This document shows positions 1-49,524 of a stretch of 49,524 nt of DNA, piece by piece. This DNA is from Aliarcobacter sp. (GTDB lineage Bacteria > Campylobacterota > Campylobacteria > Campylobacterales > Arcobacteraceae). Where the stretch lies: positions 1 to 49,524 of the forward strand of contig JAGOIF010000007.1 of NCBI GenBank assembly GCA_017995775.1. The letters are read 5' to 3'. The notes below the pieces were generated by a model. That model had not been told where the DNA came from. It searched no databases and saw nothing but the letters and a program-made list of their open reading frames with translations. Both the position numbers and the translations under genes were made by a program. The first letter of the stretch is position 1; each line of letters opens with the position of its first letter.

Positions 1-1252
1 CATCTTCATTTGCAAGTTTTGCATAGTAATAACCCATTAATCCTTGAAGCTCTGTAAACTCATAAACCATTTCAGACATCAAGTCAGCTTTACTAAGCAT
101 CACTGCTCTTTGTAGTAAGTCTTTTTCATTTAGATCTAAAATATTTGCTAAATAAGCTGCAATTTTTGCTTCTCTTTCGCATTTTTCATAAGTTGATCCA
201 AGGCCTTCTACGAATACTAGTTTTTTTAATCCCTCGTTTGATAGTCCATTTTTGATATCATTTTTATAAAAAAACATAGCATCTGCAAGTCTTGGTCTTA
301 ATACTTTTTCATTTCCTGAGATTATGTATCCAAAATCATCTGTTTTCGCATTTGAAACAACTATGAAGTTATTTGTTAATATATCATTTTTATAAACTGC
401 AAAGTATCTTTGATGCTCTTTCATAGATGTAACAATTACTTCTTGAGGTAGTTCTAAAAACTCCACATCAAACTGCCCTATTAAAGCTGTTGGATATTCT
501 GTGATTGCTACAACTTCTTCTAAAAGTTCTCTATCTATATCAATTTTTACATTGTGTCTTTGTTCTATATCTTTCATTTGAGAAAGTATTCTTTCTCTTC
601 TTTCATCCGGATATAAAATAACCCCATTTTTATCAAGTTTACAGAAATAATCTCCTGCAAAAGAGTAAGAAAATGGCTCATAAGAAACCATTCTATGTGC
701 AAATGAAAAGTTAGATGATTTAACTCCAAAAAGTTCAGCAGGAACTATTTCTTCACCCAAAATCACACTTAGTGTTCTAATTGGTCTTATAAAACTATCC
801 GTTCTGCTAGCCCATCTCATAGATTTTCCAAAGTTAAGTGATGTTACAAATTCATTTATCATTTGGTTTAATAAATCTTTTGCAAACTTACCTTTTACTT
901 CTTGTTTGAAATATAAGATTTCACCTTTTCCTTGGTCTATTTTGCTAATTTCTGAAATATCAACACCACATTTTTTAGCAAATCCTAAAGCTGCACCTGT
1001 TGGAATTCCGTCTTTATAAGCTATTTTAATAGGTGCTCCAAATTGCTCAATAGTTGAGTCTTCTTGAGCAACTTGAAAATCTCGATGCCATAATACTAAT
1101 CTTCTTGGTGTATAAAAAAAATCAAAATCACATAAAAGTCTATTTTTTTCTAAAATATCACTCCATTTTTTTTCAATATTCGCTAATTCATTTAAAAACG
1201 GAATCGCTGGTAATTCTTCTACACCAATCTCAATTAATAATGGTTTATTCAT
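1..1252 (-). CDS. glyS: Glycyl-tRNA synthetase beta subunit (N-terminal part, runs off the window)
   Basis: Reading the minus strand from ATG at 1252 gives an uninterrupted frame to the window edge, about 417 codons of a protein usually near 670-700 residues, so the C-terminal part lies outside. The start MNKPLLIEIGVEELPA and the segment FYTPRRLVLW are hallmark N-terminal sequences of the GlyS beta subunit. Later segments such as EYPTALIGQFDVEFLELP and KEHQRYFAVY also match the family. With the alpha subunit GlyQ, which is not in this window, it charges tRNA-Gly in the cytoplasm. The first eight bases overlap the end of a small upstream ORF (ATGAATAA), so the two are probably translationally coupled. 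Confidence 0.95.
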   Translation of the reverse strand, partial: MNKPLLIEIGVEELPAIPFLNELANIEKKWSDILEKNRLLCDFDFFYTPRRLVLWHRDFQVAQEDSTIEQFGAPIKIAYKDGIPTGAALGFAKKCGVDISEISKIDQGKGEILYFKQEVKGKFAKDLLNQMINEFVTSLNFGKSMRWASRTDSFIRPIRTLSVILGEEIVPAELFGVKSSNFSFAHRMVSYEPFSYSFAGDYFCKLDKNGVILYPDERRERILSQMKDIEQRHNVKIDIDRELLEEVVAITEYPTALIGQFDVEFLELPQEVIVTSMKEHQRYFAVYKNDILTNNFIVVSNAKTDDFGYIISGNEKVLRPRLADAMFFYKNDIKNGLSNEGLKKLVFVEGLGSTYEKCEREAKIAAYLANILDLNEKDLLQRAVMLSKADLMSEMVYEFTELQGLMGYYYAKLANED

Positions 1253-1403
1253 CTACTTTATCCTTGCTAGAGTTATTTCTTTTTTCATTCTCTTCTAATT
1301 TATCTGCGTGTTTTTTAATCTGCCCTCTATTAAAGTTGATTATAAATAAAGCAACCATAATTACGAACATTACAAGTATCACTGTGTCTAATATATCTTT
1401 CAC
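1245..1403 (-). CDS. Small single-pass membrane protein, 52 aa (GTG start)
   Basis: This short ORF starts with GTG at 1403, with AGGAT just upstream. The ATG two bases further upstream is followed at once by TGA and cannot be used. The product begins VKDILDTVILVMFVIMVALF, a hydrophobic segment over about residues 5-22, followed by a highly charged tail ending KDKVDE. Its stop overlaps the glyS start (ATGAATAA), so it is co-transcribed and likely coupled with glyS. I do not recognise a family. The topology suggests one membrane helix with a cytoplasmic charged tail, but the function is unknown. Confidence 0.6.
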   Translation of the reverse strand: MKDILDTVILVMFVIMVALFIINFNRGQIKKHADKLEENEKRNNSSKDKVDE

Positions 1404-1481
1404 ATTTATCCTAAGTTTTACCTATTTTAGGTAATTATTTTATCTAAGAATCTCTTATTTTTAAGTAAAGTAACTTCTTTT

Positions 1482-1853
1482 TTATTTAAGTAAATTCCTG
1501 TAAATTATTCCATCTATTTCAAGCTTAGCTACTTGCTCAAGCTCTTCATTTGAATCAATTATTGCTAATATTTTTGAATCATACATATAATTATCAGCTA
1601 TTTTTTGAAGTTCAATTGATAACTCTTTTTCTGATATTATATATTTTACATTTAAATTATTGCAATATATTGCTTCTTTTATACTATTTACTACAACAGC
1701 ACAGAACAGTTCATTTTTATAGCAATAAGTTAATATCTCTTCATTAAAGTCAAATAAAACAGTAGAATTTGCCTTTGTATTTTCAATATCTTTAATATTT
1801 TTAATTAAAAAAATATCTTCAAAAGGAACAAGTTTATCTCCAATAAGTATCAT
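1482..1853 (-). CDS. Hypothetical protein, 123 aa
   Basis: An intact frame starts with ATG at 1853, closely following the PP0621-like gene on the same strand. The product is soluble, with no signal peptide and no clear catalytic motif. It has alternating hydrophobic strands and charged helices (for example FCAVVVNSIKEAI and ILAIIDSNEELEQVAK), which could fold as a small alpha/beta domain. The last residues (IDGIIYRNLLK) lie about 80 bases before the small membrane ORF upstream of glyS. I do not recognise the family. The position in a tight row behind ribA, rsmG and the zinc-ribbon gene argues that it is a real gene. Confidence 0.65.
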   Translation of the reverse strand: MILIGDKLVPFEDIFLIKNIKDIENTKANSTVLFDFNEEILTYCYKNELFCAVVVNSIKEAIYCNNLNVKYIISEKELSIELQKIADNYMYDSKILAIIDSNEELEQVAKLEIDGIIYRNLLK

Positions 1854-1868
1854 GATAAGCCAATTTCC

Positions 1869-2087
1869 TTATTTTTTCAATAAACACTCTTTTGAGCAGA
1901 AAAATTCTCCATTACTCAAAATAGCTTCTTTTTGTGATACATAAGTTTTACAACTTGGGCATTCCATCATCTCATCTGTTATTTTTTCATTTTTTTTATT
2001 ATTTACTGCAGTTGCTCTACTTTTTTTAAATAAAAGAATATATATTAAAAATAATACAAATATTACAGCTATAACTTTTATAATCAT
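1869..2087 (-). CDS. PP0621-like small membrane protein with zinc ribbon
   Basis: The 72-residue product has one N-terminal membrane helix (about residues 3-20, IKVIAVIFVLFLIYILLF). A basic linker follows, then a C-terminal Cys cluster: C43-x2-C46 and C64-x3-C68 in a CPSCKTYV...FFCSKECL arrangement. This architecture, a short TM segment plus a TRASH-like Cys-x2-Cys/Cys-x3-Cys ribbon, matches the PP0621 family of uncharacterised proteins. The Cys spacing suggests zinc binding on the cytoplasmic side. The gene lies three bases after rsmG on the same strand, so it is probably part of the ribA-rsmG transcript. The biochemical role is unknown. Confidence 0.7.
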   Translation of the reverse strand: MIIKVIAVIFVLFLIYILLFKKSRATAVNNKKNEKITDEMMECPSCKTYVSQKEAILSNGEFFCSKECLLKK

Positions 2088-2090
2088 TTA

Positions 2091-2672
2091 TTAACCTTTG
2101 ATATAAAGATAATTTCTATCTTTTTTATTTATTACTGTATAACTATTTATCTTAGCAATCTCAAGCTCATTTTCTAGCATGCTTCCTTTATAAAAAAGGT
2201 ATGAACTATTTTCTTTTTTAATATCTTTAGTAATATCTAAAAGTAAAGAAGTGTTTGTTACTGCTCTTGATGTTATTAAATCTACTTTTAAATCTTTTAC
2301 TTCTTCAACTCTACTACATAAAATTGTTAGATTTTCAAGTTTTAAACTAGCTTTTACGAAATTTAGAAAAGATACTCTTTTTATTCGAGGTTCTATTAAA
2401 TATGATTTCACATCTTTTTGTGCCATTGCAAGTATAAGTCCTGGATATCCAGCACCTGTTCCAATATCAGCAAAGCTTTCATATTTATCAATAAATGTTA
2501 GAGGAAAAAGTGAATCTAAGATATTTTCTTCAATATCACTTCTACTTAGTCTTCCACTAAGATTATGAACTTTACCCCATTGTTGTAATAGTTTTATAAA
2601 AACTTCACAATCTTTGTAAAATTGATCATCAAATTTAAGATTATTCTCTTCTAGTAATTGTTTTAATATCAT
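2091..2672 (-). CDS. rsmG: 16S rRNA (guanine-527-N7)-methyltransferase RsmG
   Basis: SAM-dependent methyltransferase that makes m7G527 in 16S rRNA. Diagnostic segments are LLQQWGKVHNLSG near the N-terminus, the SAM-binding loop FADIGTGAGYPGL and, further on, DLITSRAV. I place the start at 2672 (MILKQLLEEN), where ATG overlaps the ribA stop as TAATG. That gives 193 residues, typical of the family. The frame stays open for 12 more codons to another ATG at 2708, but that extension lies inside ribA and has no family resemblance. Overlap with ribA and the next gene three bases away indicate an operon. Confidence 0.95.
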   Translation of the reverse strand: MILKQLLEENNLKFDDQFYKDCEVFIKLLQQWGKVHNLSGRLSRSDIEENILDSLFPLTFIDKYESFADIGTGAGYPGLILAMAQKDVKSYLIEPRIKRVSFLNFVKASLKLENLTILCSRVEEVKDLKVDLITSRAVTNTSLLLDITKDIKKENSSYLFYKGSMLENELEIAKINSYTVINKKDRNYLYIKG

Positions 2673-3247
2673 TAAAGCATATGTCCCATCTGTTCTTTTT
2701 TTGTCCATAAATATGCTTCATTATATTTATTTGATTTTGTGATTGCAGGAATTCTTTCTACGATTTCTATTCCTAATGATTCAACATAATCTATTTTTTT
2801 AGGGTTATTTGTAATTAATTTTAATTTTTTAACTCCTAAATCATTAAAAATATGTCCAACTATACTGTAATCCCTATCATCTTCTCCAAAGCCTAATTCT
2901 AGGTTTGCTTGAATTGTATTTCTTCCTTGATCTTGAAGTGCATAGGCATTTACTTTATTTACTAAACCGATGTTTCTACCTTCTTGTCTATGGTAAATTA
3001 CTAATCCACCTTCAAGTGCTATAAACTTCAATGATAAATCTAATTGATTTTGACAATCACACTTTAAACTTCCAAGTGTATCGCCTGTTAGGCACTCTGA
3101 GTGTATTCTTACATAAGGCGCATCAAGAGTTTCAAAATCTTGACTCATAATTGCTAAATGTTCTTGATGTGCGTCTTTATAAGCTTTTATTTTAAATTTT
3201 CCATATTTTGTAGGTAAGTTTGCTATATTTGATTGAATTATATTCAT
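2672..3247 (-). CDS. ribA: GTP cyclohydrolase II
   Basis: The first enzyme of riboflavin synthesis; it converts GTP to 2,5-diamino-6-ribosylamino-pyrimidinone phosphate, formate and pyrophosphate. The 191-residue protein is a stand-alone RibA, not fused to RibB. It shows RIHSECLTGD, the zinc ligands C52, C63 and C65 (GSLKCDC), and HRQEGRNIGL, the catalytic and GTP-binding segment. DYSIVGHIFNDLGVKKLKL and LITNNPKK, near the end, are also family signatures. It is divergent from hemB, with 59 bases between the start codons, and its stop overlaps the start of rsmG. Confidence 0.96.
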   Translation of the reverse strand: MNIIQSNIANLPTKYGKFKIKAYKDAHQEHLAIMSQDFETLDAPYVRIHSECLTGDTLGSLKCDCQNQLDLSLKFIALEGGLVIYHRQEGRNIGLVNKVNAYALQDQGRNTIQANLELGFGEDDRDYSIVGHIFNDLGVKKLKLITNNPKKIDYVESLGIEIVERIPAITKSNKYNEAYLWTKKEQMGHML

Positions 3248-3306
3248 TTGTATTTAAACCTTAAACTGTTAAAATCTAAGGATTATAACCAAAAGAGGTA
3301 AATAGA

Positions 3307-4284
3307 ATGTTTAAACGATTTAGAAGACTAAGAATAAATGAAACTTTAAGAAATTTAGTACAGGAGACTGTTTTAACAGCCGATGATTTCATATATCCCC
3401 TATTTGTAAGGGAAGGAAGTGGTATTAAAACAGAAGTTTCTTCAATGCCAGGTGTTTATCAAATGAGTCTTGATGAAATAATAAAAGAGTGTGAATATTT
3501 AGTAAGTATAAATTTAAAATCAATTATATTATTCGCAATTCCAGATGTAAAAGATTCTGTTGGAAGTGAATGTTTATGCAATGAAAGTATAATTGCACGA
3601 ACAATCAGAGCTATAAAAGCAAAATTCCCTCAAATGTTTATCGTAACTGATTTATGTTTTTGTGAATATACAGATCATGGACACTGTGGAATACTAGATC
3701 CTAAAACACAAACAGTTGACAATGATAAGACTTTAGAAATTTCAGCACAACAAGCTCTTGTTCATGCAAGGGCTGGGGCAGATATGATTGCACCATCTGG
3801 AATGATGGATGGAATTATTACAACACTTAGAAATGCTTTAGATGAAAATGGATTTGAAAATCTTCCAATTATGGCATATTCAACTAAGTTTGCAAGTGGA
3901 TATTATGGACCATTTAGAGATGTTGCAGAATCGACTCCATCATTTGGAGATAGAAGAACATATCAAATGAATCCAGCAAATAGACTTGAAGCTATTGAAG
4001 AATCACTTGAAGATGAAAAAGAAGGTGCGGATATTTTAATGGTTAAACCAGCTCTTGCATTTTTAGATATTGTAAGAGACATAAGAAATGCTTCAAATCT
4101 GCCATTGTGTGTTTATAACGTAAGTGGAGAGTATGCGATGTTAAAACACGCTGGACTTGCAGGACTTATTGATTATGAAAGAGTTATGATGGAAACTATG
4201 ATTGCATTTAAGCGAGCTGGTGCAAATATGATTATTTCATACCATGCAAAAGAAGTTTGCCAGATTTTAAGACAAACTAAATAA
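3307..4284 (+). CDS. hemB: Delta-aminolevulinic acid dehydratase (porphobilinogen synthase)
   Basis: Condenses two 5-aminolevulinate molecules to porphobilinogen in tetrapyrrole (heme) synthesis. The length of 325 residues is normal. The Schiff-base lysines are K194 ([15 protein letters not shown]) and K247 (DILMVKPAL). The metal-site cysteines C117, C119 and C127 are all present in [14 protein letters not shown], which points to a zinc-type enzyme. AGAGG lies a few bases before the ATG. The next gene starts immediately after the stop (TAA then ATG), so the downstream histidine kinase is co-transcribed with it. Confidence 0.97.
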
Positions 4285-5499
4285 ATGAACAATACTTATC
4301 AAGAAGCAATAGAAAATTCAAACATAGTATCAAAAACTGATATTAATGGAATTATTACTTTTGTAAATGATGAGTTTTGTAAAATCTCTGGATATTCTTA
4401 CGATGAACTTATTGGTCAAAACCATAATATTGTAAGACATCCAGATGTTTCTAATTCAAATTTTGAAAATCTTTGGAAAACCATTCTTGCAAAGAAAGCT
4501 TTTAAAGCAACAGTTCAAAATCTTACAAAAGATAAGAAAACTGTATATTTAAACACTACAATCACCCCTATTTTAGATGAAAATGAAAATATTATAGAAT
4601 TTATTGCCATCAGATACGATGTAACTTCTGAAGTTCTGCTAAAGAAAAAACTTGAACTAAAAGAAAAAGAGCTTGAGCAGTTAAATCTAAATCTAGAACA
4701 AAAAGTAAAAGAGCAAACAAAACAACTAAAAGATTTAAATAAAACTCTAGAGCAAAGAGTAAAAGAAGAGATTGCAAAAAACGAAGAGAAACAAAAGCTT
4801 CTATTTTGGCACTCAAGAATGGCAAGTCTTGGTCAAATGCTAGGAAATATCGCTCATCAATGGAGACAACCATTAACAGAGCTTAGTCTTACACTTTTTA
4901 ATATGAAAAAGGCATCTTTAAAAAACGATGAAAAAAAAGTAGATGAATTATATAAAGAGAGTAAAACATTGATTTTAAATATGTCTTCAACAATAGAAGA
5001 TTTTACAAACTTTTTTAATCCACAAAAAGAGAAAAAAAGCTTTGAAATAAAAGATGCTATAAATGAAGCATTGATAATTTTACGAAAAGTAATAGAAATA
5101 GAAAATATACATATTCAAATCGATGTTCCAATAAACTACAAAGTAATAGGTGTATCAAATGAACTATCACAAGTAATAGTAAATCTAATTCAAAACTCAA
5201 AAGATGCATTTATACAAAATAACATAGAACATAAAACTATAGAAATTTCTCTAAAAGAAAAACAGCAATTAGATAAAAAATATGCACTATTAGAAATAAA
5301 AGATAATGCAGGTGGAATAGATAAAGAAAACATAGAAAAAGTATTTGATCCATATTTTACAACAAAATACAAAAGTCAAGGCACAGGACTTGGGCTTTTT
5401 ATGTCTAAAATGATTATAGAAAAAAGTTTAGAAGGGGAATTAAGCCATGAAAATGTGGATGATGGTTCTACTTTTAAAATAAAACTAATATTAGGGTAA
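4285..5499 (+). CDS. Soluble PAS-domain sensor histidine kinase (Aer-like PAS)
   Basis: A 404-residue kinase with no membrane segment. An N-terminal PAS domain (about 10-115) contains GQNHNIVRHPDVSNSNFENLW, very like the FAD-binding PAS of the aerotaxis receptor Aer (GQPHNMVRHPD). A long coiled coil (about 117-170) follows. The dimerisation box has phospho-acceptor H191 in IAHQWRQPL. The ATPase domain has N304 (LIQNSKDAF), DNAGGID at 340-346, FDPYFTTK and GTGLGLF at 367-373. It probably senses intracellular redox state or oxygen through a flavin; that is inferred from the PAS similarity. It sits directly after hemB and three bases before its likely partner regulator, facing the anaerobic nrd genes. 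Confidence 0.9.
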   Translation: MNNTYQEAIENSNIVSKTDINGIITFVNDEFCKISGYSYDELIGQNHNIVRHPDVSNSNFENLWKTILAKKAFKATVQNLTKDKKTVYLNTTITPILDENENIIEFIAIRYDVTSEVLLKKKLELKEKELEQLNLNLEQKVKEQTKQLKDLNKTLEQRVKEEIAKNEEKQKLLFWHSRMASLGQMLGNIAHQWRQPLTELSLTLFNMKKASLKNDEKKVDELYKESKTLILNMSSTIEDFTNFFNPQKEKKSFEIKDAINEALIILRKVIEIENIHIQIDVPINYKVIGVSNELSQVIVNLIQNSKDAFIQNNIEHKTIEISLKEKQQLDKKYALLEIKDNAGGIDKENIEKVFDPYFTTKYKSQGTGLGLFMSKMIIEKSLEGELSHENVDDGSTFKIKLILG

Positions 5500-5502
5500 T
5501 AA

Positions 5503-6198
5503 ATGCAAAATGATGTTCAAGATATATTAAAAACTCTAAAGATTTTAATAGTTGAAGATGAGACAAGATTAGCACAGCTACTAAAAGATGCCATATCTGA
5601 TTCGTTTTTTTCTGTTGTTACTGCAAAAGATGGAATTGAAGGTCTAAAAAAATTCAAATCATTTAAACCTGATATTATTATCACAGATATTTTGATGCCA
5701 AATTGTGATGGAATTGATATGACAATTCAAATAAAACAATTAGATGAGAATATTCCAATCATCATACTAAGCGCCCATTCTGATAAAGATAAGCTTTTAA
5801 AAGCTATTGATTTAGGAATAAGTAAATATTTTATAAAACCTTTTGATCCTGAAGAAGTAATAGAACATATAATAAAAATCGCTCCAAAACTAAATAAACA
5901 AAAACAAGTGATTTTAAAAGATGACTTTATTTTCGATAATAACTCACAATCCTTATATAAAAAAGGTTTATTAGTAGTTCTTACAAAAAGAGAAAAAGAG
6001 TTTTTACATCTTTTAATAAAACATAAAAATAGCATCATAAGTACAAGTCTAATCAAAGAATCATTATGGGCTCAAGAAGATGAAGTAAATGATGAAAGAT
6101 TAAGAACTTTTATAAAAAGATTAAGACTAAAAACATCAAAAGATTTGATTGAAAATATATCTTCTCAAGGCTATTTAATTTCTGTACTCAATAATTAA
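5503..6198 (+). CDS. Two-component response regulator, OmpR/PhoB type
   Basis: The receiver domain (about 11-125) has an intact acidic pair E18/D19, phospho-acceptor D62 (ITDILMP), S90 and K112 (YFIKPFDP). The C-terminal winged-helix DNA-binding domain (about 140-231) contains LTKREKEFLHLLIKH and ends in DLIENISSQGYLI, as in OmpR-family regulators. It begins three bases after the PAS kinase gene and is almost certainly its cognate regulator. The last 24 bases overlap the end of nrdG on the other strand. Targets are not visible from sequence; the neighbouring hemB and anaerobic ribonucleotide reductase genes are natural candidates. Confidence 0.92.
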   Translation: MQNDVQDILKTLKILIVEDETRLAQLLKDAISDSFFSVVTAKDGIEGLKKFKSFKPDIIITDILMPNCDGIDMTIQIKQLDENIPIIILSAHSDKDKLLKAIDLGISKYFIKPFDPEEVIEHIIKIAPKLNKQKQVILKDDFIFDNNSQSLYKKGLLVVLTKREKEFLHLLIKHKNSIISTSLIKESLWAQEDEVNDERLRTFIKRLRLKTSKDLIENISSQGYLISVLNN

Positions 6199-6879
6199 AC
6201 CTTGATTATTTATCTTTGTTTTATCAATATTTCTAGAAGCAGAAATATTTCCAATATTTGATGAGGTTTCTAGGAAGTTTTGTAAATAGTAAGTATTTTT
6301 ATAGTTTAACACTTTTAGAGTTTTTATCATCTCATTTATATCATTTTCATTTAAAAGTGATGTATTAACTGTAGTTCTAAGTTCAAAGTCAAAATTGATA
6401 CTTATTAGATATTGGATTGTCTTAATAGTAGTATCATATAGACAAGTGCCTGTGATTTCTTTATATTTTGATTTACTAGCTTTAAAATCAATAGCCATAT
6501 AATCTAAAAGATCTAAATCTATTAACTCTTTTATTTGTTTTAAATTTGTAGCATTTGTATCTAGTTTTATTTTAAAACCAAGTTTTTTTATCTCTTTACA
6601 TAAAGGAATAAGATTATGAAGTGTTGCTTCTCCACCTGAAAGTACAACTGAATCAAGTAATCCAATTCTAGTTTTTAGAAAAACTAAAACATCATTTTGG
6701 TTGTATCTGCCCTCTTTTGTATAAACTATATCATCATTATAGCAATACAAACATCTAAAATTGCAAGAAACAAACCAAACTATGCAGGAAATTTGTCCTA
6801 CATAATCGGTTGTTGTAAACCTTGTTATATCATATACAATCTTTTGATTCAAGAAATTTAACTCTTTGATTGTGTTCAC
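6175..6879 (-). CDS. nrdG: Anaerobic ribonucleotide reductase activating enzyme (radical SAM)
   Basis: NrdG installs the glycyl radical on NrdD using a [4Fe-4S] cluster and S-adenosylmethionine. The cluster motif CNFRCLYC (C-x3-C-x2-C) lies near residue 40, and VVLSGGEATL is the SAM-binding GGE motif. At 234 residues it resembles the longer class III activases. The start is GTG at 6879. It overlaps by 50 bases the small ORF carrying the glycyl-radical tail of NrdD, a different frame on the same strand, so the substrate domain and its activase are tightly co-expressed. The 3' end overlaps the response regulator convergently by 24 bases. Confidence 0.9.
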   Translation of the reverse strand: MNTIKELNFLNQKIVYDITRFTTTDYVGQISCIVWFVSCNFRCLYCYNDDIVYTKEGRYNQNDVLVFLKTRIGLLDSVVLSGGEATLHNLIPLCKEIKKLGFKIKLDTNATNLKQIKELIDLDLLDYMAIDFKASKSKYKEITGTCLYDTTIKTIQYLISINFDFELRTTVNTSLLNENDINEMIKTLKVLNYKNTYYLQNFLETSSNIGNISASRNIDKTKINNQGLIIEYRN

Positions 6880-6997
6880 CTTTTTTTCCTATATTAAAAC
6901 TCTCAACTGGTCTGTGATAACCCATAACTCTCGTATATACCATACACTTTGTTCTTTTTTCACTATGCTTTTCAAGCAATTCTTGTTTCTTTATCAT
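6830..6997 (-). CDS. Free-standing glycyl-radical domain of class III NrdD, 55 aa
   Basis: A 55-codon ORF from ATG at 6997, preceded by AAGGAG with seven bases of spacing. The product contains CMVYTRVMGYHRPV (residues 18-31) and ESFNIGKKGEHNQRV (32-46). In single-chain NrdD proteins this pattern (R-x2-G-Y ... FN-x-GK-x2-E) is the C-terminal glycyl-radical loop; here the radical glycine would be Gly26. The upstream nrdD frame lacks this segment. The ORF overlaps the last 26 bases of nrdD and the first 50 of nrdG, in a different frame from each. I infer that it assembles with the large chain, as YfiD/GrcA does with pyruvate formate-lyase. Alternatively it is the tail of one gene broken by a frameshift. 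Confidence 0.8.
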   Translation of the reverse strand: MIKKQELLEKHSEKRTKCMVYTRVMGYHRPVESFNIGKKGEHNQRVKFLESKDCI

Positions 6998-9113
6998 TAT
7001 TAATCTCCTTTTTTAAGATTTCTTCATCGCATTTTGGACAATATTCATGTTCACCTGTTAAATATCCATGAATATCACAAACTGAAAACAGTGGTGTTAC
7101 TGTGATATATGGCAACTTAAAGTTTGTTATCGTGTTTTTTACAAATTTTCTACAAGCATCAATTGATGATATTTTTTCATTCATGTATAAGTGTAATACT
7201 GTTCCACCTGTATATTTACACTGTAATTCATCTTGTAAAGTAAGTGCTTCAAATGGGTCATTTGTATAATCAACAGGAAGTTGTGAAGAATTTGTATAAT
7301 AGATATTCTTCTCTTTTCCTGCTTGAATAATATCTTTATATCTTTTCTTATCTTCTTTTGCAAATCTATATGTAGTTCCCTCAGCAGGCGTTGCTTCAAG
7401 GTTATATAAATTTCCTGTTTCTTCTTGAAACTTAATCATTTTATCTCTCATAAAATCTAAAATATCAACACAAAATTTATTTCCAACACTTGAAGCTAAA
7501 TCAATATTTTCTATATTGTGTTCGTCACTCTCGTTGTGAAAATAGTTTTTAACCATTTCATTCATACCATTTACTCCAATGGTTGAAAAGTGATTATTAA
7601 AGTTTGGCAAATATCTTTTTGTATAAGGATAAAGACCTCTTTCATACATATCTTGAACAAATACTCTTTTCTTCTCTAAAGTCGATTTTGCAAGCTCCAT
7701 AAGCTCTTCTAATCTAAAAAGTAAGCCATTTATATCATTTTTGTATAAGTATCCAAGTCTTGCCATATTTATTGTAACAACTCCAATACTTCCAGTCATT
7801 TCAGCACTTCCAAAAAGACCTCCACCTCGTTTTAAAAGCTCTCTTAAATCAAGTTGAAGTCTGCAACACATAGATCTTACATGACCTGGTTTATATGCTT
7901 TTTCATTAGCAACAAGATTTCCATTTTCATCTTTTTCATATTGACTACCTATAAAGTTTTGAAAATATGAACTTCCTATTTTTGCAGTATTTTCAAATAA
8001 AACATCAGTATTTTCTCCATACCAATCAAAATCTTCTGTGATATTAACTGTTGGAATTGGAAAAGTAAAAGGTTGCCCTGTTTTATCACCTTGGGTCATA
8101 ATTTCATAATAGGCTTTATTTATTTGATTCATCTCTTTTTGAAAATCTTTATATGTTAGTTCTTCAAAAGATTTATAACCTTTTTCTTTAATTTTTTCCA
8201 ATAATTCATCATTTTGAAAATCTTTAAATAAATGTTTTTGATTTTTTGTTGGAATTTGGTCTTTTAAATCAGCAGGAACCGTCCAATCAATAGTAATATT
8301 CGTAAAAGGACTTTGTCCCCATCGTGCTGGAACATTTAAGTTATAAATAAATGACCTAACTGCTTTTTTAACTTCACTATATGATAAATTATCTTTGAAA
8401 ACATAAGGAGCTAAATATGTATCAAAACTACTAAAAGCCTGAGCTCCAGCCCATTCACTTTGAAGAATTCCCAAGAAATTTGCCATTTGCCCTAAAGCTT
8501 CTCTAAAATGACTTGGTGCAGAACTTTCAACTCTGCCTCTAACTCCATTAAATCCTTCATCAAGTAACACTCTCAAGCTCCAACCAGCACAATAACCACT
8601 TAAACAATCCAAATCATGTATATGATAATCAGCGTTTCTATGGGCATACCCCTCTTCTTTTGAGTAAACTTTATCAAGCCAATAATTTGCTATTACTTTT
8701 CCTGCACTATTATTTATAAGTCCTGCGTGAGAATATCCTGTATTTGAGTTTGCTTTTATTCTCCAGTCATTTCCATTTATATACTCTTGAATTGTTTGTG
8801 TTGAGTTTATATATGTAGTATCGCTAGCAATTTGAAGAATTTGTTCCCTTTGCATTTTGTGTAAATGTCTATAAAGTATGAAAGACTTCATAATATCAAA
8901 GTATCTAGCTTTAAATAACTCTTTTTCAATAATATCTTGTATATCTTCTACTGCAACTAATCTTTTTTGTTTTATTTCAAATAAAACATTAAAAAATATA
9001 GAAATATCATATGGAATATTTACACTTTTAAATGCCTTTTTTATGGCGTCTTCTATTTTAAATGATTCAAATTTTTGTTTTGTGCCATCTCTTTTTAATA
9101 TGCTCTCAATCAT
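6972..9113 (-). CDS. nrdD: Anaerobic (class III) ribonucleoside-triphosphate reductase, large chain without glycyl-radical tail
   Basis: The 713-residue chain has an N-terminal ATP-cone (about 1-90, ILKRDGTKQKFESFKIEDAI) and then the ten-stranded barrel domain. SMCCRLQLD (414-422) should carry the active-site thiyl cysteine; YYTNSSQLPVDYTNDP (605-620) and the C-terminal metal site C679-x2-H682 ... C692-x2-C695 follow. In ordinary NrdD proteins the zinc site continues into the radical loop (R-x2-G-Y), but this frame ends 18 residues later (KKEINNDKETRIA) without it. That segment is encoded in the next small ORF. Start ATG at 9113 is preceded by AAGGA. The enzyme makes dNTPs without oxygen. Confidence 0.95.
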   Translation of the reverse strand: MIESILKRDGTKQKFESFKIEDAIKKAFKSVNIPYDISIFFNVLFEIKQKRLVAVEDIQDIIEKELFKARYFDIMKSFILYRHLHKMQREQILQIASDTTYINSTQTIQEYINGNDWRIKANSNTGYSHAGLINNSAGKVIANYWLDKVYSKEEGYAHRNADYHIHDLDCLSGYCAGWSLRVLLDEGFNGVRGRVESSAPSHFREALGQMANFLGILQSEWAGAQAFSSFDTYLAPYVFKDNLSYSEVKKAVRSFIYNLNVPARWGQSPFTNITIDWTVPADLKDQIPTKNQKHLFKDFQNDELLEKIKEKGYKSFEELTYKDFQKEMNQINKAYYEIMTQGDKTGQPFTFPIPTVNITEDFDWYGENTDVLFENTAKIGSSYFQNFIGSQYEKDENGNLVANEKAYKPGHVRSMCCRLQLDLRELLKRGGGLFGSAEMTGSIGVVTINMARLGYLYKNDINGLLFRLEELMELAKSTLEKKRVFVQDMYERGLYPYTKRYLPNFNNHFSTIGVNGMNEMVKNYFHNESDEHNIENIDLASSVGNKFCVDILDFMRDKMIKFQEETGNLYNLEATPAEGTTYRFAKEDKKRYKDIIQAGKEKNIYYTNSSQLPVDYTNDPFEALTLQDELQCKYTGGTVLHLYMNEKISSIDACRKFVKNTITNFKLPYITVTPLFSVCDIHGYLTGEHEYCPKCDEEILKKEINNDKETRIA
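7005..7014 (-). promoter_or_regulatory. Shine-Dalgarno plus A6 tract at the nrdD / glycyl-radical ORF junction
   Basis: On the minus strand the bases read AAAAAAGGAG, ending seven bases before the ATG of the 55-aa glycyl-radical ORF. AAGGAG is a near-perfect ribosome-binding site. The same bases are read by nrdD as the codons (TT)A-AAA-AAG-GAG, so they also form an in-frame A-AAA-AAG slippery heptamer at 7008-7014. A -1 slip would meet TAA after two codons. The small ORF is in the +1 frame, so ordinary reinitiation at the ATG is the simplest reading. Confidence 0.6.
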
Positions 9114-9336
9114 TTATATTTCCTTTTTAAGATTTCGTAATTGTAGGCGAGCTTTTCTTAATAAATAATGAGCTATTTTGTCACAAAAGTGTCATAAAAT
9201 AGGCTTTTATAGATGAATATTAAATGAAAATTTTTAAATAATATTAAGATTTATCTAAGTAAATTTTATATTTTTAAGTGCTTCTAAAGTTAAATTATAT
9301 AGAATGTTTGTTTTTATTAATTACAGAGGAAATTTA

Positions 9337-10266
9337 ATGAGACATTTCTTAACACTAGCAGACTATTCTAAAGAAGAAATTCTAGAAATTCTAGCTCTTG
9401 CTAAACAAATCAAAGATGAAACCAAACAAAGGGTATTCAAAGATTATATGCCTAAAAAAACTTTAGGGATGATTTTTGAAAAAAGCTCTACACGAACTAG
9501 AGTATCTTTTGAAACTGGTATTTATCAGTTAGGTGGTATTGGTTTATTTCTTTCTTCAAACGATATACAACTAGGTCGTGGTGAGCCTATGAGCGACACT
9601 GCAAGAGTAATATCTAGAATGGTTGATATGGTAATGATTAGAACTTTTGAGCAAAGTAAAATCGAAGAGTTTGCAAAGTATTCAAAAGTTCCTGTAATAA
9701 ATGGTTTAACAAATGAATATCATCCAGTTCAATTAATGGCTGATTATATGACTATTCAAGAAGCAGGACTTGAAAAAGATTTAGTTGTGGCTTACGTTGG
9801 TGATGGAAATAATATGACTCACTCATGGCTTAATTTAGCTGCAAAACTTGGTTTTGAACTTAGAATTGCAACTCCAAAAGGTTATGAGGTTGATGCTAAG
9901 ATTCTTTCAGATGCACAAGAATTAGCAAAAAAATCAGGTGCAAAAATCATCATCACAAATGATCCAAAAGTTGCTGTAAAAGGTGCAACGGTAGTTACAA
10001 CAGATACTTGGGTTTCTATGGGTCAAGAGTCTGAAAAAGAGAAAAGGTTAAAAGATTTTGATGGATATATTGTTGATTCTACGATGATGGCACTTGCTGA
10101 TAAAAAAGCTATTTTCCTACACTGTTTACCTGCGTATAGAGGGTTTGAAGTAAGCGAAGATGTTTTAGAAGGTTCACAAAGTATGATATTTGAAGAAGCA
10201 GAAAACAGACTACATGCCCAAAAAGGTGTAATGGTTTGGTTAGATAGAAAAAGAGATGAAAAATAA
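9337..10266 (+). CDS. argF: Ornithine carbamoyltransferase
   Basis: Transfers the carbamoyl group to ornithine to give citrulline in arginine synthesis. The carbamoyl-phosphate loop is KSSTRTR (49-55), [10 protein letters not shown] (128-137) follows, and the ornithine and catalytic motif [10 protein letters not shown] is near the C-terminus. I chose ATG at 9337 ([10 protein letters not shown]), preceded by AGAGGAAA, which gives the usual 309 residues. An in-frame ATG at 9304 would add an 11-residue leader with no family match and no good ribosome-binding site. The stop overlaps the hemN start (TAATG). argG is 35 kb away, so the arginine genes are scattered. Confidence 0.96.
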
Positions 10267-11633
10267 TGATAGATTTTAAAAAATTCGAAAAATATTCAAG
10301 ACCAGGACCTAGATATACTTCATATCCAACAGCGCCTGAATTTAGTGAGCAGTTTACTCAAGATGATTTAAAAGATTATTATAAAAAGCAAAGCAATGAT
10401 AGAGCTATTTCACTTTATATTCATATGCCTTTTTGTAGAAGTGCTTGTTATTTTTGTGGATGTAATACTATTTTTACATCTAAAGAAGATAAAAAAGTAA
10501 GATATATCGAATACTTAAAAAAAGAGTTAAATATATTAAAAAATCATTTAAATACAAATAGATTAGTAACTCAAATGCACTTTGGTGGAGGAACTCCAAC
10601 GTTTTTCTCTCCAGAACAACTAGAAGAAGTAATCATTGCTATTAAAGAAGTATTTCCAAACTTTAGTTGCGATGCAGAAGTTTCTTGTGAAGTAGATCCA
10701 AGACACTTTACGGTTGAACATATGCAAGTTCTTAAAAATGGTGGATGTAATAGACTTAGTTTTGGTGTTCAAGATTTAGATGAAACTGTTCAAAAAACTA
10801 TTCATAGAATTCAACCTTTTGAACTTACTCAAAATGTTATTAAAATAGCAAGAGATGCTGGAATTCATTCTGTAAATACAGATTTAATTTATGGGCTTCC
10901 TCACCAAACAAGAGAGAGTTTTAAAAAGACTTTAGAAAAAATGATAACTTTAAACACAGATAGATTTGCTGTATTTAACTATGCACACGTTCCTTGGCTT
11001 ATGAAAACTATGAGAAAATTTGATGAAACAACTTTTCCAAAACCAGAAACAAAACTAGAAATGTTAAGAGATACAATTGATTTCTTTACATCAAATGGTT
11101 ATAAAATGGTAGGAATGGATCACTTTGCAAAACCTGAAGATGAGTTATTTAAAGCTATTTCAAAAGGTGAATTACATAGAAACTTCCAAGGATATACTAC
11201 AAAAGGTGGAGCTGATTTAATAGGAATTGGACTTACATCTATTGGAAATGGTGTTGATTATTATGCTCAAAACTTCAAAGATTTAGAGCCTTGGGAAAAT
11301 GCTTTAGATAATGGTGATTTACCAGTATTCAAAGGTTATAGACTTTCAAGTGATGATCAATTAAGACAGTTTGTAATTATGGAGCTTATGAGTAATTTCG
11401 CTTTAAATATAACAAGAGTTGAATCTGAGTTTAATATAAACTTCAAAGATTACTTTGCAGATGCCTTAGAAGCTCTTAAAGAGTTTGAAGATGCAGAACT
11501 TATAGTTGTAAGCGATGATAAAATAGAAGTATCACAAACTGGAACTATGCTTATTAGAAATATTTGTATGCCATTTGATGCATATTTAAATAATATTCCT
11601 GAAGACAAAAGAAGATTTTCTAAAACAATCTAA
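10266..11633 (+). CDS. hemN: Oxygen-independent coproporphyrinogen III oxidase (radical SAM)
   Basis: Converts coproporphyrinogen III to protoporphyrinogen IX without oxygen. The length of 455 residues and the start YSRPGPRYTSYPTAPEF are typical of true HemN and not the shorter HemW. The radical-SAM cysteines are C57, C61 and C64, with the extra C66 (CRSACYFCGC). QMHFGGGTPTF is the GGTP SAM motif, and INTDLIYGLPHQT-like residues follow (NTDLIYGLPHQT). It is coupled to argF by a one-base overlap and ends at a bidirectional hairpin. Confidence 0.96.
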   Translation: MIDFKKFEKYSRPGPRYTSYPTAPEFSEQFTQDDLKDYYKKQSNDRAISLYIHMPFCRSACYFCGCNTIFTSKEDKKVRYIEYLKKELNILKNHLNTNRLVTQMHFGGGTPTFFSPEQLEEVIIAIKEVFPNFSCDAEVSCEVDPRHFTVEHMQVLKNGGCNRLSFGVQDLDETVQKTIHRIQPFELTQNVIKIARDAGIHSVNTDLIYGLPHQTRESFKKTLEKMITLNTDRFAVFNYAHVPWLMKTMRKFDETTFPKPETKLEMLRDTIDFFTSNGYKMVGMDHFAKPEDELFKAISKGELHRNFQGYTTKGGADLIGIGLTSIGNGVDYYAQNFKDLEPWENALDNGDLPVFKGYRLSSDDQLRQFVIMELMSNFALNITRVESEFNINFKDYFADALEALKEFEDAELIVVSDDKIEVSQTGTMLIRNICMPFDAYLNNIPEDKRRFSKTI

Positions 11634-11661
11634 AATAAAGTAGCTTTTTTGCTACTTTATT
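11634..11661. terminator. Bidirectional hairpin between hemN and the PLDc_N-like gene
   Basis: The 11-bp perfect stem AATAAAGTAGC / GCTACTTTATT is separated by a loop of six T. It begins right after the hemN stop, and its right arm contains the stop codon of the convergent gene ending at 11652. U-rich sequence follows on the minus strand. Confidence 0.75.
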
Positions 11662-11852
11662 CTTTGGGACCTTCCAAAAACTAAATATAATATAGCTCCT
11701 AATACTGGAAAGAAAATAATCACTAACAGCCATATAATTTTATTATATCCTGTAAATTCATGTTTTAAAATATCTATTAATATATAAATATATAAAATAA
11801 AAGTAAATATAATAAATATCATTAAAAATGATGATACAAATAAACCTGCCAT
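11652..11852 (-). CDS. Small two-TM protein, PLDc_N-like
   Basis: The 66-residue product has two hydrophobic helices (about 5-27 and 38-58). Between them is IDILKHEFTGYNKIIWLLVI, and the end reads FPVLGAILYLVFGRSQR. This W-x-hydrophobic ... P-x-x-G-x-x-x-Y-x-x-x-G-R pattern matches the PLDc_N domain found at the N-terminus of cardiolipin synthases and as stand-alone small membrane proteins. No phospholipase HKD motif is present, so it is not an enzyme by itself. It starts one base after lpxK ends on the same strand and may be co-transcribed. Confidence 0.8.
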   Translation of the reverse strand: MAGLFVSSFLMIFIIFTFILYIYILIDILKHEFTGYNKIIWLLVIIFFPVLGAILYLVFGRSQRIK

Positions 11853-11853
11853 T

Positions 11854-12807
11854 TTAAACTCCTTTCTTAAAACTTTCTATGTATTCATTCATTAAAGAAA
11901 AATCGATTTTTTCATTAATTTTTATATCTAAATCCATTAAATATAGGTTTTTAAATTTAAATTTTTCTAACTTTACAAAGTCTTTGCCCGTTGTTACAAA
12001 AGAGTGATCTTTGTATTTTTCTTGAATATCTTTTATATCTTCACTTGTAAAATCATAATGATCAGGAAAACTAATCATTTGTATATCTTTTGGTAAATAC
12101 TCTAAAAGTCTTTTTGGTTTTGAAATTGCTGTTATTAAAACTGTTTTAGAAGGCAGTTCACATTCAATGTCATCTTTTTTAATAGTTATAACTCTTTTAA
12201 AATCACTTCCTTCTAGAAGTTCAATATCAGCTTGGGCATAAAAACCTTTTGGTTCTCTATATCCTCCACTTGGCAGACAAAAGATATTTGTAGGTTCATC
12301 TTTAGGCCTTAATAAAATATTAAATTTAGCGATTTGATATTTTGAAAAGCCATCATCTAAAAATATTATTTTGCATCCAAGCTCTTTTGCTTTTAAAATA
12401 GCTTTTATTCTATCTTCACTTACTATAATCGTAGCTTTTTCTAAAGAGTTTGCTAAAAGCATAGCTTCATCGCCACTTGTTTTTACATCTACTAAAATCT
12501 TACCATTTAAAGAAACTACAAATAAACCCTTTGAATTACGGCCATATCCTCTTAAAACAACACATACATCTTCATATTTTGATGCAAGTTTTATAGTAAC
12601 TGGAGTTTTTCCACTTCCACCAATAATTATGTTTCCAACTGAAATAATAGGAATGCCAAAGTATATTTCTTTTGCCATTGCACGTTTTATTAAAATTATT
12701 AACATATAAATAAAAGTCAAAGGAAGAAGAAAAAAAGAGATTATTTTTTGAAAAGTATTTGGAAAGAAGAGATAATCTTCAATCCATAAGTATAGTTTTT
12801 GCTTCAA
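11854..12807 (-). CDS. lpxK: Tetraacyldisaccharide 4'-kinase
   Basis: Phosphorylates the 4' position of the lipid A disaccharide at the inner membrane. The 317-residue protein has an N-terminal membrane anchor (about 22-42, IISFFLLPLTFIYMLIILI), the segment GIPIISVGNI and the family P-loop GGSGKTP (63-69). VVLRGYGR and IIFLDDGFSKYQ (normally LDDGFQH) follow. It sits six bases after the DegT-type aminotransferase and one base before the PLDc_N-like gene. This envelope-related context fits lipid A synthesis. Confidence 0.95.
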   Translation of the reverse strand: MKQKLYLWIEDYLFFPNTFQKIISFFLLPLTFIYMLIILIKRAMAKEIYFGIPIISVGNIIIGGSGKTPVTIKLASKYEDVCVVLRGYGRNSKGLFVVSLNGKILVDVKTSGDEAMLLANSLEKATIIVSEDRIKAILKAKELGCKIIFLDDGFSKYQIAKFNILLRPKDEPTNIFCLPSGGYREPKGFYAQADIELLEGSDFKRVITIKKDDIECELPSKTVLITAISKPKRLLEYLPKDIQMISFPDHYDFTSEDIKDIQEKYKDHSFVTTGKDFVKLEKFKFKNLYLMDLDIKINEKIDFSLMNEYIESFKKGV

Positions 12808-12813
12808 ATTATT

Positions 12814-13953
12814 TTATATCCATTCAGAAGCAACTTCAATTACTTGATCACAAACATAGTTTACTTCTTCATCAGTAAGGCTTGCGTACATAGGAAGAGA
12901 AAGTATTTGCTGATAGTTATTTAAAGCATTTGAAAAGGCTGTAATTTTAATAGAATATTTTGTTTTATAATAAGATAAAAGATGCAAAGGAATATAGTTA
13001 AGTCCCGTTGAAACACCACGCTCTTTTAAAGCTCTTGCAAATGCATCCCTATTTCTTGAAACTTTGATAATAAATTGCGTAAAAATATGCTCATCATTAT
13101 GTGGTGGAATTACGATATGTTTAACTGCTGTTAATCTTTTTTGATAAAGTTTTGCAATCTCTTTTCTTCTTTTGATGAAGTTTTGAGTTTTATTTAATTG
13201 TGCAAGTGCATATGCAGCATCAAGCTCAGATAAATCATATTTATGTCCAATGTCAACAACATCATAAACATAATCAAGGTTTCCATAACTATCATAAGTA
13301 GTTGTAAGTGCATGTGTTCTTAAAAGTTTTGCTCTGTTTGCAATATCTTCATTGTTTGTGACAATTATTCCAGATCTTGAAATTGCATATTTTGAGTTTG
13401 ATGGATTTGTTGAAAAAATCGTCATATCTGCTCTTAGATTTCCAATTTTCTTGCCCTTATATGTTCCACCTAAACTAGATCGGCAATCTTCTATTAAAAT
13501 AATTCCATATTTTTTTGCAATATCATAAATTCTATCTAAATCAGGAGCTTGACCTGCAACAAAAGTGATAATTGCACCTCTTAATTTTTTAGAATCATTA
13601 GCTGCAAGTGCTTCTTCAAATTTATTAATATCAATATTCATATCTTCCATATTTATATCTATAAATATAGGCTCAGCATCAAAATGTCTTACAACTTCAG
13701 GTAAATTTACAAAAGAGTTAACAGACATTAAAATCTTATCACCTCTTTTTAATTTAATGGCACTTAAAGCCAGATGAATAGCTGCAGTTGAAGTAGCTGT
13801 TGCAACTGCATATTTAGCACCTATAAAAGTTTTCATACTTTGTTCAAATTCTATAACTTTTGATAAATCATTTTTAGACTCTAAAACAGATCTAATTTGA
13901 TTTAATTCTTCGTTATCTATAGATGCCTTATATATTGCTATGTTTCTTGCCAT
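12814..13953 (-). CDS. DegT/DnrJ/EryC1/StrS-family PLP aminotransferase
   Basis: The fold and motifs match sugar-aminotransferase-like enzymes: ATATSTAAIHLAL (51-63), the PLP-ring aspartate D156 in ILIEDCRSSLGGTYKGKK, and YDLSELDAAYALAQL. The expected lysine motif (FS-x2-P-x-K) reads FSTNPSNSK. The usual lysine position is Asn, with K188 two residues later, so the PLP anchor is not certain. I chose ATG at 13953, with GGAG seven bases upstream; the alternative TTG at 13965 lies inside nadE. Position between nadE and lpxK suggests a surface-sugar or lipid A role, but the substrate cannot be read from sequence. Confidence 0.85.
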   Translation of the reverse strand: MARNIAIYKASIDNEELNQIRSVLESKNDLSKVIEFEQSMKTFIGAKYAVATATSTAAIHLALSAIKLKRGDKILMSVNSFVNLPEVVRHFDAEPIFIDINMEDMNIDINKFEEALAANDSKKLRGAIITFVAGQAPDLDRIYDIAKKYGIILIEDCRSSLGGTYKGKKIGNLRADMTIFSTNPSNSKYAISRSGIIVTNNEDIANRAKLLRTHALTTTYDSYGNLDYVYDVVDIGHKYDLSELDAAYALAQLNKTQNFIKRRKEIAKLYQKRLTAVKHIVIPPHNDEHIFTQFIIKVSRNRDAFARALKERGVSTGLNYIPLHLLSYYKTKYSIKITAFSNALNNYQQILSLPMYASLTDEEVNYVCDQVIEVASEWI

Positions 13954-13955
13954 TT

Positions 13956-14717
13956 CTATCTCCAATTAATATTTGCAATTGTTGGTAATTTACCCTTAAA
14001 TGCATTTGCTTTTATTCTATATTCTAGTTTATTTATTAAATCTTCTTCAAAACCTAAGTTTATTAACTCTTCTTTTGATTTTTTTTCATCATAAAAAAGT
14101 TTTAAAACTTCATCCATAACTTTATAAGAAAAACCAAGTTCTTCTTCATCACTTTGACCTTCCCATAAATCACCACTTGGAGCTTTATTTAAAATAGATT
14201 CAGGAACACCTAAAAATTTTGCAAACTCAAATTCATCACTTTTGTATATTTGTCCAATTGGATTAATAGCACAAGCCATATCTCCAAATATCGTTCCATA
14301 ACCTAAAAGTAACTCACTTTTATTTGATGTACCAACTACGAGAGATTTTTCCCTTGAAGATATATCATATAAAACAGCCATTCTCATTCTTGCTGAAAAG
14401 TTTCCAATTCTTAATTTATCATCTGATATATTTTTCACAAAACTACTTACCATAGGTTCTATTGAGACAATTTCATATTTTATACCAAACTTTTTACAAA
14501 GCTCAATTGAATCATCTACTGAGCTTTGTGATGAAAATTGTGAGGGCATAAGAACACAATTTAAATTATCTTTAAAAGCTTCTTGACATAAAATCGCCAC
14601 CACAGCTGAATCTAAACCACCTGAAAGTCCAAGAGTAACTTTTTTTAATCCAGTTTGCGCAACTTCAGTTTTTAGAAATTTTATTAAATCTAACTTAATT
14701 ATTTTCCAGTCTATCAT
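13956..14717 (-). CDS. nadE: NAD synthetase (ammonia-dependent)
   Basis: Amidates nicotinic acid adenine dinucleotide to NAD+. The 253-residue protein lacks a glutaminase domain, so it uses ammonia directly. The ATP pyrophosphatase P-loop LGLSGGLDSAVV (29-40) is intact. VVGTSNKSELLLGYGT and the C-terminal KAPSGDLWEGQSDEEELGF are NadE signatures. It precedes the aminotransferase gene by two bases on the same strand, an arrangement consistent with one transcript through to lpxK. Confidence 0.96.
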   Translation of the reverse strand: MIDWKIIKLDLIKFLKTEVAQTGLKKVTLGLSGGLDSAVVAILCQEAFKDNLNCVLMPSQFSSQSSVDDSIELCKKFGIKYEIVSIEPMVSSFVKNISDDKLRIGNFSARMRMAVLYDISSREKSLVVGTSNKSELLLGYGTIFGDMACAINPIGQIYKSDEFEFAKFLGVPESILNKAPSGDLWEGQSDEEELGFSYKVMDEVLKLFYDEKKSKEELINLGFEEDLINKLEYRIKANAFKGKLPTIANINWR

Positions 14718-14738
14718 TTTTAATCCTTGATTAAGTTA

Positions 14739-14957
14739 TTATATCTCATCTTTTTTTGTTTTAGCATAAATTTCATCCAGATAATCCACACTTAGCTTAG
14801 AAATGTTCTTTTTCTTATATTCAAGTCTTTCTTGTATATGTAAAAGTTCTTCTTCATCAAAATATTCCAAATAGTTTGGATTTATCTCAACAGTATCTTC
14901 TGGGTTAATATTTATTAATCTTTTTATGTTTTCTATAATTTGTTTTTTCATTTTCAT
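14739..14957 (-). CDS. Hypothetical small acidic protein, 72 aa
   Basis: A soluble, highly charged and largely helical product (ENIKRLININPEDTVEINP, then EEELLHIQERLEYKKK). It has no cysteines, signal or known motif that I recognise. Its ATG overlaps the stop of the BFD-like gene as ATGA, which indicates coupled translation. A second in-frame ATG two codons later is also possible. A partner role for the iron-sulfur protein encoded just upstream is possible but not shown. Confidence 0.6.
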   Translation of the reverse strand: MKMKKQIIENIKRLININPEDTVEINPNYLEYFDEEELLHIQERLEYKKKNISKLSVDYLDEIYAKTKKDEI

Positions 14958-15184
14958 TCTTTGTTAAATTTATTTAATATCTCTTCTAAATACAGTTCCA
15001 TTTTCTCAACGCCTAAATCACATTCAGGATTGATACAAGATTTACAACAAGTCCCAGCATCTGTAATATCTGCTAAATCCTCAAGTGTTTTTGCATTTTT
15101 TTCTTTAATTGCATATACAATTTCTGCTAAGGTAACGTGTCTACAAGTACACACTTCAAATGTATGAGAAAATTTTCTAGCCAT
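14954..15184 (-). CDS. BFD-like [2Fe-2S]-binding protein
   Basis: The 76-residue product has C12-x-C14 and C47-x2-C50 in the arrangement CTCRHVTLAEIVYAI ... TDAGTCCKSC. This is the helix-turn-helix [2Fe-2S] fold of bacterioferritin-associated ferredoxin and of the BFD domain in NirB and NifU. C46 is an extra neighbouring cysteine. Stand-alone BFD proteins release iron from bacterioferritin or carry electrons, but no bacterioferritin gene lies in this window, so the partner is unknown. It overlaps the following 72-aa gene by four bases. Confidence 0.85.
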   Translation of the reverse strand: MARKFSHTFEVCTCRHVTLAEIVYAIKEKNAKTLEDLADITDAGTCCKSCINPECDLGVEKMELYLEEILNKFNKE

Positions 15185-15221
15185 TATTTAATTCTTTCTT
15201 TCATATTGTAAAATCGAAAAA

Positions 15222-15977
15222 TTACAAACCTTTATCTTTTTTTATCATTTCATATGCTTCATTTATCTCTTGAAGTTTTTTAGTTGCATCATCAATAATA
15301 TTTTGACTAGCTCCCTGGCCTATGATAATATCAGGATGATATTTTTTAACCAAAGTTCTATAATTTTTCTTTAAAGTTGCTGCATCATCTGAAATATTTG
15401 ATTCTAAGATTTCATATGCTTTTTCTAAACTAATAGCCTTACTTGATGCTTGTTGTGCATAAAAAGTTTTAAAAGTTTTTATCATATTATCAAAATCTTC
15501 GATTCTAATTTTTAAAGCATTTGATATATCTTCTGTAATCATTTTTTCAGTATTTGAAAATTCTTTATCAATAAATGCCAAATTTAATAGATATTCCATG
15601 ATTTTAATTCGTTTAGTATAATCATTTCTAGTTAGGCTATATAATTTTTCACAAATTATAATCATATTATCAAAACTTTCTTTTTCTTTTGCATATAGTG
15701 CTTTTAATTTATCTCTAATTTCATCACTATTTTCAAAATGACTTGCAATATCATTAAATGTATGTTTTAAAAGTTCAGCTTCTAATTCACAAACTCTACC
15801 ATCAGCTTTTGCTACTTTTGCCATTAAAGAGATTAATAATCCTGCTTCGTGGTTTGATAAGTCGCCTTCAAATTTATCTTTTCTTTTTAAATTTATATTT
15901 ACAAACTCTTCTGTTTTATAATTTTTTCCTATGAAATATAAAATTGTAATAACTATTAATATTACTAAAATTTCCAT
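15222..15977 (-). CDS. DjlA-like membrane-anchored TerB/DnaJ-domain co-chaperone
   Basis: An N-terminal membrane helix (about 2-17) is followed by a TerB-like helical domain (about 38-170, with AKVAKADGRVCELEAEL and LAFIDKEFSNTEK). A C-terminal J-domain (about 185-251) carries the HPD tripeptide at 214-216 (LVKKYHPDIII). This order matches DjlA proteins, which stimulate the ATPase of DnaK at the membrane. The 251-residue length is normal. No dnaK lies nearby. It is divergent from tatB. Confidence 0.88.
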   Translation of the reverse strand: MEILVILIVITILYFIGKNYKTEEFVNINLKRKDKFEGDLSNHEAGLLISLMAKVAKADGRVCELEAELLKHTFNDIASHFENSDEIRDKLKALYAKEKESFDNMIIICEKLYSLTRNDYTKRIKIMEYLLNLAFIDKEFSNTEKMITEDISNALKIRIEDFDNMIKTFKTFYAQQASSKAISLEKAYEILESNISDDAATLKKNYRTLVKKYHPDIIIGQGASQNIIDDATKKLQEINEAYEMIKKDKGL

Positions 15978-16144
15978 TTTTACCCTTAATTTACAATTAT
16001 TTTGCTCTAGTTTTAGATTTTATCAAATTTTTGGTAAAACATAGAGAAAACAATAATTAAAAGTTATATATTTACGTCACTTAAGTAGTATTTTTAATCT
16101 TATTAGTTAAAATTTCTCCCTTTATTTATACAATGGAGTTATAT

Positions 16145-16555
16145 ATGTTTGGAATGGGCATTATGGAAATTTTTTTAATTGCAATAGTTGCAGTTATCGC
16201 GTTAGGGCCTGAAAAGTTACCTGATACTATGGTTCAAATAGCAAAATTTATCAAAAAATTAAAAAATAGTCTTGATGATGCTAAGTCAACTTTAGATAGT
16301 GAATTAAACATATCTGAAATGAAAGCAGAAGCTAGCAAGTTTAAATCTCAAATTGAAGATACAAAAACATCTTTATCATTTAATTCAAATTTAGGTTTAG
16401 ATGATATTTTAAAAGATGATTTAAAAACGCCATCTCCTAAAAAAGAAAAAGATGAAGAAATCATCGAAGAAAAACCAAAAGATGAAAAAATTTCATTTAA
16501 AAAAGAGAATAAATTCAAAGTTAAATTAGATGATAAAAAAGAGGATAATGCATAA
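16145..16555 (+). CDS. tatB: Twin-arginine translocase subunit TatB
   Basis: The start MFGMGIMEIFLIAIVAVIALGP with its TM helix, then the E-K-L-P hinge (GPEKLPDTMVQIAKFIKKLK) and a long amphipathic helix, is classic TatB. The acidic, lysine-rich tail is variable. I chose ATG at 16145, which has GGAG six bases upstream. An in-frame ATG at 16133 would place that site inside the gene. The length is 136 residues. The stop overlaps the tatC start (TAATG). With TatC it forms the receptor for folded Tat substrates at the inner membrane. Confidence 0.93.
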   Translation: MFGMGIMEIFLIAIVAVIALGPEKLPDTMVQIAKFIKKLKNSLDDAKSTLDSELNISEMKAEASKFKSQIEDTKTSLSFNSNLGLDDILKDDLKTPSPKKEKDEEIIEEKPKDEKISFKKENKFKVKLDDKKEDNA

Positions 16556-17286
16556 TGTTTGAAGATTTAAAACCCCATATTGCGGATCTTAGAAAAAGAC
16601 TAGTAATCTCAAGTTTAACTGTTATTGCTATGTTTTTTGTTTGTTTTTCTTTTTATGAACCAATCTTAACTTGGATGATGGTTCCAGTTGAAACTGTATT
16701 ACCTAAAAATTCTCAAATGGTTGCAGTTGAAATTCAAGAAACTTTCTTTACAGCTTTAAAAGTAGCATTTTTCGCAGGTTTCATTGTATCTCTTCCTGTT
16801 ATATTTTGGCAGTTATGGTTGTTTTTAGCTCCAGGGCTTTATGACCATGAAAAAAAACTTGTAATTCCATTTGTTTTTTTTGCAACTTTAATGTTTTTAA
16901 TGGGTGCATCATTTGCTTATTATATAGTTGTTCCCGTTGGTTTTGAATTTTTAATTAATTTTGGTTCTACAGTTGTTACAATTTTACCTAGTATTGGTAA
17001 ATATGTTGGATTTTTTACAAAACTTTTAATTGGTTTTGGAATATCTTTTGAGTTACCTGTTATTACATTTTTTCTTGCAAAAATTGGACTTGTTAATGAT
17101 AAAATGTTAAAAGATTTCTTTAGATATGCAGTTGTTCTTATTTTCATAGTTGCTGCACTTTTAACACCTCCTGATGTAATAAGTCAATTATTAATGGCAG
17201 CTCCTTTATTACTTTTATATGCTGTTTCAATCTATATTGCAAAAGTATTTAATCCAGCACCTAAAGAAGAAGATGAGGAAGAGTAA
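16555..17286 (+). CDS. tatC: Twin-arginine translocase subunit TatC
   Basis: The 243-residue protein has six predicted membrane helices. Its N-terminal cytoplasmic segment (FEDLKPHIADLRKRLVIS) resembles the canonical H-L-x-E-L-R-x-R motif in degraded form. The conserved FWQLWLFLAPGLYDHEKK is the first cytoplasmic loop, with F-x-P-G-L-Y-x-x-E-K. SFELPVITFFLAKIGLV and LLTPPDVISQLLMA-PLL near the C-terminus are also diagnostic. It binds twin-arginine signal peptides. It is coupled to tatB by a one-base overlap, and queA follows two bases later. Confidence 0.95.
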   Translation: MFEDLKPHIADLRKRLVISSLTVIAMFFVCFSFYEPILTWMMVPVETVLPKNSQMVAVEIQETFFTALKVAFFAGFIVSLPVIFWQLWLFLAPGLYDHEKKLVIPFVFFATLMFLMGASFAYYIVVPVGFEFLINFGSTVVTILPSIGKYVGFFTKLLIGFGISFELPVITFFLAKIGLVNDKMLKDFFRYAVVLIFIVAALLTPPDVISQLLMAAPLLLLYAVSIYIAKVFNPAPKEEDEEE

Positions 17287-17288
17287 AA

Positions 17289-18311
17289 TTGTTAGACTCT
17301 TTAAAAACTTCAAGTTATGATTATAATTTACCCAAAGAACTTATAGCTACACATCCAGTAAGCCCAGCAGATAGCGCTAGGCTTTTGGTTTATAATAGAT
17401 CCACAAACGAAATAATTCACACAACTTTTAATAAGCTAATGGATTTTTTACCCCAAAATATTTCAGTTTTTTTAAATGATACAAAAGTTATAAAAGCAAG
17501 AATCTTTGGAACAAAAGAAACTGGCGGAAAAATTGAACTTCTTTTAAATAAACCACTTTTTATGAATAGATATTTAGTAATGATAGGTGGAAAAGTAAGA
17601 GTTGGAACAAAACTATTTTTTGATTGTAATTTAAGTGCAAATGTTTTAGAAGTAAATGAAGATGGAAGTCGTGTCGTAGAATTTTTTCAAGATGATAAAA
17701 AACTAGACTTTTTAGAACTTGTTGATATTTTAAATAAAATTGGACATTTACCACTTCCTCCTTATATGAATAGAGATGATGAAAAACAAGATGAGCAAGA
17801 TTATCAAACGCTATTTGCTAAAAACTATGGAGCAGTTGCAGCGCCTACGGCATCACTACATTTTACACCAGAACTATTAGAAAAAATAAATGTTAAATAT
17901 GATGTAAATTATTTAACACTTCATGTGGGAGCTGGAACTTTTAAACCAGTTGATGTGGATGATATTTTAAATCATCCAATGCATAGCGAATATTTTGAAA
18001 TAGGAATTGATGCTAAAAAAGCTTTAGATAAAGCACAAAAAGTTCTTGCAGTTGGAACTACGGTTACAAGAACTGTTGAGTATTATGCAAGAACAAATAA
18101 AATACAAGGTGAATGTGATTTATTTTTAAATCCAGCAAATAAACCAATCAAAGTTGATTATTTACTAACAAACTTTCACCTACCAAAATCTACATTAATC
18201 ATGCTTGTTGCATCATTTGTGGGATTAGAAAAAACACTTGAAATTTACCAAGAAGCCATAAAAGAAAATTACAGATTTTACTCTTATGGTGATGGTATGT
18301 TAATTATATAA
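17289..18311 (+). CDS. queA: S-adenosylmethionine:tRNA ribosyltransferase-isomerase
   Basis: QueA transfers and isomerises the ribosyl part of SAM to make epoxyqueuosine in tRNA. Diagnostic segments are SYDYNLPKELIATHPVSP near the start, TKETGGKIELLL-like (TKETGGKIELLL), AAPTASLHFTPELL, LTLHVGAGTFKPV and FHLPKSTLIMLVASFVG. The start is TTG at 17289, two bases after the tatC stop; the next ATG would remove conserved N-terminal residues. The length of 340 residues is normal. Confidence 0.95.
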   Translation: MLDSLKTSSYDYNLPKELIATHPVSPADSARLLVYNRSTNEIIHTTFNKLMDFLPQNISVFLNDTKVIKARIFGTKETGGKIELLLNKPLFMNRYLVMIGGKVRVGTKLFFDCNLSANVLEVNEDGSRVVEFFQDDKKLDFLELVDILNKIGHLPLPPYMNRDDEKQDEQDYQTLFAKNYGAVAAPTASLHFTPELLEKINVKYDVNYLTLHVGAGTFKPVDVDDILNHPMHSEYFEIGIDAKKALDKAQKVLAVGTTVTRTVEYYARTNKIQGECDLFLNPANKPIKVDYLLTNFHLPKSTLIMLVASFVGLEKTLEIYQEAIKENYRFYSYGDGMLII

Positions 18312-18331
18312 AAAAGGAATACAGAACTAAT

Positions 18332-19081
18332 ATGGCTTATTACGTACTATTTGATACAGAAACTACGGGAAATCAAGAAGAAGATAGAGTTATCCAATTT
18401 GGAGCAATGGTTGTTGATCAAAAAGGTAAAGTTGAGGCTTTTGATGAACTTTGTTCAAGTGATGTTGAAATAAAAATTGAAGCAATGGAAGTTCACAATA
18501 TTACTCCTGATTTATTAATAGGAAAGCCAAAAGCAGTTGAAACAAACTTTTATCAAAAACTAGAAGAATTAAATACAAATGAAAACTTTTTAATAGCTCA
18601 TAATATACCTTTTGATTTAGGAATGATAAAAAAAGAGGGATTTGTAAATCAGTATCAATTAATTGATACTTTAAGATGTGCAAAGCACTTATTTCCAGAG
18701 CTTCCATATCATAGACTTCAATATATTAGATATGCATTAGAACTGTTTAAAGTAGAAGAAACAGAAGCATCTAAACATAATATTACGATTAAAGCTCATG
18801 ATGCTATTGGTGATGTTTTAGTTATGAAACTATTTTTAACAAAACTTGTAGCAAAATGTAGACAAATCTATCCTGATTACAATCCTATTGAAAAATTAGC
18901 TGAATTAACTAAAACTCCTGTTTTTATCAAAACTTTCAAATTTGGAAAACATAAAGGTAAAGATGTTGAGCAAGTTGCAAAGGAAGATGCAGGATATTTA
19001 AATTGGATGAGAACTAATATGGAACTTGATGATGATTTAAAATATACTTTAGATAAGGTTTTAGGCTCTGCAAATTACTAA
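18332..19081 (+). CDS. 3'-5' exonuclease, DEDDh family (ExoX-like C-terminus)
   Basis: The DnaQ-like exonuclease core has D8-x-E10 in LFDTETTG, the second motif NIPFD near residue 90, and the DEDDh motif H-x4-D (HDAIGD, about 154-159). After the nuclease domain comes an extension with FKFGKHKGKDVEQVAKEDAG-YLNWM. This resembles the C-terminal domain of exodeoxyribonuclease X and related proteins. The substrate is probably DNA. It is not a polymerase III proofreading subunit by length or motif context. It follows queA by 20 bases and may share its transcript. Confidence 0.85.
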   Translation: MAYYVLFDTETTGNQEEDRVIQFGAMVVDQKGKVEAFDELCSSDVEIKIEAMEVHNITPDLLIGKPKAVETNFYQKLEELNTNENFLIAHNIPFDLGMIKKEGFVNQYQLIDTLRCAKHLFPELPYHRLQYIRYALELFKVEETEASKHNITIKAHDAIGDVLVMKLFLTKLVAKCRQIYPDYNPIEKLAELTKTPVFIKTFKFGKHKGKDVEQVAKEDAGYLNWMRTNMELDDDLKYTLDKVLGSANY

Positions 19082-19130
19082 ATTAGTTACCTATTAGTTT
19101 AATATAAATTACATATTAATATTATTTTTG

Positions 19131-19136
19131 TATAAT
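19131..19136 (+). promoter_or_regulatory. Probable -10 element of the NSS transporter gene
   Basis: TATAAT lies about 30 bases before the TTG start of the transporter, in a T-rich stretch with a G directly before it. No convincing -35 box is visible, which is common in Campylobacterota promoters. Confidence 0.5.
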
Positions 19137-19166
19137 TTGTTTTTATCTTGAAATAAAAGGCGAAGA

Positions 19167-20501
19167 TTGAACAAGTTTTCTAGACTCGGGTTTATTCTAG
19201 CAGCGGCTGGTTCTGCTGTTGGTTTAGGAAATATATGGAAATTTCCATATATTACAGGTGAATATGGTGGTGGTGCTTTTGTTATAATATATCTTTTATG
19301 TATATTATTTATTGGTCTTACTGTATTTATTGCAGAATCATTAATTGGGCAAAATGCTCAGGCAAATGTGGCTACTTCTTTTGTTGATACTTCTAAATCA
19401 AAAAATCCTAAGTGGAAATTTGTTATTTTCATAGTATTTTCTGCCTTAGTTATTCTTTCATTTTATTCAGTTGTATTAGGTTGGATTTTAAAATATATTT
19501 ATATTTCATTTTCTACTTTACCTGTTGGTACACAAGCTGCAACGGAAACTTTTAATAATCTTGTTTCTAAAGATATCTTTTCTCAAATAGTTCTTCATAC
19601 AATTATTTCTGTAACTGTTATTTGGATTGTTTTAAAAGGAATAAAAGATGGAATTGAAAAATTAAATCTTATTTTGATGCCTTTATTAGCCATCATTTTA
19701 TTTGGATTATTTATTTATTCATTATCATTAAATAGCTTTTCAAAATCTGTTGAATTTATGTTTTATGCTGATTGGAGCAAAATAAACTCTGATGCATTTT
19801 TAGCGGCTCTTGGACAAGCTTTCTTTACACTTTCTTTAGGAATTGGAACTATTATTACTTATGCGGCATCTTTACCTAAAGATGTAAATATTGTAAAATC
19901 TTCTATTTTTGTAGCTATGTTTGATACGGTAATTGCTTTAATTGCTGGAGTTATAATCTTCTCATTTTTATTTGAAGCAGGAGCACAAAGTACAGCAGGT
20001 CCTGGGCTTGTGTTTATTTCTCTTCCTGTTATTTTTGAACAATGGGGAACACTTGGAAATGTTATTTCTGTTTCATTTTTCATAGCTTTATTATTTGCAG
20101 GAATCACATCTGCTGTTTCTATGATAGAACCTGCTTTAATGTTTTTTATAGAACAATTTAATATGAGTAGAAAAAAAGCTACTACTATTTGTGGGGTTAT
20201 TTTTTATAGTTTAGGAATTGTTGCCCTACTTTCTATGTCTAGCTCTTATGGTGCACAATTAACATTCTTTAATAAAAATGCTTTTGACTGGATGGATTTT
20301 GTAACATCTTCTATTATGATGCCATTGGGTGCATTTATTACTTGTATATTCTTAGGATATTTTGTTGATAAAAAATTCTTAAGAGATATACTTACAAAAC
20401 ATACCAGCTTAACAATATTTAATATTTGGTATGTACTTATTAAATATTTAGTACCCTTTGCAATTATTGCAATATTTTTAAACCAAATAGGGGTTATATA
20501 A
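19167..20501 (+). CDS. Sodium-dependent transporter, neurotransmitter:sodium symporter family
   Basis: A 444-residue integral membrane protein with about 11 helices. The first helix, LAAAGSAVGLGNIWKFPYI, is the NSS signature with the unwound G-x-G-N-x-W-x-F-P segment that binds sodium and substrate. GQAFFTLSLGIGTIITYA lies in helix 6, and FAGITSAVSMIEP also fits the family. Bacterial members move amino acids such as leucine, tryptophan or tyrosine; the substrate here cannot be read. The start is TTG at 19167. The last 24 bases overlap comEC on the other strand with no hairpin between them. Confidence 0.93.
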   Translation: MNKFSRLGFILAAAGSAVGLGNIWKFPYITGEYGGGAFVIIYLLCILFIGLTVFIAESLIGQNAQANVATSFVDTSKSKNPKWKFVIFIVFSALVILSFYSVVLGWILKYIYISFSTLPVGTQAATETFNNLVSKDIFSQIVLHTIISVTVIWIVLKGIKDGIEKLNLILMPLLAIILFGLFIYSLSLNSFSKSVEFMFYADWSKINSDAFLAALGQAFFTLSLGIGTIITYAASLPKDVNIVKSSIFVAMFDTVIALIAGVIIFSFLFEAGAQSTAGPGLVFISLPVIFEQWGTLGNVISVSFFIALLFAGITSAVSMIEPALMFFIEQFNMSRKKATTICGVIFYSLGIVALLSMSSSYGAQLTFFNKNAFDWMDFVTSSIMMPLGAFITCIFLGYFVDKKFLRDILTKHTSLTIFNIWYVLIKYLVPFAIIAIFLNQIGVI

Positions 20502-21722
20502 ATATAGATTAAAAATAATCATCAATATATTTAAAACCCAAAACGCCTTTTTATAAAATATTGAAGCTAATGAAAACATTAGATAAACAATAAAAAAATA
20601 AAAAGGCGTTTCCACATTATAAACATACATATCCCAATATAAAAACTTTTTTATAAAACCATCAAAATAAATAGCAAAATCAAAAATATGTGCAAAAATC
20701 TCAAATGGATAAAAAAACGTAAATAAAATAGTAATAAGAGGCGATAAAAACTGCTCATAAGAAGTTTGTGGAAAATAAAAATGCACAATAGGATTAAATA
20801 TCAAAAACATCCAAAGATTAAAAAGAACTATTTGCAAATATTTATTTAATTTTGAGAAATACTGAAGAAATAAAAATATATAAAATACAGCAATAATAGA
20901 AAACCAAAATCCAAGGGAAAAAAAGTATTTAGGGAAAAGTGAAATAACTATTAAAAAAACGATAAATAAAGTTGTATATGAAAATAGTTTTATATTATAA
21001 CGCAAAAGAAATATGGCAAATACAAACATAACAAAAGCACGTAAAAGTGATGGAACTACGTTCGTTAAAATCAAATAAAAAAATAAAAAGGAAATAGATA
21101 CAAGTAATAAATCATACTTTTTATTACGATATAAAAAATATTTTTTATGCAAATAAGTATAAGGAAAATAAAATATCCAGTAAATCACAAAAGACAAAAC
21201 TCCTAAATGAAATCCAGAAAGTGCAATCAAATGACTAATTCCATAGTTTGTACAAATATCTCTTAGTTCTTTTGATATGGGAATTGCTAGAAATAAAGCT
21301 TGAAAAAGTTCTTTTGTAATATTATCTTCGTGATTTGAATCTATCTTTTTTATTATTTCATCTTTAAAACCGCTTTGTTTTTCAATTTTTTTAAAAATGA
21401 TTGATTTTGCGTAAAATCCTTTTAGATAATCCAAAAAACTAATATTCTTTGAAAGTATTAAGATATTTAAAATATCAAGTTTTTCTACACTTTCACTTTT
21501 ATCAATATTTGTAAAAAAATCAAAATTAGAAGCACTTAATCTTAAAATATTGTAATCTTTTTTAGGATAAATATTTAAAACTTTTACTTTTGTTTCATAC
21601 ACTTCATCATCTATTAATTCTTGATATTTACTATATTCAATAGAAATATTTATTAATAAAATTATAATTAAAACTAAAAGTAGTTTATGCTGTGGCTTTA
21701 AAATAATCATAAAAATTATCAT
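20478..21722 (-). CDS. ComEC/Rec2-family competence protein, short form
   Basis: The 414-residue protein has several membrane helices and the ComEC core motif ISHLIALSGFHLGVLSF (competence domain). TNVVPSLLRAFVMF is a degenerate form of the family's R-A motif. Full-length ComEC of about 700-800 residues carries a C-terminal metallo-beta-lactamase domain, absent here, and the N-terminal OB region is reduced. Short ComEC proteins are usual in Campylobacterota. It is expected to conduct single-stranded DNA across the inner membrane during transformation. The start at 21722 has no clear ribosome-binding site; an ATG four codons later is possible. Confidence 0.85.
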   Translation of the reverse strand: MIIFMIILKPQHKLLLVLIIILLINISIEYSKYQELIDDEVYETKVKVLNIYPKKDYNILRLSASNFDFFTNIDKSESVEKLDILNILILSKNISFLDYLKGFYAKSIIFKKIEKQSGFKDEIIKKIDSNHEDNITKELFQALFLAIPISKELRDICTNYGISHLIALSGFHLGVLSFVIYWIFYFPYTYLHKKYFLYRNKKYDLLLVSISFLFFYLILTNVVPSLLRAFVMFVFAIFLLRYNIKLFSYTTLFIVFLIVISLFPKYFFSLGFWFSIIAVFYIFLFLQYFSKLNKYLQIVLFNLWMFLIFNPIVHFYFPQTSYEQFLSPLITILFTFFYPFEIFAHIFDFAIYFDGFIKKFLYWDMYVYNVETPFYFFIVYLMFSLASIFYKKAFWVLNILMIIFNLYLYNPYLV

Positions 21723-21740
21723 AGCTAAAATAAATTTATA

Positions 21741-21749
21741 TGTTATAAT
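21741..21749 (+). promoter_or_regulatory. Extended -10 promoter upstream of the PhoD-like gene
   Basis: TGTTATAAT is a perfect extended -10 element (TG-N-TATAAT), ending 32 bases before the ATG at 21782. A GGAG ribosome-binding site lies at 21773-21776. Confidence 0.65.
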
Positions 21750-21781
21750 TTTATATAAATATTTTTCGAAATGGAGTTAAA

Positions 21782-23263
21782 ATGAATGAAAAATTAGTTT
21801 TAGGACCTTTACTATCAGTTGAAGGTGAAAGTAAATATGTGGTGTGTTTTTTAAGTAAAGTTGATTCTAGTTTTTCTGTATTTTTTGATGATAAAGAAAT
21901 AAAAGCTGAAAAAATAACTGATTTAAAATATGGTTTTTTCTATAGAGCAGAATATTTGCTAAAACAATCAAAGAGTGCAAGAACAATCACATATAAAATA
22001 TCAAATAAAAGCTCGTTCTTTTCTGATATTCATGATAGAAGTTCATGGAGTTTTTATGTACCTTCTAGTATTGAAAAACCAAAGTTTGCATATGCATCGT
22101 GTAATGGCTTTTCAAGCCCTGATTTACTTGCTAAAACTGATGAGCCATACTTACTTTGGGATAAATTACTCGATCAACATAAAGCTGAGCCTTTTTCAAT
22201 ACTTATTATGGGTGGAGATCAAGTTTATGCAGATGAGATTTGGTCAAAAGTAAGTGAGCTAGAAGAGTGGTCAAGACTAAAAATGACTGAAAAGCTTAAA
22301 AGAAAAGCTACAAAACCAATGATTAAAAACCTAAATGATTTTTATGAAAAACTTTATTTAAGAAAATGGAGTGATATTCAAATGTCACTTTGTTTAGCAA
22401 CTATTCCTACTATTATGATGTGGGATGATCACGATATTTTTGATGGTTGGGGTTCATACCCAAGTGAACTTTTAAATTGTGATGTTTATCAAAATATATT
22501 TGAAGTTGCTAAAAAATATTTTGAAATATTTCAAATAAGAACAGTAAAAAATGAAACACTTTTTAATAAAGATAAAAGCCATTTTTCTTTTGCTTTAAAA
22601 TTTAGAAACTATGATATTTTGGCACTTGATAATAGAACGCAAAGAAGTATTTATCAAGTTATGGGAAATAATCAATGGAAAGAATTAAACACTTATCTTG
22701 ATACAAATATAGCAAGCAGTAATCTTTTGATTCTTTCAGCTGTTCCTGTTGTATATAGAGATTTTTCACTTACAGAAAATCTTGTTGATTTCACTTCTTG
22801 GCAAGAAGAATTAACAGATGATTTAAAAGATCATTGGAGAGCAAAAGAGCATCAAGGTGAAAGAATGCGTTTAATTATGAGATTATTTATGAATATCGAA
22901 AAAAGAAGAACTTTATTGAAAAACACAAGAACAGTTATTCTTTCAGGAGATGTTCATGTGGGTTCATTAGGAGTTATAAACAATCATAAAAATCAAAATA
23001 AAATCCATCAAATTGTATCTTCAGGAATAGTTCACACGCCACCTTCTTATATAGAATGGTTAGGAATTACTTCAATTACAAATGATAATAATGAGTATTT
23101 AAATGAAGATAAATCAATAGAAACTTCTATGCTAACACCATTTGGTTCAGGAAAATACATAAGAGTTAGAAACTTTGTAACAATAAATGAAGGAAGTGAT
23201 GAAAAGCTTTGGATAAATTGGATTTGTGATAACAAAGATAAACCTTGTTATCCCCTTGATTAG
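21782..23263 (+). CDS. PhoD-like metallophosphatase/phosphodiesterase
   Basis: A metallophosphoesterase core similar to PhoD alkaline phosphatases: ASCNGF at 105-110, MGGDQVYADEIW at 143-154, MWDDHDIFDGWGSYP near 214-228, and VILSGDVHVGSLG with metal-binding D and H near 385. There is no signal peptide or twin-arginine motif at the N-terminus, so this 493-residue form is probably cytoplasmic and differs from secreted PhoD. The N-terminal 95 residues form a separate, probably beta-rich domain. The substrate is unknown. The gene converges on ovoA, with an eight-base gap that lies within a shared hairpin. Confidence 0.8.
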   Translation: MNEKLVLGPLLSVEGESKYVVCFLSKVDSSFSVFFDDKEIKAEKITDLKYGFFYRAEYLLKQSKSARTITYKISNKSSFFSDIHDRSSWSFYVPSSIEKPKFAYASCNGFSSPDLLAKTDEPYLLWDKLLDQHKAEPFSILIMGGDQVYADEIWSKVSELEEWSRLKMTEKLKRKATKPMIKNLNDFYEKLYLRKWSDIQMSLCLATIPTIMMWDDHDIFDGWGSYPSELLNCDVYQNIFEVAKKYFEIFQIRTVKNETLFNKDKSHFSFALKFRNYDILALDNRTQRSIYQVMGNNQWKELNTYLDTNIASSNLLILSAVPVVYRDFSLTENLVDFTSWQEELTDDLKDHWRAKEHQGERMRLIMRLFMNIEKRRTLLKNTRTVILSGDVHVGSLGVINNHKNQNKIHQIVSSGIVHTPPSYIEWLGITSITNDNNEYLNEDKSIETSMLTPFGSGKYIRVRNFVTINEGSDEKLWINWICDNKDKPCYPLD

Positions 23264-23285
23264 AAGAAAGCTTAAGCTTTCTTCT
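23262..23285. terminator. 24-bp perfect palindrome between the PhoD-like gene and ovoA
   Basis: The two 12-base arms AGAAGAAAGCTT and AAGCTTTCTTCT are perfectly complementary. The left end overlaps the TAG of the plus-strand gene, and the centre includes the TAA of ovoA. The hairpin would be read in both directions, so it probably terminates both convergent transcripts. Neither side has a long T run. Confidence 0.65.
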
Positions 23286-25374
23286 TCCAAATACTCATTT
23301 GAGAAATAGTATGTTGGTATTTTCTTGAAGTCTCTTTTATAACAAAAGGTACATCAATAGTTTCAAGTAATTCAAAATCAAGTAGTTTTTCTTTCAATGT
23401 ATCTAAAGTGTATACTTCTTTATTATCCTTCATATATCCACCAAGCCAGTTTTCCTTAGGCGTATAATCTTCAAGCCATGTATAAGGGCTTAAAAGCACT
23501 AGTAAACCATCTTTATTTATTCTATTTGGGATATCATCTAAGAACATTTGAGGATAATATAATCTATCTATTAAATTTGAGCAGAAAATCAAATCAAAAC
23601 CAGTATAAATATCTTTTAAATTACAAGCATCACCTTGCATAAAACTTACTTTATTTTTGATTTCTTCTAATCCTAAACTTTCTAGTGAAACTGATTTTTC
23701 TTCAAAAATCTCACCTTCTTTTTTAACTTTATATATTAATGAATCATAATTTTTAAGTTTAACTCCAACATTTATAAAGTTTGCAGAAAAATCAATTCCA
23801 ATTACTTCATCAAAATTTCGTGCTAATTCATAAGTAGATCTTCCAACAGAACATCCCAAGTCTAGTGCTTTTTTAGTTTTAATATCTTTTATATATGGTT
23901 TTAAAAGTTCAACTGAATTTACACAGAAGTTTTTAACTCCAAAGTTTTCGCTTCCATAGTGAAATTCACAATATTGTGCGATTAGTTCATCTGTTTCATA
24001 AACATTGTCATTTAATTTTGTTCTATATGAATTTGAAGATTTAACATATCTAAACCCTGCATGTTGGAAAAAGTGCTTTCTAAATGCATATCTAGCTTCT
24101 TTTAGTGTTTCATTTCCTAAACTTATAAATGATCCACCTTTTATTAAAGCGTGTCTATCATCAAAAGTAGGAGTTGTAAAATCATCATAAATAGGATGAA
24201 CAATAAAATCATCAAAAGGATATGTTGGAGTTAAACTCCATTGCCATACATTTCCAATCACATCATAAAATTCACTCTCTTTTGCTTTAAATGCATATTT
24301 ATCAACGGCACTTTGATTAAACTGTTTTAGTCCAATATTTGCATCTTTTTGTCCTGCATTTGTATATTCATATAAAGCATAATATTCATCTTCACTTGGA
24401 AGTCTTACTTCATATCCTAATTTTTGTGATTTATATTTACAAAAAGCTTCTGCTTCATAAATATTTATATCAACAGGATAATTTAATGGAAGTGGAATTT
24501 CTCTATTTATTTCTCTTAAATAAAATTGATTTTCTTTTTTTAACCAAAATGTTGGATATTTTGCTTGTGTGAAATCTAACCATTCTTTACCTTCTTGAGT
24601 AAAAAACTCTGGTTTATTATAAGCGCCCTCGTTTACAAACTCTAAAAACTCTCCATTTGAAACTAAATATTTTGATGCTTGAAAATCTTTTATTTCTGCT
24701 TTATGAAATGAAAATTCATTATCCCAACCATAAAAAATAGGATTTTCTCTATCTTTTTGTAAAATAACAGTAGTTCCTTTTACATCTAATAACTCATTTT
24801 TAGGATATGTATTTGAAGCTTCATTTGTATATGTAAAAATTTCATCTTCTTTTAAAAACTTTAAATCAAGTTCACGTAAAAGTACAGAAGAAGTTTCAAT
24901 ATGAATATTTATATGTTCAATTCCCATTAAAACAATCCACATAGGACTATTCCAGTTTATCGGCATTGTGAACTCTAATGTGTCAATTAAATTTAAAACA
25001 AGCTCTTTTACTTTATCTCTATAGACTTTAGTTTGCTCAAATGTTGGCCATGTGTAGTGCTTTGAATTTAAATCATCCCACGACATCTCATCAACACCGA
25101 TTGCAAAAATAGATTCATATTCTGGATTTACTCTTTCTTTTATTATATTTGCTAGTATTAATTTATTTACAAAAAATGTAGCTGTATGCCCAAAATAAAA
25201 AATTAAAGGATGTCTTAAACTATTTGGTTGTTCGTATATAAATTCTTTTTCTTTTAATAAATCAAATAGTTTTTCATCCAGTTCATATGTTTCTATAAAC
25301 TGTTTTTTTATCTCATTTCTTTTTTCTTCTATTGTGCCTTCACTTAAATTTACACTCTCTTTTATATAATTCAT
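23272..25374 (-). CDS. ovoA: OvoA: 5-histidylcysteine sulfoxide synthase fused to 4-mercaptohistidine N1-methyltransferase
   Basis: A 700-residue three-domain enzyme of ovothiol A synthesis. The DinB-like N-terminal domain has iron ligands H63 (YFGH) and the H-x3-H-x-E motif H154/H158/E160 (GIEHINIHIE). The formylglycine-enzyme-like domain (about 210-445) includes YLVSNGEFLEF, VRLPSEDEYYAL and DVIGNVWQWS. The C-terminal SAM methyltransferase (about 480-700) has ALDLGCSVGRS at 503-513. The length and domain order match known OvoA, which joins cysteine to histidine using oxygen and then N-methylates the mercaptohistidine. No obvious separate OvoB C-S lyase lies in the window. Confidence 0.93.
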   Translation of the reverse strand: MNYIKESVNLSEGTIEEKRNEIKKQFIETYELDEKLFDLLKEKEFIYEQPNSLRHPLIFYFGHTATFFVNKLILANIIKERVNPEYESIFAIGVDEMSWDDLNSKHYTWPTFEQTKVYRDKVKELVLNLIDTLEFTMPINWNSPMWIVLMGIEHINIHIETSSVLLRELDLKFLKEDEIFTYTNEASNTYPKNELLDVKGTTVILQKDRENPIFYGWDNEFSFHKAEIKDFQASKYLVSNGEFLEFVNEGAYNKPEFFTQEGKEWLDFTQAKYPTFWLKKENQFYLREINREIPLPLNYPVDINIYEAEAFCKYKSQKLGYEVRLPSEDEYYALYEYTNAGQKDANIGLKQFNQSAVDKYAFKAKESEFYDVIGNVWQWSLTPTYPFDDFIVHPIYDDFTTPTFDDRHALIKGGSFISLGNETLKEARYAFRKHFFQHAGFRYVKSSNSYRTKLNDNVYETDELIAQYCEFHYGSENFGVKNFCVNSVELLKPYIKDIKTKKALDLGCSVGRSTYELARNFDEVIGIDFSANFINVGVKLKNYDSLIYKVKKEGEIFEEKSVSLESLGLEEIKNKVSFMQGDACNLKDIYTGFDLIFCSNLIDRLYYPQMFLDDIPNRINKDGLLVLLSPYTWLEDYTPKENWLGGYMKDNKEVYTLDTLKEKLLDFELLETIDVPFVIKETSRKYQHTISQMSIWKKKA

Positions 25375-25399
25375 TTTATTCCTTGTCTATTTTTATAAT

Positions 25400-27622
25400 C
25401 TATAATATTTTTTCTAAAAATTCTAAACTTTTTATTTTATTTGTTTTTTTAAACTCTTTGTATATGTTTAATAGCTGGTTGAGCTCACTTTGTCCAAGAG
25501 TTGTCATATGCGTTTCTAGTTTTATTACAATATCACTGTTTTTTATTTCTAGTAATTCTTTTACAATATAATTTTCTATTAAAACCATTCCAAGTCGTTT
25601 AACTGATTTTGTTTTATCTAAAATCGATAAAGCTTCTTGGGTTAATTCTAAAACTTCATTACATAATCTTATCTCAACGCTAGTATTTAATATTTTATAT
25701 AAAATATTTAGTGCAAGATTATGTAAAACTACAGACATTTCATCCCTATCACCAACTGATTGTTTTAGTAATAATCCTAATCTTCCCAATTTTATTGATT
25801 TATTTATTGTTCCTATTTTCTTAACTTCTTGTTGTATATATTTGCATCTATAAGTAATAGCCATATTTACAAATGTTCCCCCATACTCAAAAGCACCTAA
25901 AGTAGGAATTGATATGCATTTTTTATAATTATTTATAGCTTCATCTAAATTTTCATTCCACTCTTCAAGGTTAGCTTTAATATTATAATAGTGCCACAAC
26001 CACAAAGGTGTATTATCATCATTATGTGAAAAAAGTATACTTTCAAGGCTATTTAATGCTTCAATTCCTTCTTGTTTTAACTCTTCATTTCTTTGACTAA
26101 TAATAATCCAAGCAGCTTTTCTTTGATAATATCTAACTTCAATATCATTTGGTTTATTATTTTTCCCCATATTTAAAGTTTTTGGTAAACTCTCATATGC
26201 TTTATCAAACTGTCCCATTCTTTCATATAAAGAACAGATATTAACAGCATATTTATTTGGATTAATCTCATATAAATATTGAGTTATTAAAATAGCTTGT
26301 TCAAAATGTCCACTTCTTTCAAATAATATAACTAATTTATTTAATGCTTCAATTGAGAATTTTCTATAATATGAGTTATTTGAACTTTCAAAAGTATTGA
26401 AATCTTTTGAATCAAACATCAATCCAGCAATATCAAACCAATATAAATCTATTAATTCATATTGTTGTTTTTGCTCAATTGAGCTAATAAATTTCTCTAG
26501 GATTTTTATATTTCTTCTTTTATCTAAAACTATATCTTTTACATAATAATATAAAATTAACAAAGAAATAGGATTTTCAAAAGAAGCTACAAACTCTTCA
26601 ATATGGTTTCGTAAATAATTTGCTAATCTTTTTTCTTCATCTGCTAAATCTTTAAAAGTAACATTTGAAGTAAAATAAACTTGCAAAGATTTTTCTTGGG
26701 CAATTAATTTAAAATCATCAAAACTTCTATTTATAAAATTTTGAAAACCAAAAATTATCTGATTTTTAGAATCTAAATCTTCTTTTATAAAATTCTTTCC
26801 ACAATGTTCAAAAAGCTCTAAAGATATCAGACTTTTTTTATCTCTATTTTTTAATATCACCGTCGAGCATAACTGCATTAAAGAGTATAATTTTTGCTCT
26901 TTTTGTGATAATAAAACTTCTATATCACATTTTTTAGGGCTATTTTCTGATTTTATTATTTCGATATTCATTACTTCAAATTCATTTAGTCTATTTGTAA
27001 AATTTTGAATTTTGTCATTTCTAATATAAAAATTCACATCATAGAATCTATCTAAAATTCTATTTACAAATATTTGCCATAACCAATGATTTGAATCTTC
27101 TAAATCAAAGTTATAAAGATGAAGGGTTGTTTTCCTATCAAAATTTGACAATAACAAAGAAAGTTTTTTTAGTCTTTTTATATCTTTATTAAACCATGAA
27201 GATAAAATAGTTCTAAATTCATTCTTTTCTCCATTTAAAAGCGAAGGCATGATTAATAAACCAAGAAAAAAAACCAATACAAAAGATAAAGATATATAAT
27301 CATTGATAGTCCAAGAAAAATTCATTTCAAAAACTATTTTCTTTAAAAAATCTTCGTAAATTGAAACCGATAAAAAAGCTATTAATATTACAAAAACAGA
27401 AATAATAGAAATTATTCCAGAAGATACTCTTTTTTTCAAAAAATATAAAGCAGAAGATCCAACTAAAGAATTTAGGTCAGATTCAATTTTATCGAAAGTA
27501 TCTTTTTCACAATAAGTAATATATAAATCATTATTTTTTTTAGATACAGAACTATCTTCAACTCTTTTTCTTTTTGAATTACAAAGCTTAGATATGTAAA
27601 TATTACAATTATTTTGTTTCAT
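25400..27622 (-). CDS. Unrecognised two-TM protein with C-terminal TPR-like repeats, 740 aa
   Basis: I do not recognise the family. There is a basic N-terminal cytoplasmic segment with SKRKRVEDSSVSKK, then two membrane helices (about 67-88 and 108-128). A middle region with strands and acidic helices follows (KTTLHLYNFDLED). From about residue 430 to the end there are helical pairs of TPR type, for example LVILFERSGHFEQAILITQYL followed by ICSLYERMGQFDKAYESL and YYNIKANLEEWNENLDEAIN. No nuclease, ATPase or kinase motif is visible. A ribosome-binding site AAGGGAAG sits in the end of the upstream GGCT-like gene, only five bases before, so the two form an operon. Confidence 0.75.
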   Translation of the reverse strand: MKQNNCNIYISKLCNSKRKRVEDSSVSKKNNDLYITYCEKDTFDKIESDLNSLVGSSALYFLKKRVSSGIISIISVFVILIAFLSVSIYEDFLKKIVFEMNFSWTINDYISLSFVLVFFLGLLIMPSLLNGEKNEFRTILSSWFNKDIKRLKKLSLLLSNFDRKTTLHLYNFDLEDSNHWLWQIFVNRILDRFYDVNFYIRNDKIQNFTNRLNEFEVMNIEIIKSENSPKKCDIEVLLSQKEQKLYSLMQLCSTVILKNRDKKSLISLELFEHCGKNFIKEDLDSKNQIIFGFQNFINRSFDDFKLIAQEKSLQVYFTSNVTFKDLADEEKRLANYLRNHIEEFVASFENPISLLILYYYVKDIVLDKRRNIKILEKFISSIEQKQQYELIDLYWFDIAGLMFDSKDFNTFESSNNSYYRKFSIEALNKLVILFERSGHFEQAILITQYLYEINPNKYAVNICSLYERMGQFDKAYESLPKTLNMGKNNKPNDIEVRYYQRKAAWIIISQRNEELKQEGIEALNSLESILFSHNDDNTPLWLWHYYNIKANLEEWNENLDEAINNYKKCISIPTLGAFEYGGTFVNMAITYRCKYIQQEVKKIGTINKSIKLGRLGLLLKQSVGDRDEMSVVLHNLALNILYKILNTSVEIRLCNEVLELTQEALSILDKTKSVKRLGMVLIENYIVKELLEIKNSDIVIKLETHMTTLGQSELNQLLNIYKEFKKTNKIKSLEFLEKIL

Positions 27623-27627
27623 TAATT

Positions 27628-28185
27628 TTATTTCTTCCCTTGAGTAGCTGCATTATGTTGGATTGGATCACTAAAAGTATAAATTCCTTCTTTAATAGGA
27701 AAAGGCATATTTTGTAAACATATCTTAAAATTATTTACAAAAGATTCATCATAGTTTTTTAAACCTTCATTTAATATATCAATATATTTTAATGGAATAA
27801 AACTATTTTTATCATTTTGTTTTGCTATTTTTTCTTCATTTGTAGTCATAAAAGCTATTAAATCATCTTTAAAATCTTTATTTAAAATATTATTTGAACT
27901 AATAGTAATACAACTATAATTTTTTTCTCTTAATTTTAAAACTTCTAATTCTTCTTGAGTTATTTTTATTATTACTCCATAAATACTTTTATTCACAGAT
28001 TTTTTAATATTTAAAAAAACTCCATTTGTAGGTACATTATCAAATTCTATTGACTCAAGTGCATTCCAAACTCTTTCATAGCCTTTTATTTGAACAGGTA
28101 TTAAATCTTCTTGTTTTAAAACTCTTTGAAAAGATTTTTGAGCACTATTTATATTAATTAAAGAACCAAAACCAAATAAATACAT
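27628..28185 (-). CDS. Gamma-glutamylcyclotransferase-like (GGCT/AIG2 fold) protein
   Basis: The 185-residue product starts MYLFGFGSLININS, which is the FGSL phosphate/substrate loop of the GGCT superfamily. IKGYERVWNAL and GVFLNIKKSVNKSIYGVII are typical core strands, and the catalytic glutamate is probably E87 in LKLREKNYSCI. Known members cyclise gamma-glutamyl amines or peptides, as in glutathione breakdown or BtrG-type removal of a gamma-glutamyl group. The substrate here is unknown. It is followed by the two-TM/TPR gene in what looks like a two-gene operon downstream of its own promoter region at 28186-28324. Confidence 0.75.
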   Translation of the reverse strand: MYLFGFGSLININSAQKSFQRVLKQEDLIPVQIKGYERVWNALESIEFDNVPTNGVFLNIKKSVNKSIYGVIIKITQEELEVLKLREKNYSCITISSNNILNKDFKDDLIAFMTTNEEKIAKQNDKNSFIPLKYIDILNEGLKNYDESFVNNFKICLQNMPFPIKEGIYTFSDPIQHNAATQGKK

Positions 28186-28262
28186 TATTTATTATTCCTT
28201 TTTTGTAAAACTTATTAACTTACAATATTATCTCATTTTACTATTAATTTACTCTTATTTAA

Positions 28263-28301
28263 TGAAATCATTTCACATTGTTTATACAAATAAGTTATAA
28301 T
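28263..28301 (+). promoter_or_regulatory. Promoter with adjacent palindrome upstream of the lipoprotein gene
   Basis: A -10 box TATAAT lies at 28296-28301, 23 bases before the lipoprotein ATG at 28325. Twenty bases upstream of it is the perfect palindrome TGAAAT-C-ATTTCA (28263-28275), which covers the region where a -35 box would be expected. It could be an operator for a dimeric regulator. The same gap serves the divergent GGCT-like gene. Confidence 0.4.
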
Positions 28302-28324
28302 GTTTAGCTAATTAAAGGAGTTGT

Positions 28325-29305
28325 ATGAGATTTTTACTAAATATATTTATTTTAATTTTTATTGGATTTTTTATAAGTGCTTGTAGTTCAAAAAGATTAA
28401 CAATAAAAGCATTACATCCTTCAAAAATAGAGACTGAAAAAATTTATACAATAAAAGTTGATAGATTTTATCGCGATGATGTGGATCAAACAAGAAGTTT
28501 AGAAAATAAAATTGCAAATAAAATTATAGATAATCAAAGAGTTTTTTTATTAAAAAATAATGATTTTGGAACAGATGCTGTTATTACAGGAGATGTTATA
28601 AACTCATCTGTAAGATATGAAACCTATTATCAATCAGAAGTTGATTATTCAAGATGTAGATATTATAGATATGATGAAAAAAATAGAAGAAGCCATTGTA
28701 TTGAATATGCCATTAGATATATTCCTTGTGAAAATAGAGAATATAATGTAACTACAAACATCCAAGTTATAAAACCAATTACAAATAATCTCATATTTTC
28801 AAAAACATATGATAAATCAAGCCATGAAAATGTATGTTTTGATAGTCCATATCCTTTTAGTAGATCATCAAATGATAAATATAGAATCAATTCTCAAATT
28901 GCAGATGAAATCGCACAAAATATTGTAGATGATATCTCTCCTCATTATGTTTATTATAATGTAAATATAATTGAAGAACTTGATGATAAAAATAAATTAT
29001 ATTCAAAAGAAGATAAAAAAAGATTTGAAAATATTATTGATTTAATTGTAAATAAAAATCTTGATATTGCAAAAACTCAACTTGAAGCTATGGACAAACA
29101 ATTTGATGGCAAAAGTTTTGAAGTAATTTATAATCTTGGGCTTATTTTTGAAGCTACAAATAATTTAGAAATTGCAAATAATCTATACAATGAAGCAAAA
29201 ACATTAACTTTAGATATTAAATATCTTGATTTAATTAATTATGCAATAACAAGAACAAATATAAACTTAGAAGAGAAAATAAAAGCAAAATCACAGTTGC
29301 CATAA
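28325..29305 (+). CDS. Outer-membrane-type lipoprotein with C-terminal TPR-like region, 326 aa
   Basis: A signal peptide with the lipobox FFISACSSK (cleavage before the Cys at about residue 20) identifies a lipoprotein that Lgt, encoded 2.4 kb downstream, would modify. The first mature domain has YTIKVDRFYRDDVDQTRSLE and VFLLKNNDFGTDAVITGDV, which resembles the alternating pattern of CsgG-like or LpoB-like lipoproteins. It also has a cluster of cysteines and tyrosines (SRCRYYRYDEKNRRSHC). The C-terminal part (about 230-320) contains TPR-like helices (FEVIYNLGLIFEATNNLEIA). The function is unknown. AAAGGAG precedes the ATG. Confidence 0.75.
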   Translation: MRFLLNIFILIFIGFFISACSSKRLTIKALHPSKIETEKIYTIKVDRFYRDDVDQTRSLENKIANKIIDNQRVFLLKNNDFGTDAVITGDVINSSVRYETYYQSEVDYSRCRYYRYDEKNRRSHCIEYAIRYIPCENREYNVTTNIQVIKPITNNLIFSKTYDKSSHENVCFDSPYPFSRSSNDKYRINSQIADEIAQNIVDDISPHYVYYNVNIIEELDDKNKLYSKEDKKRFENIIDLIVNKNLDIAKTQLEAMDKQFDGKSFEVIYNLGLIFEATNNLEIANNLYNEAKTLTLDIKYLDLINYAITRTNINLEEKIKAKSQLP

Positions 29306-29416
29306 CTCTTTGTGACTCTTTGTAAATTGGCTATTTAACAACTTTTAACCAAGATTTTTGTATATTAAATTTTTATTATAAATATTAAAATTTTTAAAGT
29401 TAAAAGGTTAGATAAA

Positions 29417-30712
29417 GTGTCAATGAATAAATTTAATTACACAGCAATTTCTGATGACTGTGTAAAGTGTGGAAAGTGTAAACCAGTTTGTACAATATTT
29501 AACATAAACCAAGATGAAGCTACAAGTCCCAGAGGATTTATTGATTTATTAGGGGCTTATGAAAGAAATGAATTAGAGCTTGATCAAACAGCAAAAGATA
29601 TATTTGAATCATGCTTTTTATGTACAAACTGCGTTGAAGTGTGTCCTAATGACTTACCAACAGATATGATAATCGAGCAAGTAAGAGCAGATATTGCAAA
29701 GAAATTTGGAATAACTTGGTACAAAAAACTATTCTTCTTCTTACTAAGACATAGAAAAACTATGGACTTATTATCAAAACTAGGATGGATGTTCCAAACA
29801 TGTGCTTTAAAAATCGATGAGAAAAAACAATCAGGACTTCCTAGATTTTCATTACCAATTGTAAAGAAAAATAGAGCTTTACCCTTTGCAGATAGCACAA
29901 GTTTTTTAAATAAATACCCAGCAAATATAAAAGCACCCAACAAGAAAATAGAAGAAAACAAGAAAAATAAAGTTGCGATTTTCATAGGTTGTATGAGTAA
30001 CTATACATATACAAACACAGGAGATTCACTAGTTAAGATTCTTAAAAAACTAGAGCTTGATATTATGATTCCTAAAAAACAGCTATGCTGTGGAGCACCT
30101 GCTTATTTTACAGGTGATTTTGATACAGTTGATTTTTTAGCTAAGAAAAATATTGAATACTTTGAATCGTGGATTGATGAAGTTGATGCTGTTATTATTC
30201 CAGAAGCTACTTGTAGTGCTATGATTAATCAAGACTGGGCTCATTACTTCCATAACCAGCCAGAATGGAAAGCAAGAGCAGAAAAATTATCATCAAAAAT
30301 ATTTATGGCTACAAAATGGTTAGAAAATAGTACTGATTTAAAAAATATGCTAGCAAATACTGGAAAGAAATTTGATCAATTAGTTACATATCACGATCCT
30401 TGTCATGCAAAAAAAATGCAAGGTATTTGGGAAGAACCTAGAACTTTATTAAAACAAAACTATGTTTTAACAGAAATGAGTGATTCAAATAGATGTTGTG
30501 GATTTGGTGGAGTTACTATGCAAACTGAAAAGTATGACTTTGCAAAAGCAGCAGGTGCACCAAAAGCTGCAATGATTAGGGATACAAAAGCACAAATTGT
30601 AAGTGCTGAGTGTAGTGCATGTAGAATGCAAATCACAAACTCTTTATATTTAGCCGATGTAGATGTAGAGTTTAAAAATCCAATAGAATTAATTGCAGAG
30701 GCACTAGAATAA
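29417..30712 (+). CDS. Iron-sulfur protein with two 4Fe-4S sites and two CCG domains (GlcF/HdrD-like)
   Basis: The N-terminal ferredoxin-type region has C15-x2-C18-x2-C21-x3-C25 and C66-x2-C69-x2-C72-x3-C76, for two [4Fe-4S] clusters. Two CCG cysteine-rich domains follow, with KQLCCGAPAYFTGDF and SNRCCGFGGVTMQ. This 431-residue layout occurs in glycolate oxidase subunit GlcF, heterodisulfide reductase HdrD and related quinone-linked electron carriers. Which donor or acceptor it uses is not visible, because no flavoprotein dehydrogenase gene is adjacent. The start is GTG at 29417, with AAAGG about ten bases upstream; ATG two codons later is possible. It overlaps lgt by one base. Confidence 0.85.
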   Translation: MSMNKFNYTAISDDCVKCGKCKPVCTIFNINQDEATSPRGFIDLLGAYERNELELDQTAKDIFESCFLCTNCVEVCPNDLPTDMIIEQVRADIAKKFGITWYKKLFFFLLRHRKTMDLLSKLGWMFQTCALKIDEKKQSGLPRFSLPIVKKNRALPFADSTSFLNKYPANIKAPNKKIEENKKNKVAIFIGCMSNYTYTNTGDSLVKILKKLELDIMIPKKQLCCGAPAYFTGDFDTVDFLAKKNIEYFESWIDEVDAVIIPEATCSAMINQDWAHYFHNQPEWKARAEKLSSKIFMATKWLENSTDLKNMLANTGKKFDQLVTYHDPCHAKKMQGIWEEPRTLLKQNYVLTEMSDSNRCCGFGGVTMQTEKYDFAKAAGAPKAAMIRDTKAQIVSAECSACRMQITNSLYLADVDVEFKNPIELIAEALE

Positions 30713-31527
30713 TGATAGAAAATTGGCAAAATATATATTCAACCTTTGATCCCATTGCATTTAATTTAGGTCCTATATCAGTTCACTGGTATGGGCTTAT
30801 GTATGCTTTAGCATTAATTAGTGCTATTTTTATTGCAAAATGGTTTATAAAAAAAGACAAGTTAAATATTTCAAATGATTTATTTGATTCATATATTTGG
30901 TGGGCTGAAATTGGTGTGATTTTAGGTGCAAGATTAGGTTATATTTTATTTTATGATTCCCATACAATGTATTATATAACACATCCTTGGCAAATATTCA
31001 ATCCTTATATAAATGGTGTTTATGCTGGAATTTCTGGTATGAGTTATCATGGAGCTTTTATAGGATTTATTATTGCTTCATATTTGTTTTGTAGAAAAAA
31101 CAAAGTATCTTTTTGGTTTGTTACAGATATCGCAGTTTTAGGAATCTCAGCTGCATATGTTTTTGGAAGAATCGGAAATTTCTTCAATCAAGAGCTAGTA
31201 GGTAGAGTAACTGATCTTCCTTGGGGAATTTATGTTGGACAAACATTAAGACACCCTTCTCAGCTTTATGAAGCTATATTAGAAGGTCTTTTAGTATTTG
31301 CTATTTTAGTATATTTAAGAAAAAGAAAAACATTCGATGGACAATTAGCTTTAATGTATGGAATATTATATTCATTTATGAGAATTGTTGCAGAATTTTT
31401 CAGACAACCAGATATCCAATTAGGATTTATTTATAGTAATTGGCTTACAATGGGGATTTTACAGTCTTCTTTTGTGCTAGTAGTTTGTTTGGGATTATAT
31501 TTTAAAATAAGAAATATGAGAAAATAA
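30712..31527 (+). CDS. lgt: Prolipoprotein diacylglyceryl transferase
   Basis: Transfers diacylglyceryl from phosphatidylglycerol to the lipobox cysteine of prolipoproteins in the inner membrane. The 271-residue protein has about seven helices. It shows the near-start motif ISVHWYGLMYALAL, the catalytic H-G element MSYHGAFIGF, and the Lgt signature GRIGNFFNQELVGR. HPSQLYEAILEG also matches. Its start overlaps the preceding Fe-S gene stop (TAATG). It ends in a bidirectional hairpin. Confidence 0.96.
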   Translation: MIENWQNIYSTFDPIAFNLGPISVHWYGLMYALALISAIFIAKWFIKKDKLNISNDLFDSYIWWAEIGVILGARLGYILFYDSHTMYYITHPWQIFNPYINGVYAGISGMSYHGAFIGFIIASYLFCRKNKVSFWFVTDIAVLGISAAYVFGRIGNFFNQELVGRVTDLPWGIYVGQTLRHPSQLYEAILEGLLVFAILVYLRKRKTFDGQLALMYGILYSFMRIVAEFFRQPDIQLGFIYSNWLTMGILQSSFVLVVCLGLYFKIRNMRK

Positions 31528-31550
31528 ATAGTTATTTAACTATTTATTTT
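31522..31550. terminator. Bidirectional hairpin between lgt and the zinc-ribbon gene
   Basis: The stem AAATAAATAGTTA / TAACTATTTATTT has a TT centre and is followed by a short T run on the plus strand. It includes the lgt stop (31525-31527) and the stop of the convergent gene (31536-31538). Confidence 0.75.
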
Positions 31551-31808
31551 TGATTCTTTTTTGTAACCAGCATCAATAGCCAGCTCTGCAATCTTATTTT
31601 TTAGCAAATCTAATCTCCAACCATGTCTACTAGCAAAATTTTCTATTTCTATTTCTCTTTCTTCATGTGTACAGAATACAAAAATTCTTTTTAGAAAAGG
31701 TTTTGGCACTTGTATAGCTATTAATTGAAAGTAATTCTCTTTACAGCTTCTTGAACAAAAAGCCTTACTCATAGCAATCTTTTTTTTGCAGAAAGGGCAA
31801 TGGGACAT
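31536..31808 (-). CDS. Small zinc-ribbon protein, 90 aa
   Basis: The N-terminus MSHCPFCKKKIAMSKAFCSR-SC holds C4-x2-C7 and C18-x3-C22, a probable zinc ribbon. The rest is a helical, soluble segment (HEEREIEIENFASRHGWRLD, then LLKNKIAELAIDAGYK) that could be a small winged or three-helix domain. I do not recognise the family. Its ATG overlaps the stop of the 64-residue upstream gene (TAATG), so the two are translated together. Confidence 0.65.
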   Translation of the reverse strand: MSHCPFCKKKIAMSKAFCSRSCKENYFQLIAIQVPKPFLKRIFVFCTHEEREIEIENFASRHGWRLDLLKNKIAELAIDAGYKKESKINS

Positions 31809-32002
31809 TATTTATTACCTTTGATTATTAGTTTGTAGAACTTAGCATTTGTGACGTCCTGTAAAAACTTTGGTTCAATATCGTGCAAAGCTATTATATC
31901 AATAGCTTTGCCTTCCATTAACCATTGTTTTCCAGTGTCTTCAATCTTTTGAGTTTCAAATAATTGGATTAATTCTTCTTTTGAAATGATCAGTTCTTCC
32001 AT
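31808..32002 (-). CDS. Hypothetical small protein, 64 aa
   Basis: A soluble acidic product (MEELIISKEELIQLFETQK, then DTGKQWLMEGKAIDIIALHD) without cysteines or membrane segments. I see no known motif. The start at 32002 lies 39 bases after the response regulator on the same strand, and its stop overlaps the start of the zinc-ribbon gene. Coupled translation with that gene is the main evidence that this small ORF is real. Confidence 0.6.
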   Translation of the reverse strand: MEELIISKEELIQLFETQKIEDTGKQWLMEGKAIDIIALHDIEPKFLQDVTNAKFYKLIIKGNK

Positions 32003-32041
32003 ATTATAACTCTTTTATTAATATTTTGCAAATAGCCTTTC

Positions 32042-32746
32042 TTAATTATTTTTAAGAATGTCTATTGTATAGCCTTTATTAGAGTGGTTTTTGATAATTT
32101 CATAATAAGTTTTTTGTCTAATTTTATTAACTATATTTCTCATAGTATATATAGACATATCCTTACCTTTCCACACCACGTCTTTTATTATATCATAATC
32201 TGTTATATCATTTCTCTTTGTTATTAATAATTTCAAAAAAGATTTTTCTAATCTAGTAAAGTCTATTAAAACTCCACCTGATTTAAAGAATTGATCTCTA
32301 TATTCGTCAAAATAGATTCCATTTTCGAATTCTATTTTATCTCCTCTTTTTGTTTGATTTAAACACATAATTACAGCTAATTTAACATCTTTAGCTCTTA
32401 ATGGTTTTGACAAAAATGTATAAGCTCCAGAATTAATAGCTGTTACGATATTTTCATTGTTATCTGATTGTGAAATTATAATTTTTGGTAAAGTTGGTGC
32501 TAATTGAGATAATTCTGTACATAATTCAGAAAATGAAACATTTTGAATATCTGCATCAACTATTGCCATATCATAACTATTCGAACAAGCCAATGATAAT
32601 GCGTCTTCTAAAGTCGATGCTACTTTTAATTCCTTAAAATAATCATCAAACTCACTTCCTATATCTTTTGTTATTGTTTCATCACTAGTTACAAATAACA
32701 ACTTTGCGTTGTATAATTTTCTTATATTTCTTACTGTTTTTAACAT
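32042..32746 (-). CDS. Orphan response regulator, OmpR-like, atypical receiver
   Basis: The receiver domain (about 14-125) keeps a phospho-acceptor D64 (DMAIVDADI) and K114 (FLSKPLRAKD). The usual hydrophobic-DD start reads LLFVTSDETI, so the first acidic residue is replaced or shifted. The C-terminal domain (about 135-234) has DFTRLEKSFLKLLI and ends with KNHSNKGYTIDIL, as in OmpR-type winged helices. No histidine kinase gene is adjacent, so it is an orphan. It has a near-perfect sigma-70-like promoter just upstream. Confidence 0.8.
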   Translation of the reverse strand: MLKTVRNIRKLYNAKLLFVTSDETITKDIGSEFDDYFKELKVASTLEDALSLACSNSYDMAIVDADIQNVSFSELCTELSQLAPTLPKIIISQSDNNENIVTAINSGAYTFLSKPLRAKDVKLAVIMCLNQTKRGDKIEFENGIYFDEYRDQFFKSGGVLIDFTRLEKSFLKLLITKRNDITDYDIIKDVVWKGKDMSIYTMRNIVNKIRQKTYYEIIKNHSNKGYTIDILKNN

Positions 32747-32779
32747 ACTAGTACTCTTTATATATTGGTTTAAACTACA

Positions 32780-32808
32780 ATAATAACAAAAATTTCTTTA
32801 TTTGTCAA
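32780..32808 (-). promoter_or_regulatory. Consensus promoter of the orphan response regulator
   Basis: On the minus strand TTGACA (32808-32803) is followed after 17 bases by TATTAT (32785-32780), 34 bases before the ATG at 32746. This is the most canonical promoter in the window and shows that the regulator can be transcribed independently of polA. Confidence 0.75.
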
Positions 32809-32849
32809 AATTATATTAATAATTTAGAAAATTTTTTACAATTTTTGTC

Positions 32850-35537
32850 CTATTTTAACATTTGCCATGAATTACCACATGCAATGGAAACTTTTAAAGG
32901 GATGTTTAGAGTATACACATTTTCCATTATTTCTTTTAACTCTTTTAGTGTCTCAGGAACAACATCATCTTTAATTTCGAAGATTAACTCATCATGGATT
33001 TGCAAAAGCATTCTCACATTATTGTTATTTTTATATTTTTTATATATTTCTATCATAGAAAGTTTTATCAAATCAGCAGCACTTCCTTGAAATAAAGTAT
33101 TTACAGCTTCTCTTAAATATGCAGCTTTTATCATAGCATTAGCAGAGTTGAAATCGAACAATCTTTTTCTATTTAATAACGTTTTAATGTAGCCATTTGT
33201 GTATGCAAAATCTTCAATTGATTTAAGATAATCTTTTACACTTTTAAATGCCTCAAAATAAGAATCAATATAAAATTTTGCTTCTTTTGATGGTATTCCT
33301 AAAGTATCACCAAGTTTTTTACTTCCCATTCCATATAATAATCCAAAGTTTATTGATTTTGCAATATTTCTTTTGTCTTTAGCATTTTCTTCACCAAAGA
33401 TTTTAACTGCTGTTTGGTGGTGAATATCTAAATCGTTTTTAAAAGCGCTTACAAGTGCTTCATCACCACTAAAATGAGCTAATAATCTTAACTCTATTTG
33501 AGAGTAATCTATTCCCACAAGCTTATATCCATCTTCTGGAATAAAGGCACTTCTTATTTGTATTGCTGATTCAGTTCGTACTGGAATATTTTGTAAATTT
33601 GGATTTTTTGAACTCAATCTTCCTGTTGCTGTTCCTGTATGTAAAAAAGAGGTGTGAATTCTATTATCACTATTTTTCAATCCCAATTCTAAAAGTGGTT
33701 CTATATATGTAGATTGCAATTTATAAGCTTCTCTATATTTTAATAATAATGGAACTACTGGATGAGCATCAACTAATCCACTTAAAACGCTCTCATCTGT
33801 ACTATAACCTGTCTTTGTTTTCTTAGCTGTTGGTAATCCTAAAGTTTCAAATAAAACAACTCCTAGCTGCTTAGGAGAGTTAATATTAAATTCAACCTCA
33901 CCTACTTTATAAATCTCACTTGTTAGCTCTTGAATATATTTTGCACTTTTATCTTTGTACTCTTTTAGAAGCTTTACATCTACTTTTATTCCATTGTTTT
34001 CCATATTTGCTAAAACATATATAAAATCAAATTCCATATCAAAACCTAATTGAAGTAAATCTTCACACTCTTTTTCTTTAAATACTTTTAATTGTTTATT
34101 AAAAAGTTTTAAAGTCATTAGTGCATCTTCTGCTGCATAATCACAAGCTTTATAAACATCAATACTTGAAAAATTTTCACCTTTTTTTACAACATCTTTA
34201 AATGCAATCATTTTATGAGAAAAATATTTATCTACTTGATAATCAAGCCCTACTTTTTCATTTGTATCTAAAAGCCACGATAAAATCATAGTATCAGCAT
34301 AAAGTTTTAACTCTATATCAAAATTATTTTTGATAATCTCATAATCATATTTGAAATTTTGTAAAACTAATTTATGTCTATTTAGTTGAATAATTGCTTG
34401 ACGCGCTGCATCCTTTGAGATTTGAACAGGAGAACCTAAATAAAAATGAGAAATAGGAACATAATAAGCAATATTTTCTTCATAAGCAAAAGAAAATCCT
34501 ACAATTTGAGCTTTTTGTGTATCTATATCTGTGGTTTCTGTATCAAAGGCAACTATTGCATCTCTTGGAATTGTATTAATTACAAAAGATAATTTACTTT
34601 CATCATTTAATAAAACATATTTTATTTCTTCATTCTTTTCTTTTTCTACTGGAATTTCAGTTTTAAAACTCATTCCATTTTTATTTACTCTATCAAGAAC
34701 TTTTGACATATCGTATTTATGTAAAATATCACTAATCTTTAAAATTGGATTTTCATTTGGAAGTAAAAATTCATCTAAATTATCAATAACATGACAATCT
34801 TTTGACAAAGTTACAAGTTGTTTTGAAAGAAAAGCCATTTCACGGCTATCTTCAAGTAAAGTTTTCCATCTTTTTTTCTCAATATTTTCTAAGTTTGCAT
34901 AAATATTTTCCAAAGTTCCAAATTGTTGAATCAAAGCTTCTGCTGTTTTTGCTCCTATTCCTTTTACTCCTGGAATATTATCAGCACTATCACCTAAAAG
35001 TGATTGATAATCTGTAAATTGTGAAGCTTTAACTCCATATTTTTCAAGACATTTTGCTTCATTTATAATAACTTTTTTTGTTGGATCAAATAAATAAATA
35101 TCATTTTCATCTTCTATTAATTGATATAAATCTTTATCGTGAGATACGATTCTTACTTCCAGACCTTTTAGTTTTGCATCGTGGGCAATTGATGCCACAA
35201 TATCATCAGCTTCAAAACCTGTTCTAATTGCTGTTTTAAATCCCATTTGTTCAATCCAAGAAATTGCAATTGGAAGTTGTTTTAATAAATCCTCAGGAAC
35301 ATCAGGTCGTTGACCTTTATAATTATCATAAAGTTCATTCCTAAAAGTATCACCTTTCGCATCAAGTGCAAAAACTATATAATCAGTTTGAAAATCTTTT
35401 CCAATATTTGCTATAAAATTAATAAATCCTGTTAATAAACCTGTTGGGAAACCATCTTTTGATCTAAGTGGTGGAAGGGCAAAATAACTTCTAAATAAAA
35501 ATCCAAATGTATCAATAACTGTGATTGTTTTTTTCAT
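32850..35537 (-). CDS. polA: DNA polymerase I
   Basis: Full three-domain polymerase of about 895 residues. The 5' nuclease domain starts ITVIDTFGFLFRSYFALPPL. The 3'-5' exonuclease domain has an intact D-x-E (AFDTETTDIDT), NFKYD and YAAEDALM, so proofreading should be active. The polymerase domain shows GIDYSQIELRLLAHFSGD, the O-helix AKSINFGLLYGMG and LQIHDELIFEI. I chose ATG at 35537 (MKKTITVIDT), preceded by AAGAGA. An ATG five codons earlier is in frame but would swallow that site. It is divergent from kdsB. Confidence 0.96.
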   Translation of the reverse strand: MKKTITVIDTFGFLFRSYFALPPLRSKDGFPTGLLTGFINFIANIGKDFQTDYIVFALDAKGDTFRNELYDNYKGQRPDVPEDLLKQLPIAISWIEQMGFKTAIRTGFEADDIVASIAHDAKLKGLEVRIVSHDKDLYQLIEDENDIYLFDPTKKVIINEAKCLEKYGVKASQFTDYQSLLGDSADNIPGVKGIGAKTAEALIQQFGTLENIYANLENIEKKRWKTLLEDSREMAFLSKQLVTLSKDCHVIDNLDEFLLPNENPILKISDILHKYDMSKVLDRVNKNGMSFKTEIPVEKEKNEEIKYVLLNDESKLSFVINTIPRDAIVAFDTETTDIDTQKAQIVGFSFAYEENIAYYVPISHFYLGSPVQISKDAARQAIIQLNRHKLVLQNFKYDYEIIKNNFDIELKLYADTMILSWLLDTNEKVGLDYQVDKYFSHKMIAFKDVVKKGENFSSIDVYKACDYAAEDALMTLKLFNKQLKVFKEKECEDLLQLGFDMEFDFIYVLANMENNGIKVDVKLLKEYKDKSAKYIQELTSEIYKVGEVEFNINSPKQLGVVLFETLGLPTAKKTKTGYSTDESVLSGLVDAHPVVPLLLKYREAYKLQSTYIEPLLELGLKNSDNRIHTSFLHTGTATGRLSSKNPNLQNIPVRTESAIQIRSAFIPEDGYKLVGIDYSQIELRLLAHFSGDEALVSAFKNDLDIHHQTAVKIFGEENAKDKRNIAKSINFGLLYGMGSKKLGDTLGIPSKEAKFYIDSYFEAFKSVKDYLKSIEDFAYTNGYIKTLLNRKRLFDFNSANAMIKAAYLREAVNTLFQGSAADLIKLSMIEIYKKYKNNNNVRMLLQIHDELIFEIKDDVVPETLKELKEIMENVYTLNIPLKVSIACGNSWQMLK

Positions 35538-35633
35538 AAAATCTCTTTTCATATGCTTGTTTAAAGATTTTATATTATAATAATGTCACTAAAAATAAGG
35601 TTTTGAAATTATAAAGTGCCAAAAGGAAGATAA

Positions 35634-36359
35634 ATGATAATTATACCTGCAAGATTAAATTCTAGTAGATTTGCAAATAAAATTTTAGTTGATATTTTAG
35701 GATTACCAATGGTAATTAGAACTGCTAAGCAAGTAAGCAGTTTGGATAAAGTAGTAATTGCAACAGATTCTCAAAAAGTTATAGATTTAGCTTCAAAATA
35801 TGGTTTTGATGCAGTTATGACATCAAGTTCTCATAATAGTGGAACAGATAGAATAAATGAAGCTGTAAATATTTTAAATTTAAGTGAAGATGAAATAATT
35901 ATAAATGTTCAAGGTGATGAACCTTTTATTGAAATTGAAGTTGTACAAGCAGTTATTAATAGAGTAAAACAAATAAAAGAAAACAATGAAGATATTATGA
36001 TAACTTCTTGTTATAAAGAAATAAGCTCTGAATTAGCAGATGATCCAAATCATGTAAAAGTAGTTTTAGACGAACATTCAAATGCAATATATTTTTCACG
36101 AGCAAAAGTTCCATATCATAGAGATCATCATGAAAATACAAATTATAGTGGACATCTAGGAATTTATGGATTTACAAAAAAATCACTAAATGCTTTTTGT
36201 GAGTTAAAATCATCAAAATTAGAAAATATTGAAAAATTAGAGCAATTAAGAGCCATTGATAATGGACAAAAAATCGCTATGGTAAAAGTCGTTTCTAAAT
36301 CTTTTGGAATTGATACACAAGCTGATTTAGATAATGCTCTTAAGATATTTAAAAAGTGA
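35634..36359 (+). CDS. kdsB: 3-deoxy-manno-octulosonate cytidylyltransferase (CMP-Kdo synthetase)
   Basis: Activates Kdo with CTP for transfer to lipid A. The 241-residue protein has the nucleotide-binding start MIIIPARLNSSRFANK, the conserved IINVQGDEPFI and YFSRAKVPYHRD. Near the end LEQLRAIDNGQKI and GIDTQADLDNALKI are typical of KdsB. AAGGAAG precedes the ATG. With lpxK and lptB in this window it completes several steps of LPS core assembly. Confidence 0.96.
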   Translation: MIIIPARLNSSRFANKILVDILGLPMVIRTAKQVSSLDKVVIATDSQKVIDLASKYGFDAVMTSSSHNSGTDRINEAVNILNLSEDEIIINVQGDEPFIEIEVVQAVINRVKQIKENNEDIMITSCYKEISSELADDPNHVKVVLDEHSNAIYFSRAKVPYHRDHHENTNYSGHLGIYGFTKKSLNAFCELKSSKLENIEKLEQLRAIDNGQKIAMVKVVSKSFGIDTQADLDNALKIFKK

Positions 36360-36416
36360 AATTAATAAAGATTTGTGTATGATGAAATCGAAAGATAATT
36401 AAAAGCAAGGTATCAA

Positions 36417-38402
36417 ATGCGTTATGATGTATTTATAGTAAATAATGAAAGTAAGGATTTGAAAAGTTTTGGAAAACACTTATCAAGTAATTTAAAAAAT
36501 ATCATTGTAACTCATCTTTCATCAAGTGAAAATGGGCTTTATCAAGATTTAGAATTATGTGATTTACTAATAGTTGATATTGATTTATTAGATCACTTTT
36601 CAAAAATCAAAAACTATTTAAAGGATGATATACACACTATTTTTTTAATAAATAATGAATCTGATTTATTAAAAATAATTGGTATTAATAATTCAAGCAC
36701 TTTACTTAAATCTTCCGATTTGACTAATCTTAAAGAAAAAATAAAAAAACATCTACATATAAATAATGAAATAAAATCTTCAGAAAAAAATAATTTTTCT
36801 GATTCAATAGTAAATAATATTAATTATCCAATTTTTTCTACTGATGGAACTAATATTATTTTTTCAAATGATCATTTCTTTAAATTAACTAATTGTTTTA
36901 CTATTGATGAGTTAAATATTAAATACAAAAATATAAAAGAGATTTTTGCAAAAGAATATGGTTGTTTTACGCAAATGACGCCAAAATGGCTCTCCCAAGA
37001 TGAAATAAAAAATGTTAAAGTATGTATTTTAGATGAAAATCAAAAAAAGAGATTTTTTTCATTACAGAAAATTTCTCTATCTCATAATAATACAAATATA
37101 ATTATTTTAAATGATATAAGCCATGAAGTTGAACATAAACATGAATTATTTAAACTACTTTATACGGATAATTTAACAAAATTCCCAAATAGAACAAAAT
37201 TAATTGAAGATTTACAAAATAAATCAATGCATCTTGAAGCGGTTTGTTTAATAAATATAAATTCTTTTAGAGAAGTAAATGATTTTTTTGGTCATAGGGT
37301 TGGAGATGCTGTCTTAGTTGATGTTGCAAAATTAATAGATAATCATATTAAAAAATTTGATAATTTAAATCTATATAAGTTTCCTGCTGATTCATATTGT
37401 ATAACTAATACAAAAAAATCCAAAGAAGATTTTGTTGAGTTAATTGAAAATATAGTTAAAGATGTATATAAAAAAGTATTTATTTTCGAGCATTATGAAA
37501 TAGATATTAGAATATCAGCAGGAATTTCTTTTTCTGATAAAAATAATAAATTAATAACAGCAGATATTGCATTACAATCTGCAAAGAAAAATAACAAAGA
37601 TTTATTAGTATTTTTTGATGAGCTTGATAAATTTCAAGAATATGAAAATAATATGCATTGGACAAAAAAATTAAAATCTGCGTTTATTAATGACAATATT
37701 GAAGTTTATTTTCAACCTTTAGTAAATAATAGAACTCTAAAAGTTGATAAATACGAGTGTTTAGTAAGACTAATAGATGAAAATGGGAAAGTTATCACTC
37801 CATATTTTTTCTTAGATATTTCAAAAAAATCTAATCAATATACAAAATTAACAAGAATTGTTTTAGAAAAATCATTTAAAAAATTTGAACATCTTTCCTT
37901 TGATTTTTCTATAAATATTTCTTATGAAGATATTCAAACTCCTGATTTTTTAAATTTTATTAAATCTATGTTAAATAAATATAATGTTTCAAATAGAGTT
38001 ATTTTTGAGATATTAGAAGATGAAAATATAAAAAGTTATGAGCTTTTAAAATTATTTATTGATGAAGTAAAATCATTAGGATGTAAAATTGCCATAGATG
38101 ATTTTGGTAGTGGTTATTCAAATTTTGAGCATCTTTTAAAAATGAATATAGATTATCTAAAAATTGATGCTTCTTTAATCAAAAATATTGCAAAAGATGA
38201 GACTTCATATAAAATAACAAAAACTATAATAGAATTTGCCAAAAGTCTGAATTTACAAACTATTGCTGAATTTGTAGAAAATGAAGAAATATTTAAAATA
38301 GTTAGAGAATTAGGTGCTGATTATTCTCAAGGTTATTTTTTCTCAGAACCAATAGCACTTCCAAACGTAAGCGAATTTAACAAAAAGAAAACGAATGAAT
38401 AA
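36417..38402 (+). CDS. c-di-GMP protein: receiver-like, PAS, degenerate GGDEF and EAL (ECL) domains
   Basis: A soluble 661-residue protein. The N-terminus (1-115) resembles a receiver (YDVFIVNNESKD, LLIVDIDLL) with a possible phospho-acceptor D54. A PAS-like region (about 130-240) follows. The GGDEF domain (about 245-400) has YKFPADSY where GGDEF belongs, so it cannot be a cyclase. The EAL domain (about 415-650) has ECL (447-449) in place of EAL but keeps N500, E532, the D561-D562-F-G-S-G motif and K582. Phosphodiesterase activity is therefore plausible. It overlaps the following cyclase gene by eight bases. Confidence 0.85.
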   Translation: MRYDVFIVNNESKDLKSFGKHLSSNLKNIIVTHLSSSENGLYQDLELCDLLIVDIDLLDHFSKIKNYLKDDIHTIFLINNESDLLKIIGINNSSTLLKSSDLTNLKEKIKKHLHINNEIKSSEKNNFSDSIVNNINYPIFSTDGTNIIFSNDHFFKLTNCFTIDELNIKYKNIKEIFAKEYGCFTQMTPKWLSQDEIKNVKVCILDENQKKRFFSLQKISLSHNNTNIIILNDISHEVEHKHELFKLLYTDNLTKFPNRTKLIEDLQNKSMHLEAVCLININSFREVNDFFGHRVGDAVLVDVAKLIDNHIKKFDNLNLYKFPADSYCITNTKKSKEDFVELIENIVKDVYKKVFIFEHYEIDIRISAGISFSDKNNKLITADIALQSAKKNNKDLLVFFDELDKFQEYENNMHWTKKLKSAFINDNIEVYFQPLVNNRTLKVDKYECLVRLIDENGKVITPYFFLDISKKSNQYTKLTRIVLEKSFKKFEHLSFDFSINISYEDIQTPDFLNFIKSMLNKYNVSNRVIFEILEDENIKSYELLKLFIDEVKSLGCKIAIDDFGSGYSNFEHLLKMNIDYLKIDASLIKNIAKDETSYKITKTIIEFAKSLNLQTIAEFVENEEIFKIVRELGADYSQGYFFSEPIALPNVSEFNKKKTNE

Positions 38403-39717
38403 AGAAATTTTAAAAAATATTTCAATTTTATATGTAGAAGATGAAAATGATGTAAGGGAATTTACATCAAAATTATTAAGTTCTTTATTAAAAAAAGTTT
38501 ATTGTGCAAGTAACGGGCAAGAAGGTTTAGAAGTTTATAAACAAAATAAAGATGATATTGATTTGATTATTTCTGATATTAATATGCCAAAAATGGATGG
38601 TCTTACAATGTGTGAGGAAATCAAAAAATTAAATAATGATATTCCTCTTGTAATTACAAGTGCACATAATGATACTAGTTTTTTAAAAAGAGCAATAGAA
38701 GTTGGTGTAAATACGTATGCTTTGAAACCTATTGATCTATATCATTTAATAGAAAGTGTTACAAAAGCGATGGAGCCAATTTTATTAAAAAAACAATTAG
38801 TAGAATTAAACTTATCTCTTGAAACTAAAATAGAGCAAGAAATATCTAAAATAAAATCTATTTTAGATGCTCAAAATAATATTATTATTGTAACAAACAA
38901 AGAAAATATTACAAATGTAAATAAAAAATTCTTGCAGTTTTTTGGAGTTGATGATTTTGAAAGATTTCTAAAAACTAAGAAAAATATCTTTGATTTTTTT
39001 ATAGAAGAATTTGGTTTTATTACAAAAAATCAAATCATAAAACAAGAATCATGGCTTAGATACATAAGAGAATTACCAGAAATTGATAGAATTGTAAAAA
39101 TAAAAAATTACTTACATGAAGAAAAGATTTTTACAATAAATGTAGATTATTATGAAAATAAAGAGCACTATTATGTATTTTCTCTAACAGATATAACTGA
39201 AATAAAAGAAAAATCAAATTTACTAGAATATCAAGCAAGCCATGATAAATTAACAGGTTTATTTAATAGAAATAAATTTGATGAATTATTTATAAAAGAG
39301 ATAAAAAGATCAAAAAGATATAGCGCAAGTTTATCGATTATCCTTTTAGATATTGATAATTTTAAAATGATAAATGATAACTATGGTCATCAAATAGGTG
39401 ATGTAGTTTTAAAAGAAATTTCTCAAATAATATCATTGCATATTAGAGAGCAAGATATTGCTGTTAGATGGGGAGGTGAAGAGTTTTTAGTACTTCTTCC
39501 CCATACAAATTTAAGTGGGTCTATAATAGTTGCAAATAAAATTAAAACTGCCATTGAAACAAACTTATTTACAGATTTAAATCTTAATATAACAGCAAGT
39601 TTTGGTGTAACACAATTAGTTAATGAAGATGATGATGAAAGTTTAATTGCAAGAGCAGATAAACATTTATACGAAGCAAAAAATAGTGGGAAAAACAAAG
39701 TAATAGCTACAAAATAG
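38395..39717 (+). CDS. Response regulator with GGDEF output (diguanylate cyclase)
   Basis: A 440-residue protein. The receiver domain (about 8-130) has acidic residues E15/D16, phospho-acceptor D61 (IISDINMPKMDG), T88/S89 and K111 (YALKPIDLY). A coiled-coil and PAS-like middle (about 130-275) follows. The GGDEF domain has the active-site loop WGGEEFLVLL (359-368) and an intact inhibitory site R351-x2-D354, so it should make c-di-GMP with product inhibition. The start overlaps the end of the EAL gene (ATGAATAA). Cyclase and phosphodiesterase candidates therefore share one transcript. Confidence 0.92.
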   Translation: MNKEILKNISILYVEDENDVREFTSKLLSSLLKKVYCASNGQEGLEVYKQNKDDIDLIISDINMPKMDGLTMCEEIKKLNNDIPLVITSAHNDTSFLKRAIEVGVNTYALKPIDLYHLIESVTKAMEPILLKKQLVELNLSLETKIEQEISKIKSILDAQNNIIIVTNKENITNVNKKFLQFFGVDDFERFLKTKKNIFDFFIEEFGFITKNQIIKQESWLRYIRELPEIDRIVKIKNYLHEEKIFTINVDYYENKEHYYVFSLTDITEIKEKSNLLEYQASHDKLTGLFNRNKFDELFIKEIKRSKRYSASLSIILLDIDNFKMINDNYGHQIGDVVLKEISQIISLHIREQDIAVRWGGEEFLVLLPHTNLSGSIIVANKIKTAIETNLFTDLNLNITASFGVTQLVNEDDDESLIARADKHLYEAKNSGKNKVIATK

Positions 39718-39719
39718 CT

Positions 39720-39753
39720 ATTACTTAAAAACTAAAATTCTCACCTAAGTAAT
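39720..39753. terminator. Possible weak bidirectional hairpin between the cyclase gene and lptB
   Basis: ATTACTTA (39720-39727) and TAAGTAAT (39746-39753) could pair across an 18-base loop between two convergent genes whose stops are only seven bases apart. The stem is short, AT-only apart from one pair, and reaches into the lptB coding end. Confidence 0.3.
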
Positions 39754-40447
39754 GTTCTCTTACTTTTGTATCATTTTTAATCTCATCACTTGTTCCGCTT
39801 GCAAGCAATGCCCCTGCTTTCATAACATAGGCTCTATCACAAATTTCAAGAGTTTCTCTAACATTATGGTCTGTTATTAAAACACCAATATTTATTTTTG
39901 TAAGTTGATGAATAATTTCCTGAATATCTTTAACAGCAATTGGATCAACTCCAGCAAAAGGCTCATCTAGAAGTAAAAACTTTGGTTGAGAAACTAATGC
40001 TCTTGCTATTTCTGTTCTTCTTCTTTCACCACCTGATAAAGAAACACCTTTTCTTTGTCTTATTGGTTCAATATTAAATAATTCTAGTAATTCTTCCACT
40101 CGTTTATGTTGCTCTGCTTTATCTTTAGTAATGATTTGAGCAGCTAACATTAGGTTATCTTCAACTGATAAATCTTTAAAAATAGATGATTCTTGTGGTA
40201 AATAACCTATTCCTTTTAATGCTCTTTTATGTAATGGCAATGAAGTTATATCAATATCATCAAAAAAAACTTTTCCAGATGTTGGTTTTACTAATCCACA
40301 AACAGTATAAAATGTCGTAGTTTTTCCAGCCCCATTTGGTCCTAGTAATCCTACTATTTCACCCGATTTGATTTCTAAAGAAATTCCATGCAATATTTGT
40401 GTTTTTTTGATACTTTTTGTTATGTCTTGTATATTTAATTTATGCAT
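39725..40447 (-). CDS. lptB: LPS export ABC transporter ATPase LptB
   Basis: The ATPase that powers LPS extraction from the inner membrane by LptFG. The 240-residue protein has Walker A GPNGAGKTT (36-44), the signature LSGGERRRTEIARAL, and Walker B LLLDEPFAGVDP followed by ITDHNVRETLEICDRAYV. The FAGVDP and DHNVRETL segments are specific to LptB among ABC ATPases. Its start overlaps the end of tsaE by eight bases. Confidence 0.95.
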   Translation of the reverse strand: MHKLNIQDITKSIKKTQILHGISLEIKSGEIVGLLGPNGAGKTTTFYTVCGLVKPTSGKVFFDDIDITSLPLHKRALKGIGYLPQESSIFKDLSVEDNLMLAAQIITKDKAEQHKRVEELLELFNIEPIRQRKGVSLSGGERRRTEIARALVSQPKFLLLDEPFAGVDPIAVKDIQEIIHQLTKINIGVLITDHNVRETLEICDRAYVMKAGALLASGTSDEIKNDTKVREHYLGENFSF

Positions 40448-40856
40448 TTATTTTATATAACCTTTTATTTTCTTTCTTTTGTATTTCAATTAAAATTACA
40501 TTATAACCATAATCTTTTAATAAATTTTCTAGCTTTTCATCGCCCCACTCTACAAAATGAGTTCCTTCTTTTTCAAACTCTTCAAGCATTCCTAAAGAGA
40601 TAAATTCATTTAATGTTTTATTATAAACATCATAGTGAAAAATATTATTTGAATATATTGCTTGAAGAGAAAATGTAGGAGATGTTACTAAATCATCTAA
40701 GTTTAAAGCTTTTAGATAGTTTTTAACAAGGGTAGTTTTACCACTTGCTAAATCACCTCTTAATATAACGATATAATTTTCATTTTTTAATAATTCAATT
40801 AAATAAAAGCTTAATTCATCAATTTTATCTAATTCTAATTCAAAAGTTTTTTGCAA
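40440..40856 (-). CDS. tsaE: tRNA threonylcarbamoyladenosine biosynthesis ATPase TsaE
   Basis: A small ATPase that works with TsaB and TsaD in forming t6A37 of tRNA. The 138-residue protein has the P-loop LRGDLASGKTT (32-42), then VTSPTFSL, FHYDVYNK and FVEWGDEKLE, all diagnostic of TsaE. In the family the P-loop is normally G-D-L-G-A-GKT; here the fourth and fifth positions are A and S. It lies between trpD, eight bases upstream, and lptB, which it overlaps. Confidence 0.94.
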   Translation of the reverse strand: MQKTFELELDKIDELSFYLIELLKNENYIVILRGDLASGKTTLVKNYLKALNLDDLVTSPTFSLQAIYSNNIFHYDVYNKTLNEFISLGMLEEFEKEGTHFVEWGDEKLENLLKDYGYNVILIEIQKKENKRLYKINA

Positions 40857-40864
40857 AAAAATCC

Positions 40865-41848
40865 TTAACTTAATTGATTAGATACTCTAATAATTTGCTC
40901 TAGCTTTTCTTGAGCAGCTCCACTGATAATAGCAGCCTTAGCCATATCAATCCCATCTTTAAAATCTCTTGCTTTTTCATCCACTATTAAAGCTGCAGCT
41001 GCATTTAATAAGACAATATCAAGTTTAGCACCAACGATTTTTCTTGATAAAATATCCCTTGTTAATCTTGCATTAAAATCAGGTCCCTCACCTACAATAT
41101 CATCTTTACTTGATAATGCAATTCCATAATTTTCAGGGTTTATTTCTATATCTGTAATCTTTCCATTTATTAAAAGTGTCGCATAAGTTATATCTGAAAC
41201 TGAAATTTCATCCATTCCATCATTTGATGATAATATCATAGCTCTCTTACTATCAAGCATATCTAAAGCAGCGGCAATTCTATTTATATAACTTTTGTCA
41301 AAAACTCCAATTACTTGTTTTGTAACACCAGCTGGATTCGATAGTGGTCCTAGAATATTCATAATAGTTCTATGTGGAATTTGTTTTCGAACAGGTGTAA
41401 TATACTTCATAGCTGGATGATGATTATTTGCAAACATAAATCCAAAACCTGTTTCTTCCAGCATTTTTGCAGTACTTTCTAGACTAAGATTTAGATTAAT
41501 ACCAAGAACTTCTAGCATATCAGCACTTCCTGATTTACTAGTAACACTTCTATTCCCATGTTTTGCTACATATGATCCACAAGCCGCAAGAAGTATTGAA
41601 ACAGTACTTGAGATGTTAAAACTATAACTTTTATCTCCACCTGTTCCAACCACATCAATAGATTTTTGTCTTAATTCTTCTGTAATAGGAAGAGGAATAA
41701 GATGCTCTCTCATAGCACTTGCAGCACCTGCAAGTTCAGACGCTGTTTCACCTCTTTCATAAAGTTCTAGTAGATATTCTTTGATTTCTTCTTCTTGTAT
41801 TCTATTTTCAAAAATATCATCAAATTTCAATTTTGTAGTATTAAACAT
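40865..41848 (-). CDS. trpD: Anthranilate phosphoribosyltransferase
   Basis: Joins anthranilate to PRPP in tryptophan synthesis. The 327-residue protein has the PRPP-binding loops VGTGGDKSYSFNIST-type (67-80) and KHGNRSVTSKSGSADMLEVLG (96-116). HHPAMKYITPVRKQIPHRT and NILGPLSNPAG are further family signatures. It is a stand-alone TrpD not fused to TrpG, and no other trp gene is in the window. The start directly abuts the stop of the S4-domain gene (TAG then ATG). Confidence 0.95.
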   Translation of the reverse strand: MFNTTKLKFDDIFENRIQEEEIKEYLLELYERGETASELAGAASAMREHLIPLPITEELRQKSIDVVGTGGDKSYSFNISSTVSILLAACGSYVAKHGNRSVTSKSGSADMLEVLGINLNLSLESTAKMLEETGFGFMFANNHHPAMKYITPVRKQIPHRTIMNILGPLSNPAGVTKQVIGVFDKSYINRIAAALDMLDSKRAMILSSNDGMDEISVSDITYATLLINGKITDIEINPENYGIALSSKDDIVGEGPDFNARLTRDILSRKIVGAKLDIVLLNAAAALIVDEKARDFKDGIDMAKAAIISGAAQEKLEQIIRVSNQLS

Positions 41849-42097
41849 CTAGTCTATCCTTTGTACGTATTCATCTATTTTTGATTTGGGAGTTGATTTT
41901 GTTGTTGGGATTTGTAATACTTTAAATTTATCACTTCTTTCAAGATATTTAATCTCTATAATATCTCCAACCTTAACTTCTTTTGCTTTTTTAACTGCTA
42001 GATTGTTTATAAAAACAACTTTATGTTCTAACATATCTTCAGCAACGGCTCTTCTTTTAGTAATATTTACTGCATTTAAAAATTTATCTATTCTCAT
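41849..42097 (-). CDS. S4-domain RNA-binding protein (HslR/RqcP-like)
   Basis: The 82-residue product consists of one S4 domain. It begins MRIDKFLNAVNITKRRAVAE, continues HKVVFINNLAVKKAKEVKVGD and ends with a basic tail. This matches the HslR/RqcP group of small S4 proteins, which bind rRNA or stalled 50S subunits in ribosome rescue. Which of these roles applies here is not clear. It is the first gene of the minus-strand run S4-trpD-tsaE-lptB and is divergent from the TonB receptor gene. Confidence 0.85.
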   Translation of the reverse strand: MRIDKFLNAVNITKRRAVAEDMLEHKVVFINNLAVKKAKEVKVGDIIEIKYLERSDKFKVLQIPTTKSTPKSKIDEYVQRID

Positions 42098-42182
42098 AAA
42101 ATGATTATAGCAAAAAATAGTTAAATCACTCTTTCAATATAATTTAGATAACATAATGTAATATTTATCCGCAGGAAAATTA

Positions 42183-44285
42183 ATGCAAAAAAATCTTTTT
42201 ATTTTATTACTTTTAATAACTTCATTAAATGCTAATGAATATAATTTTGATTTAATGGATGATATTTTTGATTTAAATTTAGAACAATTACAACAAATTA
42301 AAGTTGATTCAGCTTCAAAAACTTCACAAGATTTAAATTCAACTCCTGCAAAAATAATTATCATAACAAAAGAACAAATCGAGCAAAGAGGATACAGAGG
42401 ACTTGACGAACTTTTAAATGATCTTCCAGGTATTCAAATATTAAACCACGCAGATAGTGGTATTATGAACCAAGTTGGTATTCGTGGAATTATGGGAAAT
42501 AACTATTTCAAAATCCTTCAAGATGGAATAGAAATTAACCAAACAAATGGTGAAATAATGAGTACGTCAATGCAATATCCTTTATTTGGAGTTGAGCGTG
42601 TTGAGATACTTTATGGTGCAACTTCTGTTATTTATGGTGCTGATGCTATCAGTGGAATTATAAACCTAATAAGTTCAACAAAACCAAACGGACAAGCTGG
42701 AATTTGGGCAGGTGAGCGAGGATATAAATATCTTTATGCAACACAGTCTTTAAAATTAAATGATGGATTATTTTCCTATAAAGCCCATTTTCACACCGAT
42801 CAAGATTATAATTTTGATAAAGAGTATCCAAGTGATTATTTAGGAAAGACATCACATGATTTCCAACCTCAAAAAACAAAATCATTTAATGTAAGATATC
42901 AAAAAGATGGTTTTGATATGGGAATGAATTATAAATATTTTTCAGAATCAGCATTAATCGCAATGAATGGTAAAAATTCTCTTTTAAATGCTTTCGATAA
43001 AGATGCAAATTTAAATAGCGAACTTTTTAGCACTTTTCTTAGATATAAAGCAACTTTATTTAATGACATAGAAGCCACAACTACATTAAAATATCAATCA
43101 ACTGAACTTTTAAAAGATAGTTATTTTAGAAATATTTATACTTCTTATGAACCAGGTTATAAATACTCAAAATCTCAAAGATATGCAATTGAAGAGACAT
43201 TAAACAAAACCTATGAAAATCACAACTTAACATTTGGAAGTTCCGTTGAATGGTTAAATTCTATTCCAATGACTTATGATTTGCCAAAAAAATCTTTATC
43301 AAATGTTTATATTAATGGTTCAAACAAAGAAATAGAAGCACCAATATATGATATAAATTGGAACAACATAGCTTTTTATTTACAAGATCAAATTACTTTA
43401 AATGAAAATTTTCAACTCTCACTTGCAGGACGTTATGATAAAAATTCATCTTATGAATCAAGTTTTAATCCTCGTTTAGCATTAATTTATACAAAAGATT
43501 CATTAAGCCAAAAACTAATTTATTCTCAGGCATTTTTAGCTCCATCAAACTATAATAAATATAAAATTTATGGAACAAAACTAGAAGCAAATACATTAGC
43601 TGATGGAAATAAATATCAAACAGATACTTTTAGAGTTGCAAATCCTGATTTAAAACCTGAAAAAAGTAGAAGTTATGAATATAATCTTGATTATTTATTG
43701 AGTAAAAATGATTTGATATCTTTTAGTGTTTATTACACAGAAATTGAAGATTTAATTTTGATAGAAGAAAAAATACCTGAACAAACTTATTTCTTAGCAA
43801 ATACTACTATTTTAGATCCAAGAGGTGCAAAAAATGCTGCAAACTCTTATATCTATGGAAGTGACATTTCATATAATAAACATTCGTATTTTTCAGGATA
43901 TGATTTAAATTACTGGATTAATTATAGTTTTGTTGATGGACAAATTGATTATGAATACGACTATGATTTACCTTTTTTGGCTCACAATACATTCAAAGCA
44001 GGAACTACTTTAAAATATAAAAAATTCACTGTTTCTCCATCAATTAGATGGATGAGTCCGGTTACTGCTTCATACTATAAAAATAATGAACTAGCAAAGG
44101 TTGACAGTTATTTTATAAGTAATATTTATGGTAGTTATTCTTTAGATAAAAAACAAAAAATTTCTTTGAAAATTGACAACTTATTTAATGAACACTACTA
44201 TGGTGTTAGATACAATACTTCTTCAAAATATGTATCACCACAAAACACAAGAATGGTATCTTTTGCGTATACCATCAATTTTTAG
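42183..44285 (+). CDS. TonB-dependent outer-membrane receptor
   Basis: A 700-residue outer-membrane barrel with a signal peptide (MQKNLFILLLLITSLNANE). The plug domain has ITKEQIEQRGYRGLDELLND and VGIRGIMGN, then VERVEILYGATSVIYGADAISG. The C-terminus ends with FAYTINF, an aromatic terminal residue as expected for barrel insertion. YSLDKKQKISLKIDNLFNEHYY-like sequence is typical of the last strands. The substrate (siderophore, vitamin B12 or heme) cannot be read. AGGA precedes the ATG. The YfiR-like/cyclase gene follows seven bases later, which suggests that uptake and c-di-GMP signalling are linked. Confidence 0.92.
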   Translation: MQKNLFILLLLITSLNANEYNFDLMDDIFDLNLEQLQQIKVDSASKTSQDLNSTPAKIIIITKEQIEQRGYRGLDELLNDLPGIQILNHADSGIMNQVGIRGIMGNNYFKILQDGIEINQTNGEIMSTSMQYPLFGVERVEILYGATSVIYGADAISGIINLISSTKPNGQAGIWAGERGYKYLYATQSLKLNDGLFSYKAHFHTDQDYNFDKEYPSDYLGKTSHDFQPQKTKSFNVRYQKDGFDMGMNYKYFSESALIAMNGKNSLLNAFDKDANLNSELFSTFLRYKATLFNDIEATTTLKYQSTELLKDSYFRNIYTSYEPGYKYSKSQRYAIEETLNKTYENHNLTFGSSVEWLNSIPMTYDLPKKSLSNVYINGSNKEIEAPIYDINWNNIAFYLQDQITLNENFQLSLAGRYDKNSSYESSFNPRLALIYTKDSLSQKLIYSQAFLAPSNYNKYKIYGTKLEANTLADGNKYQTDTFRVANPDLKPEKSRSYEYNLDYLLSKNDLISFSVYYTEIEDLILIEEKIPEQTYFLANTTILDPRGAKNAANSYIYGSDISYNKHSYFSGYDLNYWINYSFVDGQIDYEYDYDLPFLAHNTFKAGTTLKYKKFTVSPSIRWMSPVTASYYKNNELAKVDSYFISNIYGSYSLDKKQKISLKIDNLFNEHYYGVRYNTSSKYVSPQNTRMVSFAYTINF

Positions 44286-44292
44286 GAAAAAT

Positions 44293-45843
44293 ATGAAATT
44301 TTTTATTTATATAATTACTCTTTTTTTAATTATTAATAATACTATGCATGCTCAAGAAACAAAAGAAGAGCAAGTAAAAGTTGCTTATGTATATAATTTT
44401 TTACAAAATATATCTTGGCAAAATGAAAATAAAATAGGTAAATACCGTCTATTGGTAGCTTCAAAAAATGAAACTTTAAAAAATATGTTTTTAATGTTAG
44501 CTTCAAGAAAACAGCTAAAAAATAAAAATTTAGAAGTTTTGATTTATGATGAAAATAAAAACTATAAAAATATTCAAGCTATTTATATTGGAACTTCTTT
44601 TGATGAAATATATGAGAAAGTATTTTTTGAATATGAAAAAGAGAATACTTTATTTATCAGTGATGGATATGAAGATAAAAAACAAGTGATGATAAATCTA
44701 ATAAAAGATGAAACAAAAATCACTTTTGAAATAAACAAAGCAAATATTTTAAATCGTTCATTGGAAATCTCTCCAAATCTTATACTTTTAGGCGGAACAG
44801 AAATTGATGTTGCAAAACTTTATAAAACTTCGCAAGATGCATTAAAAGAGCAAAAAGAGACTATTAGTTCTTTAAATCAGAAAATTGAAACTAAAAATAC
44901 AGAGCTTAATTCAAAAATAAGTTCAATTGAAGAACAAAAAATACTTATTACAAAACAAACTAAAAATATTAAAAATTATGAAGATAAACTAGATACACAA
45001 ACCCAATTACTTGAAGTGCAAAAAAGACAATTAGAAGAACAGAAAAAAGAATTAAATACTATATATTCAACAATTAAACAAGAAAAAGAAAAACTTTCAA
45101 ATGCAGTTTTAGAAGCTAATGAAAAAGAAAGAATGCTTAAATCTTTGGTAAATTTACAAATAGATAAACAAAAAGAGTTTGAAAATGCAAAGATTAAATT
45201 AGAACATTTAAATTCGCAAATAGAAGAAGAGAAAAATAACTTATTAATAAAAGAAAGTATTATTGCTGATCAAAAAAATAAAATTTTAATATTTGGAGCT
45301 CTTTTTATAATAATTTTAATTTTGGGCATAAATGGTATAAGACAGAATCTTCTTTTAAAAAATCTATCTCAAATAGACACATTAAGTGGTTTATATAATA
45401 GAAGATTTATGAACAAAAAAATAGAAGAAGAAATTAGTAAATACAAGCGATATAAAATTCCTTTTTCTGTACTTTTAATCGATGTGGATTTCTTTAAAAA
45501 AATAAATGATACATATGGGCATGATAAAGGAGATTTTGTAATTAAAAGAATATCAAATTTATTAAAGCAAAATATAAGAGATAGTGATATTTGTGCAAGA
45601 TGGGGTGGAGAAGAATTCTTAATATTAGTTCCTAATAATAATTTAGATGGAGCATTAATTCTTGCAAATAATCTAAAAGAATTAATTGAAAAAAATAACT
45701 TTGAAATTAAAGAAAATGTAACTATAAGTATTGGAGTTTCAACTTTTGATGAAAATTCAAGTCAAGAAAAACTATTAAAATCGGCTGATATTGCACTTTA
45801 TAAAGCTAAAGAAAATGGGAGAAATAGAACTGAGTTCATCTAA
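44293..45843 (+). CDS. YfiR-like periplasmic domain fused to coiled coil, TM helix and GGDEF cyclase
   Basis: I chose ATG at 44293, preceded by AGGAAAA; an earlier in-frame ATG lies inside the TonB receptor gene. The 516-residue protein has a signal-like start (residues 1-20). A periplasmic DUF4154/YfiR-like domain (about 25-175, with KVAYVYNFLQNISWQ and ISPNLILLGG) follows, then a long coiled coil (about 180-325). A membrane helix (about 330-350) precedes the GGDEF domain, with inhibitory site R429-x2-D432 and GGEEF at 438-442. YfiR normally is a separate periplasmic inhibitor of the cyclase YfiN. Here sensor and enzyme are one chain. Confidence 0.88.
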   Translation: MKFFIYIITLFLIINNTMHAQETKEEQVKVAYVYNFLQNISWQNENKIGKYRLLVASKNETLKNMFLMLASRKQLKNKNLEVLIYDENKNYKNIQAIYIGTSFDEIYEKVFFEYEKENTLFISDGYEDKKQVMINLIKDETKITFEINKANILNRSLEISPNLILLGGTEIDVAKLYKTSQDALKEQKETISSLNQKIETKNTELNSKISSIEEQKILITKQTKNIKNYEDKLDTQTQLLEVQKRQLEEQKKELNTIYSTIKQEKEKLSNAVLEANEKERMLKSLVNLQIDKQKEFENAKIKLEHLNSQIEEEKNNLLIKESIIADQKNKILIFGALFIIILILGINGIRQNLLLKNLSQIDTLSGLYNRRFMNKKIEEEISKYKRYKIPFSVLLIDVDFFKKINDTYGHDKGDFVIKRISNLLKQNIRDSDICARWGGEEFLILVPNNNLDGALILANNLKELIEKNNFEIKENVTISIGVSTFDENSSQEKLLKSADIALYKAKENGRNRTEFI

Positions 45844-45849
45844 CTTTAG

Positions 45850-45877
45850 TTGAATTACAAGATATTTTCGTTAGAAT
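45850..45877 (+). promoter_or_regulatory. Probable argG promoter
   Basis: TTGAAT (45850-45855) and TAGAAT (45872-45877) are separated by 16 bases, 36 bases before the argG ATG at 45914. An AGGA ribosome-binding site lies at 45901-45906. Confidence 0.5.
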
Positions 45878-45913
45878 AGCAACCTTAAAAATAAAGCATT
45901 ATAGGATAGATTT

Positions 45914-47155
45914 ATGAGTAAAAAAGATATTAAAAAAGTTGTACTTGCTTATAGTGGTGGTTTAGATACTTCTATTATTTTAAAATGGCTTCAAGATGAA
46001 TATAACGCTGAAGTTATTACTTTTACAGCTGATTTAGGACAAGGTGAAGAAGTTGAACCTGCACGTACAAAAGCAATTGCTTGTGGTATTAAACCTGAAA
46101 ATGTTTTCATTTTAGACATTAAAGAAGAGTTTGTTAAAGATTATGTATTTCCTATGTTTAGAGCAAATGCGATTTATGAAGGTGAATATTTACTAGGAAC
46201 TTCAATAGCACGACCACTAATTGCAAAAAAATTAATTGATATTGCAAATCAAACAGGTGCTGAAGCTGTATCTCATGGAGCAACTGGAAAAGGAAATGAC
46301 CAAGTAAGATTTGAACTTGGAGCATTAGCTTTAAAACCAGATGTTAAAGTAATTGCACCTTGGAGAGAGTGGGAATTAAACTCAAGAGAAAGCTTACTTG
46401 AATACGCTAGAAAACATGGTATTGAAATAGCTCAAAAACATCTTGATAAAGATGGAAATCCAGCTATTAGCCCTTATTCAATGGATGCAAACCTTTTACA
46501 TATTTCTTATGAAGGTTTACACTTAGAAAACCCAAATAATGAGCCTGAAGAATCAATGTGGTTATGGACAAATTCTCCAGAAAATGCTCCTGATGAGGCT
46601 GAATACTTAACGTTAACATATAAAAATGGAGATCCAATCGCACTAAATGGTGTTGAAATGTCACCAGCAACTTTACTTACTAAATTAAATGAATATGGTA
46701 ATAAACACGGTATTGGAAGAGTAGATATTGTTGAAAATAGATATGTTGGGATGAAAGCTCGTGGTTGTTATGAAACTCCAGGTGGAACTATCATGTTAAA
46801 AGCACATAGAGCTATTGAGTCTATTTGTTTAGATAGAGAAGCTGCACATTTAAAAGATGAGTTAATGCCAAAATATGCTAAGTTAATTTACCAAGGATAT
46901 TGGTTCTCACCTGAGAGAGAAATGCTTCAAGCTGCTATTGATGCAACTCAAAAAAATGTTGAGGGAACTGTAAAAATTAAACTTTACAAAGGAAATGTTA
47001 TGGTTGTAGGAAGAGAATCAATTAACTCTTTATATGATGATGCATACTCTACTTTTGAAAAAGATGAAGTTTATAACCAAAAAGATGCTGAGGGATTTAT
47101 TAGATTAAATGCTTTAAGATTTATTATTGCTGGTAAAAATAAAAATAGAAAATAA
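45914..47155 (+). CDS. argG: Argininosuccinate synthase
   Basis: Joins citrulline and aspartate using ATP in arginine synthesis. The 413-residue protein has the ATP pyrophosphatase loop [11 protein letters not shown] (12-22). [15 protein letters not shown] and [16 protein letters not shown] are the classic ArgG motifs; [19 protein letters not shown] and [10 protein letters not shown] also match. It is preceded by its own promoter-like sequence and followed by a strong hairpin terminator, so it is probably transcribed alone. Confidence 0.97.
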
Positions 47156-47179
47156 TTTTTTATTTTCTATTTTAATTTT

Positions 47180-47213
47180 AAAAAAGGTGGCTTATTTTAA
47201 GTCACCTTTTTTT
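47180..47213 (+). terminator. Rho-independent terminator after argG
   Basis: The stem AAAAAAGGTGGCTT / AAGTCACCTTTTTT has a central G-T wobble and a small T-rich loop. It is followed by a run of T, the classic form. The A run on the other side would allow function in the reverse direction as well. Confidence 0.9.
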
Positions 47214-47272
47214 ATTGCATTTTTTTTAGTCAAAAGATATAATCAATTCAATAAAGCTAAGGAGAGAAAGCT

Positions 47273-47773
47273 ATGATTTTAAAATTTAAAGAGTTTTATC
47301 CAGAAATTCACCCATCAGCTTGGATTGCACCAAGTGCTGATTTAATTGGAAATATTGTAATAGGTGAAGATTCATCGGTTTGGTTTGGTTGTGTAATCAG
47401 ATCTGATGTAAATGAAGTAAGAATCGGTAAAAACACAAATATTCAAGATTTATCATGTATTCATACAGATACAAATACAAAAACAATAATCGGTGATAAT
47501 GTAACAGTTGGGCACAAAGTTATGCTTCATGGCTGTAAAATCGAAGACAATTGTTTAATTGGAATGAGTGCTACTATTTTGGATGATGCGGTTATTGGTG
47601 AGGGTAGTATCGTAGGAGCCAATTCACTTGTAACCTCTGGAAAAGTATTTCCACCAAGAAGTATGATTATGGGAAGTCCTGCAAAAGTTGTGAAGCAATT
47701 AACCCAAGAAGATGTGGATAAGCTTATTGCTCATGCTGCACATTATGTGGAATATAAAAATAACTATAGATAA
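47273..47773 (+). CDS. Gamma-class carbonic anhydrase-like hexapeptide protein
   Basis: A left-handed beta-helix of hexapeptide repeats: WIAPSADLIGNIVIGEDSSV, then VRIGKNTNIQDLS and IIGDNVTVGHKVMLHGCKIED. The histidines expected to bind metal are in SCIHTDTN and VGHKVMLHG, in the H ... H-x4-H pattern of gamma-carbonic anhydrases. RSDVNEVRIG carries the conserved R and D. The 166-residue length matches the YrdA/PaaY-like group, for which activity is often unproven. It stands alone between two terminators. Confidence 0.88.
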   Translation: MILKFKEFYPEIHPSAWIAPSADLIGNIVIGEDSSVWFGCVIRSDVNEVRIGKNTNIQDLSCIHTDTNTKTIIGDNVTVGHKVMLHGCKIEDNCLIGMSATILDDAVIGEGSIVGANSLVTSGKVFPPRSMIMGSPAKVVKQLTQEDVDKLIAHAAHYVEYKNNYR

Positions 47774-47780
47774 ATTTTAG

Positions 47781-47819
47781 TAAAGAAATAATAGGTTTTA
47801 AAATCCTATTATTTCTTTA
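47781..47819. terminator. Bidirectional hairpin between the carbonic-anhydrase-like gene and ktrA
   Basis: TAAAGAAATAATAGG pairs with CCTATTATTTCTTTA, a 15-bp stem with a nine-base loop. It lies between convergent genes, eight bases after the stop of the first and nine before that of the second. Confidence 0.85.
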
Positions 47820-47828
47820 AATCTTATT

Positions 47829-48476
47829 TTAGATTTGTTTATAAAACTCTTTAATATATTTTGATTCACCTAAAAAAACTAATAAATCATCTTTTTTTAC
47901 TTGATAAAGAGGGTCGATTTGCATACTCCAAATACCACCTGTTTTATATGATATGATTTTTAGATTCTCAAATTCTGATTCAATTTCAGAGATTTTTTTA
48001 TATATAAAATTATCAGTAGCAACAAACTTTAACATTTTTATAGTATTACTAACATCTATTTCTTCAACTGTCATATTATCAATAAGTTTTTGTACAAGCA
48101 TTCTTCCTGCAATTTTTTCAGGATAAATAACTTTAAAAGCTCCTATTTTTGTCAAAATTTCACCATGAGTTGAATTTATAGCTTTTGCAATAACTGTTTT
48201 ATTATTTAAATCTTTTAAAGCCATTACTGTTAAGATACTAGCTTCAATATTTTCACCAATACTTACAATTACTGTACTTAAATTATAAATTCCTATTTCT
48301 TCTAAGGCTACTTTACTTGTACTATCAATTATGTAAGCATCGTCCACATATTCACTTATTTCTTGTACTTTTTTTTCATCATTATCAGCTGCAATTACTT
48401 TTACATTTAATCTTGATAAACTTTTTGCAATATAAAATCCGAATTTCCCTAAACCAATAACAGCTACTGTTTTCAT
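47829..48476 (-). CDS. ktrA: K+ uptake regulatory subunit, TrkA/KtrA-type RCK protein
   Basis: The 215-residue product has an N-terminal RCK Rossmann domain (VAVIGLGKFGFYIAKSL, the G-x-G-x2-G nucleotide loop, then VIAADNDEKKVQEI). A C-terminal RCK_C domain (about 135-215) follows, with KISEIESEFENLKIISYKTGG. The single-copy RCK arrangement fits KtrA/KtrC and not the duplicated E. coli TrkA. It gates the membrane channel encoded by the upstream gene in response to ATP/ADP. It overlaps that gene by four bases (ATGA). Confidence 0.9.
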   Translation of the reverse strand: MKTVAVIGLGKFGFYIAKSLSRLNVKVIAADNDEKKVQEISEYVDDAYIIDSTSKVALEEIGIYNLSTVIVSIGENIEASILTVMALKDLNNKTVIAKAINSTHGEILTKIGAFKVIYPEKIAGRMLVQKLIDNMTVEEIDVSNTIKMLKFVATDNFIYKKISEIESEFENLKIISYKTGGIWSMQIDPLYQVKKDDLLVFLGESKYIKEFYKQI

Positions 48477-49524
48477 ATTATAATTTTTCCTATTGGGTAT
48501 TTAAAATGTTTTGTTTTTGCTTTTCCAACTAAAATTAATCCAAAAGCAAATACGCCTAATCTTCCTGCTATCATTAAAACAATTATGATACTTTTTCCAA
48601 ATGTATCAAATTGTTGCGATAAACTTAAAATATCACCATTCCCAGTTGATACTCCAACTGTTCCAAAAGCTGAAACTACTTCAAATAAAATTTTTATAAA
48701 TGGAAAATTTTGTGTTTCAACCAAAATTAAAACAGCAAAAAGTACAAAAAATGAAGAAGACATAATAATTGCTAAAGCCTTATTTATAACCTTTTGCTCT
48801 ATTCTTCTCTTAAAAATACTTGGCTCTTGATTACTTTGTTTTAATATATAAACCACTGTAATTACCAAAATTGCAACCGTAGTAATTTTCATACCACCAG
48901 CTGTACTTCCTTGCCCAGCTCCTATCATCATAAATAAAGTTGAAAAAAACAACGACGAGTCTTTTAATGAAGAAAGATCTATACTATTAAATCCAGCTGT
49001 TCTAAAGTTTACTGAGAGAAAAAAAGCATTTAATATTTTGTCATAAAAACTCAATTCTCCAAAAGTTTTTGGATTATTCCACTCTATTGATAAAAATAAA
49101 ACCATACCAGCTAAAATTAAAATAATTGTTCCATAAATCATAATTCTTGTATGAATACTAAATCTTTTTGAGAATTTTCTATTTTCATAAATTTCAATTA
49201 AAACAAAATATCCCAAACCACCTAAAATTATTAGAAAACAAATAGTAATTAAAGTAATTGTGTCACTTTTATATCCAATTAAACCATCTGTAAAAAGTGA
49301 AAAACCTGCATTATTAAATGCACTTATACTATGAAATATTCCAAACCAAAGAGCTTCTTTGAATTCATATTTACCAAGAAATTGGATTGTTAAAATGATT
49401 GCTCCAATAAATTCTATAAATAATACAAAAAATAAAATCCTTTTTACAAAACCTCCAACATGAAGAGTTGGCAAATCCATAGATTGTTTCATTGCTCTTT
49501 TTTCATCAATATTTAATTTTTGTT
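48473..49524 (-). CDS. ktrB: K+ transporter, TrkH/KtrB type (5' end outside the window)
   Basis: A membrane channel subunit of K+ uptake. The visible 350 codons include selectivity-filter-like loops with conserved glycines: NFRTAGFNSIDL, GAGQGSTAGGMKIT and FGTVGVSTGNGD. The frame stays open upstream of the internal ATG at 49492 to the window edge (QKLNIDEKRAMKQSMDL). The true start lies outside, and about 90-100 N-terminal residues are missing against the usual 440-450. It pairs with the KtrA-like gene, which it overlaps by four bases. Confidence 0.92.
   Translation of the reverse strand, partial: QKLNIDEKRAMKQSMDLPTLHVGGFVKRILFFVLFIEFIGAIILTIQFLGKYEFKEALWFGIFHSISAFNNAGFSLFTDGLIGYKSDTITLITICFLIILGGLGYFVLIEIYENRKFSKRFSIHTRIMIYGTIILILAGMVLFLSIEWNNPKTFGELSFYDKILNAFFLSVNFRTAGFNSIDLSSLKDSSLFFSTLFMMIGAGQGSTAGGMKITTVAILVITVVYILKQSNQEPSIFKRRIEQKVINKALAIIMSSSFFVLFAVLILVETQNFPFIKILFEVVSAFGTVGVSTGNGDILSLSQQFDTFGKSIIIVLMIAGRLGVFAFGLILVGKAKTKHFKYPIGKIII

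Follow-up and report, generated by a model that had tools for sequence, protein, structure and literature searches.

In the FecA/FecR system a TonB receptor signals via its periplasmic N-terminus to an inner-membrane protein. The partner there comprises FecR and a sigma factor, whereas in the window, the 49,524-nucleotide stretch of Aliarcobacter sp. DNA analysed here, a receptor without STN domain is paired with a single protein that joins a YfiR-like domain, a coiled coil and a predicted cyclase. In the RcsF/Rcs system of E. coli, as in the relay proposed below, a signal crosses the periplasm from a protein of the outer membrane, in a manner that depends on reach (passages of PMC5736177). 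RcsF, however, is a lipoprotein equipped with a flexible linker, whereas the rod encoded in the window is heptad-phased and extends outward from the inner membrane.

The YfiBNR system of Pseudomonas aeruginosa (YfiR/YfiN in E. coli) consists of separate YfiR and YfiN proteins, YfiN carries a periplasmic PAS domain and HAMP, and YfiR contains cysteine pairs (passages of PMC4655355). In the window YfiR part and cyclase form one chain, a long coil is found in the protein and the YfiR part holds no cysteine pair, so that, judged from sequence, membership of YfiBNR proper fails on these three features. The place of the lipoprotein YfiB is taken by the TonB receptor in the window pair. The original prediction described YfiR as the sensor that represses YfiN; the repressor role stands, but the presumed sensor is YfiB, with YfiR acting as a bridge (passages of PMC4655355 and PMC3375315). 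Parts of PMC3375315 describe Yfi outputs as modular and swapped and many divergent systems as devoid of YfiB; the term “TonB” is absent from its main text.

A neighbourhood of the same kind is suggested by the consecutive locus numbers of two NCBIfam models from Thalassolituus, TOL_0243 (YfiR-like) and TOL_0244 (TonB receptor), the latter being up sevenfold on long-chain alkane (part of PMC6304351). TOL_0243 was the best-scoring YfiR-type model for the window protein, at 49 bits against a cut-off of 125, and TOL_0244 matched the window receptor with 80.4 bits against a cut-off of 645. For six other YfiR proteins of the analysis the TOL_0243 model also scored above the YfiR-proper model, one of them reaching the cut-off. 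Unlike the window protein, the TOL_0243 model (150 positions) includes neither rod nor output. The link between YfiR and TonB receptors is already anticipated by these NCBIfam names, and modular Yfi outputs are published. As far as the open-access literature searched shows, the wide pairing rule, the one-chain heptad-quantised rod with varied outputs and the extra receptor stretch are new; a receptor-coupled, heptad-phased rod was not found in that literature.

Gene pair and domain structure

The features of the locus are as follows:
42183..44285, + strand: TonB-dependent receptor, plug and barrel, 700 aa (Pfam PF07715, 75.6 bits; PF00593, TonB_dep_Rec_b-barrel, 115 bits)
42234..42332, + strand: pre-plug receptor stretch, about aa 18-50, after the signal peptide; putative contact segment (length comparison)
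44286..44292, + strand: junction, seven bases between the receptor stop and the ATG at 44293 (sequence)
44293..45843, + strand: YfiR-like / coiled coil / membrane helix / GGDEF protein, 516 aa, one chain (ORF and domain searches)
44293..44352, + strand: signal peptide, about aa 1-20 (by eye, hydrophobic N-terminus)
44371..44790, + strand: YfiR-like domain (DUF4154, YfiR/HmsC-like, PF13689), aa 27-166 (78.3 and 75.6 bits; fold match to YfiR)
44818..45282, + strand: periplasmic coiled-coil rod, about aa 176-330 (period 3.50, no Pro/Gly; whole-heptad length steps among relatives)
45283..45339, + strand: single membrane helix, about aa 331-349 (hydropathy 2.82)
45370..45828, + strand: GGDEF domain (PF00990), aa 360-512 (166.5 and 162.5 bits)
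45577..45618, + strand: I-site RDSD and active-site GGEEF (RDSDICARWGGEEF)

Open reading frames and Pfam matches bear out the predicted order of a TonB receptor followed, seven bases on, by a YfiR-like/GGDEF protein. Plug and barrel identify the first gene product as a TonB-dependent receptor. The STN domain that a FecA-type signalling receptor would carry was not detected in it by the Pfam search. A TonB-box-like stretch was noticed by eye. According to the length comparison described below the pre-plug stretch is longer than in most unlinked receptors; in six other receptors of the same genome it is shorter or different. The junction contains a likely ribosome site, an AGG starting within the receptor stop codon (TAGGAAAAATATG); the same TAGG occurs at the junction in five relatives of the genus, and the gap between receptor and cyclase genes measures 6-8 bases in the genus pairs. 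The pair is preceded by a divergent S4-domain gene and followed by argG (both named by eye). Among the genes adjacent to it no YfiB, i.e. no outer-membrane lipoprotein with an OmpA-like domain, was seen, and Rfam yielded no family at threshold anywhere in the window.

The YfiR-like assignment, on which the original prediction had staked itself, held in both profile and fold searches: the score of 75.6 bits passes the curated DUF4154 cut-off of 24.9 bits, and when the YfiR part was modelled with AlphaFold2 (mean pLDDT 87.6), the best 15 matches to this model in the PDB were all chains of YfiR, alone or with YfiB, with TM-scores of 0.62-0.66 by query length. Hydropathy and sequence likewise agree with the single membrane helix, the intact GGEEF and the I-site expected from the outset. 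The second protein is a predicted diguanylate cyclase based on its GGEEF active site and a PF00990 score above the cut-off. RDSD, which fits the I-site pattern, is also intact and lies five residues ahead of GGEEF. The expected coiled coil is present, residues 178-331 having a hydrophobic period of 3.50 and zero Pro or Gly, although its predicted length of about 145 residues was slightly short of the 155 residues from LYK to the membrane helix (151 if counted between the L of LYK and the Q that precedes the helix). Neither PAS nor HAMP was matched at E <= 0.001, the coil standing in their place. The whole-chain model (mean pLDDT 82.9, pTM 0.38) shows a helix from 173 to 310, a low-confidence break at 311-325 and a helix from 326 to 360 through the membrane.

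In the window genome, which has 9 receptor-barrel matches and 32 to GGDEF, the rod protein is the only one to match DUF4154. When plasmids were searched with its full length (E <= 1e-30), 18 records came up, none of which covered 80 per cent of the protein; the matches listed lie in the GGDEF part.

These sequences also bear on a sensing of redox state by YfiR cysteines, with an incidental receptor, as reported for Pseudomonas YfiR (passages of PMC4655355 and PMC3375315). The YfiR parts of the window protein and of nine other GGDEF fusions checked contain zero cysteines; we rejected this explanation because the YfiR part is cysteine-free, and consider it extremely improbable.

Occurrence of the pair within the genus

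Receptor orthologues (E <= 1e-60) were found in six of the 31 genus genomes, cyclase orthologues in the same six and neither gene in the other 25. The gene pair is conserved, as the original prediction required, in the sense that all six genomes with either gene have both. The gene argG was detected in 30 of the 31 genomes, 24 of which are without the pair. In 15 of these 24 the S4 gene adjoins argG at a distance of about 67 to 550 bases, and in the other nine no S4 gene was found in the stretch examined around argG. Five pair-less sites searched for remnants of the pair gave matches to the window (E under 1e-3) at the two flanks only. Receptor-adjacent fusions are present in records labelled Sulfuricurvum too.

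YfiR-type domains and neighbouring receptors beyond the genus

Scans for DUF4154 gave matches in 12 of 104 genomes of the family and 34 of 397 genomes of the phylum, together representing 57 distinct places which, owing to the relatedness of the genomes, are not independent. A TonB receptor is part of the cluster at 54 of the 57, the window included. Outside the window 55 of 56 places could be processed by script: at 51 of them the YfiR gene has a receptor no more than 2 kb away, 43 of these receptors lying within 200 bases and five on the opposite strand. The total of 54 adds to these 51 the window itself, L024, in which YfiR is cut by the contig end and the same cluster includes a receptor (Pfam Plug, 60.6 bits), and L081 with a partial receptor at the contig end. 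Two loci, L088 and L092, lack an adjacent receptor, L088 having one about 5.6 kb off, and L104 is cut by a contig end. Neighbouring receptors were called with a home-made profile, and a check by Pfam Plug in 16 genomes recovered at least 27 of 28 linked receptors among the matches listed. The chance of a receptor next door is about 0.7 per cent, assuming 2400 genes and about eight receptors per genome, an average over 16 genomes from which one genome with 58 was left out. The weakly matching DUF4154 genes (L085-L103) represent a second type, which was counted for adjacency and left out of the distance comparison described below.

Outside the phylum 34 DUF4154 places were reached through fusion loci in nine genomes, which were picked by their fusions. 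At the 25 places new to the analysis a receptor was located within 500 bases in 20 cases and at 2.4 kb in one; the remaining four showed no receptor in the stretch examined, one of them being near a contig end. For the nine fusion loci themselves, the receptor lies 39 to 228 bases upstream in three cases and within about 2.1 kb in four, and two are without receptor in the stretch examined.

The N-terminal stretch of the linked receptors

Measured from the end of the hydrophobic core of the signal peptide to the plug, all 43 receptors linked to strong DUF4154 matches possess 33-47 residues (median 38). Three of 47 unlinked receptors carry an STN domain; among the 44 without one, the pre-plug stretch falls short of 33 residues in 38 and reaches 33 or more in six (median 26), the 33-residue cut having been set after the values were seen and the controls leaning to high Plug scores. 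The lengths differ between linked and unlinked receptors (Mann-Whitney p = 4e-10, uncorrected for relatedness). This test excluded two linked receptors whose N-termini are cut, a partial receptor of the second type and a late-start control. Receptors of the second type are without the long stretch, their median being 30 in comparison to 38 for the strong type and 26 for the controls, and have another shared sequence.

The conservation of the stretch compared with that of the barrel was 0.56 versus 0.50 in 116 linked pairs and 0.49 versus 0.47 in 26 control pairs. A contact between receptor and YfiR domain would accordingly be argued from the presence of the stretch, its conservation being only slightly above that of the barrel. 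A search for an N-terminal motif proved too loose, with hits in 37 of 43 strong-linked and 9 of 16 weak-linked receptors but also in 7 of 47 controls through residues beside the ordinary TonB box, and was replaced by the length measure.

Co-divergence of receptor and YfiR domain and exchange of outputs

The distances between YfiR domains and those between their receptors are correlated across 42 pairs (r = 0.92), and at a YfiR identity under 55 per cent the correlation is 0.81, while the best of 2000 permutations reached 0.17. Among ten copies in multi-copy genomes YfiR and receptor have an identical nearest locus in three; for most of the remaining copies the nearest loci were judged to belong to the same clade, and L076 is without near relative.

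The output domains vary. In one fusion (G303) a SpoIIE domain replaces GGDEF, and both its YfiR head and its receptor are closest to the Aliarcobacter pairs, which indicates that the output was swapped while receptor and head were kept. Further fusions end in histidine kinases or hybrid kinases, and according to their record titles the fusions span four phyla (Campylobacterota, Bacteroidetes, Verrucomicrobia and Proteobacteria). From these comparisons a coupling of the receptor to the YfiR domain is well supported. The idea of the original prediction that the state of the receptor is reported to the c-di-GMP level gains from this coupling, whereas contact, ligand and sign of the response are presumed.

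The distance correlation fits both a contact between receptor and head and a shared ligand. In the second case, the main rival to the relay, the receptor would import a ligand which the YfiR-like head binds in the periplasm like a small binding protein, and receptor and head would not touch. Gene pairing and correlated divergence fit such a shared ligand equally well, and the structures matched next after YfiR belong to a Rhodothermus marinus substrate-binding protein (TM about 0.45). However, this scenario has no clear use for a long, phase-conserved rod or for the extra receptor stretch, and YfiR is known to act by protein contact (passages of PMC4655355 and PMC3375315). We regard it as rather unlikely.

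Length and phase of the rod

Rod length was measured between the L of LYK (or LYR) and the Q that precedes the membrane helix. In 22 of 23 fusions it amounts to 137, 144, 151, 158, 165, 193 or 207 residues, i.e. 4 modulo 7; the exception is L121 with 139 residues. As many of the fusions are related, these are not independent counts. The Q anchor was chosen after a first measure anchored at the helix start, by which 19 of 20 rods fall within one residue of whole heptads. Two loci cut by contig or frame (L108, L117) were excluded from the count. In loci L105-L121 the conservation of the IDVA-LYK motif is partly a product of the way the loci were picked, as the patterns used to find them included this motif, while G112, L219, L220 and L221 were found by Pfam profile instead. 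The heptad phase is shared by fusions with four kinds of output. With steps of whole heptads, head and membrane helix remain in constant phase to each other, which would be expected of a signal that consists in a change of register.

Measured from LYK to the membrane helix the rods comprise 140 to 167 residues, equivalent to 20.8-24.8 nm, and in one case 213 residues (31.6 nm). The distance between the two membranes in wild-type E. coli is 30-32 nm under the conditions of PMC8824477, as given in part of that paper, and the reach of the rod would allow the head to lie close to the outer membrane, though it does not prove that position. The range from 137 to 207 residues corresponds to no single fixed reach.

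The rod protein might alternatively sense the envelope itself (its width, peptidoglycan or stress), the receptor being a co-inherited neighbour or a required part. Length classes of the rods differ by lineage, and the trans-envelope signalling of RcsF depends on periplasm size (passages of PMC5736177), both of which would suit such a role. Outputs and gene orders change from place to place, however, whereas the receptor stays, absent at two of the 57 places scanned and present at 54, and this explanation seems improbable.

Proposed mechanism

We propose a two-protein relay from the outer membrane to the cytoplasm, in which the N-terminus of the receptor would influence the YfiR head and a change of register would travel along the rod to the cyclase, and we give it an even chance of being correct. 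The receptor would bind its ligand outside, upon which its periplasmic N-terminal stretch might shift in exposure or position and thereby engage or release the YfiR-like head. A parallel coiled coil, roughly 21-25 nm long and held in the inner membrane, would carry this head, which could sit close to the outer membrane. Changes of the head would alter the register of the rod and, through it, the c-di-GMP output of the cytoplasmic GGDEF pair, with feedback presumably exerted at the I-site. Of these parts we infer the dimer and the topology from sequence only, and likewise the direct contact, the control by ligand, the position of the head and the sign of the response.

The joint occurrence of the two genes, the correlated divergence of receptor and head, the exchanged outputs, the heptad phase of the rod and the long receptor stretch all count in favour of the relay, as does the strand pairing by which YfiR of Pseudomonas attaches to YfiB, a protein of the outer membrane (part of PMC4655355). 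Against it stand the fit of the correlated divergence with cargo sensing, the low-confidence break near the membrane, the low pTM of the whole-chain model and the two loci without adjacent receptor, as well as the varied rod lengths, the weak conservation of the receptor stretch and the second-type receptors without a long one.

The broader proposal, that TonB receptors of several phyla directly drive inner-membrane signalling rods built of a YfiR head, a coil that crosses the periplasm and is heptad-quantised in length, a single membrane helix and an exchangeable output (c-di-GMP cyclase, histidine kinase or SpoIIE phosphatase), is put forward more tentatively, and we lean slightly against it.

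Implications

The findings address two open questions, namely how the many diguanylate cyclases of a bacterium are controlled and what constitutes the input of Yfi-like systems without YfiB. Since gene pairing ties the receptor to a one-chain rod, the path across the envelope comes down to two proteins and has an obvious point at which a ligand would enter, and the heptad rule offers a simple physical test. If the proposal is true, it would represent a second form of receptor-driven surface signalling next to FecA/FecR, and many Yfi-like systems devoid of YfiB would gain the input from the outer membrane that they have been missing. Some outer-membrane receptors taken for transporters may then also, or mainly, be sensors.

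YfiR-like proteins with other outputs and in other operons

At three loci of relatives the YfiR-like domain, the coil and the membrane segment were found to be joined to a SpoIIE phosphatase domain:

L112:4962-6875, YfiR-coil-membrane-SpoIIE phosphatase protein
L113:4953-6965, YfiR-coil-membrane-SpoIIE phosphatase protein
L221:4320-6419, YfiR-coil-membrane-SpoIIE phosphatase protein

The fusions of L112 and L113 both have a receptor directly upstream, and no receptor was detected in the neighbourhood of the L221 fusion.

A second, weakly matching type of DUF4154 (the Pfam YfiR/HmsC-like domain) adjoins TonB receptors at loci L085-L103, where a GGDEF gene is mostly located 3' of the DUF4154 gene. 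According to a pattern search the receptors beside these genes have a pre-plug stretch of their own in common (13 of 16, compared with none of the 47 unlinked controls), the pattern having been composed post hoc from sequences already inspected.

Furthermore, a separate YfiR occurs at L020-L023, L061 and L066 in an operon of different make-up from the pair, which comprises a receiver/GGDEF/EAL protein, YfiR, a histidine kinase and a TonB receptor.

Genomic surroundings of the pair

The Plug search of 16 genomes gave 58 domain matches in the 2.4-Mb genome G030, which belongs to the same genus as the window, and 3 to 13 matches in each of the 15 others.

The genome of locus L173 carries the closest argG (98 per cent) and lacks the pair. 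Its S4-domain gene and argG are about 550 bases apart (L173:951-1500), and no clear remnant of the pair was identified between them.

Approximately 2.5 kb upstream of the receptor the window harbours two genes that overlap by a few bases (window 36417-39717), one for a GGDEF-EAL protein, the other for a receiver/PAS/GGDEF protein. GGDEF/EAL genes occupy the equivalent place in L014, L015, L016 and L018. Together with the cyclase of the pair, the two upstream genes thus bring the number of c-di-GMP genes within 10 kb to three.
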